Source: Brachycybe producta (lineage: Eukaryota; Arthropoda; Diplopoda; Playtdesmida; Andrognathidae). Taken from it: DNA of 64,000 nucleotides. The notes below the pieces were generated by a model that worked only from the letters and a program-made list of their open reading frames with translations, searched no databases and was not told the DNA's origin. Positions within the stretch are counted from its first letter, which is position 1. Every line of letters begins with the position of its first letter. The translations under genes were made by a program, and so were the position numbers. The DNA lies in NCBI GenBank assembly GCA_036925085.1, contig JAUPFP010000066.1:186001-250000 (forward strand), written 5' to 3'. Of the stretch, positions 1 to 64,000 are shown piece after piece.

Positions 1-334
1 GAATTTTTTTTCTTACGAGCGCACGTACTCATTGGAGTTTAACATAAGTTAGAAATTCGCAATTTTGAAATAGTTTGTAAAAATAGAAAAACACTTACCA
101 ATTTTGTGTCATTCTATCACTCGATCAGCATATATTTAAAGTGCACATTGCACTTTGAACCATCCAAATCGGACAACTTTAAATAATAAAAATAAACCAT
201 ATTGCCGCCAACTGTGTAGTTTTAAAAATTAACATTTCTTCTTTAACATCGGGTCTATGGGCTCAATATAAGAACGATGCTAGCGCTCTTTGTGGTGATT
301 TTTTGAAGTAATTTTGCGATGTGTAGCCTCGTAA
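1..334. repeat. Right arm of a large foldback element (family F5), cut by the window edge
   Basis: This stretch closely resembles the right arm of the complete foldback at 19858-20606. Shared blocks include a segment reading GATCAGCATATATTTAAAG, the phrase GTCTATGGGCTCAATA, the block GATGCTAGCGCTCTTTGTGG and the terminus GCGATG..TAGCCTC. The left arm lies outside the window. No coding potential is seen. Confidence 0.8.
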
Positions 335-1309
335 AGCTAAAGCGCATAGCTGAACATGGCGTTTAGAGTTTCTTTGCTAAAAACACATAATAATATGCTT
401 GAATTGGGGTTTTTCTTTACTTCCATATTTTACCTACTTTGCATTTATGTAGATCTATAAAAGCAGTGATGAGTTAAGATAGGGAAAAAAGGAGAGATAG
501 AATTTTGTCTTGTCTTTTAGGATTTTAATGCTCCATTATCAAAGCCAAAAAGATTGAATGTGAAATTGAGTGGAAGTAAAGGGGAAGAAGTAGAAATGGA
601 AAGAAGAGAGGAACCACCGCAGCATTTCATTTTCTTTTCTATTGGCGCTTTTTTTAAGAAAAGAAAAAAATGTCTACGTATTTTTCTTATGTCGACAAAT
701 TAGTGTATAGGTTTTTTTATCGATGTATTTTTAGGCCTGGGTTTCACATGCGTGCAGAAAATAGAACTAAAAATTTGAAGAAGAAAAAAAACATTCGGAA
801 AAAGATGTCTGCTATACTGTACTATACATTTCTGCTTTCCTTCGCATTCTAGGGTTCTCACATATTACAATAAAAAACGCTTTATGAGAAAAGAAAAGTG
901 AATTAGAAATCGCCATAATGAATGGAAGACTGTCATTTTATTGGTTGATAAAATATAATTCAGCGTGGCAGAATAGAAATTGTTGAAACATTTTCAACTT
1001 TTTTTTTCTTGCCTACTTACTTAGTCTGTCGAATACATAAAATACTATTCTATTTATATATTTTCAGTCACCTTTTTGTCTGTGGGACCTTGGCTTTTAA
1101 AAGAGGGGGTAAAAAGTTGAATTTGCATTAGTTTTCAGCCAACTAAAACGGAGAATAGTTTGAAATTGCTATAGATTAGTGGTTGTGGCCCAGATTATCA
1201 TTTGGACTAGAAATCGAAACAAGAGGGTCCATTTGAGAGCATCTTTGGTGGGGGGGGGGGTTGTATTAATATGTGCATTTTAGGAACTGTCAACTTTCCA
1301 ACAATAAGG
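335..1309. other. No gene seen; AT-rich DNA with a diverged dispersed repeat
   Basis: Only short chance reading frames occur. About 828-1015 (TTTCTGCTTTCC, GGGTTCTCAC, ATTACAA) resembles 16165-16345, so both are probably old copies of one dispersed repeat. A run of ten or more G lies near 1250-1260. Confidence 0.5.
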
Positions 1310-2120
1310 CACTTAAGGCCTTTCTAGAGCTTAACACACTTGTCTCTCAAAAATATTTCCGAATTACAAATTGGACTTCTATTTGTGATGTACGTGTACT
1401 TCCTATAGCCCAACAAAAGTTCTGAATTCGCAAGTGCCATCTAGTGAGAGAGTGGTACAACAAATGGCAAAATTGGATGAAAAACAAGTGGTTGGCAGCA
1501 GGCTATTAAGAGTAGGTACATATCCCTATGTTTTTCTACATTTGGTTATGGTCACCATTATTCATTATGACCCATTTTTAGAGTTTTTCATTTCAGAAGG
1601 TTATGGAAATGATACCCTTTTTAAGGCCTTGCTAGAGCTCAATGAAACAACACTCATGAATGATAGTTTTTGGGAGTTTTTTCCCCTCCCGAAAACTGTC
1701 GTTTTGGAGTAGAAAACTTGAGAACAGGCCTTGCTAGACCTCACTGAAAAAGAAATCTGAAAAAAAAAATATTCCAAGAACATAAATTTCACAAAATGGA
1801 ACTTAGAAAATAATTTGCAGCCTATAGCAACAATGAAAAACTCTGAAAAGAAAAGCAATTGTTTAATTCCCTATGCTGCTGTCTGCACATGGTCACCTTG
1901 ACCATTGCAGTGTTGCATTTCCCTGGATTCCCTATTGTATTTCAGAGGTTTTTTTTCGGAGTACACAAACTTTCCACTCTGAAACAGCAGTTTTTGGAAG
2001 AAAAAACATCCAATAACTATCATTTTTGAGTGTTTGAGTTCTAGTGAGGCTTTTGGAAGAAAAAAAAGTTCTAAAAGCCATCATTTCAGAATGTTTTTGT
2101 TGAGCTCTAGAAAGGTCTTT
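1310..2120. repeat. Degenerate foldback repeat with AAGGCCTTNCTAGAGCTCA motif
   Basis: The motif AAGGCCTTTCTAGAGCTTAA opens the block near 1318, recurs as AAGGCCTTGCTAGAGCTCAA near 1622, and appears reversed as GAGCTCTAGAAAGGTCTT near 2104-2118. Phrases such as CATTTCAGAA and GGAAGAAAAAA recur on both strands. The same termini bound the compact element at 31611-31919. The 92-, 85- and 83-codon open frames here lie inside the repeat and are not supported as genes. Confidence 0.55.
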
Positions 2121-3554
2121 ACAGAATTCATTCAAAAATTTGAATAACTTTACTAAATTATGAAGCCATAATTCATCATGCATCGTAACTTAAGCAAGTG
2201 GTCAAATGGTATCACTCATAGGTTCCTAGTAATTCTTTGCTGTTCCTAACGACTGGCACTGAGAGCATACTCTCGATTTTGTGACGGATATAGGGTCGAC
2301 CCCTTTGCGGCATAAACCATCGAAAAGTCGTATCCGCTCTAAGACTACCGTCTCCGCATTTTGGAATAACTAGCCCAGGATTGGAGGGGAGGGGGGAAGG
2401 ATAACATTAGGTGGCATACATGGTTGGATAAATTCCTGCTCCTGGACAATATTTGCTCCCATGTTTAATCCAACCAAACGGTGGGACTAAACTTCGGGCT
2501 TAACTAGGACTATTGCTGTGCCACTGTTTGTAGATGCAGCTAACCTTTTAGCATGCTATACTACTATTGCAAGCATATGTTGTCATTTTCAAACCTTACC
2601 TATAAACATTCTAAACAAACAAACAAAAACGCATTACACACACACACACACATTCGTATGTGTTACGGTGTCTTCAACGGTGTCCGAAAAAAAAAAAAGA
2701 AGATAGAAATTAGATTATTTTCAATCCATCTGATGTCCAGAGATTTTTTTTTTGATAACTTACTTTAAGAGGGAGAGGGAGAGAGAGAAAGATCATTCAT
2801 TTTTCAGTTTGGACAAGAGAGGATTTTTCATTTTGAACAGGGTTTTGAACTCTTTAGTCCATGCGTGGCAAGCTGCCACCTGGGTCTCTTTTCCCTTTTT
2901 TTTTTTCTCTCCCTCTTTTTCACCCTTCTTTTTTTCTATGATATAAAATCACCAATTCCTATCCATTAGGTCTCAAAATTCACTCCCCCCCCCCTCCTTC
3001 CCTTAGTGTAATTTTGGATAATGGGTACAACCAATATAATTTCATAAATTTTTAATACATTCTCTGTTTATTACTACACGTTTGCCACTCTTTTTTTGTG
3101 TGTGTGAGAAGATGTGAATCACAAGCCACACACACACCATTAGCTACTTTTAAAAGTTTCCAATATCCATGTTTTTTGAACTACCACTCAATTGACATAC
3201 ACACACCTTAGTGTTGAACACGCACACATATCTAATTCTGAAACATACAACATACTGTACGTGTGTGACATTCTGGAACACACATTTCATTCTTAATCAT
3301 TATTGAACACATAGGGTGATACAGCATGCATTATGCATAAAGAATGAATGTTCAACGTAGACATTTATGAAAACAAGAGCGACATTTGTCATTCCAGAAC
3401 ACATTACACATATAATTTCATTCTAGAACCGCACAAGTTCCTGGGTTTCACTGGTCCGCCAGATCAGGGCCTTTCTTCTAAGGGGACCCAGAAGACAACA
3501 TATAATACTAATGTGATAATTTATATAAAAAAAAATTAAAATCATTATAATTAA
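2121..3554. other. No gene seen; CA, GA and C-run simple sequence
   Basis: The stretch holds (CA)n at about 2636-2652, (GA)n at about 2769-2790, a C-run at about 2984-2994, and ACACAC-rich phrases from 3120 to 3440. Phrases such as ATTCTGGAACACACATT and ATTCCAGAACACATTACACA recur in diverged form, and similar ones appear near 4320-4610. No credible open frame was found. Confidence 0.5.
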
Positions 3555-3924
3555 GAGGTAGGACGAATCCTAAATTTTCCCTCGAATTCGAATCCTTCAT
3601 ATAAGAATCCTATATTATTCATTAAGAAGATACAAATAAATGAAATAATATTAAATATTAAATTATTAATAATAATAAAAAAACAGTGCGGCACTCGGGG
3701 TCGCCACAAGGTGATATTGGTGATCCGGATACCACCGAAATTGCAACATTGAACGCTTCTATTGGACGTCAATGGAGTTAAAACTAATTTTACCAAAATT
3801 TTTAACAGGTTTTTTTTAAAGGTTGGGATTCAAAAGGTTCGAAAGCCGAAAAAAGCGCAAAGATTCGAGTTTTTGAATCTCGAATATCTTTCAAGATTCG
3901 CAGGATTCGAATGTCCCATCCCTA
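3555..3924. repeat. Family IV MITE-like element, copy 1
   Basis: Begins GAGGTAGGACGAATCC and ends ATTCGAATGTCCCATCCCT; the ends are imperfect inverted repeats of each other (AGGGATGGGACATTCGAA). The inside carries the family hallmark of many TTCGAA words, an AT-rich core with ATTAATAATAATAAAA, and the phrase GGTCGCCACAAGGTGATATTGG. Other copies lie at 18952-19713, 23863-24099 and 36862-37280. Confidence 0.8.
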
Positions 3925-4621
3925 ATTATGATTTTAAAGTCTTTTTCTATACAGGTAATGGCACTTGATTGATTTGTCAGCCTATTTTGCCAAATCACCC
4001 TTCCCATTTCTTATGCAACTGATCCTTTGGTGAACACTTGAATCATACCATATGAGGTCTTTCTGGTCAGGAATTATTCTTTGCTTCCTGTAGTAACCTT
4101 CGTGTTGACGTTCGTCGAGAGACTGCCAAAGACACTTCTGAAGAATGTTCAAAAGGATGTCTTAACTGTTAAACCAGCTTACTTCCGTTGTGTTCACCAA
4201 TTTACTGCAGCAGTTTAGAGTCTAGTTAGGGTGGGTATATTCCCTATGTAATCGAAAGGTTCTGGCTCTGTTAAATACTTCAGACTTGAGCATTCCTTAC
4301 TTTTGTTAGAGCCCTACGGAGAACACCAAACACGCACGCTTTATTTTTCAAGAACTTGTAATTCTTCATTCATTACACATTCACATTTTCTCATTTGAAA
4401 ACACAAACACACACGTGACCAATTACAGGGGCTCGGTAGCTTGAGTGACAGTGACTGAGTAAAAGTTTGATGATGGGCCCAAAGTTTTAAGGAGGGCCAA
4501 AACCTACAAAGACAATACACACGTGCAGCAGACACGCGCACATCATTCTAGGAATTACAACACATGCAGAAAGAGAGAGACACATGCTAGAAAACAAATT
4601 TCTCATTCCGGAATAGATCTA
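3925..4621. other. No gene seen
   Basis: Mixed-composition unique DNA up to about 4320, then CACACA-rich sequence with phrases resembling 3120-3440. The 66-codon minus-strand open frame at 4341-4541 has no recognisable domain. Confidence 0.45.
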
Positions 4622-4716
4622 CACCCAAGCATTTCTGCCCAGCACTAAAATTTCGTTTGCCCCGCCTTTTTATGACATCAGACCAAGTAAGGTTTATTGC
4701 TGGGCTGAACTGCCTG
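4622..4716. repeat. Family B MITE, internally deleted copy
   Basis: Carries both ends of the family (TCTGCCCAGCACTAAAATTT on the left, GCTGGGCTGAACTGCCTGT on the right) with CGTTTGCCCCGCC next to the left end. Most of the usual 190-bp interior is missing. Confidence 0.6.
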
Positions 4717-4734
4717 TGCATACAAACGCAACAC

Positions 4735-4931
4735 ACAGGCATCTCTGTCCGGCACTAACTTTTCGTTTACCCCGCCCTTTTAGTGAGCGTCATCAATTTC
4801 TAATTGGTTCGTTACTTGGTCTGATGTCACATGCCCCGCCCTTTTCAATTTCTATTTGGTTGATATTTGGTCTGACGCTCATAAAAGGGTGAGGCCAACA
4901 AAATTTTTACTGCTGGCCAGAGAATTCCTGT
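4735..4931. repeat. Family B hAT-like MITE, copy 1
   Basis: Starts ACAGGCATCTCTGTCCGGCA and ends CTGGCCAGAGAATTCCTGT, with arms that pair across the element. CGCAACAC (4727-4734) and CACAACAC (4932-4939) flank it, an 8-bp target duplication with one mismatch. The interior has the family core CCCCGCCCTTT, TCTGATGTCACATG and CTGACGCTCATAAAAGGG. Confidence 0.8.
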
Positions 4932-5323
4932 CACAACACTCCATTCTTCCAGAGACTTTTTTATCTTTCATTCCTAGTATGCACTCCTGTGCAATGTTTC
5001 TTAAATCTTCACCTTTCTCGTGCTAGAAACACACACCAAACTAGAAAGTGCACAAGAGGAGCACTTGAAACCACTTCCTGTGAAATGGTTTTTATTTTTT
5101 ATTTTAAGTTATACCCTATCAATTTTTATGAATATTAATGGGGATGCATTGGTCTTGCTATCTATTTATACCTTATGGGATTACAGATTATTAGCCGATA
5201 TATTCCCCTCAAACCTGATTTTTTTTCTTCTTCTTCTTGGTTTCTCAATATATTTCTAGATATATCCTCTCTTAGTTTTTTTTGCAAATAAATTGATCCC
5301 TAAAGCAATAATATATGTAAGCC

Positions 5324-5325
<2 letters not shown>

Positions 5326-5376
<51 letters not shown>
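5326..5376. repeat. (CT)n microsatellite
   Basis: An uninterrupted CT dinucleotide tract of about 51 bp. Confidence 0.95.
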
Positions 5377-5379
<3 letters not shown>

Positions 5380-5769
5380 TATGGGCGACAAATCCAATCG
5401 CATTTACTCTCATACAGAAACACATAGGAACATAAAAATTCAAATTGAACTTTTTTTTGTGTATATAATATACACAAGATGTGTTTGCATATATTTGGAT
5501 TTTTTTTTTGCAAAAAAAAAGGGTGGGGGAAGAGATGGGAATCGAATTTAAAGTCTAACACATTCGATGTTATTTTTTTATTTTAGTTAAGTTTGTGGAG
5601 GTGATTTCTTTTGAATGTTATTTTATATTTTAAAGGGATCACCAAAATATATACTGAAAAAAAAATAGGGGAATATGGAGGAAATGGGAAGAGGAGGAGG
5701 TTAGAATGCAATGTGTCCATGTGTGAATATCTCACGATGAAACGTGTGATCAAGAGCAAAGTAGGAATT

Positions 5770-5773
<4 letters not shown>

Positions 5774-5805
<32 letters not shown>
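5774..5805 (+). repeat. Poly-G run, 32 bases
   Basis: A homopolymer of 32 G on the plus strand, the longest of many G or C runs in the window. It could form G-quadruplexes, but its length may also reflect assembly or sequencing error. Confidence 0.9.
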
Positions 5806-5807
<2 letters not shown>

Positions 5808-6145
5808 TCAAGTAAAAGGGGAGATGAGAGGTGTGGGTTCAAATATATGAGTCACTCAAGTTTCCTAATTTTCTGATATTTGAATTGGGTTTTTATATTT
5901 AAGTAAATAATTTATTAATGAATTGTGTGATGTGTGTGTGGAGTTTCTAGAGTGGTCACGTGTCTCTCTTGCACACGCATGCGCGTTATGCAGTGGAACC
6001 GCCTATTTGGTGTTCACACACATTTCTTCCTGAAGTTGGCATTGTCAAAAGAAATACCATTTTTTTGAGTTTACAATTGCCTAAAGTGACTTCATGGGAG
6101 GGGACCATATTTTAAAATAAAAGTTTTACTCTTGGCCCCATTGTA

Positions 6146-6476
6146 TTGGTTGGGATTTTCATGGAAAAAGTCAAGCAAATGTTTCTCAGTCTGTGGCCCA
6201 CGTGCCAATTGTGAAGTAATCACATCGTTATTAGAATTAATTAACTGCAATTATGCTCTTTTTTTCTAATCAAGGTTGGTTAGAGGCTAGAAATGTCTGG
6301 TTACTATCAGTTGTCAACTAGAGAGTTCTAGCCTTTAACCAGATGTTGTTGATTGAAAAAAAAAATCGTAATTGTGGGTTGATCCTCTAATCGGAGAGAT
6401 AGTTACGCCACAATTGGCTCTTGGGCCACAGATTGAGAAATATTTTGCTTGATATTGCATGAAAATCCTAACCCTA
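6146..6476. repeat. Family III MITE-like foldback, copy 1
   Basis: Left end TTGGTTGGGATTTTCATG and right end CATGAAAATCCTAACCCTA are inverted. Subterminal arms include CAAATGTTTCTCAGTCTGTGG on one side, mirrored by CCACAGATTGAGAAA on the other, and GGTTAGAGGCTAGA mirrored by TCTAGCCTTTAACC. Other copies: 19050-19385, 22590-22672, 22967-23145, 36647-37372 and 59094-59398. Confidence 0.8.
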
Positions 6477-6566
6477 GTAATAATATAAAATATGTATTGT
6501 GAAAAAAGAAGAGAAAAAGGGGGGGGGGGGCTGGCTTCTAGTTTTTTATGTTTGAAATGTACACCC

Positions 6567-6608
<42 letters not shown>
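6477..6608. repeat. G-run, (GT)n and (GA)n tract at an LTR element insertion site
   Basis: A run of about 11 G, then GTGTGTGTGAGAGAG running directly into the LTR at 6609. The GA tract resumes at 9590 on the other side of the element, so the element entered a microsatellite. Confidence 0.85.
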
Positions 6609-6610
<2 letters not shown>

Positions 6611-7246
6611 TGGAGATTTTTTCTTTTAGAAGCGTTTTCTTTCTTTTTATAAAAATCGCGACTTTTGTAGTTATTCTCCTTGTTCTTTGATGGTAAAGAA
6701 AAAAACAAGAACGAGTTGAAGTGATGTTTTCTGCAGAGATACTTTTTTATTGTTTCACTTATTTTTGGATACAGTATTTCGTTTTTCAGAATAAATTTGT
6801 TACTAACTCAAAATACAAAAAATTGTCTCTTCTTATAGCCAGCTCAAACAATGGGCTGGCAGTCATTGGTAATTAGTTAAAGACAGGAATAAATGCATTT
6901 GTCAAAAAGATACAATGGTCACTGCATTTTTTCTAGGGCAGTGACCCAAGCAAGGATTAACCACAGGAAATTGAATATTTAAAGTAAAAGTCGGCCTCTA
7001 GATGGTTTGTGAATTAACACAATTTTTTGAAAAGAAAAAAGTATACCTAAACCAAAAGTTAAACAAAAAACTGCAATGAAAAAGAAAGAGTATAATAAAC
7101 GCCGGTAAAATAAAAGAATTAAAATTAACGTGTATGAAATCTTTATAGTAGCTGGTGGTCCTACAAATTGAACATGTTTGTTCAATAGGGGACCACCAGA
7201 AAATAGATTAGTGTAAGGGTCAGTGACCATCTTTTTGGACACCACA
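6609..7246 (-). repeat. 3' LTR of the short LTR element
   Basis: Direct repeat of 8952-9589. In element orientation it begins TGTGGTGTCC and ends AATCTCCACA, a short inverted repeat typical of LTR ends. The pol remnant reads through its first 268 bases before a stop at 6979. I see no polypurine tract upstream, probably because the deletion junction lies close by. Confidence 0.9.
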
Positions 7247-8068
7247 TTCGCCGTCGACGACGGAGGGTCTATCCGATCAGTCGTCGAGGTGTCCATGTTG
7301 TTTCCTTTGATGTGGAAGAACCCATCTCTTTCATCTAGAGTACTGAAGATCCTCTTTCCATGCAGTCGTCTTAGTAGGCTGTCTATACACAGAAGTGGGT
7401 AACTATCTTTAACTGTTTTTTGATTTAGTCGCCGATAGTCCACACAAAGATGTCTAGTTTCAGCCTTTTTTGACATCAAGACAGTGGCAAAAGCCCAATG
7501 AGATTTACAAGGTCGGACTATTCCTCTTTGGCAGAGTGATTTAACTTGTCTAATTTCTTCATCTTCTCGACACATGGGTCTCCTTCGCTCCTTAATAGGG
7601 CAGTGATGGCCAGTGTTGATTTTGTGTTGTATTCCTTCTGTGTATTTCTCATGCTTTGGGGTTACTTTGAAGACATCGCCGTATCTCAAGATGATTTCTT
7701 TTAATTTTTCATCTTGTTCTGATCCAAGTTCAATGTCTTCTATTTTCAACTGCCTTGTATTTTTTGATGCATCCTTTTGGTACCCTGGTGCCTCAGTTGC
7801 TTCTTTTTGTAGAGACATCTTCAAGGTTTGGTGAGGCTCATTGCATTCTTTTGGCTTTGGTTGAGTAACCCTTGCATAATAGAAATCCGTGTGGTCATTC
7901 ACAAAATTCAAAACAGCACTACCATTTAGGAAATCTTTTCCGAGCACAATTTCTCCTGGTGCATCCATATCTAACACTGCCTTGGCTTTGACATTATTTA
8001 TGGACATTGGGATAGAGAGGAGGGATTCGTTACCGTTGTCAAATTTGAAAGTTACATAGTTCAGGTCT

Positions 8069-8098
8069 GGCGTTGAGTTTTGTTGGTTCCCCAACGCC
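8069..8098 (-). promoter_or_regulatory. Stem-loop downstream of the gag-pol frameshift site
   Basis: On the minus strand GGCGTTG (8098-8092) pairs perfectly with CAACGCC (8075-8069), starting 7 bases after the slippery heptamer. A smaller alternative hairpin, GTTGG-GGAA-CCAAC, overlaps its 5' arm. The spacing and strength fit a ribosome-pausing element for -1 frameshifting. Confidence 0.65.
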
Positions 8099-8102
8099 TG
8101 TC

Positions 8103-8933
8103 TTAGTTTCCCTGATCCGGAATTTGGTTTCTTTCAGGTGACCGTCCACACCCACACACAGGCCAGTTGCCAGAACACTTTTTACATTTGGAAGTACATC
8201 CACAAGCAGGCCACTCCCCTTTGCACTTGAAACATATCTTGTGATTTGATTTTTTAGAAATGCCATGCATTTGTTGCAATTTTTCAACTTCATTACGTAA
8301 AGCTTTAAGTTCTTCCAAGATGAGTTTTGTCTCTTCTCTATCTTTGGAAGTCGCCATTGCATAAAGGCTTCTGTTTGCCTTTCTTTCTGTGGCCAAGGAC
8401 TCCTCTGCTCTTTCGGCATATTTTAAAAGTTCTTTTAAAGTTCTTACTTCATTAATGGAGATAGATGACTGTATCCTGCTCTGGAGAGAAGCTGGTAGAC
8501 GGTCGAACAAGTCCGGGACCATATCATCTTCACGTGAACCCGGATGCTGGATGAGGTACCAATGTTTGTAGTCGATGGCAAAATTCGAAATTCTGGTCTC
8601 CTCTGGGTCATATTGCATTTTCCGTAATTTTTCTCTGACAATTTGTCGTTTTTCTTTGTCGACAAATTTTGCCAGAAAAGCAGTTTTAAAATCATCCCAC
8701 ACACTGTGTTCACTGAGTCCGGGTTCAATATCGTCTTCGAACCAATATTTAGGGGTTCGTTCAAAACAATATTTCACTTGTTTTAGTCTCTGTTCATCTG
8801 TGAGCATACGTGATTTTCTCTCAAAGGTTGATAGCCATTGGAATGGTTCTTCATCAAAATCACCACTGAATAGTGGTAGATCTATGGACATCATTGCAAA
8901 CATCTTTGCAAGTTCTTGGTTATCTTTAGCCAT
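8103..8933 (-). CDS. gag: Gag-like capsid/nucleocapsid protein of the short LTR element
   Basis: 276 residues, intact. It would form the particle that packages element RNA. Residues about 15-190 look like a retrotransposon gag domain (PLFSGDFDEEPFQWLSTFE, then FVDKEKRQIVREKLRKM and later RLPASLQSRIQSSIS). Residues about 195-225 are charged and helix-like (KLILEELKALRNEVEKLQQM), a likely coiled coil. The C-terminus lacks a CCHC knuckle. Instead it has two copies of C-x2-C-x6-C-x-C (C234, C237, C244, C246 and C250, C253, C260, C262), each with a WP pair, which suggests metal binding. The ATG at 8933 follows the primer-binding site directly. The stop at 8103-8105 abuts the slippery site. The intact frame suggests a recent insertion. 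Confidence 0.85.
   Translation of the reverse strand: MAKDNQELAKMFAMMSIDLPLFSGDFDEEPFQWLSTFERKSRMLTDEQRLKQVKYCFERTPKYWFEDDIEPGLSEHSVWDDFKTAFLAKFVDKEKRQIVREKLRKMQYDPEETRISNFAIDYKHWYLIQHPGSREDDMVPDLFDRLPASLQSRIQSSISINEVRTLKELLKYAERAEESLATERKANRSLYAMATSKDREETKLILEELKALRNEVEKLQQMHGISKKSNHKICFKCKGEWPACGCTSKCKKCSGNWPVCGCGRSPERNQIPDQGN
8106..8112 (-). promoter_or_regulatory. -1 ribosomal frameshift heptamer GGGAAAC
   Basis: In the gag frame the bases read CAG GGA AAC TAA, so G GGA AAC has the X XXY YYZ form and lies directly before the gag stop. Slipping back one base gives GGG AAA CTA AGA CAG and continues in the pol frame. A 7-bp stem follows after a 7-base spacer. Confidence 0.8.
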
Positions 8934-8949
8934 CCTGTCGACTGCGCCA
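8934..8949 (-). other. Primer-binding site of the short LTR element
   Basis: On the minus strand TGGCGCAGTCGACAGG begins two bases after the LTR end, with the leading TGG expected for pairing to a tRNA CCA end. I did not identify the tRNA. The gag ATG follows with no leader. Confidence 0.7.
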
Positions 8950-8951
8950 AA

Positions 8952-9589
8952 TGTGGAGATTTTTTCTTTTAGAAGCGTTTTCTTTCTTTTTATAAAAATC
9001 GCGACTTTTGTAGTTATTCTCCTTGTTCTTTGATGGTAAAGAAAAAAACAAGAACGAGTTGAAGTGATGTTTTCTGCAGAGATACTTTTTTATTGTTTCA
9101 CTTATTTTTGGATACAGTATTTCGTTTTTCAGAATAAATTTGTTACTAACTCAAATTACAAAAAATTGTCTCTTCTTATAGCCAGCTCAAACAATGGGCT
9201 GGCAGTCATTGGTAATTAGTTAAAGACAGGAATAAATGCATTTGTCAAAAAGATACAATGGTCACTGCATTTTTTCTAGGGCAGTGACCCAAGCAAGGAT
9301 TAACCACAGGAAATTGAATATTTAAAGTAAAAGTCGGCCTCTAGATGGTTTGTGAATTAACACAATTTTTTGAAAAGAAAAAAGTATACCTAAACCAAAA
9401 GTTAAACAAAAAACTGCAATGAAAAAGAAAGAGTATAATAAACGCCGGTAAAATAAAAGAATTAAAATTAACGTGTATGAAATCTTTATTGTAGCTGGTG
9501 GTCCTACAAATTGAACATGTTTGTTCAATAGGGGACCGCCAGAAAATAGATTAGTGTAAGGGTCAGTGACCATCTTTTTGGACACCACA
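8952..9589 (-). repeat. 5' LTR of the short LTR element
   Basis: 638 bp, matching 6609-7246 with three differences seen by eye (an A/T near 9156, an A/T near 9490 and an A/G near 9538). It should hold the element's promoter and polyadenylation signals; I could not place them with confidence. Confidence 0.9.
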
Positions 9590-10367
9590 AGAGAGAGAGA
9601 ACACGTGCACACAGTGTTACTATTATTGTATGAAGAAGACACTTAAAAGTCAGGGTGCCACATACAGAAAATAAAATCCAACTGAAAATGTCACTGAAAA
9701 CAAATTTATCCATTATTTGACAGAAAGTAAAATATTTAAGAAAATATATAAAATATATATAAAAGAAAAAAAAATATTTGAAGGTGTTTCAACTTTTCTC
9801 TATTCTGCCATTGCGGAGATAAGCCTAGATTACACATACATAAAAACAAGCAGGAAATAGATATAAAAAAAGATTAAAGAAAATTTCAGTTGTGTTTCTG
9901 TTTTGCTTGGCGTTCAACTTTCAAGGAGAAATTTTAGAAACATTAGAAGGAGACATATAGAATGAAAGCTTCTCTGTTAAGCCATTTTAAATGGCTGGTA
10001 AAATGTAATTCTACATAACAGAATGGAAAACAATGTCATCATTTTTTCTGCCTAGGTTCTACCAAATAAACCGAATTTTTCAATTAAGATGAATTTCTTT
10101 TTCGGTCGTTTTTTTTTCTCCTGATGTGTATTACTATTTTATTAGCCAATGGGAAGACATATTTCAAACACAATATTCTTTATAGATCCTCCTGTTTTTC
10201 TTTTTTTCCTTCTGTAACCTAAAAATGTTATTGAAATGTTTTCTAAAAACGCGAAGAAAAGCAGAAATTAATAACCTCTTTTATGATCTTTTATTTTCAT
10301 TTCCTGCTTATTTTATGCATGTGTGGTCCTGCCTTTACGATAGTTTTTTTTTTACAGTTCTTACAAT
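9590..10367. other. No gene seen
   Basis: AT-rich DNA starting with the rest of the GA microsatellite. The only open frames are short (62 codons at 10225-10413) and run into the adjoining MITE. Confidence 0.5.
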
Positions 10368-10573
10368 ATGTTACTGTCAATCTGCGGAATCAGTCAATCG
10401 GCATATTTCCTAGGCAATGTGCAAAACAACCAACCTGCTGCTTGTGAATCTGCAAAATTCAACAGATTTACCTAAAATGTATTGAATGTTGCAGATTCAC
10501 TAGCAGGTTGGTTGTTTTGCAGATTGCCTAGGCAATCTACAGACTGACTTATTCCGCAGTTTGACAGTAACAT
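10368..10573. repeat. Family M palindromic MITE, copy 1
   Basis: Almost the whole 206 bp folds back on itself. The ends are ATGTTACTGTCAATCTG and the inverse, ending GACAGTAACAT. The arms carry CAATCTGC words and CCTAGGCAATCTG, and the centre has GAATCTGCAAAATTCAAC mirrored by its inverse. Other copies: 18336-18533, 51682-51878 and 58301-58370. A TA target duplication fits most copies. There is no coding content. Confidence 0.85.
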
Positions 10574-10919
10574 GTACAAACTAAAGACTTAAGTATTTTC
10601 AGAAAAAAAAGACACCTGAAAAGGTGCCATTTTTTTGTGGCTCGCATATTGAGAAAACGTATATATTTTTTCTGTCATTGTTGAGAAACTTCAATTAAGT
10701 TGAATCCAATTGGTAATAACATTATTTTTTTTTTCTTCGTCTTCCTAACAAATAAAATGCATTGTCACTTTTTTCCTTGCCTAAAACTGCTGAGCATTAC
10801 AGTATTATTGTGAGTTTCTTTTGTTAAAAACAATATCTTAAAGAATGGTGGTCATTAAGAAAAGAGATAGAGCGAGTGAGTGTGTCTTTGGTAGCCATTT
10901 GTAACAAACACCACCTTTG

Positions 10920-10984
<65 letters not shown>

Positions 10985-11458
10985 GAACTTTAATAAATAA
11001 AAGGAATGGTTGAACAAGTTTGAATTAAGTATGTTCTTATATGGTTATACTGAAATGGTATATATATGCTGTAAAAAAGTGAACAATGGTATTTTAATGT
11101 TATTAGTTTCAATTCAATTCAATGACAAATCGTTTATAAAATAAGAAAACAAGAAAAAAACACATTATTGTTCAATTTGAATTTGCAGAACATGTGTTTT
11201 AAATATTAAGAAAAAACAGAATGTACAGTTGTACACACAACCTAATTTGTATTCTTATAAAAATAAATAAGAAATCTTACCTTATGATTTATTCATTTGG
11301 TGCTATAAAATTTAAATAATTTGTTTAATATTCAGAGACGGTACACTTTTTAGCATATTTTTTTTATTTATTTTGTAGGCCATGGTTGGTTTTCTTTTTC
11401 ATTTAGGCTATATTTGATATTCGTGCAAATGGATAGGGTGTACAAACTGTACATTTTA
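10574..11458. other. No gene seen; contains a long (AAT)n tract
   Basis: AT-rich sequence without credible frames; the trinucleotide tract is listed separately. Confidence 0.5.
10919..10982. repeat. (AAT)n microsatellite
   Basis: About 21 uninterrupted trinucleotide copies. Confidence 0.95.
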
Positions 11459-11870
11459 AGCCGATGCTACACGTAGCAACAATTCAGCAACTTTAGAGCA
11501 ACATAGCTGTGTTGCTCTATTGTTTCATGAAAGTTGAAACATCTGTCATAACAGCAACAAACCCGAATTTTTGCTCACAGATTGAAAGCAACAGAATTTT
11601 CAAATAGAACTTGGTTCTATTTTCGAGCAACCATTTCAGCCAACAGCCAATAAAAATGGCTTGAATAATCACATGACTATTTCAAATTTTCAACTGATGA
11701 ATGTCTACAGTCTTTGGCTCACAACCTCTTTGTTTCATTGGTTGTTGCTTTCATGTAAGTTTCATGAACCTTGCAACATGTATGATAGGTGTTGCTTGCA
11801 ACAAATTGGAAACTACTGTTGCTACAACTAGTATTGTTGCTGGACTGTTGCTACTTTAGGCTGAGTGTCA
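11459..11870. repeat. Diverged foldback rich in GTTGC/GCAAC words
   Basis: GCTACACGTAGCAACAATTC near the left side is loosely mirrored by GTTGCTGGACTGTTGCTAC on the right. GTTGCTCTATTGTTTCATGA, GCAACA and TTGCTTGC words fill the inside. This looks like an old MITE with decayed arms. Confidence 0.5.
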
Positions 11871-11880
11871 ACTTCTAGCA

Positions 11881-12071
11881 ACACAGGCAAAAAGCACTAG
11901 ATTTTCGTTTGCCCCGCCCTTTTATGAGCGTCAGACCCAAATATCAATCAATTAGAAATTGATAAGGGCGGGGCATGTGACATCGGAACAAATAACAAAC
12001 CAATTAGAAATGGCTGACGCTCATAAAAAGGGCGGAGCAAACGAAAAGCTAGTGCTGGCCACACTTGCCTG
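11881..12071. repeat. Family B hAT-like MITE, copy 2
   Basis: Starts ACACAGGCAAAAAGCACTAG and ends CTAGTGCTGGCC..TTGCCTG. TTCTAGCA flanks it on both sides (11873-11880 and 12072-12079), a perfect 8-bp target duplication. The arms share TTTCGTTTGCCCCGCCCTTT and its inverse, and TTATGAGCGTCAGAC and its inverse. Confidence 0.85.
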
Positions 12072-12274
12072 TTCTAGCAACTTGCAGCTACATTTCCAGA
12101 ATATACAGTATTAGTGCTTTACAGGCAGGAAAGTGTGCTCAGCACAATACAAAATATATTGCTATCTACTATGTGTCAGCATCATATACACATTAATTTC
12201 AATTGCTATTCCAGTTTTTAATTTTCTGTTTTTTTTTCAATTTTTTTCTGAATTAAGCAATAAAATATTGGTGA

Positions 12275-12291
12275 CAACCTGGTGGTAGTAT
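12275..12291 (-). promoter_or_regulatory. Weak CTCF-like site
   Basis: The plus strand reads ACAACCTGGTGGTAGTA. The minus strand gives TACTACCACCAGGTTGT, a partial match to the CTCF core CCANNAGGTGGCAG. It is a decayed relative of the two sites that follow. Confidence 0.3.
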
Positions 12292-12326
12292 TTGCAAAAC
12301 GAAAAGATAGGATAGAAGAATAGTAA

Positions 12327-12345
12327 TGGCCACCAGGTGGCAGCA
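12327..12345 (+). promoter_or_regulatory. CTCF-like site
   Basis: TGGCCACCAGGTGGCAGCA agrees with the well-known animal CTCF core (CCACNAGGTGGCAG). The match is by motif only; no binding is shown, and the near-palindrome may belong to a repeat unit. Confidence 0.5.
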
Positions 12346-12462
12346 TCTGCAAAATAAAATAACAATTGTTTAGTTTCATTTGCTTTTTCCAGTTTTTAAC
12401 TTTCTGACAAACTTTTGTGTTTTCTTCTTAAATAAACATCAACAAACATGAAAGAATAGTGA

Positions 12463-12480
12463 TGGCCACCAGGTGGCAAA
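12463..12480 (+). promoter_or_regulatory. CTCF-like site, second copy
   Basis: TGGCCACCAGGTGGCAAA, in the same orientation and 136 bp after the first site, within a repeated context. Confidence 0.45.
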
Positions 12481-12541
12481 TATCTATAATTTCCTCTCAT
12501 TCTTTTGTAAGGATCAAAAACCAAATAATCTTTCACATAGG

Positions 12542-12794
12542 ACAGGCATGTAAAGACAGGGAGACACAGTCGTTTGCCCCACCCTTTTATGAGTGTCAGA
12601 CGAAATATCAACCAATTAAAAAATTGAAAAAGGCTAATGCATGTGACATCAGACCAAATAACAAACCAATTTGAAGTTGCCATTTCTCATGAAAGGGGCG
12701 GGGCAAACGACTGTATCTTACTTTCTTTACTTGCGGCCCTTATACCCTCTTGGATGGGTGGGGCGTAGAATAATTCCTGTCTTTACTTGCCTGT
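12542..12794. repeat. Family B hAT-like MITE, copy 3
   Basis: Starts ACAGGCATGTAAAGACAGGG and ends CCTGTCTTTACTTGCCTGT. The 10-base sequence TTCACATAGG flanks both sides (12532-12541 and 12795-12804), including the 8-bp target duplication. It is longer than its relatives because of extra sequence near the right arm. The 95- and 71-codon open frames overlapping it are not supported as genes. Confidence 0.8.
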
Positions 12795-12834
12795 TTCACA
12801 TAGGTGCTGCCACCTATTTGTACAAGTTAGATTC

Positions 12835-12998
12835 ACAGCCAGTTCTGCCCATGCACTAAAATTTCGTTTTCCCTGCCCTTTCATGAGCGTCATCAATTTC
12901 TAATTGGTTTGTTACTTGGTCTGATGTCATAAAAGGGCGGGGCAAACGAAATTTTAGTACTGGGCCAACACAGGCAGTTCTACCGCAGAACTGCCTGT
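12835..12998. repeat. Family B hAT-like MITE, copy 4
   Basis: Starts ACAGCCAGTTCTGCCCATGC and ends CCGCAGAACTGCCTGT. GTTAGATTC flanks both sides (12826-12834 and 12999-13007), an 8- to 9-bp target duplication. It lies only 40 bp from copy 3. Confidence 0.85.
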
Positions 12999-13007
12999 GT
13001 TAGATTC

Positions 13008-14224
13008 TTGATAATTCTTATCTAAAATTCCAATGTTGGCTCACTTTTAATAAAGTGTTGAGCAATAAGTGTCATTAAAAACAGGGTCTTTTGTTTATGG
13101 TATGTGTGTGTGGGTCTTAATGATTAGATACAATTTATGAATGCAGTTTTATTTTAAGCGACAAGTTTAGGTTTAAAAAAAATGATTAACATGAGATTGA
13201 AACTGGAAATTTTGTCTCTCTTTTCTAAATACGTTTTTTTTTTTCTCTTCTTCTTTCTGAATTTTAGTTCCAACTTAAACACGAGCCAGATATTTTTTGT
13301 TGTTGTTGTTATTGTAATTCACAATTTTCTGTGAGGTCTTTTGGGCAACATTCCAGTCTGTTGAGAATTTTTACTAAGCTGTAGATTTGCTGTTGTTCTG
13401 AATTTGGGGTTTTTTTTTGTCTCTTCCTAAGTTTTATCTTATTCTGTTTTCTCTTGTTCTTGTTCTCTGATCGCGTTTGTCATCTTCAAAGACCGTCAAA
13501 GTTTGTTGTACTTTAAGCGTCTCTCTATAAATCAGGTTGTATTTTAATTAGGCCTAACTTACAAGGGTTTTGGGTGACAATTAAGACTAAGGTTGCTTGC
13601 TTTCTTTGTGTGTCTACTGCATAATAATGAAGTTTTTGTTTCTTTTTCTCTTTTCATCATTTTTTTCGTTTGTCTTTTCTTGAGATTAGAGAGAGATAAC
13701 TACTTTTTAAGTTCTAGAGATTGTTTCTCTTGTTAACAACAATGGCCGTCAAATGTAAAAAAAAAAGTCTTCTGGAACAAGGGGGACAACATTTGCCCTA
13801 AATGGCTTGTTTGCACCTTCTCTCTCTCTTCCATGTCATGCTTTCGATGTCGATTTGAATGTTGAGCCACATTTTAATGATTGTGAATTATGCCAGTTAA
13901 TCACATGGCTCTCGAGCTGTTTTGCAAGTGTTGAGTTGAATATTGAATTGAATTACTGGGTGGTGGTGAGTGGCGTAGTCCAACATATGATATCAACTCG
14001 AGAGACCCACGTCCACTTCAGTAACATTTCTATCAAGTTTAAGATTTGTTTTGAGTTCCAGGCAGTTTGACACCAGGCTCTTCCTCTTGCTGCCCTGTAT
14101 TTGTTTAACAGCATTTGTTATTCCTGGTGTGATTGTCCATAAAAGACATTATGGACAATGGCACAAAGCATACATGTTGTTTGCGCAGCTGGAATTGAAA
14201 GAAAAAAAAGTACTGAAAAGGCAT
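13008..14224. other. No gene seen
   Basis: T-rich DNA with (GTT)n-like patches. The 87-codon frame at 13807-14070 has ordinary amino-acid composition but no recognised domain and no convincing splice context. Confidence 0.4.
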
Positions 14225-14450
14225 GCAAGTGTGCTCAGCACAGTACAGTCGTTTACCCCGCCCTTTTATGAGGAACGGCAACTTCTAATTGGTTTGTTAT
14301 TTGGTCTGATGTCACATGCCCCGCCCCTTTTCAATTTTCTAATTGGTTGATAATTGGTCTGACACTCATAAAAGGGCGGGGCAAACGACTGTAAAGTAAG
14401 CTGCTTCATTTTGCACCCTGCTCATTAAGAAACGTGCTGAGCAAAATTGC
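14225..14450. repeat. Family B MITE with extra outer arms, copy 5
   Basis: The inner palindrome runs from TACAGTCGTTTACCCCGCCC (14244) to GGGCGGGGCAAACGACTGTA (14391). An outer pair, GCAAGTGTGCTCAGCAC on the left and GTGCTGAGCAAAATTGC on the right, encloses it. The outer pair may be an older element into which the B copy inserted. Confidence 0.7.
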
Positions 14451-14740
14451 AGATTAGTATGTACTGTATATATTGACATAAAAAGGACATTTTTTACATA
14501 CAAACGCTACCTTAAATGGGTGCCTCGTTTGTTACAACCGGACATAAAGAATATTCTACATAATTTTAGAAGCAAACTTTGAAGATGAAATGTTTAGGCA
14601 ACATTAGCGAAAACCTGCCAGGAGTACAGCTGCTGTATATGTGATGCTTAACAGTTGAATATTGTTTTTTTTTTGTAATTTGCAGCAATTGTTTAAAAAT
14701 TACTTTAGTCAGTTTTGCAACTGCTAGAATGTTGTGTAAA
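14451..14740. other. No gene seen
   Basis: Short AT-rich spacer between foldbacks; no motif found. Confidence 0.45.
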
Positions 14741-15058
14741 GCGGTGATTACATTGAGGAAACATCGTGTAGCCTAGTGTTGCATGTATGATGACGCCATC
14801 ACCCACAAAATTTTGCCACATGCGCCATTTCCATTACACGTCGGAAGCTACACTATGCACTATGTCCAACCAGACTGCAGCATGTGTCATCAGTATTGTT
14901 TCCGCTCGGATCGGAAACAATGGCGTCAACCTGCAACGTGACGCACGCATCACATTTGTAGTATGCTACAGCGGAAACATTGTGCACCATGTCGCATGCC
15001 ACACACACAGTGTCGCCATACAATATGTTGCACAATGTTTCCTCGGTGTCATTGCAGT
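14741..15058. repeat. Foldback element, about 320 bp
   Basis: CATTGAGGAAACATCGTGTAG on the left is mirrored by the right-hand ACAATGTTTCCTCGGTGTCA. In the middle ATTGTTTCCG and CGGAAACAAT form a perfect 10-bp stem with a 7-base loop. GC content is higher than around it. The two overlapping opposite-strand open frames (105 and 80 codons) are explained by the palindrome. Confidence 0.65.
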
Positions 15059-16415
15059 AGATGATTGTGGTTATCGAAGCGATTGGAAATGGCACTTTGG
15101 ATAAGTTGCATTATGGGGAAAATGCATCATAATTGACTCATAAATGGCTGTAGACATTTTTAAGTGTTTCTATTTTAGACACTTTGAAAACAACCAATCA
15201 CATCTTTGAGCTGCTGCTTTGAGCTTAAAAGTTAGAAAGAACTACATTTAAAAGTGTTGCTAGTGGTTCTCGATTCTCTTCCATGCATTTCTTATTGCTG
15301 CTTTTTTTGTTGTTGCGTGTGTACAAATTGCATGCAGTGAGGCATGTCCAGTAAATATTTGATTTTGTTCTAGTACCACATTTATCTAAGAGACATGAAT
15401 AAGAAAACTTTTGAGTTTAAAATTCATGTAACGTTTTTTTATCTTCTCTCTCCAATTGCTTCTGGTCCTCTTTGATCTTTTTTTTTTTTTGACAAGCTTC
15501 AAATCTTGAAGCATCAGAAATTGAGATTAACCTTTAAATAGAGGCTTGTTATGATATGTATTATATGTATGGGTTTGAAATTATGATTCTCTTTAAAACA
15601 AAATGTTGTTTCCTTTCACCCACTCAATATATTTTCTTAAAAAGTTGTAGACAATTTTTTTGAACCCTCAGCTATGTTTTTTTTTTGGTGAGTTTTTTTT
15701 TTTGTTCTTCTTCTTCTTCTGGTATTTTAGTTTTCAAGTTAAAGCTTTTGTGCCAATTGATTTTAAATTAATGCTCTTTTTTTGTGGGGTACAGGTTAGA
15801 GACTAGTTTTGTTGCAAGTCTCATTTATCAAATAAAAATATATTTTTTTTTCTTCAAATCCCGATGTCTCATCCGTCAAAGTTGACATAGCAACCTTGGT
15901 TTTTTCTTCTTCTTCTTCTTCTTCTATAATAAGGGGGGGATAGAAAACAAGCAACATCCCTCATCGACCAATAAAGATTTACATGGCAGTAATGGCCAAC
16001 CTTTTTTTTTTCCATGGTACGAGCCACTTGTGGTTTCATTGCAGAGGCTAAAAGCTTGTAAAGCCCTGTCTCTCATTTTGACTTAAAGCTTAGAGTATTA
16101 AATGTGCGAGAAAAAAACAAGCAGAAAATACAGAAAATAGAAATGGGACAAGTTTTTTCGTTGAACATTCTGCTTTCCCTACGCGTTCTCAAAGGGTTCT
16201 CACGCATTACAACAGAAAAACACTTTTTGAGTTTACGGAAGATTGGAGAAGGAATGCTTGTAAGATGATTGCATCTGAAATAGTTTTCTATTGGCTCAGA
16301 AGAGAGAGAAAAAAAGCAGAATTTATTTCAACTTTTTTTTCATTCTGTCACGCAGAATTACATTAGGCGTGTTTTTTTTTTCTGCACTTGTGGTCAAACC
16401 ATTCATGACCACAGT
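15059..16415. other. No gene seen; T-rich with (TTC)n patches
   Basis: Contains TTCTTCTTC tracts near 15706 and 15905 and long T runs. About 16165-16345 is the second copy of the diverged dispersed repeat seen at 828-1015. Confidence 0.5.
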
Positions 16416-16423
16416 GTTTTTGT

Positions 16424-16576
16424 CACGGGCAGTTGGGCGCAGCCAGAAAAATTCCGCTATTCCCGCCCTTTTATGAGCATCAGACCATTAACAAATCCCA
16501 TAACAAACAATCAAATACGTAACAAACCTAAATAACCAATCAGAACAAACTTTTCTGGCTGTGCCCAACTGCTTCT
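16424..16576. repeat. hAT-like MITE related to family B, copy 6
   Basis: Arms CAGTTGGGCGCAGCCAGAAA and its inverse TTTTCTGGCTGTGCCCAACT. GTTTTTGT flanks both sides (16416-16423 and 16577-16584), an 8-bp target duplication. The interior keeps CCCGCCCTTTTATGAGCATC and an AACAAAC-rich core. Confidence 0.8.
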
Positions 16577-16584
16577 GTTTTTGT

Positions 16585-17296
16585 CTGTACTGGTTCTACT
16601 CCAAATTGACCACGGTCATATGATTATCATCATGACCACAAATAAATATGGTTGTGATCGTATTTTTCATTATGGCAATAGTAAGTGATAAAGGTGTTTA
16701 TGCAGACTTAAAGGTAGCCATGTCAACATGTCTGTCATGCTGTTTGTCTATAGGATGTCGCGCCATAATAAAATATGATGAGTTCAACCATAATGCTATC
16801 CATTTTCTGCAGGCCTAGAATTATCAGTGGTTCAATTAGATTTATTACAAAGAATACTCTGCAAGCAGCCGGTTGGCCTATGGCAGTGGGACCTTAAGAT
16901 CCAAGTTCTGCAAGATGCATTGTCAATATATAACAACAACAAAAAATAACTTCCATTACAAATATTAAAAAAAAAATATAAATGCAGTCATGAAAATTTA
17001 AACCCACAATTTATTAATGACATCATCAATAGCCCTTGGAAAAAGACTAGTCTTGGCGAAAATATGTCTAATTTGTCTTGAGTTTGGTTACTCCTTCCCA
17101 CATACAATACTTTACAAATATCACTAGACTGTGGTTTGGGACATAATGAACATTGATTGACCACGTACAATTTTCTTAAACATACATAAACTAATGCGTG
17201 CCAGAATGTAAAAAATTGAAATCATTTCTGCTTTTATTTTTCTTATTACTAAAGGCAACCATAAAAATGCGTTTTTCAGTCAAAGAACCTGGTTAT
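16585..17296. other. No gene seen
   Basis: The start repeats TGACCACA/TGTGGTCA words on both strands and may be an older foldback interrupted by the MITE at 16424. The rest is AT-rich without credible frames. Confidence 0.4.
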
Positions 17297-17320
17297 TATA
17301 CCTTGTTTCCACTACAAATG

Positions 17321-17430
17321 GGCTTGCCACCCGTTCTTATTTGTGGAGGACAGTACTCCATTCGGAAGATATTCGGACATTTCTTCCGAATGGAGGACTG
17401 TCCTCGACAAAGGAGGACGGGTGGCAAGCC
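17321..17430. repeat. Long imperfect hairpin
   Basis: GGCTTGCCACCCG pairs with CGGGTGGCAAGCC at the base. Further in, a 24-base arm starting GAGGACAGTACTCC and ending CATTCGGAAGA pairs with its inverse with one mismatch. The loop is about 13 bases. This lies inside a larger weak foldback (about 17297-17850) whose ends read TTTCCACTA and TAGTGGAAA. Confidence 0.8.
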
Positions 17431-18335
17431 TAACTACAAAAATTAACTGCAGTTATACTGTATAACCAAATTTACTGTTAACTGTAGACAAACTAGAAGT
17501 GGTAGTGCAGTGTTTCCATTTAAAATACTTAACTTTGGTTAAATGATTGTGTCACTTCCTGTTTAAACAGTTGTGTTTTTTGTGAAAATTTCACTCCTCA
17601 TTCAGTAAAAAAAAAACTGAAGTGTTCTCACTATCCGCCATGTTCTTTGTAGGCTAAAGTTGGTTTGAACACAGGAGGAAGTGATATATTTAACTATTTG
17701 CAAGGGGGTTAACCACATTGTGTCAATGCAGTCAAGTTAATCCCTAGGTTCAGAAATATTTGCCATGCTTAAAGTAACCACACTTGTTTTCATTAGAAAA
17801 TGAACTGTGGTTAACTTTTAACTGCAATTCATGTTTTCTAGTGGAAATGAATGAGATATTAGAGACTATAGTGATCCGAAGTCTGAGGAAGAATAGTTTT
17901 AGATGTTAGGTTGACCACTAGCCTCTAACCGTATGTTTTGATTCAAAATTACATTTTATTGGTTGCCTTACTGATCAGTAATTACGTTCTTTCAAATAAA
18001 ATTGGATAGTTATTTCTAAAAAAAAAAAAAAAAAGCCGCGAAAATGGTGCTTAAGTAGAGAGCCGATGAGCTCCAATGTTGGCCACCACCTAGTCTCTTA
18101 TGAAATAAGAACAAGGAGCTCGTTAGAAAATAAGTCCTTATAATATGTTATGTTATTTATAATATTGAAAAATCTTCTTTCTTCTTTCAATGCTTGTTAA
18201 ACTTGCAAAAATGTTCAGAAAGAATCAACATTTTGACAATGACAAAATAGACAACAGTTTGAAAGTTATGTTTGGCTTCGGGTCAAGAAAATCTTTTCTT
18301 CTTTTGTTTCTTTTGAAATAAATATATATATATTT
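17431..18335. other. No gene seen; diverged foldback arms and family III debris
   Basis: 17445-17850 is rich in TTAACTGCAGTT/AACTGTGGTTAAC words, the outer arms of the hairpin element. Near 17920-17975 CCACTAGCCTCTAACC resembles family III. A pure A run lies near 18020-18034. Confidence 0.45.
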
Positions 18336-18533
18336 ATGTTACTGTCAATCTGCGGAATCAGTCAATCTGCAGATTGTCTACGCAATCTGCAAAAGCACCA
18401 AACTGCTAATGAATCTGCAAAATTCAATACATTTTAGGTGTTGAATTTTGCAGATTCACAAGCAGGTTGGTTGGTTTTGCAGACTGCCTAGGCAATCTGC
18501 AGATTTACTGATTCCGCAGATTGACAGTAACAT
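18336..18533. repeat. Family M palindromic MITE, copy 2
   Basis: Same termini as copy 1 (ATGTTACTGTCAATCTGCGG and inverse). The centre reads TGCAAAATTCAATACATTTT, then AGGTGTTGAATTTTGCA. TA precedes and follows TGTTACTG...CAGTAACA, fitting a TA target duplication. Confidence 0.85.
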
Positions 18534-18951
18534 ATTAAAAATATATATTTTGTTGCTTGTTTGAAGAAAGATAGTCGAATATTATAATATATATATATAT
18601 TTTTTTTTGTTATCTTAGACAAGAAGCAAACTAAATTTTTGTTTTGCTTGTAATTAACAGTGTATATCATTAAAAAGAACAGATCTTTTTTTGGTGTGTG
18701 TTGAATAAGTTAGTATAATTAGGTGATAAGTTTCTGTTTTTAAAATATCTTGTTTGTTTGATATATCTGCTGTTAGTGAATAATTTTAAAGCCAGTTTTG
18801 TTGTTGTTGTTGTTGTTGCAAGTTTCGGTTAAGTCAGAGAGATTGGTTAAGCAGTGGTCAGTTCAAATGAGTAAGTAGTGGTAGCTTTCAAGTTCGATCT
18901 ATCTATACACCTGTAGTTTATGGCATTTAGTGCTTTGGTGTGTTTTTGAAT
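18534..18951. other. No gene seen
   Basis: AT-rich; a (GTT)n tract near 18799-18819. No motif beyond that. Confidence 0.45.
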
Positions 18952-19713
18952 AGAGGTGGGACGAATTCTAAATTTTCTCAAATCCGAATCCTAAAAGGTT
19001 CTCGAGTCTCTAATCTCTCCTATGAGAATCCTATAATATTATCCTATAATTTTATGCAGTAGTAAAGCAAATGTTTCTCAATATGTGGCTCCAAGTGCCA
19101 ATTGTGAAATCATCCTCATCAATCATCATCATTTAGAGTAACATCCAATTATGTTCGTTTTTTTTTTTCTAATCAAAAACTCTGGTTAGAGGCTAGAACT
19201 CTGGTTGACAACTAATAGCAACCAGTCATCTAGCCTCTCTAACCAGTGTTTTTATTAGAAAAAATAACATAATTGCAGTTGTCCCAATGATGATGATGAT
19301 GATGATGATTACTTCACAATTGGCACTTGGAGCCACACATTGAGAAACATTTGCTTTGATTTTGCATAAAAATCCGAACCTTAATTATGACGATATAAAT
19401 AAATGAAATAATATTAAATCTTAAATTATTAATAATAAAAAAAGTGTGGCACTCAGGGTCGCCACAAAGTGATATTGGTAATCCCGAATTGCAACCGAAA
19501 TTGCAACAATCGCCGGTTTTTTTTTTTGTTAATGAATGCTTCTATTGGACGTGTCAATGGAGTTAAAACTAATTTTATGAAAGTTTTAACGGGTTTTTTA
19601 AGGTCAGGATTCGAAGGATTCGAAAGACGAAAAAAGCGCGAAGATTCGAGTTTTCGAATCTCGATTATTTTTCAAGATTTGAGGGATTCGAGGATTCGAA
19701 TGTTCTATCCCTA
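18952..19713. repeat. Family IV element, copy 2, interrupted by a family III element
   Basis: The left part (from AGAGGTGGGACGAATTC) and right part (ending CGAATGTTCTATCCCTAG) are family IV. Between them, 19050-19385 is a family III copy. Family III therefore inserted into family IV here. The open frame at 19469-19714 lies wholly within the repeat. Confidence 0.8.
19050..19385. repeat. Family III foldback, copy 2 (nested)
   Basis: AAGCAAATGTTTCTCAATATG on the left is mirrored by the right-hand CATTGAGAAACATTTGCTTT. GGTTAGAGGCTAGAACTC is mirrored by CTAGCCTCTCTAACC. A (GAT)n tract occurs inside (near 19282). Confidence 0.8.
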
Positions 19714-19857
19714 GTTTTGAACAACATGCAACATGCAAAAACCGATGATATCAGCGTTTTCTGTAAGACGGTGGTGTTCAAGAAACCACTTTTAAGTGAG
19801 GTCCGAGGACTCATTGCAGTGAATCTTGCTTTAAATGTTGCTAGTAGGATTGTCGCT

Positions 19858-20606
19858 TAAGGGGCTACATCGCAAAATTACTTTGAAAAATCTCCACAAA
19901 GAGCGCTAGCATCGTTTTTCTATTGAGCCCATAGACCCAATGTTAAAGAAAAAATGTTAGTTTTTTAAAATATACAGTCGCTGCAGTATGTTTATTTTTC
20001 ATATTTAAAGTTGTACAATATTAAGTTTTCAAAGTGCAATGTGCACCTTAAATATATGCTGATCGAGTGATAGATTGACAAAAAATTGGTAAGTGCGGTT
20101 CTATTTTTAAAAAGTATTTCAAAAATCGCGAGTTTCTAACTCTTATGTTAGCTCCATTGAGTACGCCCAAGTAAGCAAAAAACAACCATTAAAATGTTCG
20201 TAAAAATACCTAAAAATAATTTTAAAAAACACGAGTAAACCACTATGAAGCCAACACATTGGCGCACGTGCTGATTGTTTTCTGTGTTTTAAAATTATTT
20301 TTACGTATTTTTACCAACATTTTAATAATTTTTTTTGGCTTACGAGGACGTACCCAAATAGAACCGCACTTACGAATTGTTTGTCATCCTATCATTAGAT
20401 CAGCATATATTTAAGGTTCACATTGCACTTTAAACCATCAAAATTGGACAACTTTAACTATGAAAAATAAACATTTCCGCGACTGTATATTTTACAAATT
20501 AATGTTTTTTTTTTCTTTAACATCGAGTCTATGGGCTCAATAGAAAAACGATGCTAGCGCTCTTTGTGGAGATTTTTCAAAGTAATTTTGCGATGGTAGC
20601 CTCTTA
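19858..20606. repeat. Large foldback element (family F5), complete copy
   Basis: About 750 bp. TAAGGGGCTACATCGCAAAA at the left end is mirrored by TTTTGCGATGGTAGCCTCTTA at the right. Long arms share AAAGAGCGCTAGCATCGTTT, GAGCCCATAGACCCAATGTT, ATATATGCTGATC and GTACGCCCAAGTAAGC in inverted form. The centre is near 20230-20290. No transposase frame is present. A second copy is truncated at 1-334. Confidence 0.85.
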
Positions 20607-21051
20607 ATGCTTGATATTAAAATGCATGCATGCATAAATTTTAGTGAAAAGTTGCAAAAGTTTTACACTTTTACAACTTTGGCATTACCTTGGGAATTGA
20701 CAGAACTTTTTTTTTGGGAAGTATTCTTGGAATATTGAAAGTGTTAATTATCTTGTGATGTGATTATACCCAGTGACATAGATGTTGTTGCACGTGCAGA
20801 CACGAATGAGCCCCGTGGCAATATTACTCCTATAAATGTGTGCTCCTCATAAAATATATTGCCCATTTAGACTAAACCTTTGACAAGTCTTTTTTTGTGG
20901 TTGTTGTTGTTGATCATTATTGCACATTGTTAGGTTCCTCTTCTTCCAAATAAAGTCTTGAGAAGTTGAAAGCAAATAAAAAGTTCTTGTGAGCGCGAGC
21001 ATATATTGAAAAGTTCCAAGAGTCAATTTATTGGCATTTTGTTTGCAACTC
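20607..21051. other. No gene seen
   Basis: AT-rich; the 117-codon minus-strand frame at 20847-21200 is biased toward lysine and glutamine and is not supported. Confidence 0.4.
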
Positions 21052-21360
21052 TTATTGCTTTTGAAAGTTTCTCTTTTTTTTTTTTCTCTCTTGACTTGGC
21101 CACCTTTTAAACAATAATTGAGAGACATCCTCAGACATTGATGGCATTGTGTACCACTTTTTTTTCTTCTTATTCTTTTTCTGACAATAGATTGGGCCAT
21201 AAAAACATTTTAGCACTTTTTTCCCCGCTGTTTTTTTTTCTGGAACTTCTATTTTTTTGTGTGTGGCTTGTTTACGTATTATTGTGGATCTGTGGCTAAC
21301 GTTTAGCTCGCGAGCCACTCTTGAAATTTCAGATAAGTTTTGGGCTTCTTTTGAACTTCT
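21052..21360 (-). other. Possible decayed helix-turn-helix coding trace
   Basis: On the minus strand the frame through 21318 is open upstream to at least 21360 and reads SEISRVARELNVSHRSTIIR, which resembles the helix-turn-helix of transposases and some regulators (compare the general pattern IARELNVSRSTV). Downstream the peptide degenerates into lysine tracts coded by poly-A. It could be an old transposase fragment or chance. Confidence 0.2.
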
Positions 21361-21965
21361 TTTTTAAAAAAAAGTCCTCACATCAGGTGTAACAGGTGGC
21401 TCATTTTGTATAGTAAAGTTGGCCATATTTTTTTTTTGGATGTTTTTGAGTCAAACTTGAAAGCAAATGAAAGGAGGATGGGTTGGGTGGGTTGGGGGAC
21501 TAACTCCTTTCATACACTTTGCAATGTGGCATTTGTATATATTGAAATTCTTCTAATGGAAGAACGTGTCAGCAATGGTGAAATTGTGCCATAAATAGGG
21601 TTTTTTTAGAGCAATTGAGGCATAAATAACAAGAAAAAAGTCTTAACTTTTTTTTTAAGGCAAAGATAGGGTGGTGACTATAGACATGTATATAAAAAGA
21701 GAGATGTTGAGGTGTCGATGTGTTTTTCTGAGAATTATCTTCACTAACAAAAGTTAAACTTCCTGTTTAATAAAATGTAAAAATGTATAAACAATGAGAC
21801 ACAAACAACATAGAGCCAGACAACAACCATCAGAAGAAAATGAAGAAAGTTAGTTCAAAATGAAAAAAACTGTTCTTTATTATAATTGATTTCAATGGTT
21901 TCATCGTTAATTAAGTTTGTTGGACTTTTTTTTTGTGTGTGGGGGGTGGGGATGGGCCAGGGTGA
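21361..21965. other. No gene seen
   Basis: AT-rich with T runs and a short G-rich patch near 21478-21500; no supported features. Confidence 0.45.
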
Positions 21966-21973
21966 ATTACAGG

Positions 21974-22182
21974 AACAGGCAGTTAGAAATCGGGGAGAAC
22001 TTCAATTGGCTCCGCCCGTGTTATGACGACCGGCAACTTCTAATTGGTTTGTTGTGTGGTTGGACGTTGAAAAAGGGCGGAGCATGTGACGTCAGACTAC
22101 ATAACCAACCAATTAGAAGTTGCCGGTCGTCATAACAAAGGGCGGAACCAACTGAAGTTCTCCCCGATTTCTAACTGCCTGT
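21974..22182. repeat. Family A hAT-like MITE, copy 1
   Basis: Starts AACAGGCAGTTAGAAATCGG and ends CCGATTTCTAACTGCCTGT. ATTACAGG flanks both sides (21966-21973 and 22183-22190), a perfect 8-bp target duplication. The arms contain TTGGCTCCGCCC with its inverse, and GACCGGCAACTTCTAATTGG with its inverse. Eight-base duplications are the hallmark of the hAT superfamily. Confidence 0.9.
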
Positions 22183-22190
22183 ATTACAGG

Positions 22191-22966
22191 ATGTTTCAAC
22201 TGAAAAGCTGGCTTGTGTGTGTCAGGCTTTTTTTATCAATACATTCTACGAAATGAAATTGTTTCGCCAACTTTGTGATACCTGAAAATTTGTTACTACA
22301 ACTTTTTATTTTACAACTGCAGTAAAAAATGAACTGCATTCTCTAAAGGTAGAGAAGAAGAAAAAAAAAAGCCAGTAGTGCCCTACACAAAATAAAATAA
22401 AACAAAACAAGAAGTTGTCTTGAAGGTTTCAGGTGTATTAAATCACGGTTGGCAAAGTTTTTTTTCCCCCAAAAGGATGGTATTTACCGGATATTACCAC
22501 GGTATTTTTACCGTTTGAGAATAATGGCTTTTTTCCAGTTTTAGACAAATTCAATTTATAAGCCAATTTTTTTTTTCTTCTAAAATGGGATTGTTATTTC
22601 ACAACTGATTGGCTTTGGAGCCACAGATTGAGATACATTTGATTGATATTGGCATACAAATCCGAGCCCATATTTAGGTTTCGGATAAATAAAATTTCCC
22701 AAAGAAAAAGCTCATTTTTTTAAACAAACTTAACCGTAAATTTCTACTTGTCCGTTTAAAAATAAGTATATTTGGAGAATAAGAAAAGAAGTTCTTGAGG
22801 TTCGTTTAAACAAATGGCTGGCTAAAGACAATTCGAAGAATGTTTTGGTTTTTCTCGTCAATTTTGGAGGACTTTATGCATCCAACGAACTATATCCATC
22901 ACTTTTAAGGAGTTTGCAATAAGGCCTTGTTCACACCATGCAGTATGGGATAAACTAAGGGCCAGG
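22191..22966. other. No gene seen; includes a family III right end
   Basis: About 22590-22672 (GGAGCCACAGATTGAGA to AAATCCGAGCCC) is the right end of a family III element. TACCGG/CCGGTA words near 22490-22515 form a small palindrome. The remainder is AT-rich. Confidence 0.55.
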
Positions 22967-23145
22967 GCTCGGCTTTTTATACAATATCAAGCAAATGTTT
23001 CATCATCTGTGGCCCAAGTGCCAGTTTTGAAATTATCATCATCGTCATCATCATTAATAGAGGAACTGCAATTCTGCTTTTTCTAATCAAAAAGGCTGGT
23101 TAGAGGCTAGATGTCTGGTTACTAACAGTTGTCTATAGTTAGTCT
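22967..23145. repeat. Family III foldback, left half only
   Basis: Begins AGGGCTCGGCTTTTTATAC and AAGCAAATGTTTCATCATCT, passes GGTTAGAGGCTAGATGTCTG, then stops matching. The right half is missing here, although a separate right end lies 300 bp upstream at 22590-22672. Confidence 0.7.
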
Positions 23146-23862
23146 ACACCGTATTAGTTGGTTTCAAGTCAACTTTTATGATGTGGACCACTGGACGGGG
23201 ATGTCAGAAGTCACGCTTATTCGTTCAGTGTGTAGGCCTACTTCACGTAAAATTTTCTAAATACAAGTCAGAAATATATATATTTCTTGTAGAAAATTCT
23301 TTTCTGTTGTTTGTGTCATTCTAATTGAAAGTGAAAGAAAACTTCTGTTGAAGTTAATTGGTGTCAGCAGGAGGCTAGGAGCAGATGCGTGTACATGTAG
23401 CGTTTATAATATATACTGCTTTTTGACAACCAAAAATGTCATAGAGATTTATTAGGAGCTTTGGTATATTTTCTATAAACAGTATTGGAGAGATGGGGGT
23501 GGGGCGAGGGGAGAATCAGTTATTACTTTAGCACTATTTATAGTAATGCTTTAGCACATCTAACACTTGGTGTATAAGCATATGAGTTTGAATTTGTAGT
23601 GCCATATTTTTTAACGCTGTAATGTTGTGCAGCACTTCATGACAATTTTTAACCCAACATCGATTTTGTTATTATATGCCTAATTTACAGGCTGTTATCG
23701 GATTTGATCATGTTGTGAAGTTAATTGAATGAAATCCAAATCTTAATTGTTACATTTCACAAATGAAATTCATATCCAAATCCCAATATTAACAGAAAAC
23801 ATTTTCAAACCCAAAATCCAAATCCAATATTTTTCCTGTTTAATTTTATAATACAAAATAAT
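23146..23862. other. No gene seen
   Basis: AT-rich unique DNA, with no frame or motif I can support. Confidence 0.45.
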
Positions 23863-24099
23863 GAGGTGGGACGAATCCCAAATTTTCTCGAATCTGAATC
23901 CTAAAAGGTACCCGAATCTCTCGAATCCTTCTTATAAGAATCCTATATTATTCATTAAGAAGATACAATGGAGTTAAAAACTAATTTTACTAAAATTTTT
24001 AACAGGTTTTTTCGAAAGATTCGAAAAAAGCCGCGAAGGTTCGAGTTTTCGAATCTCGAATATTTTCAAGATTCGCGGGATTCGAATGTCCCCATCCCT
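23863..24099. repeat. Family IV element, copy 3, internally deleted
   Basis: Both ends are present (GAGGTGGGACGAATCCCAAA and ATTCGAATGTCCCCATCCCT). The AT-rich core and the GGTCGCCACAAGGTG phrase are missing, so GAAGATACAA joins directly to TGGAGTTAAAAACTAATTTT. Confidence 0.8.
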
Positions 24100-24483
24100 G
24101 CAAAATATTATTGAATGGTCCTTTGTAGTAATGAACAAACAATATGACGACATTTATTTTGTTGAAATATTTCATTAAATTTGTGAAATGTATTGAAAAA
24201 TAATGTAAAAAATGAATTTGAAATCCATAAAATAAAACTAAGATAATTGCACCAGTTTACATTAACTTTATATACTAATGGTATATAAATCACATAATGT
24301 GGCTAATGATTGTAGAATAATTAGACATAGTGTTTGAACATTAAAGAAAATTTCATTTATTTAAAAATGATTGAAGAAAATGAAACAGATTCCAAAAACT
24401 TTAAACAAAAAAATTCACGCAAATGGTAAAATTAAACATGTTTAAAATGCTCCTAGGAACCAATTACAATCACCATAAAATAG
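24100..24483. other. No gene seen
   Basis: Very AT-rich spacer leading into the minisatellite. Confidence 0.45.
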
Positions 24484-25182
24484 CTACACACAGCTTCACA
24501 TTAAAATAGCTACTTACAGCATTGAATAGCAACTTGCAACATTAAATTACAACTTACATCATTAAATAGCAACTTACAGCATTGAATAGCAACTTGCATC
24601 ATAAACTAGAAACTTTCAGCATTGAATAGCAACTTGCAGCGTTGAATAGCAACTTGAATCGTTGAATAGCAGCTTGCAGCGTTGAATAGCAGCTTGCAGC
24701 GTTGAATAGCAGCTTGCAGCGTTGAATAGCAGCTTGCAGCGTTGAATAGCAGCTTGCAGCGTTGAATAGCAGCTTGCAGCGTTGAATAGCAGCTTGCAGC
24801 GTTGAATGGCAACTTGCCGCATTGAATGGCAACTTGCCGCATTGAATGGCAACTTGCCGCATTGAATGGCAACTTGCCGCATTGAATGGCAACTTCTCGC
24901 ATTGAATGGCAACTTGCCGCATTGAATGGCAACTTGCCGCATTGAATGGCAACTTGCCGCATTGAATGGCAACTTGCCGCATTGGATGGCAACTTGCCGC
25001 ATTGGATAGCAACTTACAGCATTGACTAGCAACTTACAGCATTGAATAGCGACTTACAGCATTAAATAACAACTTGCAGCGTAAATTAGCAACTTAGAGC
25101 TTTATATAACAACTTATAGCTTTATATAACTTAATACGCATTAAATAGCAACTTAAGGTATTAAATTGCAACATATAGCAGG
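24484..25182. repeat. 20-bp minisatellite, about 34 copies
   Basis: Unit ATTGAATGGCAACTTGCCGC or GTTGAATAGCAGCTTGCAGC. Two homogeneous blocks sit in the middle: the GCAGC type at about 24640-24805 and the GCCGC type at about 24806-24990. Diverged copies taper off on both sides, as expected for an array that expands from its centre. Since 20 is not a multiple of 3, each minus frame reads all three phases in turn without stops; the 128-138 codon frames are artefacts. Confidence 0.95.
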
Positions 25183-25730
25183 ACATCCCTAACTTCCAGC
25201 ATGAACACATGACAACTTTTATAACAATCATTCAAACTTAACTGAAAAAAAAATATATATAAACGGTGAAATGAAACAGGAAAAAGTTGCTGTTGCCATT
25301 TCGTGACAATTAGCAGTTTTTATTTCCTGACACAAACTGTAGAATTTGCACAAGCTTCCTTTTGATAATTATCTATTTTTATAACCGTTTTTTTTAGAAT
25401 TTTCGTTTTGCTAATTATGTGGGTTTTAAATGTGCTTTAATAGTAAAAGATCAAAATGTGAATAAGAGATCTTCTAAATGTCATATTCAGCAATTTGTAT
25501 TCAAAAATAAATATCATGATAAAGTTGATAACTAAACTGGCATTGGTTAAAGTAGCTTTAACAGCACAATCATAAATTATGTATTTTTTTCTACTTCCGA
25601 TCGATATTATGATTGTTTTCTTTTTCAACCTTGCACGTTATATATCCAGTTATAGAAATTATTGATTTTAGAAACGAATTATTTTAATTATTCAGACTGG
25701 GTCGTTAATATCAGACAAATATATCATTTT
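25183..25730. other. No gene seen
   Basis: AT-rich, no supported features. Confidence 0.45.
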
Positions 25731-26046
25731 AGGGGTCAATCAAGTTGGCCCTCCCCCAAACAAAAAAAAATGGGGGCCCAACCATACCGACCCTATTCGT
25801 TAGTGCTACGGTAGTGCTGCAAAAAATTTCGTTAGTGTTATTTCCGGCGAAAAGTTATTTAGATTTTTTTCTTGGGGGGGGGGGGGACAGCTTGACGTCA
25901 AGTTGTCTCTCCTCCCTAATTATCTGCTAAACCGGAAGTATAATTAGCACATTTTTTTGCAGTATTAACCTGCACTAACGAATTGGGTCTGGTTGGTTGG
26001 GCCCCTCATTCTGGCGGAGGGGGGTGGGGGCAAATTGATTGACCTT
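25731..26046. repeat. Foldback element with G/C-run arms
   Basis: AGGGGTCAATCAAGTTGGCC on the left is mirrored by GGGGCAAATTGATTGACCTT on the right. Inside, CGTTAGTGCTACGGTAGTGC and GCACTAACGAATTGGG mirror each other, as do TTTCCGGC and the AAACCGGAAG block. A run of 12 G occurs near 25876-25887. Confidence 0.75.
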
Positions 26047-26060
26047 CTTTTTAATTATAA

Positions 26061-26505
26061 AGGCCGATCCACACCTAGTGGACAAAACAGAAACTCAAGT
26101 GTTTCGAGACAAAGCATTCGAAAACATTTCTAAGACTTTTGTATTTTATTTTTGTTTTGTCTGTACAATTTCACAAACTATTCCATGTGTTGGCTTAAGT
26201 TGATAAACATCAAAATGTTTGTGTTTTGTCTCTGTATTACGCAACATTTTGTCAACTCTTTGTCTGTGCAGTGTGGCCAGTTAGTATTAAAACAACAAGA
26301 GAAAAACAGTGAAATAAAACACTTCAAAGCAACACTAAAGACTTTTGTGCACATCTATGTGGACAGTTGTGCTTTTTGCCTTGAGCACTGCTGGCGGTTG
26401 TTTCAGTTTTGTTTTGTTTTCAAAATTGTTCTATCTGGCATTTTTGTTGTGTTTTTGTCTCAAACTTAAGTTGCACTTTTGTCCGCTGGATATGGACCCG
26501 GCCTA
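26061..26505. repeat. Family VII foldback, copy 1
   Basis: Ends AGGCCGATCCACACCTAGTGG and CCGCTGGATATGGACCCGGCCT are inverted. Shares long blocks with the next copy, such as GAAACTCAAGTGTTTCGAGA and TTCACAAACTATTCCATGTG. The 105-codon frame inside is matched by a similar frame at the same place in copy 2, which is explained by repeat homology rather than selection on a protein. Confidence 0.75.
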
Positions 26506-26521
26506 AGACTTTTGGAACGCA

Positions 26522-27020
26522 AAGGCCGATCCAGATCAAACTGATAAAATAAAAACAAAACAGAAACTCAAGTGTTTCGAGACAAATTGGCGGCAATTCT
26601 AAAACATTTCTAAGACTTTTTTGTTTTGTTTTGTCTGTACAATTTCACAAACTATTCCATGTGTCAGCTTAAGTTGATAAACGTAAAAAAGTTTGTGTTT
26701 TGTCGCAATACTACGCAACATTTTGTCAACAGACAGTTGACAAAATGTTGCGCTTTGTATTTAAAGCAACAACAAAACAGTTGCATAATTTACGTAGGAC
26801 TGAGCTCTATAGAAACAAAAACAAAACAAAAAACAATTTGTTTGTGTTGCACAAACAAATTGTTTTTTGTTTTTGTTGTTATGGCTGTGTCACAAATTTG
26901 TTGTGGTTTCGTCTTTAGTACTGCTGACAGTTGTTTTAGGTTTGTTTCGTTTTCAAATTTGTTGTGTTGTTGTCTCGAACTCATGTTGCACTTTTGTCTG
27001 CTTGATGTGGATCGGGCATT
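26522..27020. repeat. Family VII foldback, copy 2, in tandem with copy 1
   Basis: Ends AAGGCCGATCCAGATCAAAC and GATGTGGATCGGGCATT. Two strong inner palindromes occur: CAACATTTTGTCAAC followed by GTTGACAAAATGTTG near 26717-26752, and a near-perfect AACAAATTGTTTTTTGTTTT palindrome near 26818-26880. The overlapping open frames on both strands are by-products of the palindromes. Confidence 0.75.
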
Positions 27021-27577
27021 ACCAATAGTATCTGATACAGTTTTTAACTGGTTACTTTTTTAAATTTTATTTTATAGATTGCGTTCTGGTTTGTGACACT
27101 GTGCAAGTAGGAGTGCAGTAGGAGTACAGATGCAGTAACGACACAGGTATGACAAAACAAAATCCACATTTTATATAACAATTAAATATTCAACATTATT
27201 AAATACATACTGTATATAATTATTTAAAATAGAATGCAGCCTTTTAGCTCTAAAAGCGTCCAAAACCCCACCCTATTATCAGCACGTGACAAACTTAACC
27301 CAGAACATAATACAAGTGAAGAGAGCACGTGTAGAAATAGCGAACCAATTAAAGTTGCCACGTGAAAAAAAAGGAAGAAGATGAGTTAATAGTTGAAGAA
27401 GTGTCAATACATTTCTATTGGGAGGAGGGCTAGTGGCGCCATCTAATGCTACATGCAAAAAATAAATGATTTACTTGCATTCTTAAGTAATAGTCGGTTT
27501 TCTTTCGTGCAGATTGCACGACGAGTTTACTGTTAATACAAATAGTAACATACATGTAGTTGATAATTAGGTATCAA
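27021..27577. other. No gene seen
   Basis: Contains AGTAGGAGTGCAGTAGGAGT near 27106 and otherwise unremarkable AT-rich DNA. Confidence 0.45.
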
Positions 27578-27882
27578 GACACTTCACCGAAAGTTATTCA
27601 CCTAAAAGACCATTCACCTAAACCTTTTCACCTAATGAACATTCACCTAAAGGAAGTTCTTCTAATACATTTTCATCTAAAAACATTTAACAAAATACTA
27701 TTTTACCTCAATTTGTTCACCTAAAGTATATTTCACTCCAAACATTTTCCACCTAAACCATTTCACCTCAACAAATTTGTTTAAATAGACCATTCACCTA
27801 AAATCTGTTTGACATCGAAAGATTTTTAGTAATTGTTTAGATGAATAGTCTTTTAGGTGAACAACTTTAGATGGAAGTGTCC
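27578..27882. repeat. Foldback made of TTCACCTAAA words
   Basis: GACACTTCACCGAAAGTTAT at the left is mirrored by TAGATGGAAGTGTC at the right. The body repeats CATTCACCTAAA and close variants every 18-22 bases about 12 times, then shows the inverse TTTTAGGTGAA. It is both a tandem word array and a foldback. Confidence 0.8.
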
Positions 27883-27994
27883 TAAAACCAACAGTTATAG
27901 TCCAAATATTCCCCCCAAAAACATCTACGGAGCTTAGCATTGTCCACTGTGCAGTGCAGTGAGGTCAAATACAAAATAAATACCTATTCAGTCA
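27883..27994. other. Spacer, no feature seen
   Basis: Short unique DNA between two repeats. Confidence 0.4.
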
Positions 27995-28002
27995 CCTTAA
28001 GA

Positions 28003-28209
28003 AACAGGCAATTAGAAAGCGGGACAAACAGAAGTTGGCTCCGCCCCTTTTTATGATGACCGGCTTTTTCTAATTGGTTTGTTGTGTGGTTCGACGTTGA
28101 AAAGGGCGGAGCATGTGACGTCAGACTACATAACCAACCAATTAGAAGTTGCATTCGTCATAAAAAGGGCGGAGCCAACTCCTGTTTGTCGCGATTTCTA
28201 ATTGCCTGT
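28003..28209. repeat. Family A hAT-like MITE, copy 2
   Basis: Starts AACAGGCAATTAGAAAGCGG and ends CGATTTCTAATTGCCTGT. CCTTAAGA flanks both sides (27995-28002 and 28210-28217), a perfect 8-bp target duplication. Confidence 0.92.
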
Positions 28210-28217
28210 CCTTAAGA

Positions 28218-28860
28218 GACCTAAAAGGTCAACCCATGAGTCATCGTTGGCTCCTTCCTATCTGGAGAATGAGTTTTCTTAATATGCATTACGAGGTATG
28301 TTTTTTTTTTGTTTTGCATTCGCGGCCCTGAAGCCAATTTCTGTTCTTAATATTATAATAGTAGGTTAGAGGTATCTTTTAAAGATCTAGTGATTAATTT
28401 TAAACGGTTTATTTTTTAATGACAAAATTGTTACATGTTTATTACGAGGTTTTCATTTCTTTCAAATCTTGTTTTTCAACTCTCGAGGGCTATAAATTTC
28501 ATTTTTTTTTCTCTCTCTCTCTACTTCTTCAGTTTAGTTTTTGTTGGTAGTTTTTTTCTTCTTTTAACTGCCATCTATTTTGTTAAAAAAAATTTCTCTT
28601 GTTTGTCATTGTTTTGTCCAATTGAGCCAGTCAGTTGTATCACTTGACCACTCCTTTGTTGGTCATTCATTTCTGAGAGTTTCAAATTTGGTTTTTTTTT
28701 GTTTTGTTTTTTTCTCTTTTCTCAAATCATTTTTCTTTATTTTTTTCTGTTCAATCTTGATTGAGATTCTATTTTTTTTTTCACCTGTTCTTTTTAAAAA
28801 GGCTCATTCTCATGCACATTCATTCACTCTCATGCAACTAAAACACCTTACCAAAATTTT
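28218..28860. other. No gene seen; T-rich
   Basis: Long T and CT runs. The hydrophobic 70- and 95-codon frames here come from poly-T (phenylalanine) and are not supported. Confidence 0.5.
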
Positions 28861-29025
28861 TAATTAACTGTAGTTACTTCACCAAGATTCTAATTAACGG
28901 CAGTTACTTAACCAAGATTATAATTAACGGCAGTTACTTAACCAAGATTATAATTAACTGTAGTTACTTAACGAAGATTATAATTAACTGCAATTACTTA
29001 ACCAAGATTATAATTTTCCGCAGTT
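28861..29025. repeat. 30-bp minisatellite, about 5.5 copies
   Basis: Unit TAATTAACGGCAGTTACTTA followed by ACCAAGATTA. Units start at 28861, 28891, 28921, 28951 and 28981, with a partial at 29011. Each full unit differs from the commonest form at only a few positions. Confidence 0.9.
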
Positions 29026-29704
29026 AAATTAGGAGGTGTACTTTGTTGTGTTTTTTTTTTTTTGGAATCTTGCTTAGCTTTTTAAGATGTTTGTTATAAA
29101 ATGGCTGTATTCTGTAAGTCCTGCTATTATTATTAGAGAAGCTAGTGAAGCTGGCAGTCAGCATAATGCTGCGATCTCAATGCAACAAACCTAGGTGTTC
29201 TCTCAAATGCATCTTTGGTCTGGGTGGGCCTAGTTTCCAATTTAATTAACTCCCCCCTCTACCCTCCCCACTTTACTCTCCCACCTTCCCTCTACCTCAG
29301 GTAAAACAAGAAATGGTGAAAAAAAATTACTTCTTTCAAAGTTCTCTCTCTCTCTCCCCACTTCCTTAGACCCCCTGAAGCAATTCATTTTTCATAATTA
29401 AAATTATTGAATGGTTTGACTCCTCCTAAAGCTGTCATAAGTTTTTTTTTGTTTTTAACAAGTTTGCTTCAATTTTTTGTTGTTCTACTAGTAAGATAAG
29501 AAGGAGGCGTCTTTAATGATATTCAATTTAGGTGATTCAGAAAATGGCAAAAAAAGGGGGCTTATATGTACTGTGGGCCAATCATATAATAGGTAGGGCC
29601 AGTGTTCAAAATCATGGTGGTTCGCCTATGTTAGGCCCAAATTTAAGAGAAGGGAGGCTTTGATCAGAAACTTCATCTTTTGAGGCAGCTGGACAGGATT
29701 CTAA
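29026..29704. other. No gene seen
   Basis: Poly-T, C-rich (CTCCC) and CT patches. A short frame ending near 29194 looks exon-like but was not accepted. Confidence 0.4.
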
Positions 29705-29786
29705 AGCCCCTATCACACTAGCAACTTTTGATGCAATTCAACTTGTAGTGCAACTTGTGATGTGACTTGTAACTAGAACTGTACAC
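29705..29786. repeat. Left end of a family VIII foldback
   Basis: Starts AAAGCCCCTATCACACTAGC and continues AACTTGTGATGTGACTTG, matching the left arm of the complete element at 62826-63413. It abuts the reverse transcriptase fragment, so one of the two truncated the other. Confidence 0.75.
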
Positions 29787-30090
29787 TATCTCGCTGCCCT
29801 ACGCTGGACCATTTCCACTGCATGAGTTAACGCTACATGCAGAGTGGGGATTCCACACACTACAGCAATACTCAAGATGAGGTCGAATCAGCACATTGTA
29901 AGCCACAATTTTAACTTGCTCAGGGCAAGTACCCAATGATTGTTGACAAAAACAAAGCATTTGCATTGCCTTGCTAGTGACATTATCAACATGCTGCTTC
30001 CAAGACAGATTGCTTGTCAATGTAACCCCCAAGTATTTTTAAGAATTAACATTCTGAAGTAGTTTGTTATTCAAAACATAAGGAAAAAAA
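29787..30090 (-). pseudogene. Fragment of a non-LTR retrotransposon reverse transcriptase (C-terminal end)
   Basis: The minus strand encodes LGVTLTSNLSWKQHVDNVTS, followed by a LGTCPEQVK..AYNVLIRPHLEY segment and CCSVWNPHS. This is the typical C-terminal region after the reverse transcriptase palm in animal LINE-type elements (jockey/CR1-like). Upstream, in frame but after a TAA, LLQNVNS precedes KYLG. Downstream a frameshift leads to VEMVQRRAAR and a stop. At least one stop and one frameshift make it dead. The catalytic residues are not included. It ends at the family VIII fragment. Confidence 0.85.
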
Positions 30091-30218
30091 AAGTCAATGG
30101 ATTTCTACCCCATGTTACCCTCATAAAGTATCTAATTGTATAATTAGTTGCATTTTTAGTTGGCTGTTTTTCTGTGTATGAGAACCTTCTAGGCCTTAGG
30201 CTCTGGCTATAGCTCCAT

Positions 30219-30650
30219 TTGACAGTCGTTGGTGGTAGCTGGTGCTCCATTTGATTTTGGCCAATAGGAACGCAGTATTTTATTTTTGCAGCGTATTAAA
30301 ACCAGCTCTTCAGAATCAATAGTATTCTAAACAGAATACTAAAGCTGTTTTTCGCTTTTTTGTTGTAAAAATAAAAAAAAGAAATTAGTGCATTTCAAAT
30401 ATAATGATAAAAATGGATACAAAATGATAATAAAAAGAACACATTTAAAAAAAATTATGTTATCAATATTTCATCAAACCTTGGATGAAGAGTCCTTCTC
30501 CATCATCAAACCAAATTAATTCGTCCATGGATATCGATAAAGCATGGCATTCACAGCTACTTTTATTAGGGGCGGCGGGGGGGGGGCATACTGCGTTCCT
30601 ATTGGCCAAAATCATATCGACCAAAGCTAGCGCCAACAACCGCTTTTTAA
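30219..30650. repeat. Foldback element, about 430 bp
   Basis: GTTGGTGGTAGCTGGTGCTC and TTTTGGCCAATAGGAACGCA on the left are mirrored by TGCGTTCCTATTGGCCAAAA and AAAGCTAGCGCCAACAACCG on the right. The middle is AT-rich. Confidence 0.75.
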
Positions 30651-31610
30651 AATTTCATTCAACTTTTTGTTTTATCAATTTTTTTATACAAACAAAATTA
30701 GTTTTCAATTTGCATATAGCAATTGCTATATACAGTTGTCACAATTGTGATATCTCCACCTGTGTCTACTGACTATAATTTTATCATATTTTTTTATGTA
30801 TTTTTGCACAAATAAATGGATTTATTTTGTGGATGAGAAGAAATATTGAAGGGGAAAGGGGTGGGGTTTGTGAAGAAGGTAAAAATGGGTTTGGGTAGGT
30901 GACGAAAACAAAAACAACGAAAAAAAAAAAAAAAAAAAATGAGCCCAGGTGGAGATTTTTGAAGCTTTTTTTCTAACGTAAACCTTAGCTAATTTTCTGA
31001 GGGTGTGTGTTTTAGAAAATTGCATCTCTCTCACCATCTGGATACATTTTTCACAACATATCGATTTTAAACCTACTCTATCTTCTCTCTCTCTCTCTCT
31101 TTCTTTCTGTATTTTTTTTATATAGATATATATCGTGTTTCTCTAATGCATTTTTTTTTCATCTTTTTTTTTTTTCTTTCATTTTTCTACTTTTTCAAAT
31201 GGATGAATGATATTATATTGAATAAAGTAAAAATAGGTTACTGTTTGGCCGTGGAAAGGTTTTCTTATGTGTGTATTTCCTCTTTCTGGGTGTTCTTTCT
31301 ATTGTGTGTGTGTGTGTGTTCTTATATGTCTGCGTGTTAAAAAAAATATAACCTTGCTCCCACCCCCACCCCCCCCCCCCCACCCGCCCATTGGCTTTAG
31401 GCCGCTTCACACCAAAAGGTGCATAATGGGATGATATTGTTCTGGCCAACCTTAGACTATTATCTGGTAACTTCATATCTTTTCCATATTAAGGCGTTGC
31501 ATGACTGCTCTAAGGCGGAAGTGCTGACGGAAGCGAGGCCAGCTCCGTCTGGTGGTATATTATCTGTATGTAAAATCTTTGCCCAAAGTCTCTTGTGTTG
31601 TTTTTTCTTA
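30651..31610. other. No gene seen; simple sequence
   Basis: Contains a poly-A run near 30921-30940, CT tracts near 31083-31105, a GT tract near 31303-31318 and a C-run near 31371-31381. Around 31494-31555 GC content rises (GACTGCTCTAAGGCGGAAGT), but I could not support an exon. Confidence 0.45.
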
Positions 31611-31919
31611 AAGGCCTTCCTAGAGCTCAACAAATTATTTCTAAAAAATATTTCTGAAATGAAAACTAAGAGTTCTATTCCTAATGTTTTCCCTAAAGCT
31701 CAACAACAACCTCTAAAATGAAAATTCTGAAATTATAAACGCCATCTAGTGAAATTATGTGGTCGGCCATCTTGGATAAGAATTTTGCAATGCATTTTCA
31801 AATGGTCACACTGCCACAGTGGTACCAGTTTTTAGAGTTTCCTCTTTTCAGGTTTTTAGAAGGAAAAAGTTCTAAAATCCATCATTTCAGAAGGTTTTAT
31901 TGAGCTCTAGGAAGGCCTT
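31611..31919. repeat. Foldback with AAGGCCTTCCTAGAGCTCAA termini
   Basis: AAGGCCTTCCTAGAGCTCAA at the left is exactly mirrored, apart from one base, by TTGAGCTCTAGGAAGGCCTT at the right. Same family as the longer degenerate block at 1310-2120. Confidence 0.8.
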
Positions 31920-32153
31920 GAGACTTATTACCTTCTGTAGGTAATAGTTTAAGATATAACTATACGCCCTCTATAGCTACAAAATGAACTTGTCCTAAAC
32001 GCGACATCAGTTCCAAATTTAATTTATCATATTCCCAACTAGAAGCGCTGTTTCGTAAACGACGCCGGTTTTCTGTGGAAACACAAAATTTCGAGAGTTT
32101 GCCAGTCCAGGAGGGTAATAGCCTAAGGGCCAACTATAACCTACGTATCTTCG
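31920..32153. other. No gene seen; diverged direct repeat
   Basis: GGTAATAGTTTAAG..AACTATA near 31940 recurs as GGTAATAGCCTAAG..AACTATA near 32114. Confidence 0.4.
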
Positions 32154-32540
32154 GTTAAGAAGTGATACCATGTAATTGACATTCGTTATGCTTTTGAGGT
32201 TTTGGCATAAAAAAATCAGAAAAAAATAAGTGCAGCGTTCAGAAAATGTCGCGAAATAAGCAAAAAATTTATTTTAAAAGATATTGACTGGTAGAGACAT
32301 CTGGTAGAGAAAGGGTGTTCAAATCTTTTTAATTTGATTTTGCGAATATTTAGAAGAAAATTGTTTTTGATGTCATGTATGTAACATAATTATATTAATT
32401 ACAGCTCAAAGAAACGTCCAAATAATTGTATTAGCAAATAAATTGTGTAACAAAACCTTAAATTTGCATTATAACGTTTTTTTTTTGTTCCTTTTGTAAA
32501 ATTTATATTTTGTTTGAAGTTACGTGGTATCACTTCTTAA
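32154..32540. repeat. Foldback element, about 390 bp
   Basis: TTAAGAAGTGATACCATGTA at the left is mirrored, with one mismatch, by TACGTGGTATCACTTCTTAA at the right. The interior is AT-rich and non-coding. Confidence 0.7.
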
Positions 32541-32699
32541 ATGACGATATGTTAGAGAAAAAGTTGCAGCATAATGACGGGGTTATTCTAAATTTCCTCA
32601 GTAGAGACCGATTTGACATTTTTTTTTGCATCACTAATCGAGAGTCACACAAGGCCTGTGGCATAGGATCTGAACGCCAAATAAAGAAACTGCTCGAAT
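32541..32699. other. Spacer, no feature seen
   Basis: No feature beyond the tail of an open frame created by the flanking palindromes. Confidence 0.4.
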
Positions 32700-32872
32700 G
32701 GAGACGCTCGATGTGCTTGTTGAGCGATAAAAGTGGTCTCTCGATGAAGAGTGCTTGAACCGAACCGAGCCGGGGGGGGGGGGGGAAAGTCTTTTTGGCG
32801 ACTTTTTTCCGCTCGTTCGAGCGCTCTTCATTGAGAGACGACTTTTATTTCTCGACGAGCACATCGAGTGGC
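32700..32872. repeat. Foldback with a G-run at the centre
   Basis: CTCGATGTGCTTGTTGAGCG and GGTCTCTCGATGAAGAGTGC on the left are mirrored by GCGCTCTTCATTGAGAGACG and CTCGACGAGCACATCGAG on the right, around a run of about 14 G. The serine-rich 76-codon minus frame is an artefact. Confidence 0.75.
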
Positions 32873-33094
32873 TCTATTAGAGGGGCTTTTTTGCTCCATC
32901 AGTTTCAACAGTGCTTAGGAACTGAACGCACCCAGTATTATAAGTTATAGGGTTGTTTCTGTGTGTTTTGTTTCTCTTGCAGTGTTGTTGTTGTCTCTTC
33001 GAACTTTGGCCAAAGCTTCTTCTCTAGCATATGTTTTGTTGTCTGAGACAATTGGCCAGCTGAATTTGTTGCTGGTGGTGAACCTGGCCACTTA
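32873..33094. other. Spacer, no feature seen
   Basis: Unremarkable DNA with TTGTTGTTGTC near 32985. Confidence 0.4.
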
Positions 33095-33595
33095 GGCTAG
33101 GCGCAAATTAGTGAGCCAAATGAGCGGAGCAACCAGCAACAGTCTCTGGAGACTTGTTGGAGGCATTACACTAGTGGCACCGCTTTCAACGTTGTAAACC
33201 AAAATGGTTGCGTTCAACCATAGCTGAGCACAGGCAGAGGTGTAGCCAGCACTAGCTTTTCGTTTGCTCCGCCCTTTTATGAGCATCAGACCAAATATCA
33301 ACCAAATAGAAATTGATAAGGGCGGGACATGTGACATCAGACCAAATAACAAATCAATTAGAAATTGACGACGCTCACAAAAGGGCGAGGCAAGAACACA
33401 AGTTGGCTCCGCCCTTTTTATGATGACCGGCAACTTTTAATTGGTTTGTTGTGCGGTTGTACGTTGAAAAGGGCGGGGCATGTGACGTCAGACTACATAA
33501 ACCACCAATTAGAAGTTGCGTTCGTCATAAAAAGGGTGGAGCCCACTTGTGTTCGTCCCGATTTCTAAATGCCTGTCTAATTTGTGCCTGGCCTT
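33095..33595. repeat. Composite nest: outer foldback containing a family B and a family A MITE
   Basis: Outer arms GGCTAGGCGCAAATTAG and CTAATTTGTGCCTGGCC enclose a family B copy (about 33240-33392, TTTTCGTTTGCTCCGCCCTT to GGGCGAGGCAAG) joined directly to a family A copy (about 33393-33580, AACACAAGTTGGCTCCGCCC to CGATTTCTAAATGCCTGT). The left end of the A copy is lost at the junction. Three open frames in the region are by-products. Confidence 0.7.
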
Positions 33596-34419
33596 ACTTG
33601 CCTCGGTCTTCCACGCTCACTTATTTTTGTTTGTTCCCTTTTTCCCTTTCCTTCTGTTTCATTTTTTTTTTCTGCGCGTGTGTTCTCTTTTATCTTCTTT
33701 TCTTATGGGGGTATTTTGCTTTCTCTTTTCTCTCTCTGAAAGTGTAATAAATATATTGAAGAGACTTGCTGCACCTTCTTTTTTTTTTTTTTTTGGATAT
33801 TGATCTGCAATCTCGCGTTATGAATTTACTTTGCACGAAAGTGTATCCATATAGCGAGCTGTCTGAGAGATGGATAGGTTAGGTGTCTCTCTCTCTGTGT
33901 ATATAAAACCTTAATGTTTTTGCAATAAAGCCTTGCCTCATTTTTTTTTTCTTCTTCTTTCTTTTCTTTTATGTGACCGGTGTGTGTGTGTCATGTCCAT
34001 CATATGGCATCTCAAGAGTTAAATTTGATTTTTGCTGGACTTGCTGGACTTACATGCTCAAAGTGTGGCCCCCACCTCCCCCATAAATGGGTAATTTGTG
34101 TTCAGGTTGGGTTCATTTTGAAGTGTAGGCCACATATTGAGCGTGAGAAATGGATGCCACGCGCGGGGGGGGGGGGGGGGGGTCCAGTGAAAATGTTTTT
34201 TTTCTTCTTCTTCATCTAACAGGGCCATTACTGTATATTACATAATCTAATATTAATCCGTAGGTGTGTGTATATATTTTGTAGAAAAAAATGCTTTCTA
34301 GATAATATGCAGCTAGACTCAGATTTCTAGTGAAGATAAAATTAAACGACGGGTTTTGAGCTAGAACCGTGCACCGAGAACCGGTGTAGTACCAAATACC
34401 AAAACGGTATTCTGTGTAA
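33596..34419. other. No gene seen; poly-T and poly-G
   Basis: Long T runs, CT and GT tracts, and a run of about 18 G near 34165-34182. No supported gene. Confidence 0.5.
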
Positions 34420-35073
34420 TTACGATTGCTACTTATATAATATCTTGTACACACATGAGTTAAATGAATTTAAATTAAATGTGTTTATGTGAATTATACG
34501 GAATCCAGTTAAGGACATGAACCAAATAAAAATTGACTTTATTATTATTTTAAATTGAAATACTAGATGAATATTTTGTCAATTATATTTAAGTAAATTG
34601 ACTCAATATTTTCAGATTATTAACTGAATAAATTGAATTCGACATATTGTGTGTTTGTCCTTCACAGGGCTCTGTAGAACACATTTATTATTTAAATGCA
34701 TTTAAATTATCAGGTGTGTACTAGGCATTACACAGTAGTAGACTTATACCTAGTACACACCTAATAATTTAAATGCATTTAAATAATAAACGTGTTCTAC
34801 AGAGCCCTGTGAAGGACAAACAAACAATATGTCGAATTCAATTTATTCAGTTAATAATCTGAAAATATTGAGTTAATTTACTTAAATATAATATTATAAA
34901 CTATTGACAAAATATTGATTTAGTATTTCAATTTATAATATTAATAATTAAAGTCAATTTTTTATTTGGTTCATGTCTTTAACTGGGTTCCGTATAATTC
35001 ACCTAAACACATTTAATTTGAATTCATTTAACTCATGTGTATACGAGGTATTACTGATAGTAATTTATCTAAA
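34420..35073. repeat. Very long AT-rich palindrome (family VI)
   Basis: The two arms, each roughly 300 bp, are mirror copies: ACACATGAGTTAAATGAATT pairs with AATTCATTTAACTCATGTGT, and TTCTACAGAGCCCTGTGAAG pairs with CTTCACAGGGCTCTGTAGAA. The axis lies near 34735-34745. A single right arm of the same family lies at 37400-37722. Confidence 0.88.
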
Positions 35074-36140
35074 ATAATTGGGATTAAACATCAGCTGAAA
35101 ACACTCTGCTATTAAGATGGACTGTCACCATCCTGTAGTAGTGATGTGTAAGGAAAAATTGCCTCATTTGCAAAAGTCCGCGGGGCTGTCACGTGGTTGC
35201 AGAGAAAACTGATGGAATTGTAGGGCAGACAACACCCACTTTAGAGAACTATGTGGCTGTTTACAGCATGCAGCTCTCATGCGAAGAGTAAGCTGCCAGT
35301 TTTGCTGGCTCTGAGGAGGTCTTGTGTGTACCTGTGTCAGTATGTGTGATGTTTTTTTTTTATTATTGCCAAATGCGTGTGTCAGTCAGCATGTTACTTG
35401 TGTGATATTGTAATGTGTAAGTCCCATAATATGTAGGTTTTAGTGAAAAAATGTATTTCCCCCCCCCCCTCCTCCTTTTGAAATAACATTTCTGGTAGTT
35501 TGCAACTCCAAATGTGATATCTTTTGAGAATGTCTCCAGAGACATGTGTAATATGATTTTAATGTGTTTCACCGGTGTAATTTGAAAACAGTTTCATGCA
35601 GAGAGTCGACACAGTGTCGTCGTCGTCGTCATTCTGCCCCTTTCTTTATATTATTAGGGATTCCACATGTGTGTATTACAGTGTGTGTAGCTTATGTAAT
35701 ATATAGCTAAAATGATAATTTATTCATGTCAGGCCTTAGCCTTTTTTTATATACATGAGTATGAAATTGTATATCTTCCTAACTTTGTACATTTACTCGT
35801 TGACTTTTGGAATAGGTCTTGTTGTAGCCTATGTGAATGGCCAACACCCCCAACCACCCAACCCGCTTCTCTTTTTCTTTACTCGGGTACTTCACTCTTA
35901 GTGGATCATTGGGACTCTTATTTGCTAATGACTCTGAAATTGTCTTTGCCTTTCGAAATATGAGCCAGATTTCCTTTTTTTTTTCTTCTCTTGTCTTTTG
36001 AGTTTTTTTTTTTCGAAGCTTATATCATTTTGTAAAAGCTGCAGTTTGCGTGTGTGTGCTTTTTGCAAGGCGCCAAAAAGGTTCTCAGTCGATGTCTTTT
36101 AAGTTTTAACTTAACTTTGCACAAGTTTGTAACTAATGTC
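35074..36140. other. No gene seen
   Basis: 35100-35340 is less AT-rich and holds MDCHHPVVVMCKEKLP-type frames, but no gene could be supported. A C-run is at about 35460-35469 and a (CGT)n tract at about 35615-35630. Confidence 0.4.
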
Positions 36141-36600
36141 ACGGAGGAGCCCTTGTAAAGGACATGCGAGATTTTTTTTTTGTTAAATCTCGACATGTCT
36201 ACTTTTAATCTCTTTTATTCGGCCATGTTAATTATGCCATGTTGTGCGTACCATATACTAAAATAATTGAATTATTGCTGCTTCAAGAGGGCGCTTGCAA
36301 TAATGTAATTATTAGAGTATGGGTGCGCGCAACATGGCATAATTAACATGGCCGAATAAAAAAGATTGAAAGTCGAAATGTCGATAATAAAGTCGAAATG
36401 TCGAGAATAAAGTCGAAATGTCGAGAATAAAGTCGAAATGTCGAGAATAAAGTCGAAATGTCGAGAATAAAGTCGAAATGTCGAGAATAAAGTCGAAATG
36501 TCGAGAATAAAGTCGAAATGTCGAGAATAAAGTCGAAATGTCGAGAATAAAGTCGAAATGTCGAGATTAAAAGTCGACGAGTCGAGATTAAAGTCGAATT
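36141..36600. repeat. Foldback (family IX), copy 1, with expanded arm
   Basis: GGAGCCCTTGTAAAGGACAT, then TCTCGACATGTC and TTTTATTCGGCCATGTTAAT on the left are mirrored around 36290 by ATTAACATGGCCGAATAAAA and GTCGAAATGTCGA on the right. The right arm turned into a tandem array (36369-36598), and the right terminus (CAGGGCTCCGTAGT in copy 2) is gone. Confidence 0.85.
36369..36598. repeat. 20-bp tandem array, about 11 copies
   Basis: Unit AAAGTCGAAATGTCGAGAAT. Most central units look identical; the last two diverge (GTCGACGAGTCGAGATTA). The unit is a slightly altered form of the GTCGACATGTCGA motif in the arms of copy 2 at 60822-61190. Confidence 0.95.
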
Positions 36601-36646
36601 GTTGCTCAAAATGTTTCTCACGTGATAAGACCTTTAATTGTTATCA

Positions 36647-37372
36647 ATAGGGCTCGGATTTGTATGCAATATTAAGCAAATGTTTCTCAATCTTTGGCCC
36701 AAGTGCCAATTGTGAAGTAACTATCTCGTTTAGATCAACAGACAATTATCGTGGGTTTTTTTCCCAATCACAAACACTGGTTAGAGGCTATAACTTTAGT
36801 TGACAACGATTAGTAAGAGGACATCTATCCTCTAACCTGTCTCTTTGATTAGAAGAAAACTGGAGGTGGGACGAATCCTAAATTTTCTCGAATCCGAATC
36901 GTAAAAGGTTCTCGAATCTCTCGAATCCTTCTTATAATAATCAAGGACTACAGTATATTATTCATTAAGAAGATACAAATAAATGAAATAATATTAAATA
37001 TTAAATTATTAATAATAAAAAACAGAGTGTGTTCCTCAGGGTCGCCACAAGGTGATGATATTGGCAACCCGGGTACCACCGAAATTGCAACAATCGCCGT
37101 TTTTTGTTAGTGAACGCTTCTGTTGGACGTCAATGGAGTTAAAACTAATTTTACCAAAGTTTTTAAGTTTTTTTTTTAAGGTTAGGATTTAAAAGATTCG
37201 AAAGACGAAAAAAGGGGCGAAGATTGGTTTTCAAGATTCGCGAAGATTTGGAGGATTCGAACGTCCCATCCCATCCCTAGAAAAAAAAACACGATGGCAC
37301 AAATAAAAAAAAGCCACAAATTGAGAAACATTTGCTTTGATATTGCAATACAAATCCGAGCCCTAATTAATC
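36647..37372. repeat. Family III foldback, copy 5, interrupted by a family IV element
   Basis: Ends AGGGCTCGGATTTGTATGCA and its inverse TGCAATACAAATCCGAGCCCT. 36862-37280 is a family IV copy, so here family IV entered family III, the reverse of 18952-19713. Confidence 0.82.
36862..37280. repeat. Family IV element, copy 4 (nested)
   Basis: GGAGGTGGGACGAATCCTAA to CGTCCCATCCCATCCCTAG, with the AT-rich core and GGGTCGCCACAAGGTGATGA phrase. Confidence 0.82.
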
Positions 37373-37399
37373 AGTTAGCATTGTTTGCATCTTAGATCC

Positions 37400-37722
37400 A
37401 GGCCTATACTTATACCTAGTACACACCTGATAATTTAAATGGATTTAAATAATAAACGTGTTCTACAGAGCCCTGCTAAGGACAAACAAACAATACGTCG
37501 AATTCAATTTTTTCAGTTAATGATCTGAAAATATTGAGTTAATTAACTTAAATATATAATATAGAAACTATTGACATTAAAATATTCATTTAGTATTTCA
37601 ATTTAAAATAATAATAAAGTCGATTTTTATTTGGTGTTCATGTCTTTAACTGGATTCCGTATTAATTCACCTGAACACATTTAATTTGAATTCATTTAAC
37701 TCATGTGTGTACAAGGTTTAAG
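37400..37722. repeat. Family VI, single right arm
   Basis: CTTATACCTAGTACACACCT to TAACTCATGTGTGTACAAGG matches the right half of 34420-35073 almost base for base. The left arm is absent. Confidence 0.82.
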
Positions 37723-38614
37723 AAATGAGTTTGAACAATATTTTTTTGAATGTATTTAATTCAAAATAAAAGAGAGAGAAAACCTATAAACAAAACCTTT
37801 CCAGTAAGTAAGTTACTTGTAAATTTCCCATATGTGCTTCTTTTTTTTTACTTTTCTGCTTCATATTTTATTTAAATTAATTACAAGTAAAAACCATAAT
37901 GTATGACATAATGAGGAGAATCTTTTTCTAAACCAAAATAGCAAGTATGCGTGCGCATGTCATCATCAAGCTTTTTTTTTTTTTACAATTTGAAAGATTC
38001 AAGAAAAGGATAAACTTCCATGACTACTACAACCAAGACAAGAATTTTTTACTTGCTTCTTCTTCATTTTTAGGTTTCTACTTGAGTTTTCTGTAGAAAA
38101 GATTTAAGAGATTTTGTTGTTGTTCTTCTTCTGGTAACTGTAGCCTCCTCGTAACCTAGGTTAGTTATGTTTACATCATCATCATCCTACGTGAAATGAC
38201 AAAAAAGAAATTAATGATTTGGCTACGTGCAATCATAGTACTAGCATCATCATCATCCTCCTCCTCATCATGTTTTTTTAAGGAGAGAAGATGTCAGGAT
38301 TTCTTTTTTAAGAAATAAGAAAAAAACGCCCACTGTGTGTAGCTTTTGTTGAGTGGCTTCATAAGTTTTTCTCTTTCAGATACATTTCACCTGCAAATAA
38401 TGACTGCTAGCTGTTTTTTTTTTACTTTGTTGCTTTAGACAGATCATCATCATCATCTGGTTTGGGAAATTACCCTTTTTGGTCTAATCCAGTGTTTGCC
38501 AAAATTGGGTTCTGCAAGAACTCTAGGGTTTTGTGAAGGGAAAGTACGAGGTTTCCATCCAGAGAATTGAAAAAAGAAATTATTAAATTTCACGCTTTAA
38601 AAAATGTATAATTC
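37723..38614. other. No gene seen; (CAT)n patches
   Basis: CATCATCATC tracts near 38178, 38251 and 38445, poly-T near 37973. No supported frame. Confidence 0.45.
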
Positions 38615-39113
38615 TAAAGCCCCGTTATACACCATCAATTTTTACTTGCATTTTTGTGTCAATTAAATGATGAATGTTTTCGTCTATGATTCGTTACATA
38701 AAATGTATAAATTAATTTGGAAGTATCAATCGGCAGTTATACATGTAAAAAGTATTCGAACATTTTTACTTATATAATGTGCGCAGAACAGTGCGTAGTG
38801 TGACAGTTTATCATATATCTAACCTTGTAACCTTCTAGACAAGAGAATTGGGGAGAAATGGGGAGAAATGGGCTAAATATATTGCAGAGCGCATCGTATG
38901 TAGCTTTGTAAATTACATAAGAATAATGCTGATCCTGAGAAAGCGCTCTAGTAGATGGGATCATTTAAGAAAAATTGAACATCTTCGTCATTACTGAAAC
39001 TTTGAAAGAAATAATTTAACATTCACGTCATTATACACGTGCACTGTCACATTTATAAATTAATTTACACATTTATTGAAGACATAAAATTTGATGGAGT
39101 ATAATGGGCTTAA
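38615..39113. repeat. Foldback element, about 500 bp
   Basis: TAAAGCCCCGTTATACACCA on the left is loosely mirrored by TTTGATGGAGTATAATGGGC on the right. TTACTTATATAATGTGCGCA and CACGTCATTATACACGTGCA lie inside. It is similar in form to family VIII but clearly diverged. Confidence 0.6.
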
Positions 39114-41359
39114 TAGTTTCTTAAAATAATTTAAATTTAAATTTTAAGTAATACAGGGCATGTTTTCCATCTTCAGACATTCAAAACAGCACTCATAAAT
39201 TAAATGAGACATAAAATGCGTTTTATGCAGTTTTTCAATATTAATTATTACGAGATATGGGATTACGGAATATGGGGGGGGGGGGGCGCGCATATCTTAG
39301 GTCTCTTGAGAGTTTGAAAGCACCATATTGAGAGCAGTGGACAGGAGTGGCGTAACTAGAGTGTGTGCCGCCCTGATGGGCGGTTCTTGAGTTTGTCGCC
39401 CCTACCTCGCAAAAAAACAACACGATACACATCAGTGGCACAACCAGAATTCTGGTCTGGGATGGGCCAAACAATATTATCGATATCCAGTGATTGAAAT
39501 GCTTTATATAATTTTATATTAATTATGAAATTATTAAATAAACCTGTACCCTGACTTAAAAACAATCCTGGATTGCAGAATGCATTCTGCGAGCATAGCG
39601 AGCGACAAAAATTTCATAATTTCTTCTTGGGCCATCTTAAAAGAGGTTTAAAAAGCTGCTTCTACTATCCCGACAGGAAATAACTTTTCTTTTCGTTGGT
39701 GCCGCCCCCAAAAAAGGGCCGCCCGGGGCGGACCACCCTTCCTAGCTATGCTAGTGTTGGACAGATAGAACCCGTAACGCCGCGACGCTGCGTATTGTTG
39801 AGGAAAAAGGTGTCCGGAAATGATGATGATGATTTTTTATTTTACTTTTTCACCACATGTATGATCCAGGCGTAATAGTCACCATTATATTTATTAAAAT
39901 TCCCTTAATTGTTTTTTAAACAATTAATTATACATGTCACACATTTTTTTTTTAAATCCAGGATATCAATCTTGTAATCCAGGTTGTAAAATGAATCACT
40001 TTCATATGTGATGCCCATTATTACGCTTTTTTCTATCAATGTGCTGCTACTGCTGCTGTGCTCATTGACTCATTTCTATCAATAAAGAATGTATTCAATT
40101 GGAATGTTACAGAAAAAAAAAGCAAATTTAAATGCTTTTGGGTTCAGTGAAACCATAATAATGAGAAACATCGGTTATCTGTTGAACTTTTATACAAAAT
40201 GCCTCACTGAAAGAACTTTTTTTTTTGCTAGGAAAAAAAAATGCAGTAATAATAAAAAAAAGGTTGAAATAACTGTGATGCTGGAATGAAATTGGATTGA
40301 TGAGAGATTTCGATTTCTCTTTGTTGTAAGGAAGGAAGGAAAGAGAGAGAGAGAGACAGAACGAGAAAGAGAGAGAAAAATAAGCAGGCGCTGACATTAG
40401 TTCAATGATCAAGCTTGTATTATTGATGGGGAATAAAAAGTTAGAAGGAATGAATGAGAGGGAGGTGGGAGATGAGGGGGGGAGTAAAGAAGAGGAGATG
40501 AGGAGGAGGAGGAGGTGAGGAGGTTGTGATGAATACCTTGGTATTAGCCACCAAAGTGTCCACCATTATGGCTGCTAATAAAAAGGTATCAAGGCATGTA
40601 ACAATGGGGGTATAATGCCACCACATCACCATGTTAGTCCTTTTTCCCTTCCCCTTTCTTCTCTCTCTCTACCTCTTCCCCCCTCTCTCCATACTTTTTT
40701 CTCTTCCCTTCAAACTCCTGAAACAATCCTGAGATTGGTCTATTGGTATACTATTATGTATATATACCTCTATATAGACTCATCATCATTGATATAAAAA
40801 AGAGAATATTTCTATCACTCATTCATTCATTCTCTCTTTTCTCCCCATCTTATTTTCATACATCTCTCTCTCTTCTTTGATTTCATCTCTTCTGTGTATC
40901 CCCACTTTTTTTTTCTTCTCAACCCCCCTCCCCCCAACCTCTTCCTCACCCTTATTTCTGGATGCTGGGCAATGGGATGCAAGTTTTAGTGTGTTGAAAT
41001 GACTCATGCTGTTTTTGCAATGGTAAATATAATGTTTGAAAAAAGGGGGGGGGGGTGGAGGGAGGGGGATTGAGTACAGTTGTAGTGTGTGGTGATCTTA
41101 GACCGCTGAGAGGACCAGCTGTTGGGTTTCTTTGACCTCATAACCTTTATTTCATCTCATCAATCTATCCAAAGCTTTCTCTTTTCAATGAATTTTTTTT
41201 AGAGAAATGCGTTTTTTTGGGGGGGGGGGGATTTAATTTATAAATGATTTTTTGATGTTATATTATTATCTTTTTGAATACAAGTTTTTAAGTATTCGAA
41301 AGTCTAATAGGTTAACGTCCCCCCCCCCCTCCCCTTAATTTTGATGTCTTTAAAAAATA
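39114..41359. other. No gene seen; simple-sequence rich
   Basis: G- and C-runs near 39274-39287, 41046-41055, 41218-41230 and 41321-41331; GA tracts near 40330-40378; GGA tracts near 40494-40520; CT-rich DNA at 40640-40930. Near 40534-40595 TACCTTGGTATTAGCC is roughly mirrored by GGCTGCTAATAAAAAGGTA, a weak hairpin. Minus-strand frames here encode proline or serine runs. Confidence 0.5.
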
Positions 41360-41605
41360 ATTTTTGTTTGTTTGTTTGCAAACACGTCCAGATATACATT
41401 GTTTCTGAAACTTCGTTTGTTGTTTTCCATTCAGGACGAGAAACAGAAAACAGCAAATTTTGTCTGCAAACTGTTTGTAATTTGTTTGCAAGTTAGATCT
41501 ATTTGCAGACAGTTTAAAACTTTGTTTGTAAGTTATTTGCGAACAGTTTGCAAACTGTTTGCAAACTTACATGTAAGTTTCCATTTCTGGACTTACCTTA
41601 AGATC
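41360..41605. repeat. Word array of GTTTGCAA / TTTGTTTG
   Basis: TTTGTTTGCAAAC, GTCTGCAAACTGTTTGTAAT, TTTGCAGACAG and GTTTGCAAACTGTTTGCAAA recur on both strands between two outer GTCCAGA/TCTGGAC words. The style is the same as 27578-27882 and 54396-54536. Confidence 0.5.
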
Positions 41606-42075
41606 TAATGTAGAAAAGTAGAAATGCAAAGAAACTTTTCTTCTTCTTCTTCTGATTTTGTCTATTTCTATTTTCTGCTTTTTTTCGTGCACTATGTGTG
41701 ATCTAGGCCTAACTTATTAGCAAATTAATAAAAATAAGTTTTTCTTGTGTAAAAATTAACAGTGGATAGGCAAAAAAAGAAACAAATTTTATGGCAATTT
41801 TGATGTTGTAGGAAATTGTATTTGTTTGTTAAATTTGCGATTGTGTTTGGTCGTATTTGTTTTTACTCTGCTTTGTTTATCAATTGCCGCCAATAGTTGT
41901 TCCTTTTTTATTTACAAGAGAAAAAAAAAATAAGACACGTGAAGAACAAACTGAAAACAATAGAAATAGAGGTTTATTTTATTTTGTTGTCAGGTTATCT
42001 TATTGACTCGCCTGTACTTTTGTCAACAAGTTCTACAATCACACAATTGTGTTTAATTATATTATATAGGCCTAT
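41606..42075. other. No gene seen; left flank of the large LTR element
   Basis: AT-rich. The last bases before the element read ATATAGGCCTAT. Confidence 0.5.
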
Positions 42076-42538
42076 TGTAACGAATTCATCGTCAGAATTC
42101 GTTGTTATGTTGAAACACCCTGTAGTTTTAAGTATTTTGATCGATGGGTTTCACCTCATGCTTGGGGGTGGGCGGGAGGTTATCCAGACGATACCTCCCT
42201 ACCCTACAGGATGAGGAAAAGACGGCAAATGAATTGTATCGTCAATTCTTATAGGATAATTCCTAGAAGAATTGACGATATAGAACTTTTGGCCAGTGAA
42301 ACACCGGTCAAGTGTGACGAAAAGGATACAGAAGTCCTTTTCGTAATTAAATTGTATTGTTATCGTTTGAAGAAGGATCAACGAAGATCCTTCTGTATTG
42401 TTATAATTTATACATCTTATAGATGTTTTCGTTTTCTTGATAAGTGATAGTTCACTTCTAGGTCCGAGTGTGTCCAAGAGACTTGGACACACCTGGAGCC
42501 TTTGTTATCATAATCAGATGTTTGTATTGTATTTTGAG

Positions 42539-42546
42539 TATAAATA
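42539..42546 (+). promoter_or_regulatory. TATA box of the 5' LTR
   Basis: TATAAATA, with the transcription start expected about 25-30 bases downstream, near 42565-42575. Repeated at 51216-51223 in the 3' LTR. Confidence 0.75.
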
Positions 42547-42554
42547 CAAGAGGT

Positions 42555-42643
42555 TGTAGATTGAGAGGACAGATCGGATAGATCAGGCAGATCGGACAGA
42601 CCGTCTTTATGCTTAAGACCGATGCGATATCTCTCAATCTACA
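42555..42643 (+). promoter_or_regulatory. Long hairpin at the start of the element RNA
   Basis: TGTAGATTGAGAG (42555-42567) is perfectly complementary to CTCTCAATCTACA (42631-42643). The enclosed part contains CAGATCGGA repeats and GTCTT/AAGAC. Its place just after the TATA box recalls 5' structured leaders of retroelements. Repeated in the 3' LTR at 51232-51320. Confidence 0.7.
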
Positions 42644-42660
42644 GGACTCTCTGTTTATTG

Positions 42661-42666
42661 AATAAA
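42661..42666 (+). terminator. Polyadenylation signal in the 5' LTR
   Basis: AATAAA. The equivalent at 51338-51343 in the 3' LTR is the one expected to end the full-length RNA, which would place the R/U5 border 15-30 bases later. Confidence 0.75.
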
Positions 42667-42926
42667 AGAGCATTTTCATCATACGAATTCAATGTGTGGA
42701 CTCAGTCATTTTATGGGAGTGGGACTTAGGATTATAGCCGCCACGTAGCCGATGTTTCCACCGGACAACGAAGTCTCCAGCAGCCGAGTGTAAGACGACA
42801 TCTCTACAATATTCTCTACCACAGGTCTCCTGAGGTACCGACCCTTGTGTCCCTGGTGGTTAAGTAGCAACACAGGAGCCAATAGACCGAAAGACTTAAT
42901 CATCAACATCCATTCGACACTTCTAG

Positions 42927-44621
42927 ATGGCTAGTAGAGATCTCTCTACTAACCCTACGGAAACGGGGATGTTACAAAATGGTGGAGGTGCGGGGTACCT
43001 CACTACAGATCCAGTAGAGAATACCAATGATGTCGGAGTTACACCAGGTGGTAAAGGAAAGAAAGGCAGACCGAAATCGAAGTCGAAGACACGGGAGAAG
43101 GACGATACAAACCAAATGGATGGAGAAGATCCACTTGAAGGTATCCTTCAAAATCTAAGTGCTGAAAGACGGGAGAGACTGATGGCCTGGTTCGAAGCCC
43201 AGCAACCATCAGGATCGATGTTACTCCGGAGCGGGCGTGGTGTAAGTACGGTTCAGCGTCATACGGTAGTCCGAGAAATGGATACCGGAGTGGAGCCCTC
43301 GTCGGCCCACGCTGAATCTCAGCGTCATACAGTGATTCCTGGATTGGACACTGAAGGGGAGCCCTCGTCGGCCCACGCTGAAAACCTAAGACAGGTTAAT
43401 GTATTCCAGACGCCGCTCATGCTGAAGAAGAGTGGAGGGACCCAGAGAGGTCGCCTACCTGAGACTCCTATTCGACGGAGAGAGAACCCGGACCAGCTAG
43501 AGGATGAAAGCCTAACAAGTGAGGATCCCAGCGTAGAGGAGCTGGAAGGAAATCCAATTTGCAATCGTCATCGGACCTGTGAGGAGCTGGATGGGAAGTA
43601 CAAGAGTCTTCACCCACTCCGGAATCTGGAGACCTTCAAAGGATTGACGTCTGTATACACCTTTCTGGAGGACTACGAGAGTATCGCAGATCTGGAGGAC
43701 TGGAGCAACGTCCACAAGACCTACTACCTACGTAAAGCGGTAGAAGGGGACGTAGTACGTTGGTTATCCAATTTCTACAAAGAAAATAGAGGAAAAACCA
43801 CGTGGGACTTCATACGGAGCGAGTTAATTGAAAGATTTGGACGTCGAGACGAGTTAGTGCAACTGAAGCTGAGGTTGGATACCATGCTCCAAAGGAAAGG
43901 AGAGGACACCAATCAGTTTTTGGGTCGCTACCTTGACTTGAGTAGAAAAGTGTTACCGGGGGTAACCGACAAATACCGGATTGTGGAATTTCGGCAGAAA
44001 CTTCATCCGATTATACGTAATGCTACACAGAATGCACCGAATGGCAATCTGAAGCTGTACACGACATATATCAAGGATACCGAGGAAGTTTTGATGGCTG
44101 ATGGGTTATGGATACCGGAAGGAACGATGGGTCAACAAACGACGACCCAGGTCTCCAAGGGTCCACAGAAGAATAACCAACGCCAAAATGCCAAACAGAC
44201 GCAAGCAGTAATGGACGGAGGACGTTCTTACGCGGTTGTTACTCAAGATCAAGCGGACCCAACAAACAACTCGACTCCATCAAATTCAAATAACCAAGCG
44301 CAACAGAAGATCAACCAGAACTCGAATCAGCAACAAGGTCGGAAATGGAACCAAAGATATCCGCAGAAGAAGAACTACAATGGTCAGCAAACGCAAGATG
44401 GAAGTAAAACCCTGAAAGATCTCAGCACAGTAGAGTGTTATCACTGTCACGAGAAGGGTCACTTTTCAAGAAACTGCCCAAAGAAAGTAGTCGCGGATGG
44501 AACCATTGGACTTGTTCAACATGGAATGGCCACTGGAAGAAATGGCCAGCAGTATTTTGTCGTCAGCGAGAACGGGCAGAAGAAGTTCCTGCGAGAGGAA
44601 AACCCGGCTGATTTAAACTAG
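42927..44621 (+). CDS. gag: Gag polyprotein
   Basis: 564 residues. An in-frame TAG precedes the ATG at 42927, so this is the first possible start; M15 at 42969 is the alternative. The first 17 codons lie in the LTR, and codons 18-24 overlap the primer-binding site. Residues about 30-60 are lysine-rich. Residues 105-155 contain a repeated QRHTV..DT..EPSSAHAE segment. Residues about 225-395 look like a retrotransposon gag (capsid) domain (LETFKGLTSVYTFLEDYESI, TTWDFIRSELIERFG). 400-490 is rich in Q and N. A classical zinc knuckle C-x2-C-x4-H-x4-C sits at C504, C507, H512 and C517 for RNA binding. The protein should assemble the particle. Its TAG at 44619-44621 directly follows the slippery site. 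Confidence 0.93.
   Translation: MASRDLSTNPTETGMLQNGGGAGYLTTDPVENTNDVGVTPGGKGKKGRPKSKSKTREKDDTNQMDGEDPLEGILQNLSAERRERLMAWFEAQQPSGSMLLRSGRGVSTVQRHTVVREMDTGVEPSSAHAESQRHTVIPGLDTEGEPSSAHAENLRQVNVFQTPLMLKKSGGTQRGRLPETPIRRRENPDQLEDESLTSEDPSVEELEGNPICNRHRTCEELDGKYKSLHPLRNLETFKGLTSVYTFLEDYESIADLEDWSNVHKTYYLRKAVEGDVVRWLSNFYKENRGKTTWDFIRSELIERFGRRDELVQLKLRLDTMLQRKGEDTNQFLGRYLDLSRKVLPGVTDKYRIVEFRQKLHPIIRNATQNAPNGNLKLYTTYIKDTEEVLMADGLWIPEGTMGQQTTTQVSKGPQKNNQRQNAKQTQAVMDGGRSYAVVTQDQADPTNNSTPSNSNNQAQQKINQNSNQQQGRKWNQRYPQKKNYNGQQTQDGSKTLKDLSTVECYHCHEKGHFSRNCPKKVVADGTIGLVQHGMATGRNGQQYFVVSENGQKKFLREENPADLN
42980..42997 (+). other. Primer-binding site inside gag, alanine-tRNA-like
   Basis: TGGTGGAGGTGCGGGGTA starts three bases after the LTR. 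Its first 12 bases are complementary to the 3' end (GCACCTCC-A-CCA) of typical animal tRNA-Ala, as I recall that sequence. This would prime minus-strand synthesis. It is also read as gag codons. Confidence 0.8.
44612..44618 (+). promoter_or_regulatory. -1 ribosomal frameshift heptamer TTTAAAC
   Basis: In the gag frame: GAT TTA AAC TAG. T TTA AAC is one of the strongest known slippery sequences. After slipping, the frame reads TTT AAA CTA GAA AGG GTG and continues as pol. Confidence 0.9.
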
Positions 44622-47600
44622 AAAGGGTGGCAGTAAAGAGGGGCCTACCGCCCTTTAAGAACGGAAAACCCTCTGGAAAACGACAAAATCGAAACGAAAC
44701 AGCGATCGCCAATTCCCGAAACATTGTGGATAAAGCTTTGTTGGGGGGGAATAGGGGCGTGAGCGAAGCTACCAATGTCACTAAAACTAGACGGAATGCT
44801 GGAGCACCGAAGAGACCATGCGATTTGGACACTCAAGGACTCCCTGAGCAATCGTCGGAGTTGTTAGTCGGCATTTCGAATGTCGCCACAACTAGACCAA
44901 AGGCTGGAGCACCGAAGAGACCATGTGATTTGGACACTCAAGGACTCCCTGAGCAATCGTCGGAGTTGTTAGTCGGCATTACGAATGGAAAACGACAACG
45001 GAATTCACGAAAATATAAGAAGCTGCGAAAGGATACTGGTCGAAGGGGAGAAATTATCGAGGAGATATTTCCGGAACCCATCATCTGGTCACCTACGAAA
45101 GCTATGGTAGTTTACGCGAATAGCTTGGAGGAAGCAAAGAGAATTGTGGAAGCCATGGAAACTGGAGTTAATCAAGACAGAATTGAGGGAGAGACCCAAC
45201 AGAATTCTGCGGTGCCAGTCGGAATTGAGGGAAGGACCCAACAGAATTCTGCGGCGTGTATACCGGGGATAAGCAATGTTGCTCAGGAAATCCCTCAAGA
45301 TGTAACATCCAATGTTATTGCCTCGGGCAAGGCCGAAACTGATGCTAAGAAATCCAAGAAGGCTATTGTAAATGCAGCTATCGGTAGAGGAGATGATACC
45401 AGTAGGATCCCTGCGAACAGCGAGGTTATTGAATCCGTTGAAGTTGGAGATTTATTGAGGAGTAGGGCTTGTTGTCGAAAGAGTGTCGAAATCACTGTAG
45501 ACAGCCTACTCACCTCATGCGAACTCATCGAGGTAGGAGATACTACGCCCGATGAGAGCGTTGCCAAGATTACCATTCAGGTTGACGGCACACCAGTTCG
45601 ATTTTTGGCGGATAGCGGAACTGGGTTCACTATCTTGTCAGGCACAATGGCCAAAGAGTACGGACTTCGATATGGACCAATCCGGAACGCACCTGCATTA
45701 GGCGCAGTAGGAGGGGTACCGATTAAGGTACTTGGTCAGTTGTGGCCAACGTTCGAGTTGAACGGAAAGCAAGTAACGGCAAGGATGCTCATCATAGATG
45801 GAAAACGAGAAGCACTGCTGGGGAGAGACCTGGGAGCTGCGTTTGATCTCATCATTTCCATGAAGACCTCCAAGATCTACTTTGCTAATGAGATGTTCTA
45901 CGAAGGAACACGAGAATTGTTGAAGAAAGGAAGTGCGCGTAGTAGCCTTCCCTGGAATTTCTTCAAAGAGTTAAAAGAGGAGGGATGTGCTCAGAATAGC
46001 CATCTGGATAACTCCTATGCCATAAAAGCTAGAGAGGAAAGCTGCGTAAAAGCCCAAGGAAGGATTACGTTAAATCCGGGCCAGGCTTTGAACCTCAAAG
46101 TAGCTGCAGGGCGGATCATTGAGGAAAACGAAGTACTCATGATTGAAACGAACGATAGTCTCTTTAATAGAAAAGGCATCGTTGTGGCCAGCAGTGTGCT
46201 ACAAGGGGATGGGACATCACAACTGGAAGTCCAACTCCTGAATACCACACTGGAGTCCGTGGGGATTGGAGACCGCGAGACTATTGGACACTTCGAACTT
46301 CTAGAAGAACTAGAAGAAGAGCAAGCCTGCAAAGTTTCCGAGGAGGAAAACTTTAGAGACATCGGAGAAGCACCCGTTGATTTTGAAAGAGAAATTCAAC
46401 TTGGTCCTGAACTGACAGATGATCAAAGAGAAGAGTTGACGATCCTACTGAAGGAGTTCCAACCGATCTTCGCCTTTTCATCTAAGGACCTGGGAGCTAC
46501 GAATCTGACCAAACACAAGATCGAAACTGGAGATAATCTACCTGTTCGAGACACGTTACGAAGATGCGGGCCTGGGGAACGCATCGTAATTGATGAGACG
46601 CTAGAGGAGATGAAGAAATCTGGGGTTGTAAGGCCATCGAAATCGCCGTACGCATCGCCCATCGTCCTTGTAAAGAAGAAGGATGGCTCCTACCGTTTCT
46701 GTGTAGATTATCGGAAGTTGAACGCGATTACAAAGGCAGACACTTATCCATTACCGAGGATTGATGATGCATTAGACTCCATGAGAGGAGCATGCTACTT
46801 CGCAACGCTGGATATGAAGAGTGGATACTGGCAGTTCGAGATGGAAGAAAGCGACATCGAGAAGACCGCATTTACATCTCATCGAGGATTGTTCGAGTTC
46901 GTAAGAATGCCTTTCGGACTCCGAAACGCTCCTGCCACTATGCAACGTGCATTAGACATCCTACTCGCCGGGCACAAATGGGAAACGTGCCTTGTCTACC
47001 TTGACGACATCGTAGTGTTTGGAAGAACGTTCGAAGAATTTTTGGAAAGACTGAGAACTATCTTGGACCTGCTGAGGACAGCAAACCTGAAGTTGCATCC
47101 AGTGAAATGCTTCTTTGGATTCCAAGAAGTGAAGTATTTGGGACACCTGATCTCGCCTGATGGAATTCGGCCAGATCCAGATAAGGTTGTCGCCATAAAG
47201 AACTTCCCAGTTCCTGACAATGTAACCGCAATCAGAAGTTTTCTTGGATTGGCGGGTTATTATCGAAAGCATGTACCTGGATTTGCCAACATAGCGAAGC
47301 CAATGTCAGACCTTACGGGTAAAGATATACCGTTCGAATGGTCAGTTGACTGCGAAAATGCATTCCGCACGCTAAAGAATATGTTGTCGAAATCTCCATT
47401 AGTTGCCGTATATGATCCGAAGGCTGCAATATTTATGCATACTGATGCCTGTGGATACGGAATTGGAGCGATGCTTTACCAGAAGTCAGAGGATAAACGA
47501 AGAAAGGAGATCATTGGAAGTGTCTCCAGAGTTCTAAGGGACGCGGAAAAGAACTACAGTACGACGGATAAGGAGTGCCTAGCAGTAATCTATGGAGTCA

Positions 47601-50600
47601 CCAAGTTCCGGCCGTACCTGTTCCAAAAGCCCTTTACAATTGTGACGGATCACCACGCATTATGCTACATGAAAACTGCAGCACGTCTGGAAGGAAGACT
47701 TGGTCGCTGGCAGCTGCTAATGCAGGAGTACGACTACAAAATCATCTACAAAGAGGGGAAACTTCACATCGAAGCCGATTGCCTCTCGAGATATCCAGCA
47801 GGAGTGCCTGTTAACTGGAAGGCCATCCCAGAAGCGGAAGACCTAGATGACAGTGTGATCTTTAATGTAACCTTACAATGGGATTGGAAGGTGGAGCAAA
47901 AATTGGACCCAGAGATTTTGAAGATTCGTGAGGAGTTGCGTAACCAACCAGAGTCACCTCTTCATAAGTTGTTTTGCGATTACGACAACAAGTTGTTCGC
48001 TTGTGTGTTTCACGGAAGTTCCGTACCCACACTCGTGAATGTGGTGCCAAAACATCTCATCCCAGAAGTAATGAGATTATGCCATGACGAGCCCGATGCT
48101 GGTCATGAGGGACAAACTAAGACCTGGAATAGAGCCAGGCAAAGATTTTATTGGAATAACATGAAGCACGACATATTCGAATATGTGCGCACATGTGAGA
48201 TTTGTCAATTACACAAGTTGGGTACGGAGAAACCTGAAGGGTTCCTTCAAGAAATGCCCATTGGAAAGCCTTGTGATTGCTGGGGAATGGATTTCATTGG
48301 ACCATTAGTACCGTCGGTTGGAGGAAACAAGCACATCTTGTTGGCAGTCGATTACGCCACTCGATATTGCGTTGCTAAAGCAGTGAAAAGCACAACCGCA
48401 CTAATCGTAATGAACTTCCTAGCAAAAGACGTAAAGAAAATCTTCGGGATACCAGAGAAACTCATTTCGGATCGAGGGACGCCGTTTGTTGCAAAGAACA
48501 CTCAAGAATTCTTGAAAATAAACAAGATAGAGCACGAAACAACAACTGCCTACCATCCGCAAAGTAATGGTCTCGCCGAAAGGACGAATAAAAGCATTAT
48601 TCAGACTATGAAAAAGTATCTGACTCCTGCGAAGAACCAGACTGATTGGGCTACAAAACTGGATGAAGTTCTGGAATCGTACAACTCATCTGTACATTCA
48701 TCCACGAAGTTTACGCCGTACAGACTCATGTTTGGGAGGGAGCCCAGAACTAAAGTAGACACCTTAGTTCCAGAACGACCAGTTATCGTGGATAACGAGG
48801 CAGGAAACCTCGTGGACGTTCGACAACAGGCGGAAGAACGCCAAGAAGAAGAACTAAGAACAGCCAGGGCGAACCTGAAAGCAGCACATGATCGTCGAAA
48901 GAAGTACTACGACCAAAGGCATAAGAAGCCTTACGAGTACCAAATCGGACAGAAAGTACTTGTACGAGACATGCGAATCAGGCCTGGACAGAACAAGAAG
49001 TTCTTAACGAAATGGAGACAGGGATATACGATTGTGTCGAAAGTATCGGACACCGTATACCGATTGAGTTACGAGAATCGAGCTGGAAGATTAGTGGAGG
49101 ACTCTGTAAACGTTGCAAACCTGAGACCACTATATGAGACTTACCAAAAGAACGGACCCAATGTTCCTAAGACTGGAGACACCCTGGAGTCCATGGGTAA
49201 CTCATCGCCAGAAGAATCCGAATCGGAACCTGTAAAAGAAAAAGAAATGACAGCGTTTGTCAAGAAAAAGAACTTACCTTCGCGTAAGAAGAGGTGTTGT
49301 GGACACTGCAGATGCCAAAATGCTTGGATCGAATCTTCTGAGGATGAAGAAGAAATTGAGATAATTACGAAAGCAATCCGAAAGCATTCTGACCGTAACG
49401 TCGAAATTAGAAGAAAAATGGCAGCAGACGACAACCAGCAGCAATTCTCATACTTACCTGGCGAAGATGCGATGAAATTCACCAGAGAATATGGTAACAA
49501 GACGAATTTTACCATGGAAACCATTGGATTTGTTGAAGAAATCAGCGAAATTCCTGAAGAAACGATGAAAATCGACGAAAAAGATGTAAATTCGCCGATG
49601 GAATTTCAAATGGAGGTGAAAAACGCGGAAGTTATCGATGAAACAGCAAAAATGGACGATGATATCGATGCTAGTGACGCCACAGATGGAAATGACGTCC
49701 CAAATGAGGAAGTAAACAGGGAGCGGTCAATGACGCTACCAAGCATGGAAGAAACACGTGGGCGGAGGGATACATTAAGTGAAATGTCTACTAGCCTCGC
49801 ACCACTATGGATCCGGGTCCTATTGTTTATGTTCTTCATCACTGACAGCTTTGCCCATGTGTTGAGCACATGTACAGGCACTATTTCTCATCATCTTTTT
49901 GTTTTGAAAAGTTTTCACCCATCCATCGTGGAAAATTGTGAAAATTTCTATCGCTCGATTACGGAAAGCATCAAAAGTTTTGTTTTACTTATGCAAATTT
50001 GGTTTACCATCGTGTGCGATTACGATGGCCGGTTTATGGAAAATAAGGGGGCTGCCCTTCCAGTCGAGATTGCCAACTCAGGTCTCACAGAAGACCTGTT
50101 GGTTCGCGGAGTTTGGCGTTGGAGGCAACGAAGGCCTCTCGTCAAACGAAACCGACTCAACAGAGGCCTGAGGAATCAATTAAGGTTGGAAATCCACAGC
50201 TTCTCTCATCATGGGCCAAATAATCGAGTAAAACTGAAGGATGTCCGCCCTCATGAGCCTGGGCCAACATACAAGGACGACGTCGAAGTAACGGAGCCGA
50301 AGACTACCGCCAGGAGCAATATGGAAGCTCCTGGGAGTCCTAGGGCTTCTGTAACGTCTCCTGGACCTACATCCTTTTTGACGAGACCAGCAGTCATGCA
50401 GAGGAACGCAAAAGTCACCGAAGTCACCGAAGGTCTGCCGAAACCGCCATCCTTCTGGAAAGAGACTTGCGCAGGAGCAAAGAAGATCCTGCTCAAGGAT
50501 GAGCCATTTTGGACTACTAGAGGCCTTGGACTTATACTATTACTATACTATTTTATACTTGTGTTTATCGTTTTGAGTATTTCCATACTTGTTTTGTTTA

Positions 50601-51124
50601 TGCACGCTTGCATTTATTCGGAACACATTTCTAGTATTTTTATACTTTTCGTTTTGTATTTTTACTGCATGCCTAAATTTTATACCAACGGGTATTTTTG
50701 CAAGGTCTTATTTTTGGAAGCACAGGGACGTGCTTATAAACTAGTTGGGGGGTGTAACGAATTCATCGTCAGAATTCGTTGTTATGTTGAAACACCCTGT
50801 AGTTTTAAGTATTTTGATCGATGGGTTTCACCTCATGCTTGGGGGTGGGCGGGAGGTTATCCAGACGATACCTCCCTACCCTACAGGATGAGGAAAAGAC
50901 GGCAAATGAATTGTATCGTCAATTCTTATAGGATAATTCCTAGAAGAATTGACGATATAGAACTTTTGGCCAGTGAAACACCGGTCAAGTGTGACGAAAA
51001 GGATACAGAAGTCCTTTTCGTAATTAAATTGTATTGTTATCGTTTGAAGAAGGATCAACGAAGATCCTTCTGTATTGTTATAATTTATACATCTTATAGA
51101 TGTTTTCGTTTTCTTGATAAGTGA
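44612..51124 (+). CDS. pol: Pol polyprotein: protease, reverse transcriptase, RNase H, integrase, long C-terminal extension
   Basis: Made by -1 frameshifting; residue numbers count from the GTG at 44627. 1-300: basic linker with a 35-residue tandem duplication. Protease at D329-S330-G331, then LLGRD. Reverse transcriptase about 625-870: ATLDMKSGYW with D729 and YLDD at 791-794. RNase H about 930-1060: TDACGYGIGAML with D940, later DHHAL and EADCLSR. Integrase: zinc-binding H1153, H1160, C1190, C1193; catalytic D1222, D1282, E1318, with 35 residues between the last two; then a GPY/F-like module about 1430-1500. From about 1505 a 540-residue extension follows. The frame ends with about 123 codons inside the 3' LTR. 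No stop or missing catalytic residue was found, so the enzymes look functional. Confidence 0.93.
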   Translation, partial: FKLERVAVKRGLPPFKNGKPSGKRQNRNETAIANSRNIVDKALLGGNRGVSEATNVTKTRRNAGAPKRPCDLDTQGLPEQSSELLVGISNVATTRPKAGAPKRPCDLDTQGLPEQSSELLVGITNGKRQRNSRKYKKLRKDTGRRGEIIEEIFPEPIIWSPTKAMVVYANSLEEAKRIVEAMETGVNQDRIEGETQQNSAVPVGIEGRTQQNSAACIPGISNVAQEIPQDVTSNVIASGKAETDAKKSKKAIVNAAIGRGDDTSRIPANSEVIESVEVGDLLRSRACCRKSVEITVDSLLTSCELIEVGDTTPDESVAKITIQVDGTPVRFLADSGTGFTILSGTMAKEYGLRYGPIRNAPALGAVGGVPIKVLGQLWPTFELNGKQVTARMLIIDGKREALLGRDLGAAFDLIISMKTSKIYFANEMFYEGTRELLKKGSARSSLPWNFFKELKEEGCAQNSHLDNSYAIKAREESCVKAQGRITLNPGQALNLKVAAGRIIEENEVLMIETNDSLFNRKGIVVASSVLQGDGTSQLEVQLLNTTLESVGIGDRETIGHFELLEELEEEQACKVSEEENFRDIGEAPVDFEREIQLGPELTDDQREELTILLKEFQPIFAFSSKDLGATNLTKHKIETGDNLPVRDTLRRCGPGERIVIDETLEEMKKSGVVRPSKSPYASPIVLVKKKDGSYRFCVDYRKLNAITKADTYPLPRIDDALDSMRGACYFATLDMKSGYWQFEMEESDIEKTAFTSHRGLFEFVRMPFGLRNAPATMQRALDILLAGHKWETCLVYLDDIVVFGRTFEEFLERLRTILDLLRTANLKLHPVKCFFGFQEVKYLGHLISPDGIRPDPDKVVAIKNFPVPDNVTAIRSFLGLAGYYRKHVPGFANIAKPMSDLTGKDIPFEWSVDCENAFRTLKNMLSKSPLVAVYDPKAAIFMHTDACGYGIGAMLYQKSEDKRRKEIIGSVSRVLRDAEKNYSTTDKECLAVIYGVTKFRPYLFQKPFTIVTDHHALCYMKTAARLEGRLGRWQLLMQEYDYKIIYKEGKLHIEADCLSRYPAGVPVNWKAIPEAEDLDDSVIFNVTLQWDWKVEQKLDPEILKIREELRNQPESPLHKLFCDYDNKLFACVFHGSSVPTLVNVVPKHLIPEVMRLCHDEPDAGHEGQTKTWNRARQRFYWNNMKHDIFEYVRTCEICQLHKLGTEKPEGFLQEMPIGKPCDCWGMDFIGPLVPSVGGNKHILLAVDYATRYCVAKAVKSTTALIVMNFLAKDVKKIFGIPEKLISDRGTPFVAKNTQEFLKINKIEHETTTAYHPQSNGLAERTNKSIIQTMKKYLTPAKNQTDWATKLDEVLESYNSSVHSSTKFTPYRLMFGREPRTKVDTLVPERPVIVDNEAGNLVDVRQQAEERQEEELRTARANLKAAHDRRKKYYDQRHKKPYEYQIGQKVLVRDMRIRPGQNKKFLTKWRQGYTIVSKVSDTVYRLSYENRAGRLVEDSVNVANLRPLYETYQKNGPNVPKTGDTLESMGNSSPEESESEPVKEKEMTAFVKKKNLPSRKKRCCGHCRCQNAWIESSEDEEEIEIITKAIRKHSDRNVEIRRKMAADDNQQQFSYLPGEDAMKFTREYGNKTNFTMETIGFVEEISEIPEETMKIDEKDVNSPMEFQMEVKNAEVIDETAKMDDDIDASDATDGNDVPNEEVNRERSMTLPSMEETRGRRDTLSEMSTSLAPLWIRVLLFMFFITDSFAHVLSTCTGTISHHLFVLKSFHPSIVENCENFYRSITESIKSFVLLMQIWFTIVCDYDGRFMENKGAALPVEIANSGLTEDLLVRGVWRWRQRRPLVKRNRLNRGLRNQLRLEIHSFSHHGPNNRVKLKDVRPHEPGPTYKDDVEVTEPKTTARSNMEAPGSPRASVTSPGPTSFLTRPAVMQRNAKVTEVTEGLPKPPSFWKETCAGAKKILLKDEPFWTTRGLGLILLLYYFILVFIVLSISILVLFMHACIYSEHISSIFILFVLYFYCMPKFYTNGYFCKVLFLEAQGRAYKLVGGCNEFIVRIRCYVETPCSFKYFDRWVSPHAWGWAGGYPDDTSLPYRMRKRRQMNCIVNSYRIIPRRIDDIELLASETPVKCDEKDTEVLFVIKLYCYRLKKDQRRSFCIVIIYTSYRCFRFLDK
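44622..44674 (+). promoter_or_regulatory. Predicted H-type pseudoknot downstream of the slippery site
   Basis: Stem 1: AAAGGGTGG (44622-44630) with CCGCCCTTT (44648-44656), 9 pairs including one G-U. Stem 2: AGAGGG (44637-44642) in the loop with CCCTCT (44669-44674), 6 pairs. Loop lengths of 6, 5 and 12 are sterically plausible. The 3-base gap to the heptamer is short, but the first three A-U pairs can open and give 6. Confidence 0.7.
44774..44983 (+). repeat. 105-bp tandem duplication inside pol
   Basis: 44774-44878 and 44879-44983 are near-identical and in frame (35 residues each, sharing AGAPKRPCDLDTQGLPEQSS). Differences cluster in the first 24 bases. A smaller 14-residue repeat (IEGETQQNSA, IEGRTQQNSA) follows near 45182-45260. 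Confidence 0.95.
49141..50752 (+). other. Pol C-terminal extension with membrane-type segments (possible env-like part)
   Basis: Residues about 1505-2042 of the pol frame, after the integrase. In order: a Ser/Glu-rich stretch; a Cys cluster KKRCCGHCRC (about 1555-1565); an acidic region; M1720 followed by a signal-peptide-like segment (APLWIRVLLFMFFITDSFAH, about 1724-1743); a hydrophobic stretch SFVLLMQIWFTIV; a basic RQRR sequence near 1835; and two strong membrane segments about 1965-2015. Env proteins of some gypsy-type elements have a signal peptide, a basic cleavage site and a C-terminal anchor, but here the region is fused to pol. I recognise no family; a membrane-bound integrase tail is the alternative. 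Confidence 0.5.
50747..50752 (+). other. Polypurine tract
   Basis: GTTGGGGGG ends exactly at the 3' LTR. This is the expected primer site for plus-strand synthesis; it is short but correctly placed. Confidence 0.7.
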
Positions 51125-51653
51125 TAGTTCACTTCTAGGTCCGAGTGTGTCCAAGAGACTTGGACACACCTGGAGCCTTTGTTATCATAATCAGATGTTT
51201 GTATTGTATTTTGAGTATAAATACAAGAGGTTGTAGATTGAGAGGACAGATCGGATAGATCAGGCAGATCGGACAGACCGTCTTTATGCTTAAGACCGAT
51301 GCGATATCTCTCAATCTACAGGACTCTCTGTTTATTGAATAAAAGAGCATTTTCATCATACGAATTCAATGTGTGGACTCAGTCATTTTATGGGAGTGGG
51401 ACTTAGGATTATAGCCGCCACGTAGCCGATGTTTCCACCGGACAACGAAGTCTCCAGCAGCCGAGTGTAAGACGACATCTCTACAATATTCTCTACCACA
51501 GGTCTCCTGAGGTACCGACCCTTGTGTCCCTGGTGGTTAAGTAGCAACACAGGAGCCAATAGACCGAAAGACTTAATCATCAACATCCATTCGACACTTC
51601 TAGATGGCTAGTAGAGATCTCTCTACTAACCCTACGGAAACGGGGATGTTACA
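50753..51653 (+). repeat. 3' LTR
   Basis: 901 bp, offset 8677 from the 5' LTR and identical to it as far as I can read. It contains the end of the pol frame (stop at 51122-51124), TATA at 51216-51223, AATAAA at 51338-51343 and a second copy of the gag start codon at 51604. Confidence 0.93.
51338..51343 (+). terminator. Polyadenylation signal in the 3' LTR
   Basis: AATAAA, the copy expected to be used for the full-length element RNA. Confidence 0.75.
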
Positions 51654-51674
51654 AAATGGTGGAGGTGCGGGGTA
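51654..51674 (+). other. AAA plus retained primer-binding-site copy beyond the 3' LTR
   Basis: After GTTACA the sequence continues AAA-TGGTGGAGGTGCGGGGTA exactly as after the 5' LTR, then diverges (TAAGG against CCTCA). The 18 bases equal the part of a tRNA copied up to the modified A58. A normal insertion would end at the LTR. Confidence 0.8.
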
Positions 51675-51681
51675 TAAGGCT

Positions 51682-51878
51682 ATGTTACTGTCAATCTGTG
51701 GAGTCAGTCGATCTGCAGATTACCTAGTCGATCTGCAAAACCACCAAGCTGCTTGTGAATCTGCAAAATTCAATACATTTTAGGTGTTGAATTTTGCAGA
51801 TTCACTAGCAGGTGGGTGGTTTTGCAGATCGATTAGGCAATCTGCAAATTGACTGATTCCGCAGATTCACAGTAATAT
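51682..51878. repeat. Family M palindromic MITE, copy 3
   Basis: ATGTTACTGTCAATCTGTGG to CGCAGATTCACAGTAATAT with mirrored interior (GATCTGCAAAACCACC, GGTGGTTTTGCAGATC). It lies 7 bp from the LTR element. Confidence 0.85.
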
Positions 51879-51908
51879 TGATCAGTAATATCTGCTCGAG
51901 CAACTGTT

Positions 51909-52101
51909 ATATCAAAAGTAACATCTAACATCATAGATTTCAACTGTTACAGCAAAAGTTGCAATTGTTACAGTACAGGTTGCAATTGTTAATATTACAG
52001 CAAAGGTTGCAACTCTTGCAGCAAAGGTTGCAACTCTTGCAGCACAGGTTGCAACTCCTACAGCAGAGGTTGCATTTGTTAGAGCAGAAGTTGATACTGT
52101 T
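51909..52101. repeat. Diverged edge of the 21-bp satellite, with a larger duplicated block
   Basis: A block of roughly 75-80 bp (AAAAGTAACATCTAACATCA, then TAGATTTCA and AAAAGTTGCAATTGTTACAG) occurs at about 51913 and again at about 52107, 190 bp apart. Between them are irregular units such as GCAGCAAAGGTTGCAACTCT. Confidence 0.8.
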
Positions 52102-52995
52102 ATGTCAAAAGTAACATCTAACATCATAGATTTCAGCTGTTGCAACAAAAGTTGCAATTGTTACAGCACTAGTTGCAATTGTTATAACACAGGTTGCAAT
52201 TGTTATAACACAGGTTGCAATTGTTATAACACAGGTTGCAACTGTTATAACACAGGTTGCAACTGTTATAACACAGGTTGCAACTGTTATAACACAGGTT
52301 GCAACTGTTATAACACAGGTTGCAACTGTTATAACACAGGTTGCAACTGTTATAACACAGGTTGCAACTGTTATAACACAGGTTGCAACTGTTATAACAC
52401 AGGTTGCAACTGTTATAACACAGGTTGCAACTGTTATAACACAGGTTGCAACTGTTATAACACAGGTTGCAACTGTTATAACACAGGCTGCAACTGTTAT
52501 AACACAGGTTGCAACTGTTATAACACAGGTTGCAACTGTTATAACACAGGTTGCAACTGTTATAAAACAGGTTGCAACTGTCATAACACAGGTTGCAACT
52601 GTCATAACACAGGTTGCAACTGTTATAACACAGGTTGCAACTGTCATAACACAGGTTGCAACTGTTATAACACAGGTTGCCACTGTTATAACACAAGTTG
52701 CCATTGTTATAACACAGGTTGCCATTGTTATAACACAGGTTGCCATTGTTATAACACAGGTTGCGATTGTTATAACACAGGTTGCGATTGTTGCAGCACT
52801 GGTTGCGATTGTTGCAGCACTGGTTGCGATTGTTGCAGCACTGGTTGCGATTGTTGCAGCACTGGTTGCGATTGTTGCAGCACTGGTTGCGATTGTTGCA
52901 GCACAGGTTGCGATTGTTGCAGCACAGGTTGCGATTGTTGCAGCACAGGTTGCGATTGTTATAGCACAGATTGCAACTGTTGCAACACAGGCTGT
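52102..52995. repeat. 21-bp satellite, about 40 copies
   Basis: Unit TTGCAACTGTTATAACACAG plus one G. The central block is nearly homogeneous; from about 52780 a variant with GATTGTTGCAGCACTGG takes over. Because 21 is a multiple of 3 and the unit has no stop in several frames, both strands show long frames: plus 334 codons of CNCYNTG heptads, minus 213 and 175 codons. I judge these to be by-products, since both strands are open and the changes do not protect one frame. Confidence 0.93.
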
Positions 52996-54390
52996 TTCAG
53001 TGCTAAGTTACAATGTTATTTATTGCCAAAGGTATGGATACTCTCAAAGCATAAGTTATTATTGTTCTTAAATAACCATTTTGCTATTGTCACATATATG
53101 GCGTAAAGGTGAATTACCATTTGTATTACCAGATTTCTATGATACAATCATTCTAATAGCAAAATGCCTTGCCATTGTAATATTACTGTATATTTTTTTA
53201 ATTTTTACAAATTTTCTTTGTAAACAATTTGTTAAATATCAAGGACTTTATAAAGCTGTGGAGCAGATACAAAATGATTGCTCTATTTTGTTTATCTTAT
53301 TTATTTTAGGAATCTAATCTATTTAAATTTGCATAACTGTTCTAAATCCGGGTTTTGGCTTGCCGTTTTTTTTATTCTCACAACGTTGTGAACAAAAATG
53401 TAGAATAAGCGGAGGAGGAGGAGGACTGAGGAAGGTCCCTTAAAATGTTGTAATAGTAAAAATGTGACAAAAGGGAGGGGAAGTTGTAATGAGTTGAGGT
53501 TTTTGATTGAGAGAATGGGACCTTTTTTTTTTTTTTTGAATGGAGGAACAAAAGAGTTGAATATTGGAAAGGGGGGGGGGGGGGGTGAGGGTAAATGTGG
53601 GTGGGGGTGGTGAACTTTTGGTGTCAAAAGGGTTATTCAAAAGTCAGAAAAGAACAATAGAATGGTTTAATGGGTGGCAAAAAAAGGGATACATGAAATG
53701 AGTTAGGTGAATGTAATAGAAATGAAAAAGGGGGTGTTAGAGGTTTTTTAAGGGGGGGGGGGTGGTTTGGGAGAGGTAGGTAAACTTATATGAGGAGAGG
53801 AGGTGGGAAGGAGGAGTGTCTTTGGTTGAAAGTGTGGGTGGGTTAAAAACGAAACAAAAGCGAAATGCAAATTAGCCATTAAAAGACACACGCGACTAAA
53901 AATAGAAAAATTGTATCTGCTATTGTGTTCTTATTTTTTGGTAACCATTTTGAAAAACGTTTACAACGTTATTCAAAACTAAATGGCTTCTTTATTTTTT
54001 TATTATTAGTTGTCTCTCTAATTATTACTTGTTGTAATGAATCGTTTCTACTTTTGTCAGCAAATATAGTGGGGTGGTGCAGGTAAACCGGTTTAAAAAA
54101 AATTTTAAGTGGTTAAAAACAAGTTTAAAGAATATTTTAGAAACTAAAAAAACCTACCATATTTAAAATTAAAATGTTATTTTAAAGTTGTTAAATTTTA
54201 AAAATAACGACATAAAAAAGTCGTTTTTCTTTTCCCTGTCCAAAATTTTAAGTTTTATTTTCAAAAAAATGCTTAGTCTTATTTTTAAATAATTCTAGTT
54301 TGACATCTAGCATGTGGACTCTAGCCTCAAGTCAGGTTTTTTATACTGAAAAAAAATATCTCTGATGATTTAGAGCCATATTGTTAATGG
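52996..54390. other. No gene seen; G-rich and AT-rich simple sequence
   Basis: G-runs near 53571-53586 and 53751-53761, a GGA tract near 53409-53425, and a T run near 53521-53537. The ORF of 53081-53317 is hydrophobic but has no supporting context. Confidence 0.45.
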
Positions 54391-54395
54391 GATAT

Positions 54396-54536
54396 AGACG
54401 ATTGCCCTAAAACCATTTGCTCTAAAAGGACAGTTTTACCCCTTTAGGGAAAATGGTTTTAGTGCAAATGTGTCTTTAGGGCAAATGTTTTGTTTAGGGT
54501 AAATGGCTTTAGGGCAAGTGTCTTTATGGCGAATGT
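54396..54536. repeat. Foldback made of TTAGGGCAAATG words
   Basis: GCCCTAAAACCATTTGCTCT on the left, then GGAAAATGGTTTTAGTGCAA, TTTAGGGCAAATGT, TTTAGGGTAAATGG and TTTAGGGCAAGTGT. The same design as 27578-27882 with a different word. Confidence 0.7.
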
Positions 54537-54721
54537 CACACACCCCGATAGTTTTTACAAACTATCGATTGTTCTACCGGTTGCTCAACCAGTCGATAGT
54601 TTGTGAATATCGAATAGTCAACTACTGCGATAGTATTTCCTATCGATATCGGTATCGTATAATTACTATATGTTGTTAACAATCAACTGAATTTTTAAAT
54701 GGGGTGGCATTTTTTAATAGC
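54537..54721. other. No gene seen; small ATCGATA palindromes
   Basis: AACTATCGATTG, CAGTCGATAGTTTG and CTATCGATATCGGTATCG make this stretch rich in ATCGAT words. Confidence 0.4.
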
Positions 54722-54910
54722 TAAGACTTTGTTTCCATTGGGGTTAAAATTTGAACCTTTTGAAAATTTCAACTGGTGAAAAATTGAACGTATACGTGGC
54801 CTTTTGCCTATGATAGTGAATGGGCGGGAGACGCCACGTTTGTTCCATTTTTCACTAGTTGAAATTTTCAAAAAAGTTCAAATTTTCACCCCAATGGAAA
54901 CAAGGCCTAA
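54722..54910. repeat. Foldback element, about 190 bp
   Basis: TTTGTTTCCATTGGGGTTAA and GAAAATTTCAACTGGTGAAA on the left are mirrored by TTTCACTAGTTGAAATTTTC and TTCACCCCAATGGAAACAAG on the right. Even the inner ACGTGGC and GCCACGT pair. Confidence 0.85.
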
Positions 54911-55778
54911 CATTAATTTAATTTTAAGCTGGTTTATCTGCGCCACTCTCTTTATACTTTTAAGTAATAGTTCGTTTCTGAGACATACTTATGTGTGCTG
55001 TTGGTGTTAATGTGAGGAGGTGGAAAAATATTTCTTTGTTATAAAAGTTCTTCTATAAATCTGTTTCTTTGTGTTGTTGCTGCTGTTTCTATACTGTAAA
55101 TTCATGGGAAGGAAAAAAAGGGTTAATAGCAGAACTCTTACTTTTTGCTTTAGTAAAATGGTTGTTAGTTTATTCAGGCATAAAAGTGTAAAATTGCATT
55201 TCTCTTTCTCTTTTTTTTTTCTTTTTCTGCATAAAAATTGCCCCCAAAAAGAGTCAAATGTTGGCACACTTGTGACATTTTTACAGTAAATCTACAACTG
55301 TGCCCATTCATTGGTCCGGAAGTTGCGCTCGTTCGAAATTAGGCATTTTTATGAAATAAATTTTCAATGTGAACGTGGTTACAGGAGAAAAACGGAGAGA
55401 AAAAAAAGTCATGCATTAAAATCGTTTAAAGCTTTTAAATTACTTTGAAGGGAAATTGTTTTATGCGTATACAGAATTCCTCCCCCCCCCCCTAAAAAAG
55501 GAGAGAAATGGAGTTTTTTTTGGTTCAGTTCATTGAAATCTTTAATTGATTCACAAAACTCTTAAAGAAAACTTGATTTATTATTTGTTTTATTGACTAT
55601 GACTAGACCTTGTGAAAAGTCTTGAAAAAAGAATTTGTTAGATTTCTTATGAGAGAGAGAGAGTGAGAGAGAGAGATAACAAAATTAGTTGCATACTAGA
55701 ATGGTATAAATTAAAGCCGCTAATATAGACCAAGCTCGTGAGCCGTTCTAGAACAGTTCGCGAACAGATACAGAACCC
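54911..55778. other. No gene seen
   Basis: AT-rich; a C-run near 55483-55492 and a GA tract near 55651-55675. Confidence 0.45.
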
Positions 55779-55786
55779 GATTTTAG

Positions 55787-55993
55787 AACAGGCAATTAGA
55801 AATCGGGACATACAGAAGTGGGCTCCGCCATTTTTATGACGACCGACAATTTCTAATTGTTTTGTTGAGTGGTTCGACGTTGAAAAAGGCGGAGCATGTG
55901 AGGTCAGACTACATAACCAACCAATTAGAAGTTGCCGGTCGTCATAAAAAGGGCGGAGCCAACTTCTGTATGTCCCGATTTCTAATTGCCTGT
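55787..55993. repeat. Family A hAT-like MITE, copy 4
   Basis: Starts AACAGGCAATTAGAAATCGG and ends CGATTTCTAATTGCCTGT. GATTTTAG flanks both sides (55779-55786 and 55994-56001), a perfect 8-bp target duplication. It interrupts an older GTTCTAGAACAG-rich sequence. Confidence 0.92.
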
Positions 55994-56001
55994 GATTTTA
56001 G

Positions 56002-56640
56002 ACGGGAGCTTGGGGCAGTTCTCGAACATCTGCCAACCAGAGAACCCGGTCTAGACGTAGAGGTGGCAACGGGTAGAACTGTACCGTTTCTACTCGGTTC
56101 AGAACTGGTTTAGTCGGTTCCTGGTTCGCGATTTTTTTTTTTTCGAAACCGGTTCTGATCAGTTTTCTTGATCTTGACAAACCAGTTCAAACCGGTTCCC
56201 AATATGCATTAGTTGATTTGCGCTGCACATTAATGTGGTAATGTGGGCCCGCAGTTCTTTAGACCACTGTCTTGGTATAAATAAACGCTTGTACCGAAAA
56301 ACGTATTTTTTTAATATTTATTTACTTGTTTCATAATTTTAGTAGTTTGATTTTGATAATTTAATGTTTATAAATTGCTTTTTTTTTTTGTATTTACAGA
56401 TATCTCAAGAATGAACTTTTATTTTGAAGTTCCTCAAATTTTATTTTATTTGATCTTCTGACGTTTCTTGAAAATAATTTCGAATCATTCGTTCATTAAT
56501 CATGCGACTGATCTAATCATGGACAAGAAAGTTTATTTCAACTTTTGAGCCCCATTGAGAGAAAGAGAGAGGAGAGAAAGAAAGAAAGAAAGAGAAGAAA
56601 AGACAAAAGAAAAAGGAGGTGTGAATGAGTTTGTGGACAG
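56002..56640. other. No gene seen; GAACC/GGTTC-rich repeat, GA tract
   Basis: 56020-56200 repeats GGTTCAGAACTGG, CGAAACCGGTTCTG and AAACCGGTTCCC on both strands, probably an old foldback split by the family A MITE. GAGAGAAAGAAAG lies near 56558-56600. Confidence 0.45.
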
Positions 56641-56771
56641 AATGATGCTTCAGAGAAAGCAACCCCTGAGAATGAGGCACTCCTGCAAAGCATCAAAGCT
56701 TTGCAAATGTTTCTACCTCTCAGGGTTACTATTGCTCAGTATATGGAGGCCAATGGAAGCACTAGAATTAG
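56641..56771 (+). CDS. Candidate internal exon of an unknown host gene
   Basis: An AG precedes 56641 and a consensus donor GTAAGT follows at 56772. The frame from 56641 reads NDASEKATPENEALLQSIKA, then LQMFLPLRVTIAQYMEANGS and TRI plus a split codon. It has normal protein composition and no repeat content, and the GC content is higher than around it. Against it: the upstream side is purine-rich with no pyrimidine tract, a stop lies in frame at 56626-56628, and no partner exon was found. I recognise no family. It could also be a fragment of an old mobile element gene. Confidence 0.35.
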
Positions 56772-56777
56772 GTAAGT

Positions 56778-57245
56778 TTTTTTGTTTTGTTTTTGGTTAT
56801 TTCTAGTCTTGTTGTTTTTTTTTATTACTATTTTCATTGAAATGGAAAAGAAAAATATCGATTTATTATGTGCTATAAACATAAAAGTGATGTTTTATGA
56901 GTATGTTATATATATACTAGAATAAGCAGAAGTAGAATGTACAATGTTTTCTAGATAATTATAATATGTAGCTCACTAGTGACCAATTAGAAAAGAAAAA
57001 GTACAGGACACTGACCACAGGAAACTGCAAAGGAGAGAGTTTCCACACTAATGTTATGGGGTGAACCTTTCTCTAACCTTTTCTGGTTAAAGGGCCGCAT
57101 TTTCGTTTGTATTGTGCAATGCTAACAAATTGAGAAAAATATGCAAATTGCATGAAAACAGTAGAATAAGAATGTTGTTGACGTCATTAATGGAGAGTCT
57201 CATTAAGTCAGAAAAAAAATGACCACTCTCTTGAAAGAGAGAGAG

Positions 57246-57281
<36 letters not shown>

Positions 57282-57594
57282 ATAGAAAGAGACAGATACA
57301 GAGGAAGAGAGAAGCTTTTGTTGGCTCGTGAGCCACACTTTGAGCATCTTCTCTCGTGGGAATCATTATGAAGCAATGCATTTATGAAGACTTAATTGTT
57401 GTTTCTAATAATGGATTTGAATATTTGCGCATGCGCACATTGTCATGCATACACTAAGGTATTGATAATATATTACAGTATTAATATATGCTTCTTCGTA
57501 AATAATAATTTCTTGCAACATTTTTGGATTATTATTAGTAATGTTCTCTTTAACATTTCAGAAAAAAAGTTTTTTGAGTTTTATGTCGGGAAAA

Positions 57595-57629
<35 letters not shown>

Positions 57630-57650
57630 TTCTCTCTCTCTCTCTCTCTT

Positions 57651-57687
<37 letters not shown>

Positions 57688-58154
57688 CTCTCTTTCTCTC
57701 ACTCTTTTTCTCTCTTTCTCTCTCTTTCTCTCACTCTTTTTCTCTCTTTCTCTCACTCTTTTTCTTTCTCTTTCTCGTTTTCCTTCTCTTTCTCTGTCTC
57801 CTCTCTTTCTCGTTTTCCTTCTCTCTCTTCCTCTCTTTCGCCCTTTCTCCTTCTCTCTCTCTCTCTCTCTCGCTCTCTATCTTTCTCTCTATCTTTCTCT
57901 ATGAGAGTTTCATCATTGTTAGTAATATCTAAGCTCATAAATTTAAAATAAATTAAATTTAGTATTCCTTCATGATTTATCAAGAAAATTGTGTGCCTTT
58001 TCTTTTAAAAAATACGGCGGATTTTTTTCATAGGAATTTGCATACAATTTACATATTAATTTATTTATGAAAGATTTAAAAGCAGTCTATCTGTATGATG
58101 GATTGTTTTATAAATTATGAAAATAGGTATTTTTTTACATTTGCTCTTTTTTAA
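56778..58154. other. No gene seen; long GA and CT tracts
   Basis: GA-rich DNA at about 57233-57312 and CT-rich DNA at about 57594-57900. The 178- and 136-codon frames of serine, leucine and phenylalanine are products of the CT tract. Confidence 0.6.
57594..57900. repeat. (CT)n-rich tract, about 300 bp
   Basis: CTCTCTCT with regular TTTCT interruptions, almost purely pyrimidine on the plus strand. Such tracts can form triplex DNA. Confidence 0.9.
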
Positions 58155-58870
58155 GTGTTTTTTTGTGCGTGCGTGTAATATTTGTGTGTTTCATACACAA
58201 ATATTACACGCACGCCCAAAAAAACACGCTTCTATAACACAGACAAACCTGTGCATTACACGTGTTTTGTATGCGTCGTTTGTCTTATTTGACAATGTAT
58301 ATGTTACTGTCAATCTGCGGAATCAGGCAATCTGCAAAACCACCAAACTGCTAGTGAATCTGCAAAATTAGACTGAGGCAGATACACCGCAGTTATAGGC
58401 GTGTGGCTCTCATGATTTAACACAGGCAAACACGCGTAAAATACGCGTGTTTGTCTGGTTGATGAGAGACGCGCGTGTGTATTTGTTTCAAATTCGCGTG
58501 CATGCACGTGTGTTTTCTATGTCTTTCCATTTTTTTAAAAAAAAGTACTGAAACACAAGCTGAGTGTATGTCCGTGCGCGCGTGTATGCGTGTTTCGTGA
58601 ATGACACAGAGAGACACGTGTGAAATACTTGTCTTTTATGTGTTATGTCTGGTTGATGTTAAATGGGCACGTGTTTCAGAGGCTTTTGAACGGTGTGTTC
58701 TGTGTCTGTCTACGTTTTTTTTGTGTGCGTGTGTCTGTTTGTATCTGGCATTATTTTCTTGTGTCTCTTATAAATTGCACGCACGCGCGCGCGTGTGTAT
58801 GTATGGTCTTTAGACTTTCTATTTTCGTTTTGTGTTAAATGTGCGTGACTTGTAATCACGTGTCACAGAA
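58155..58870. repeat. CACGCG/CGTGTG-rich region with a strong hairpin
   Basis: At about 58155-58231 GCGTGCGTGTAATATTTGTG and CACAAATATTACACGCACGC form a stem, extended outward by GTGTTTTTTTG and CAAAAAAACAC. Further on CACGCGT, CGCGCGTGTG and GCACGCGCGCGCGTGTGT recur. A truncated family M MITE sits at 58301-58370. Confidence 0.75.
58301..58370. repeat. Family M MITE, left third only
   Basis: ATGTTACTGTCAATCTGCGG to GTGAATCTGCAAAATTA, then unrelated sequence. Confidence 0.8.
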
Positions 58871-59093
58871 TGTGTGTTTGAGCTTTTGGTGTCCATTGTT
58901 GAATATGAAGAAGAAGAAGAAAGAAAAGGGTTTTATATGTAGTAGAAAAACAAGCACTTCAGAAATGGCAGCTAGATTCTCTCAGATTTCTAGCAGAAAT
59001 TGCTATGGCTTTGATCTCCTGCAGCAGCGTTCATTACAGAACGCTGTCATATAACAGTAAATTGACATATCTAGCTCATAACTTTATGACTAA
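58871..59093. other. Spacer, no feature seen
   Basis: Contains a short (GAA)n tract near 58909-58925. GCAGCAGCGTTCATTACAGA near 59021 looks exon-like in composition, but no frame or splice pair could be supported. Confidence 0.35.
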
Positions 59094-59398
59094 GGCTCTG
59101 ATTTTTATGCAATTATTATCAAGTAAATGTTTCTCAGTCTGTGGCGCAAGAGCCAATTTTGAAGTAATCATCACCATTAGAGCAACTATACAATTGTGTT
59201 TTTTCTAATCAAAAAGACTGATTAAAGGCTAGATGTCTGCTTACTATCAGTTGTCAACTAGAATTCTAGCCTCTAATCAAGCGCGATTGCAGTTGCTCTA
59301 ATGATGATGATGATGATGATGATTACTACACAATTGACTCTTTGGCCACAAATTGAGAATCATTTGCTTTAATATTGCATAAAAATATGAGCTCTATT
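59094..59398. repeat. Family III foldback, copy 6
   Basis: AAGGCTCTGATTTTTATGCA at the left is mirrored by TGCATAAAAATATGAGCTCT at the right. It contains the (GAT)n tract (59302-59322) and GATTAAAGGCTAGATGTCTG mirrored by CTAGCCTCTAATC. Confidence 0.82.
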
Positions 59399-59493
59399 TG
59401 TGACAATCGCAAAAACAAAATTTGCATCATTTTATGACAATTTCTATCATATCTTTATGATTACTATTGACTAGCATAATGCGTAATGTGACA
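59399..59493. other. Spacer, no feature seen
   Basis: Short AT-rich DNA. Confidence 0.4.
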
Positions 59494-59917
59494 TTGGTAG
59501 GAAAATAATTGCGTTTTTTTTGTTTTCTCAGCTAATAACGAAATTTATGAATTAATAATTTAACTTCATTAATCGAAATAAGCGCCATTAAAATTGACAC
59601 CTTTTTGCCAATTAATCGCAAGTTTATTTATTCCCGTGGTGTAAAATTTCCGGCGTCCTGGAGTTGATAAAATGTCGAAATGCATTTTTGGCAGCAGCTA
59701 TACGTTTTTGAAGATATTTGTTTATTTTACATTTTCAATTCAATCGCATGAATTGAAACACAATTAATTATAAAACCAAAGTTAATATTACTCAAATACA
59801 GACCGCAAAATACACTTTCAAATGATCTTAACACAAACACACTGTAATTACACTTATATTGAAAACAATTGAGTTTCAATTGCAGTAAACAAAAAACCGT
59901 AATTATTTTCCTACCAA
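59494..59917. repeat. Foldback element, about 420 bp
   Basis: TTGGTAGGAAAATAATTGCG at the left is mirrored, with few changes, by CGTAATTATTTTCCTACCAA at the right; the next bases (TTTTTTTTGTTTTC and GTAAACAAAAAA) also pair. Confidence 0.78.
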
Positions 59918-60821
59918 CCTAATAAAAAATATATTCAGACTTAACATCCTAAGATGTGATTTTCATATTTTCATGATGTGCTCCTTTGTTTTCAGCTAGA
60001 ATCGTTAGTGGTTCACTCACTACAGCGACCAAGATAGTTTTTAAATAGTCTTTTAAATTGGTTGCCCTGAGGAGGAGGAGGAGCCAAGGAGGATCATTAA
60101 GTCTCCAGCGAGCGGAGCGAATTGCGATATCATGATCAATAGAATCTTGCAGCTAGAAGTCGCTATTTAAAAAAAAATGCCTGAAATTTTCTAGTTCAAA
60201 ACACAGTCCTGAAAGCTGTAGCTATTTTCCTGCAGAATTCTGTGTGCTCAATATAGCTACCTTCTTTTTTTGAAGAGCTATATTTTCTTTTACATTTATA
60301 ATCTACTATTGAAAAAAGGGTGGGGGGGGGCTTTTACTTTAAGAGTAGAAACCATGAGCCACATTTTGAAAAGAAATTTCATTGCTTTTGAGTATCAGAT
60401 TGATATTGGATAGCAAATTGATTTATTGTGATCATTTTGATGACCCGTTTCACTATTTCCTATTCAATCCCTCTCCCCCCCCCCCACCTTAAAAACACAC
60501 ACACAGTGTGAAACAAACACACTGAGAAAAGAGTGAACACAAGCACACTACACAGTCTACCCTCAAAAACTACACTAGGCCTAGTTTTGACGTTCAACCC
60601 TCCTCCTAGTCCAACCTTGTGTATATTTCAAATTACTCACACCACTCCCCTAGGATTCATCTCCCCTTAATCCACCTCTCACTCTCTCTCCCCCTTCAGA
60701 ATCATATATATTCAGCTGAGCTTTGGACCATCATTTCTCAAGAGAGAGAGAGAGAGGTCAGCAGCATCAGCTGGGTTTTTTTTGTGTGCTGTGTGGTGGT
60801 AGTAGTTGTCCACTACGGAGC
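59918..60821. other. No gene seen
   Basis: Mixed simple sequence: GGAGGAGGAGGAG near 60072, G-run near 60319-60326, C-run near 60474-60485, ACACAC near 60495 and GA near 60741. Confidence 0.45.
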
Positions 60822-61190
60822 CCTGTAAAGGACATGCGAGATTTTTTTTGAAATCTCGACATGTCGACTTTATTCGTGACATGTTGACTTTTTATAAAAC
60901 TCGACATGTCCACTTTATTCTCGACATGTCGACTTTTAATCTCTTTTATTCGACCATGTTAACTATGCCATGTTGCGCGCACCATACTCTTAATAAATTA
61001 AATTATTTATGCTACAAGAGGGCGCTTGCAATAATTTGATTATTAGAGTATGGTGCGCGCAACATGGCATAACTGACATAACCGAATAGAAGAGATTAAA
61101 AGTCGACATGTCGAGATTCTGGAAAAAATCGACATGTCGAGATTAATTTTTTTTTTTTTTTTGCAAAAGACCTCTGCAGGGCTCCGTAGT
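60822..61190. repeat. Foldback (family IX), copy 2, complete
   Basis: Ends ACTACGGAGCCCTG and CAGGGCTCCGTAGT are a perfect 14-bp inverted repeat. The subterminal left arm has four spaced copies of a CTCGACATGTCGACTTTAT-like 20-mer; the right arm has two. The inner arms GTTAACTATGCCATGTTGCG and CGCAACATGGCATAACTGAC pair. No target duplication is obvious. Confidence 0.85.
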
Positions 61191-62825
61191 CCACTGAGAT
61201 GGTGTGACCATCTAGTATTTTCTTGTGTGTGTGGTATATAGCTAGTGAGGCATATATATATTAGGATGAATGCATTGACCACATACAGTACATACAAACT
61301 TCCTATGACTTTCATTCTCCCCCATCTTTATTTTTACTTTGTATATTAAACCCTGAAGCTATTGACCAATCCAACCCAATCAATTGCATATATGTGTAGC
61401 CTGAAGAAGAAAAATAAAATACGTGGGTGGTATAAGACCGCGTGGACGTTATTCTTAACATTATATAAAGGAGGGGAGGAGGAGGCTAACACATAAGTCT
61501 AGTCCAAGTGTAATTGAATTTTCAAATCGTTGGTTCAGAGTCTCTTAATTCAATTGCATGCAAGAGTCCCTTTTTTCTTCTTCGAATATAGAAAGGCTCA
61601 GGTCCTTCCCTCTCAACCCCCTTATGTGTTGTTGGGTAAACCTTTACAGGCTTTTCAGAAGAAGAAAAAAAGATTGTACAGTATTTATAGACTTCTGTAT
61701 AGTTAAAGATTAATCCGAGCCCTGTTTGAATGAAATCCACTTAAAAATGAGAGTCTTAGAAGAGGTTATTGGTTGTATTGAGGGTTAGCTAGAAAGCATG
61801 ACATGGTCATGGTACCACACAGCTTGTTGGGTTTCCACGATCTTTGAAGCCTGGGCTGGAGAGAGAGGGGGGGGGGAGGGAGGGAGGGAGGGGATGGATG
61901 TCCTCTTCTTTTACCCCTGTCCATCCAACTCCCCCCTTTTCCTCATTGACAGTTGAATGATTCAGAGAGTTATAAATACAATAGATTCATCTGAATCCTC
62001 TTGTGGGTGCATCTGACCATTGATGCCCTCCGGTTCTAACATATGAAACTGTCATTCTGGTGTTTTTTTAAACATGCTTGGATGGTAGGATGTTGGCTCT
62101 GGTGGACAGCTAGTTGTATTGCCAATTTGCCACTGGTTATAAGTTCGGGGCAACATTTTTTTCATATCCAGTGATTGACCCCCCTTTTTGCAGCTCTAGT
62201 TGCATTCAAATGCAATTGTTTTCCTAACTGAGGAGTTGCTGCTTCACACGGAACACTTTGTGTCGCCACAAACAGTGTTCGTTTTTTAAGCAGAGAATTG
62301 ATTACGTATGGAGGTTTTTCTCTGCAGTGTGTTGATGAGTGTTCGAGTGTAGCTACTAGAGGCCAACACCGCCTGTTTGTGTATGGTGACCAAGGTCACT
62401 AAATTGGAATGCAATGACAACTTTTAGCAATTAGCATTATCACCAACTATTCTAGTTTCTAAAACACTATGGATTTTTTCGTAGTGTTTCTGCTGAAAAA
62501 CGGTCGTGGGTGGGGAAGGGGGGTGTGGAAGATACCTATAGAACTTAATAGCAGCACAGGCACACGCCATCTAGGTGGTCAAAAACAAAATAAATATGTA
62601 GAAAGCCACCTTAAGTGGTGTCCTCAGTGCTAATAGGAGAGTATACAACTGATTCTCAGTAAACTGGAAAATAAAACAATACTATATCCAATTCAATTCA
62701 ACTCAGTACACCTGCAATCAACTTAAAAGCCATGTGGCAGGAAGGGGGGGTGAGAGATTGCTCCCAATCACAAATGATTGTCATTCAGGTAAAACAAGAC
62801 ATCATTGTTAAATTGAACTCGTCTT
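61191..62825. other. No gene seen
   Basis: Simple repeats (G-run and GGGA tract near 61867-61893, C-runs near 61931). Short frames only (72 codons at 61522-61740). Confidence 0.45.
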
Positions 62826-63413
62826 AAAGCCCCTATCACACTAGCAACCTCCAATGCAATTCAATTTGCAATTCAACCTGTGATGTGACTTGCAACTAGA
62901 ACTTTGTAATAAACTTCTATATCACTATTCAACCTAGTTGCCAAACAAGTTTTCCAGACTTCGTTTATGTCAACTGGCTGACATTTGGGTGAATTTCGTA
63001 CGGTATCGGAAGCTATTTTACTTTTAATCCGCGTTTTACTGAATTTTAAAATCTCAATTCTATTCTGGATTTCCAGTAAAATGCAGCTAAAAAGTAAAAT
63101 GACTTTCCAATGGCCTGCTTTCCATTCACACGATCTGCTGTGAATCGTAGTGAAAATCTTACCTCCTTGGTTTGTGTACATATTGTGATCAACTAACAGG
63201 AAGTTCATAAACCGGAAGTCATGAAACCGGGAATTCGTTCAATGTTACATATGTCATTTCCGGCAAATGGCCTGATTGGTTGTTTGTCAGAAAGTTACAT
63301 GAAAAGTCTGTCAGAAGTTGAACCTGTGCAACTCGGTGAGACTGAGTTTGACACGTGTTGCATGTCACATTGCACGTTTTATTAAATCAAAAGTTGCTAG
63401 TGTGATAGGGGCT
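62826..63413. repeat. Family VIII foldback element, complete copy
   Basis: AAGCCCCTATCACACTAGCA at the left is exactly mirrored by TGCTAGTGTGATAGGGGCTT at the right. The next bases mirror loosely (TTGCAATTCAACCTGTGATG; CACGTGTTGCATGTCACATT). The central 111-codon minus-strand frame (62873-63208) has ordinary composition (MNFLLVDHNMYTNQGGKIFT at its start) but no recognised domain; it may be captured or chance sequence. Flanks are TTAA-like on both sides without a clean duplication. Confidence 0.82.
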
Positions 63414-64000
63414 TAACAAAGAACTATTAAATGGAAGAGAATTTCCATAGTCTAATAAGTAGTAATAACATTTGGGGGAAAAAAAGACCAAAAATATGCA
63501 TCAGTTCTAGCCATTAACTTTTATTTTAAAGTCTTTGAATGCCCATGTCTTCCCATACGAGGATGTGTATTCAATAAGTCATTAAGTAGGACAATGTTAT
63601 CATCTTCCAGTAAATGTTCGAAAAGAGCAAGGGGGCTTGGTCATTTCTTCGATCTGGTAAGGATTCCCAGTTTAGTTCCTGAAGCATAGAAGAGATACAC
63701 TGTCAGTATTCACTTATCTTAGTTCAAATAGTGGAATTAACAAGAAATTCAAATTCTTGCTAGGTTTTCTTATAAGGATTGTTGTTGTTGTTGTTGTGAT
63801 TCTGGTTTTTTTTTAAACTGTTGACAAACATAAGTAAGAACATTTCTTGTTCTTATGTTTATTCATTTCTGTCTTAGTTTTTCTTCTTCTGTTTTGTATA
63901 AATCATAAAAAGTTAGAAACATTTTTTTTCTTCTTTCTTTTCTCTTGCTTCTTCTTCTGGAAATAACTTTTCAGTTTTTCTGTTGCAAATTATTATACTC
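63414..64000. other. No gene seen
   Basis: AT-rich with (TTG)n near 63781-63799 and TTCTTC patches at the end; nothing further supported. Confidence 0.45.

Follow-up and report, generated by a model that had tools for sequence, protein, structure and literature searches.

Abnormal 3' junctions of HIV-1 and MLV in Mre11-deficient cells were reportedly described by Sakurai et al. in 2009. HIV-1 and MLV 3' junctions can carry unprocessed bases together with partial primer-site sequence (PMC2797772). The HIV-1 junctions kept 2, 4, 11 or 15 bases of the primer-binding site (PBS), and inserted bases of unknown origin and microhomologies were found as well; three HIV-1 proviruses read at both ends had intact 5' junctions, with target duplications of 3 bp, 2 bp or none, in no case of normal length. 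Primer-site junctions were confined to Mre11-deficient cells, the mutant cells reportedly had abnormal 5' junctions as well, and the authors' view was that extra bases had been attached to the viral end prior to strand transfer (PMC2797772).

HIV-1 2-LTR circle junctions can also contain unprocessed U5 followed by the PBS (PMC5618025, Table 1), and viral insertions at these junctions have been tied to defective RNase H activity (PMC5618025). In the one-bad-end integrations of ASLV and HIV-1, one end is joined by integrase and the other is aberrant (PMC5041404). A spumavirus model in which only the U5 end needs trimming is discussed in PMC1180852, which casts doubt on the premise of this asymmetric processing. 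The passages of PMC4422153 considered here treat HERV-K loci with unusual direct repeats and not primer-site copies. According to the relevant part of a 2026 review, the major product of HIV-1 plus-strand strong-stop synthesis ends before m1A58 of the primer tRNA, with minor products ending further on (PMC13191261). In the open-access literature searched, we found no published LTR-retrotransposon case with a retained tRNA-primer end.

Here we describe such a candidate in a window of 64,000 nucleotides (the whole stretch analysed; G000:C66:186001-250000) from the 295-Mb genome of Brachycybe producta. The window carries an LTR element at 42076-51653. For Pfam searches it was cut into five pieces, each searched separately; the last piece gave zero matches. 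The features of the locus, in window positions, are as follows.

42072..42075, plus strand: CTAT, left copy of a putative 4-bp target duplication (matching copy at 51680-51683)
42076..42976, plus strand: 5' LTR, TG...CA, 901 bp, identical to 50753-51653
42927..44621, plus strand: Gag-like reading frame with CCHC zinc knuckle, a mechanical ORF (PF00098, E 4e-4, at the curated cut-off)
42977..42997, plus strand: AAA spacer and 18-nt PBS in the normal place, complementary to the tRNA-Ala(AGC) 3' end with CCA
45569..45829, plus strand: retroviral-type aspartyl protease domain (PF13975, E 7e-7)
46670..47146, plus strand: reverse transcriptase domain (PF00078, E 8e-32)
47414..47731, plus strand: RNase H domain (PF17917, E 2e-33)
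48044..48559, plus strand: integrase zinc-binding and core domains (PF17921, PF00665)
50747..50752, plus strand: G-run abutting the 3' LTR, by its position the end of a putative polypurine tract
50753..51653, plus strand: 3' LTR, TG...CA, 901 bp, identical to 42076-42976 with zero mismatches
51654..51656, plus strand: AAA spacer, normally absent between 3' LTR and target duplication (which directly follows CA in 25 of 26 pairs)
51657..51674, plus strand: probable retained 18-nt copy of the tRNA-Ala 3' end (PBS sequence), from identity to the 5' site and the tRNA match
51675..51679, plus strand: TAAGG, five bases preceding the MITE-like repeat, source not found
51680..51683, plus strand: CTAT, right copy of the putative target duplication, from the family 4-bp rule and a chance estimate
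51681..51878, plus strand: right-flank palindromic repeat, MITE-like, starting TA, from comparison with other copies

The order of the Pfam domains (zinc knuckle, protease, reverse transcriptase, RNase H, integrase) is that of Ty3/gypsy elements. Together with the TG...CA LTRs, a PBS complementary to a host tRNA 3' end and, at family level, a short target duplication of fixed length (4 bp), it indicates that the window element is a Ty3/gypsy-type LTR retrotransposon. Its insertion is recent, because both 901-bp LTRs are identical. The true start of the Gag-like frame is probably later than listed, since the listed start (42927) lies inside the LTR. The paired family copies fall into two size classes, one with LTR-to-LTR spacing of ~8.2-8.7 kb and LTRs of 880-902 bp (7 of 26 pairs) and one with spacing of ~10.3-10.6 kb and LTRs of 830-850 bp (19 of 26). 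LTR lengths were equal in 24 of the 26 pairs, and 40 scored 5' junctions (of 613 candidates) showed 100% identity over 301 bases, so that the family must have been active recently.

Comparison of the two ends of the element showed that LTR identity extends 21 bases further, through AAA (42977-42979 and 51654-51656) and TGGTGGAGGTGCGGGGTA (42980-42997 and 51657-51674), and breaks at 42998/51675. Thus, as a preliminary description of this DNA had claimed, the right LTR is followed by AAA plus 18 PBS bases, an exact repeat of the bases after the 5' LTR, and then by divergence. Allowing up to three mismatches, the 18-mer occurs in the window at these two places only, and shuffled sequence is expected to give 0.00 matches, which rules out a chance match. 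At the left junction, which is intact, the flank meets TGTAAC as in other family copies. The 3' junction keeps U5 bases that are normally trimmed, AAA and then the PBS. The junction is real and rare, a single case read from assembled sequence.

Like the HIV-1 and MLV junctions from Mre11-deficient cells, the window element keeps normally trimmed and PBS bases on the right, and like the three HIV-1 proviruses read at both ends it is intact on the left; given those published cases, the retained-primer-copy junction is of a known kind (PMC2797772). Unlike HIV-1 in Mre11-deficient cells, the retrotransposon has the full 18 bases, lies in a genome assembly and has a possible target duplication of normal length. 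The 2-LTR circles discussed in the section of PMC5618025 cited above are unintegrated, whereas the window copy is inserted in a chromosome.

Next, we looked at the primer. A first tRNA pattern with T at position 54 gave 0 matches; the genes carry A there. A search for the tRNA 3' end with up to three mismatches returned 43 places, three of them with one mismatch (GGGATCGATACCCCGCACCTCCA). ARAGORN identified these three as tRNA-Ala with anticodon AGC, and also called an isodecoder gene with CCCGGCGCC as tRNA-Ala(AGC); tRNAs were called in four of the five fetched stretches and none in L126. The three genomic tRNA-Ala(AGC) genes end in ...GATACCCCGCACCTCCA and, with CCA added, give the exact complement of the 18-mer. 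The tRNA base directly upstream of the 18 paired bases is A58 in standard numbering. As the divergence from the element falls opposite this base, the window copy ends where HIV-1 strong-stop DNA mostly ends. By this comparison the extension corresponds to the priming tRNA and breaks off at the expected strong-stop position, with A58 placed by standard numbering, which agrees with the earlier proposal of 18 tRNA bases up to position 58. Its wording 'exactly 18' holds against the element's own internal sequence; measured against the tRNA-Ala gene plus CCA the copy has 19 bases, as the T that follows can pair with A58 too, a single extra match that has a chance of ~1 in 4.

Among 27 inspected 5' junctions, two (L089 and L098) carry the PBS of the second tRNA-Ala(AGC) isodecoder. 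This finding supports tRNA copying as a source of the family's site and fits renewal of the PBS from tRNA. A further PBS variant occurs at L115. We also observed 17 places at G000:C13:203276-205789, spaced mostly by ~146 bp, in which a tRNA-Ala-like 3' arm carries T and not A at position 58; a similar arm is present in L126.

These observations suggest that the 21 bases represent a U5 end of the linear cDNA that escaped processing and kept its tRNA copy, a reading to which we assign a probability of roughly 0.8. An inserted unprocessed linear end had been the earlier proposal, and it is backed by an extension that matches the priming tRNA, stops opposite A58 and is followed by a different repeat. 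Reverse transcription would have been primed by tRNA-Ala(AGC), and plus-strand synthesis would have run through the right LTR, the AAA and the 18 terminal bases of the tRNA that the minus strand still carried before stopping at position 58. RNase H would have failed to clear the U5 end, leaving the right end at least 21 bases longer than usual. Integrase would have joined the left (U3) end normally, and the right end, not trimmed to CA, would have been joined with the tRNA copy and five further bases. In the last step, integrase may have made its usual 4-bp staggered join with the over-long end, or host end-joining may have sealed it. As in the spumavirus proposal, perhaps only the U5 end (AAA) needs trimming in this element, because no bases separate the G-run from the TG of the LTR. 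In that case a block at the U5 end would not disturb the left join, which is indeed normal.

To judge the last step we examined target duplications across the family. In 25 of 26 paired copies a 4-bp repeat lies directly before TG and directly after CA. The sole exception, L056/L057 (C1:13387957-13399737), has GAAT on the left and AAAT directly after CA on the right, which could reflect either a base change or a single A left untrimmed. Such a repeat also flanks 20 of 28 unpaired LTRs. For the other eight, the LTR start was not found in L060, L062 and L082, L061 and L073 follow a G-run and are thus 3' LTRs, L055 leads into an element, and L046 and L075 differ. The 45 family repeats favour N-T-A-N, with T as the second base in 34 and A as the third in 36, and the CTAT in the left flank of the window element fits it.

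Directly after the CA of the window 3' LTR there is no 4-bp duplication. CTAT recurs after the 18-mer and the five bases TAAGG. When we resampled the window sequence outside 42,000-53,500, the chance of meeting CTAT was 2.1% for a distance of up to five bases and 3.8% for up to ten; for a random 4-mer it was 3.5% and 6.2%. The preliminary description had seen no clear target duplication, and in this it needs correction: a family-type CTAT flanks the whole extended insertion (42072-42075 and 51680-51683; chance 2-6%). The reading of CTAT as a 4-bp duplication outside the extended insertion thus appears somewhat ahead, and because of these flanks integrase may have joined both ends. A near-repeat across both junctions, TATAGGCCTAT and TATAAGGCTAT, agrees at 9 of 11 positions (chance 0.1% in fixed register); it was noticed post hoc and was not used. 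A search for the empty site with the left flank gave one genome match only, with neither allele nor paralogue seen, and since it yielded zero empty sites, the duplication and the origin of TAAGG are both unproven.

The T of TAAGG could have been templated by A58 of the tRNA; AAGG matches the tRNA no better than it does the internal start of the element, with neither of which it agrees. Copying of the tRNA beyond A58 was rejected as the source of all five bases, as it predicts TCGAT and AAGG does not fit CGAT. The extended read-through sequence has zero exact copies in the genome. Addition of bases to the end before strand transfer, as its authors proposed for the viral junctions in the passages cited from PMC2797772, would also suit TAAGG by analogy.

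Beyond these bases lies the MITE-like repeat. We scored 40 of 1,761 first-look candidate copies and tallied their starts by eye. In 39 other copies, each in its better orientation, the start fell at 51681 in 25, one base earlier in two and later in 12; one reverse-orientation row starts three bases before 51681. Further MITE-like copies are present in the window at 18335-18533 and 58300-58369, and just past the MITE an array of 21-bp repeats of the GTTGCAACTGTTATAACACAG type runs from 52002 to beyond 52910.

For the manner of joining, our tentative choice, held at slightly less than even odds, is that integrase joined a U5 end ~26 bases too long (AAA, the 18-nt copy and TAAGG), lacking a CA tip, with a normal 4-bp cut. 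The other course starts from the same unprocessed, tRNA-copied end and differs only in the last step. Here integrase would have joined the left end only and host end-joining would have sealed the right, with some host DNA lost; CTAT would be coincidental and TAAGGC would be original host sequence beside the MITE. One-bad-end integrations of ASLV and HIV-1 are described in this way in the relevant part of PMC5041404, the HIV-1 junctions with primer-site bases had short or absent duplications in the cases cited from PMC2797772, and the two sides of the join may overlap by two bases, TA. However, CTAT would then need a 2-6% coincidence in a family that has a 4-bp duplication in 25 of 26 pairs. 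The bad end in ASLV and HIV-1 is often truncated and the host DNA rearranged, as far as the cited part of PMC5041404 goes, and neither was seen at the window junction, as read without an empty site. We consider host end-joining rather unlikely, at something under one chance in three.

The rarity of the junction was assessed at other LTR ends of the family. The last 22 bases of the LTR have 247 exact occurrences genome-wide, and the first 80 in contig order were fetched and inspected; 27 lead into the element's internal sequence and 53 into other DNA. None of the 53 other 3' or solo ends carries the 21-base extension, and at none does the flank start with AAATGG. Two flanks start with AAA and lack the PBS: in L090 the AAA belongs to the target repeat AAAG, and in L057 AAAT stands against GAAT in the left flank, where incomplete trimming may be conceivable. 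Genome-wide, AAATGG follows 94 of the 247 ends. Of these, the window pair alone shares a strand at no more than element-length spacing (8,677 bp); in a second same-strand pair the distance is 26 kb. The extension is therefore present at 1 of ~154 ends not followed by an element (95% interval 0.02-3.6%), the 93 others having been sorted by spacing. The preliminary description had pointed to the 3' junctions of other copies as a check, and this check confirms that the 21 bases are no fixed part of the LTR in the window family (0 of 53 inspected; ~1 of 154 genome-wide).

The 21 bases might instead be what is left of the start of another element in tandem, or a remnant of LTR-LTR recombination, but we regard this as highly improbable, at about one chance in sixteen. 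LTR-AAA-PBS is the normal start of any copy, and L039 is rearranged near the same point (LTR-AAA-PBS, one base, then pol). Against this, the break follows base 18, opposite A58 of the tRNA, where a random break in 7,755 internal bases would rarely fall; CTAT lies outside the copy; and the bases beyond it do not match the element's internal start, the next repeat being MITE-like. A simple second element was rejected because the sequence after 51674 is not the internal start and the MITE-like repeat begins at 51681. The earlier concern about a truncated second element beyond 51674 is thus answered by a different repeat.

A pattern of LTR-AAA-PBS followed by a non-C base matched two places in the genome, the window and L039. 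Because the pattern finds only breaks directly after base 18, these two matches cannot show clustering at that base. L039 (C2:1205505-1208535, minus strand) consists of a related LTR with AAA and PBS, the single base G and then pol, 91% identical to window 46040-47541; relative to the window element, leader, gag and protease are missing from the PBS end on. This deletion perhaps arose by a misplaced plus-strand transfer.

With a looser LTR end and the same non-C filter we obtained 27 matches and fetched the other 25. Twenty of them continue into the internal start of a related family, GTGCCAATAA, preceded by TA in 19, two (L130 and L151) are near the window family's own internal start, and three (L140, L144 and L146) have the PBS inside the LTR end. 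The isodecoder PBS in the same pattern gave one match, with the related family's internal start. In L130 (C6:8642102-8642276), six extra bases, GGCCTA, lie between the PBS and the usual internal start CCTCA; GGCCTA is also present in the window's left flank. Three loci of the related family were examined further:

C34:1246000-1248900, minus strand: L152, related-family solo LTR
C41:397000-399900: L153, related-family solo LTR
C48:1266300-1269200: L154, related-family solo LTR

These LTRs, of 1,118, 889 and 977 bp, begin with TGTGACACC or TGCGACACC. They have perfect 4-bp target repeats (ATAA, CAAA and AAAG), which were found by taking the right-flank 4-mer and then TG. AAA and the same 18-mer begin 72 bp before the LTR end in L153 and L154 and 73 bp before it in L152, and after the 18-mer come TAGC and another stretch resembling a U5 end; upstream in L152 lies one more unit of this kind, which is diverged. 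The arrangement would most simply be explained by duplication of U5, PBS and leader, followed by priming at the downstream copy, which fixed the PBS in these LTRs. The 21 bases are thus a fixed part of the LTR in this related family, as the preliminary description had considered, and not in the window family. The arrangement does not explain the window copy, because the window 5' LTR ends before AAA. That the window bases are LTR sequence or came from such a family is the least probable account, at about one chance in twenty-five: although L152-L154 carry AAA and the 18-mer in their LTRs and match window 51647-51676 over 28-30 bp, including TA past the site, the window element's own 5' LTR stops short of AAA, the 21 bases are absent from all 53 other inspected 3' or solo ends, and the sequences differ after TA.

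The tRNA-copied end is best read as a natural, genome-preserved case of a junction type known from retroviruses in cultured cells. Earlier retained tRNA-primer copies at integrated ends came from cultured, repair-deficient cells, and the window case is natural. With its complete 18 bases it would be a footprint from which the strong stop at tRNA position 58 can be read in an organism that has not been cultured. If integrase did join the over-long end, the locus would record, in the germline, that concerted integration can proceed without 3' trimming to CA, and it would show a natural route for tRNA sequence into chromosomes beside LTRs. The window family offers a measurable rate, ~1 in 154 ends, and other genomes with many young LTR elements could show how frequently germ cells fail to remove the primer and to trim the end.
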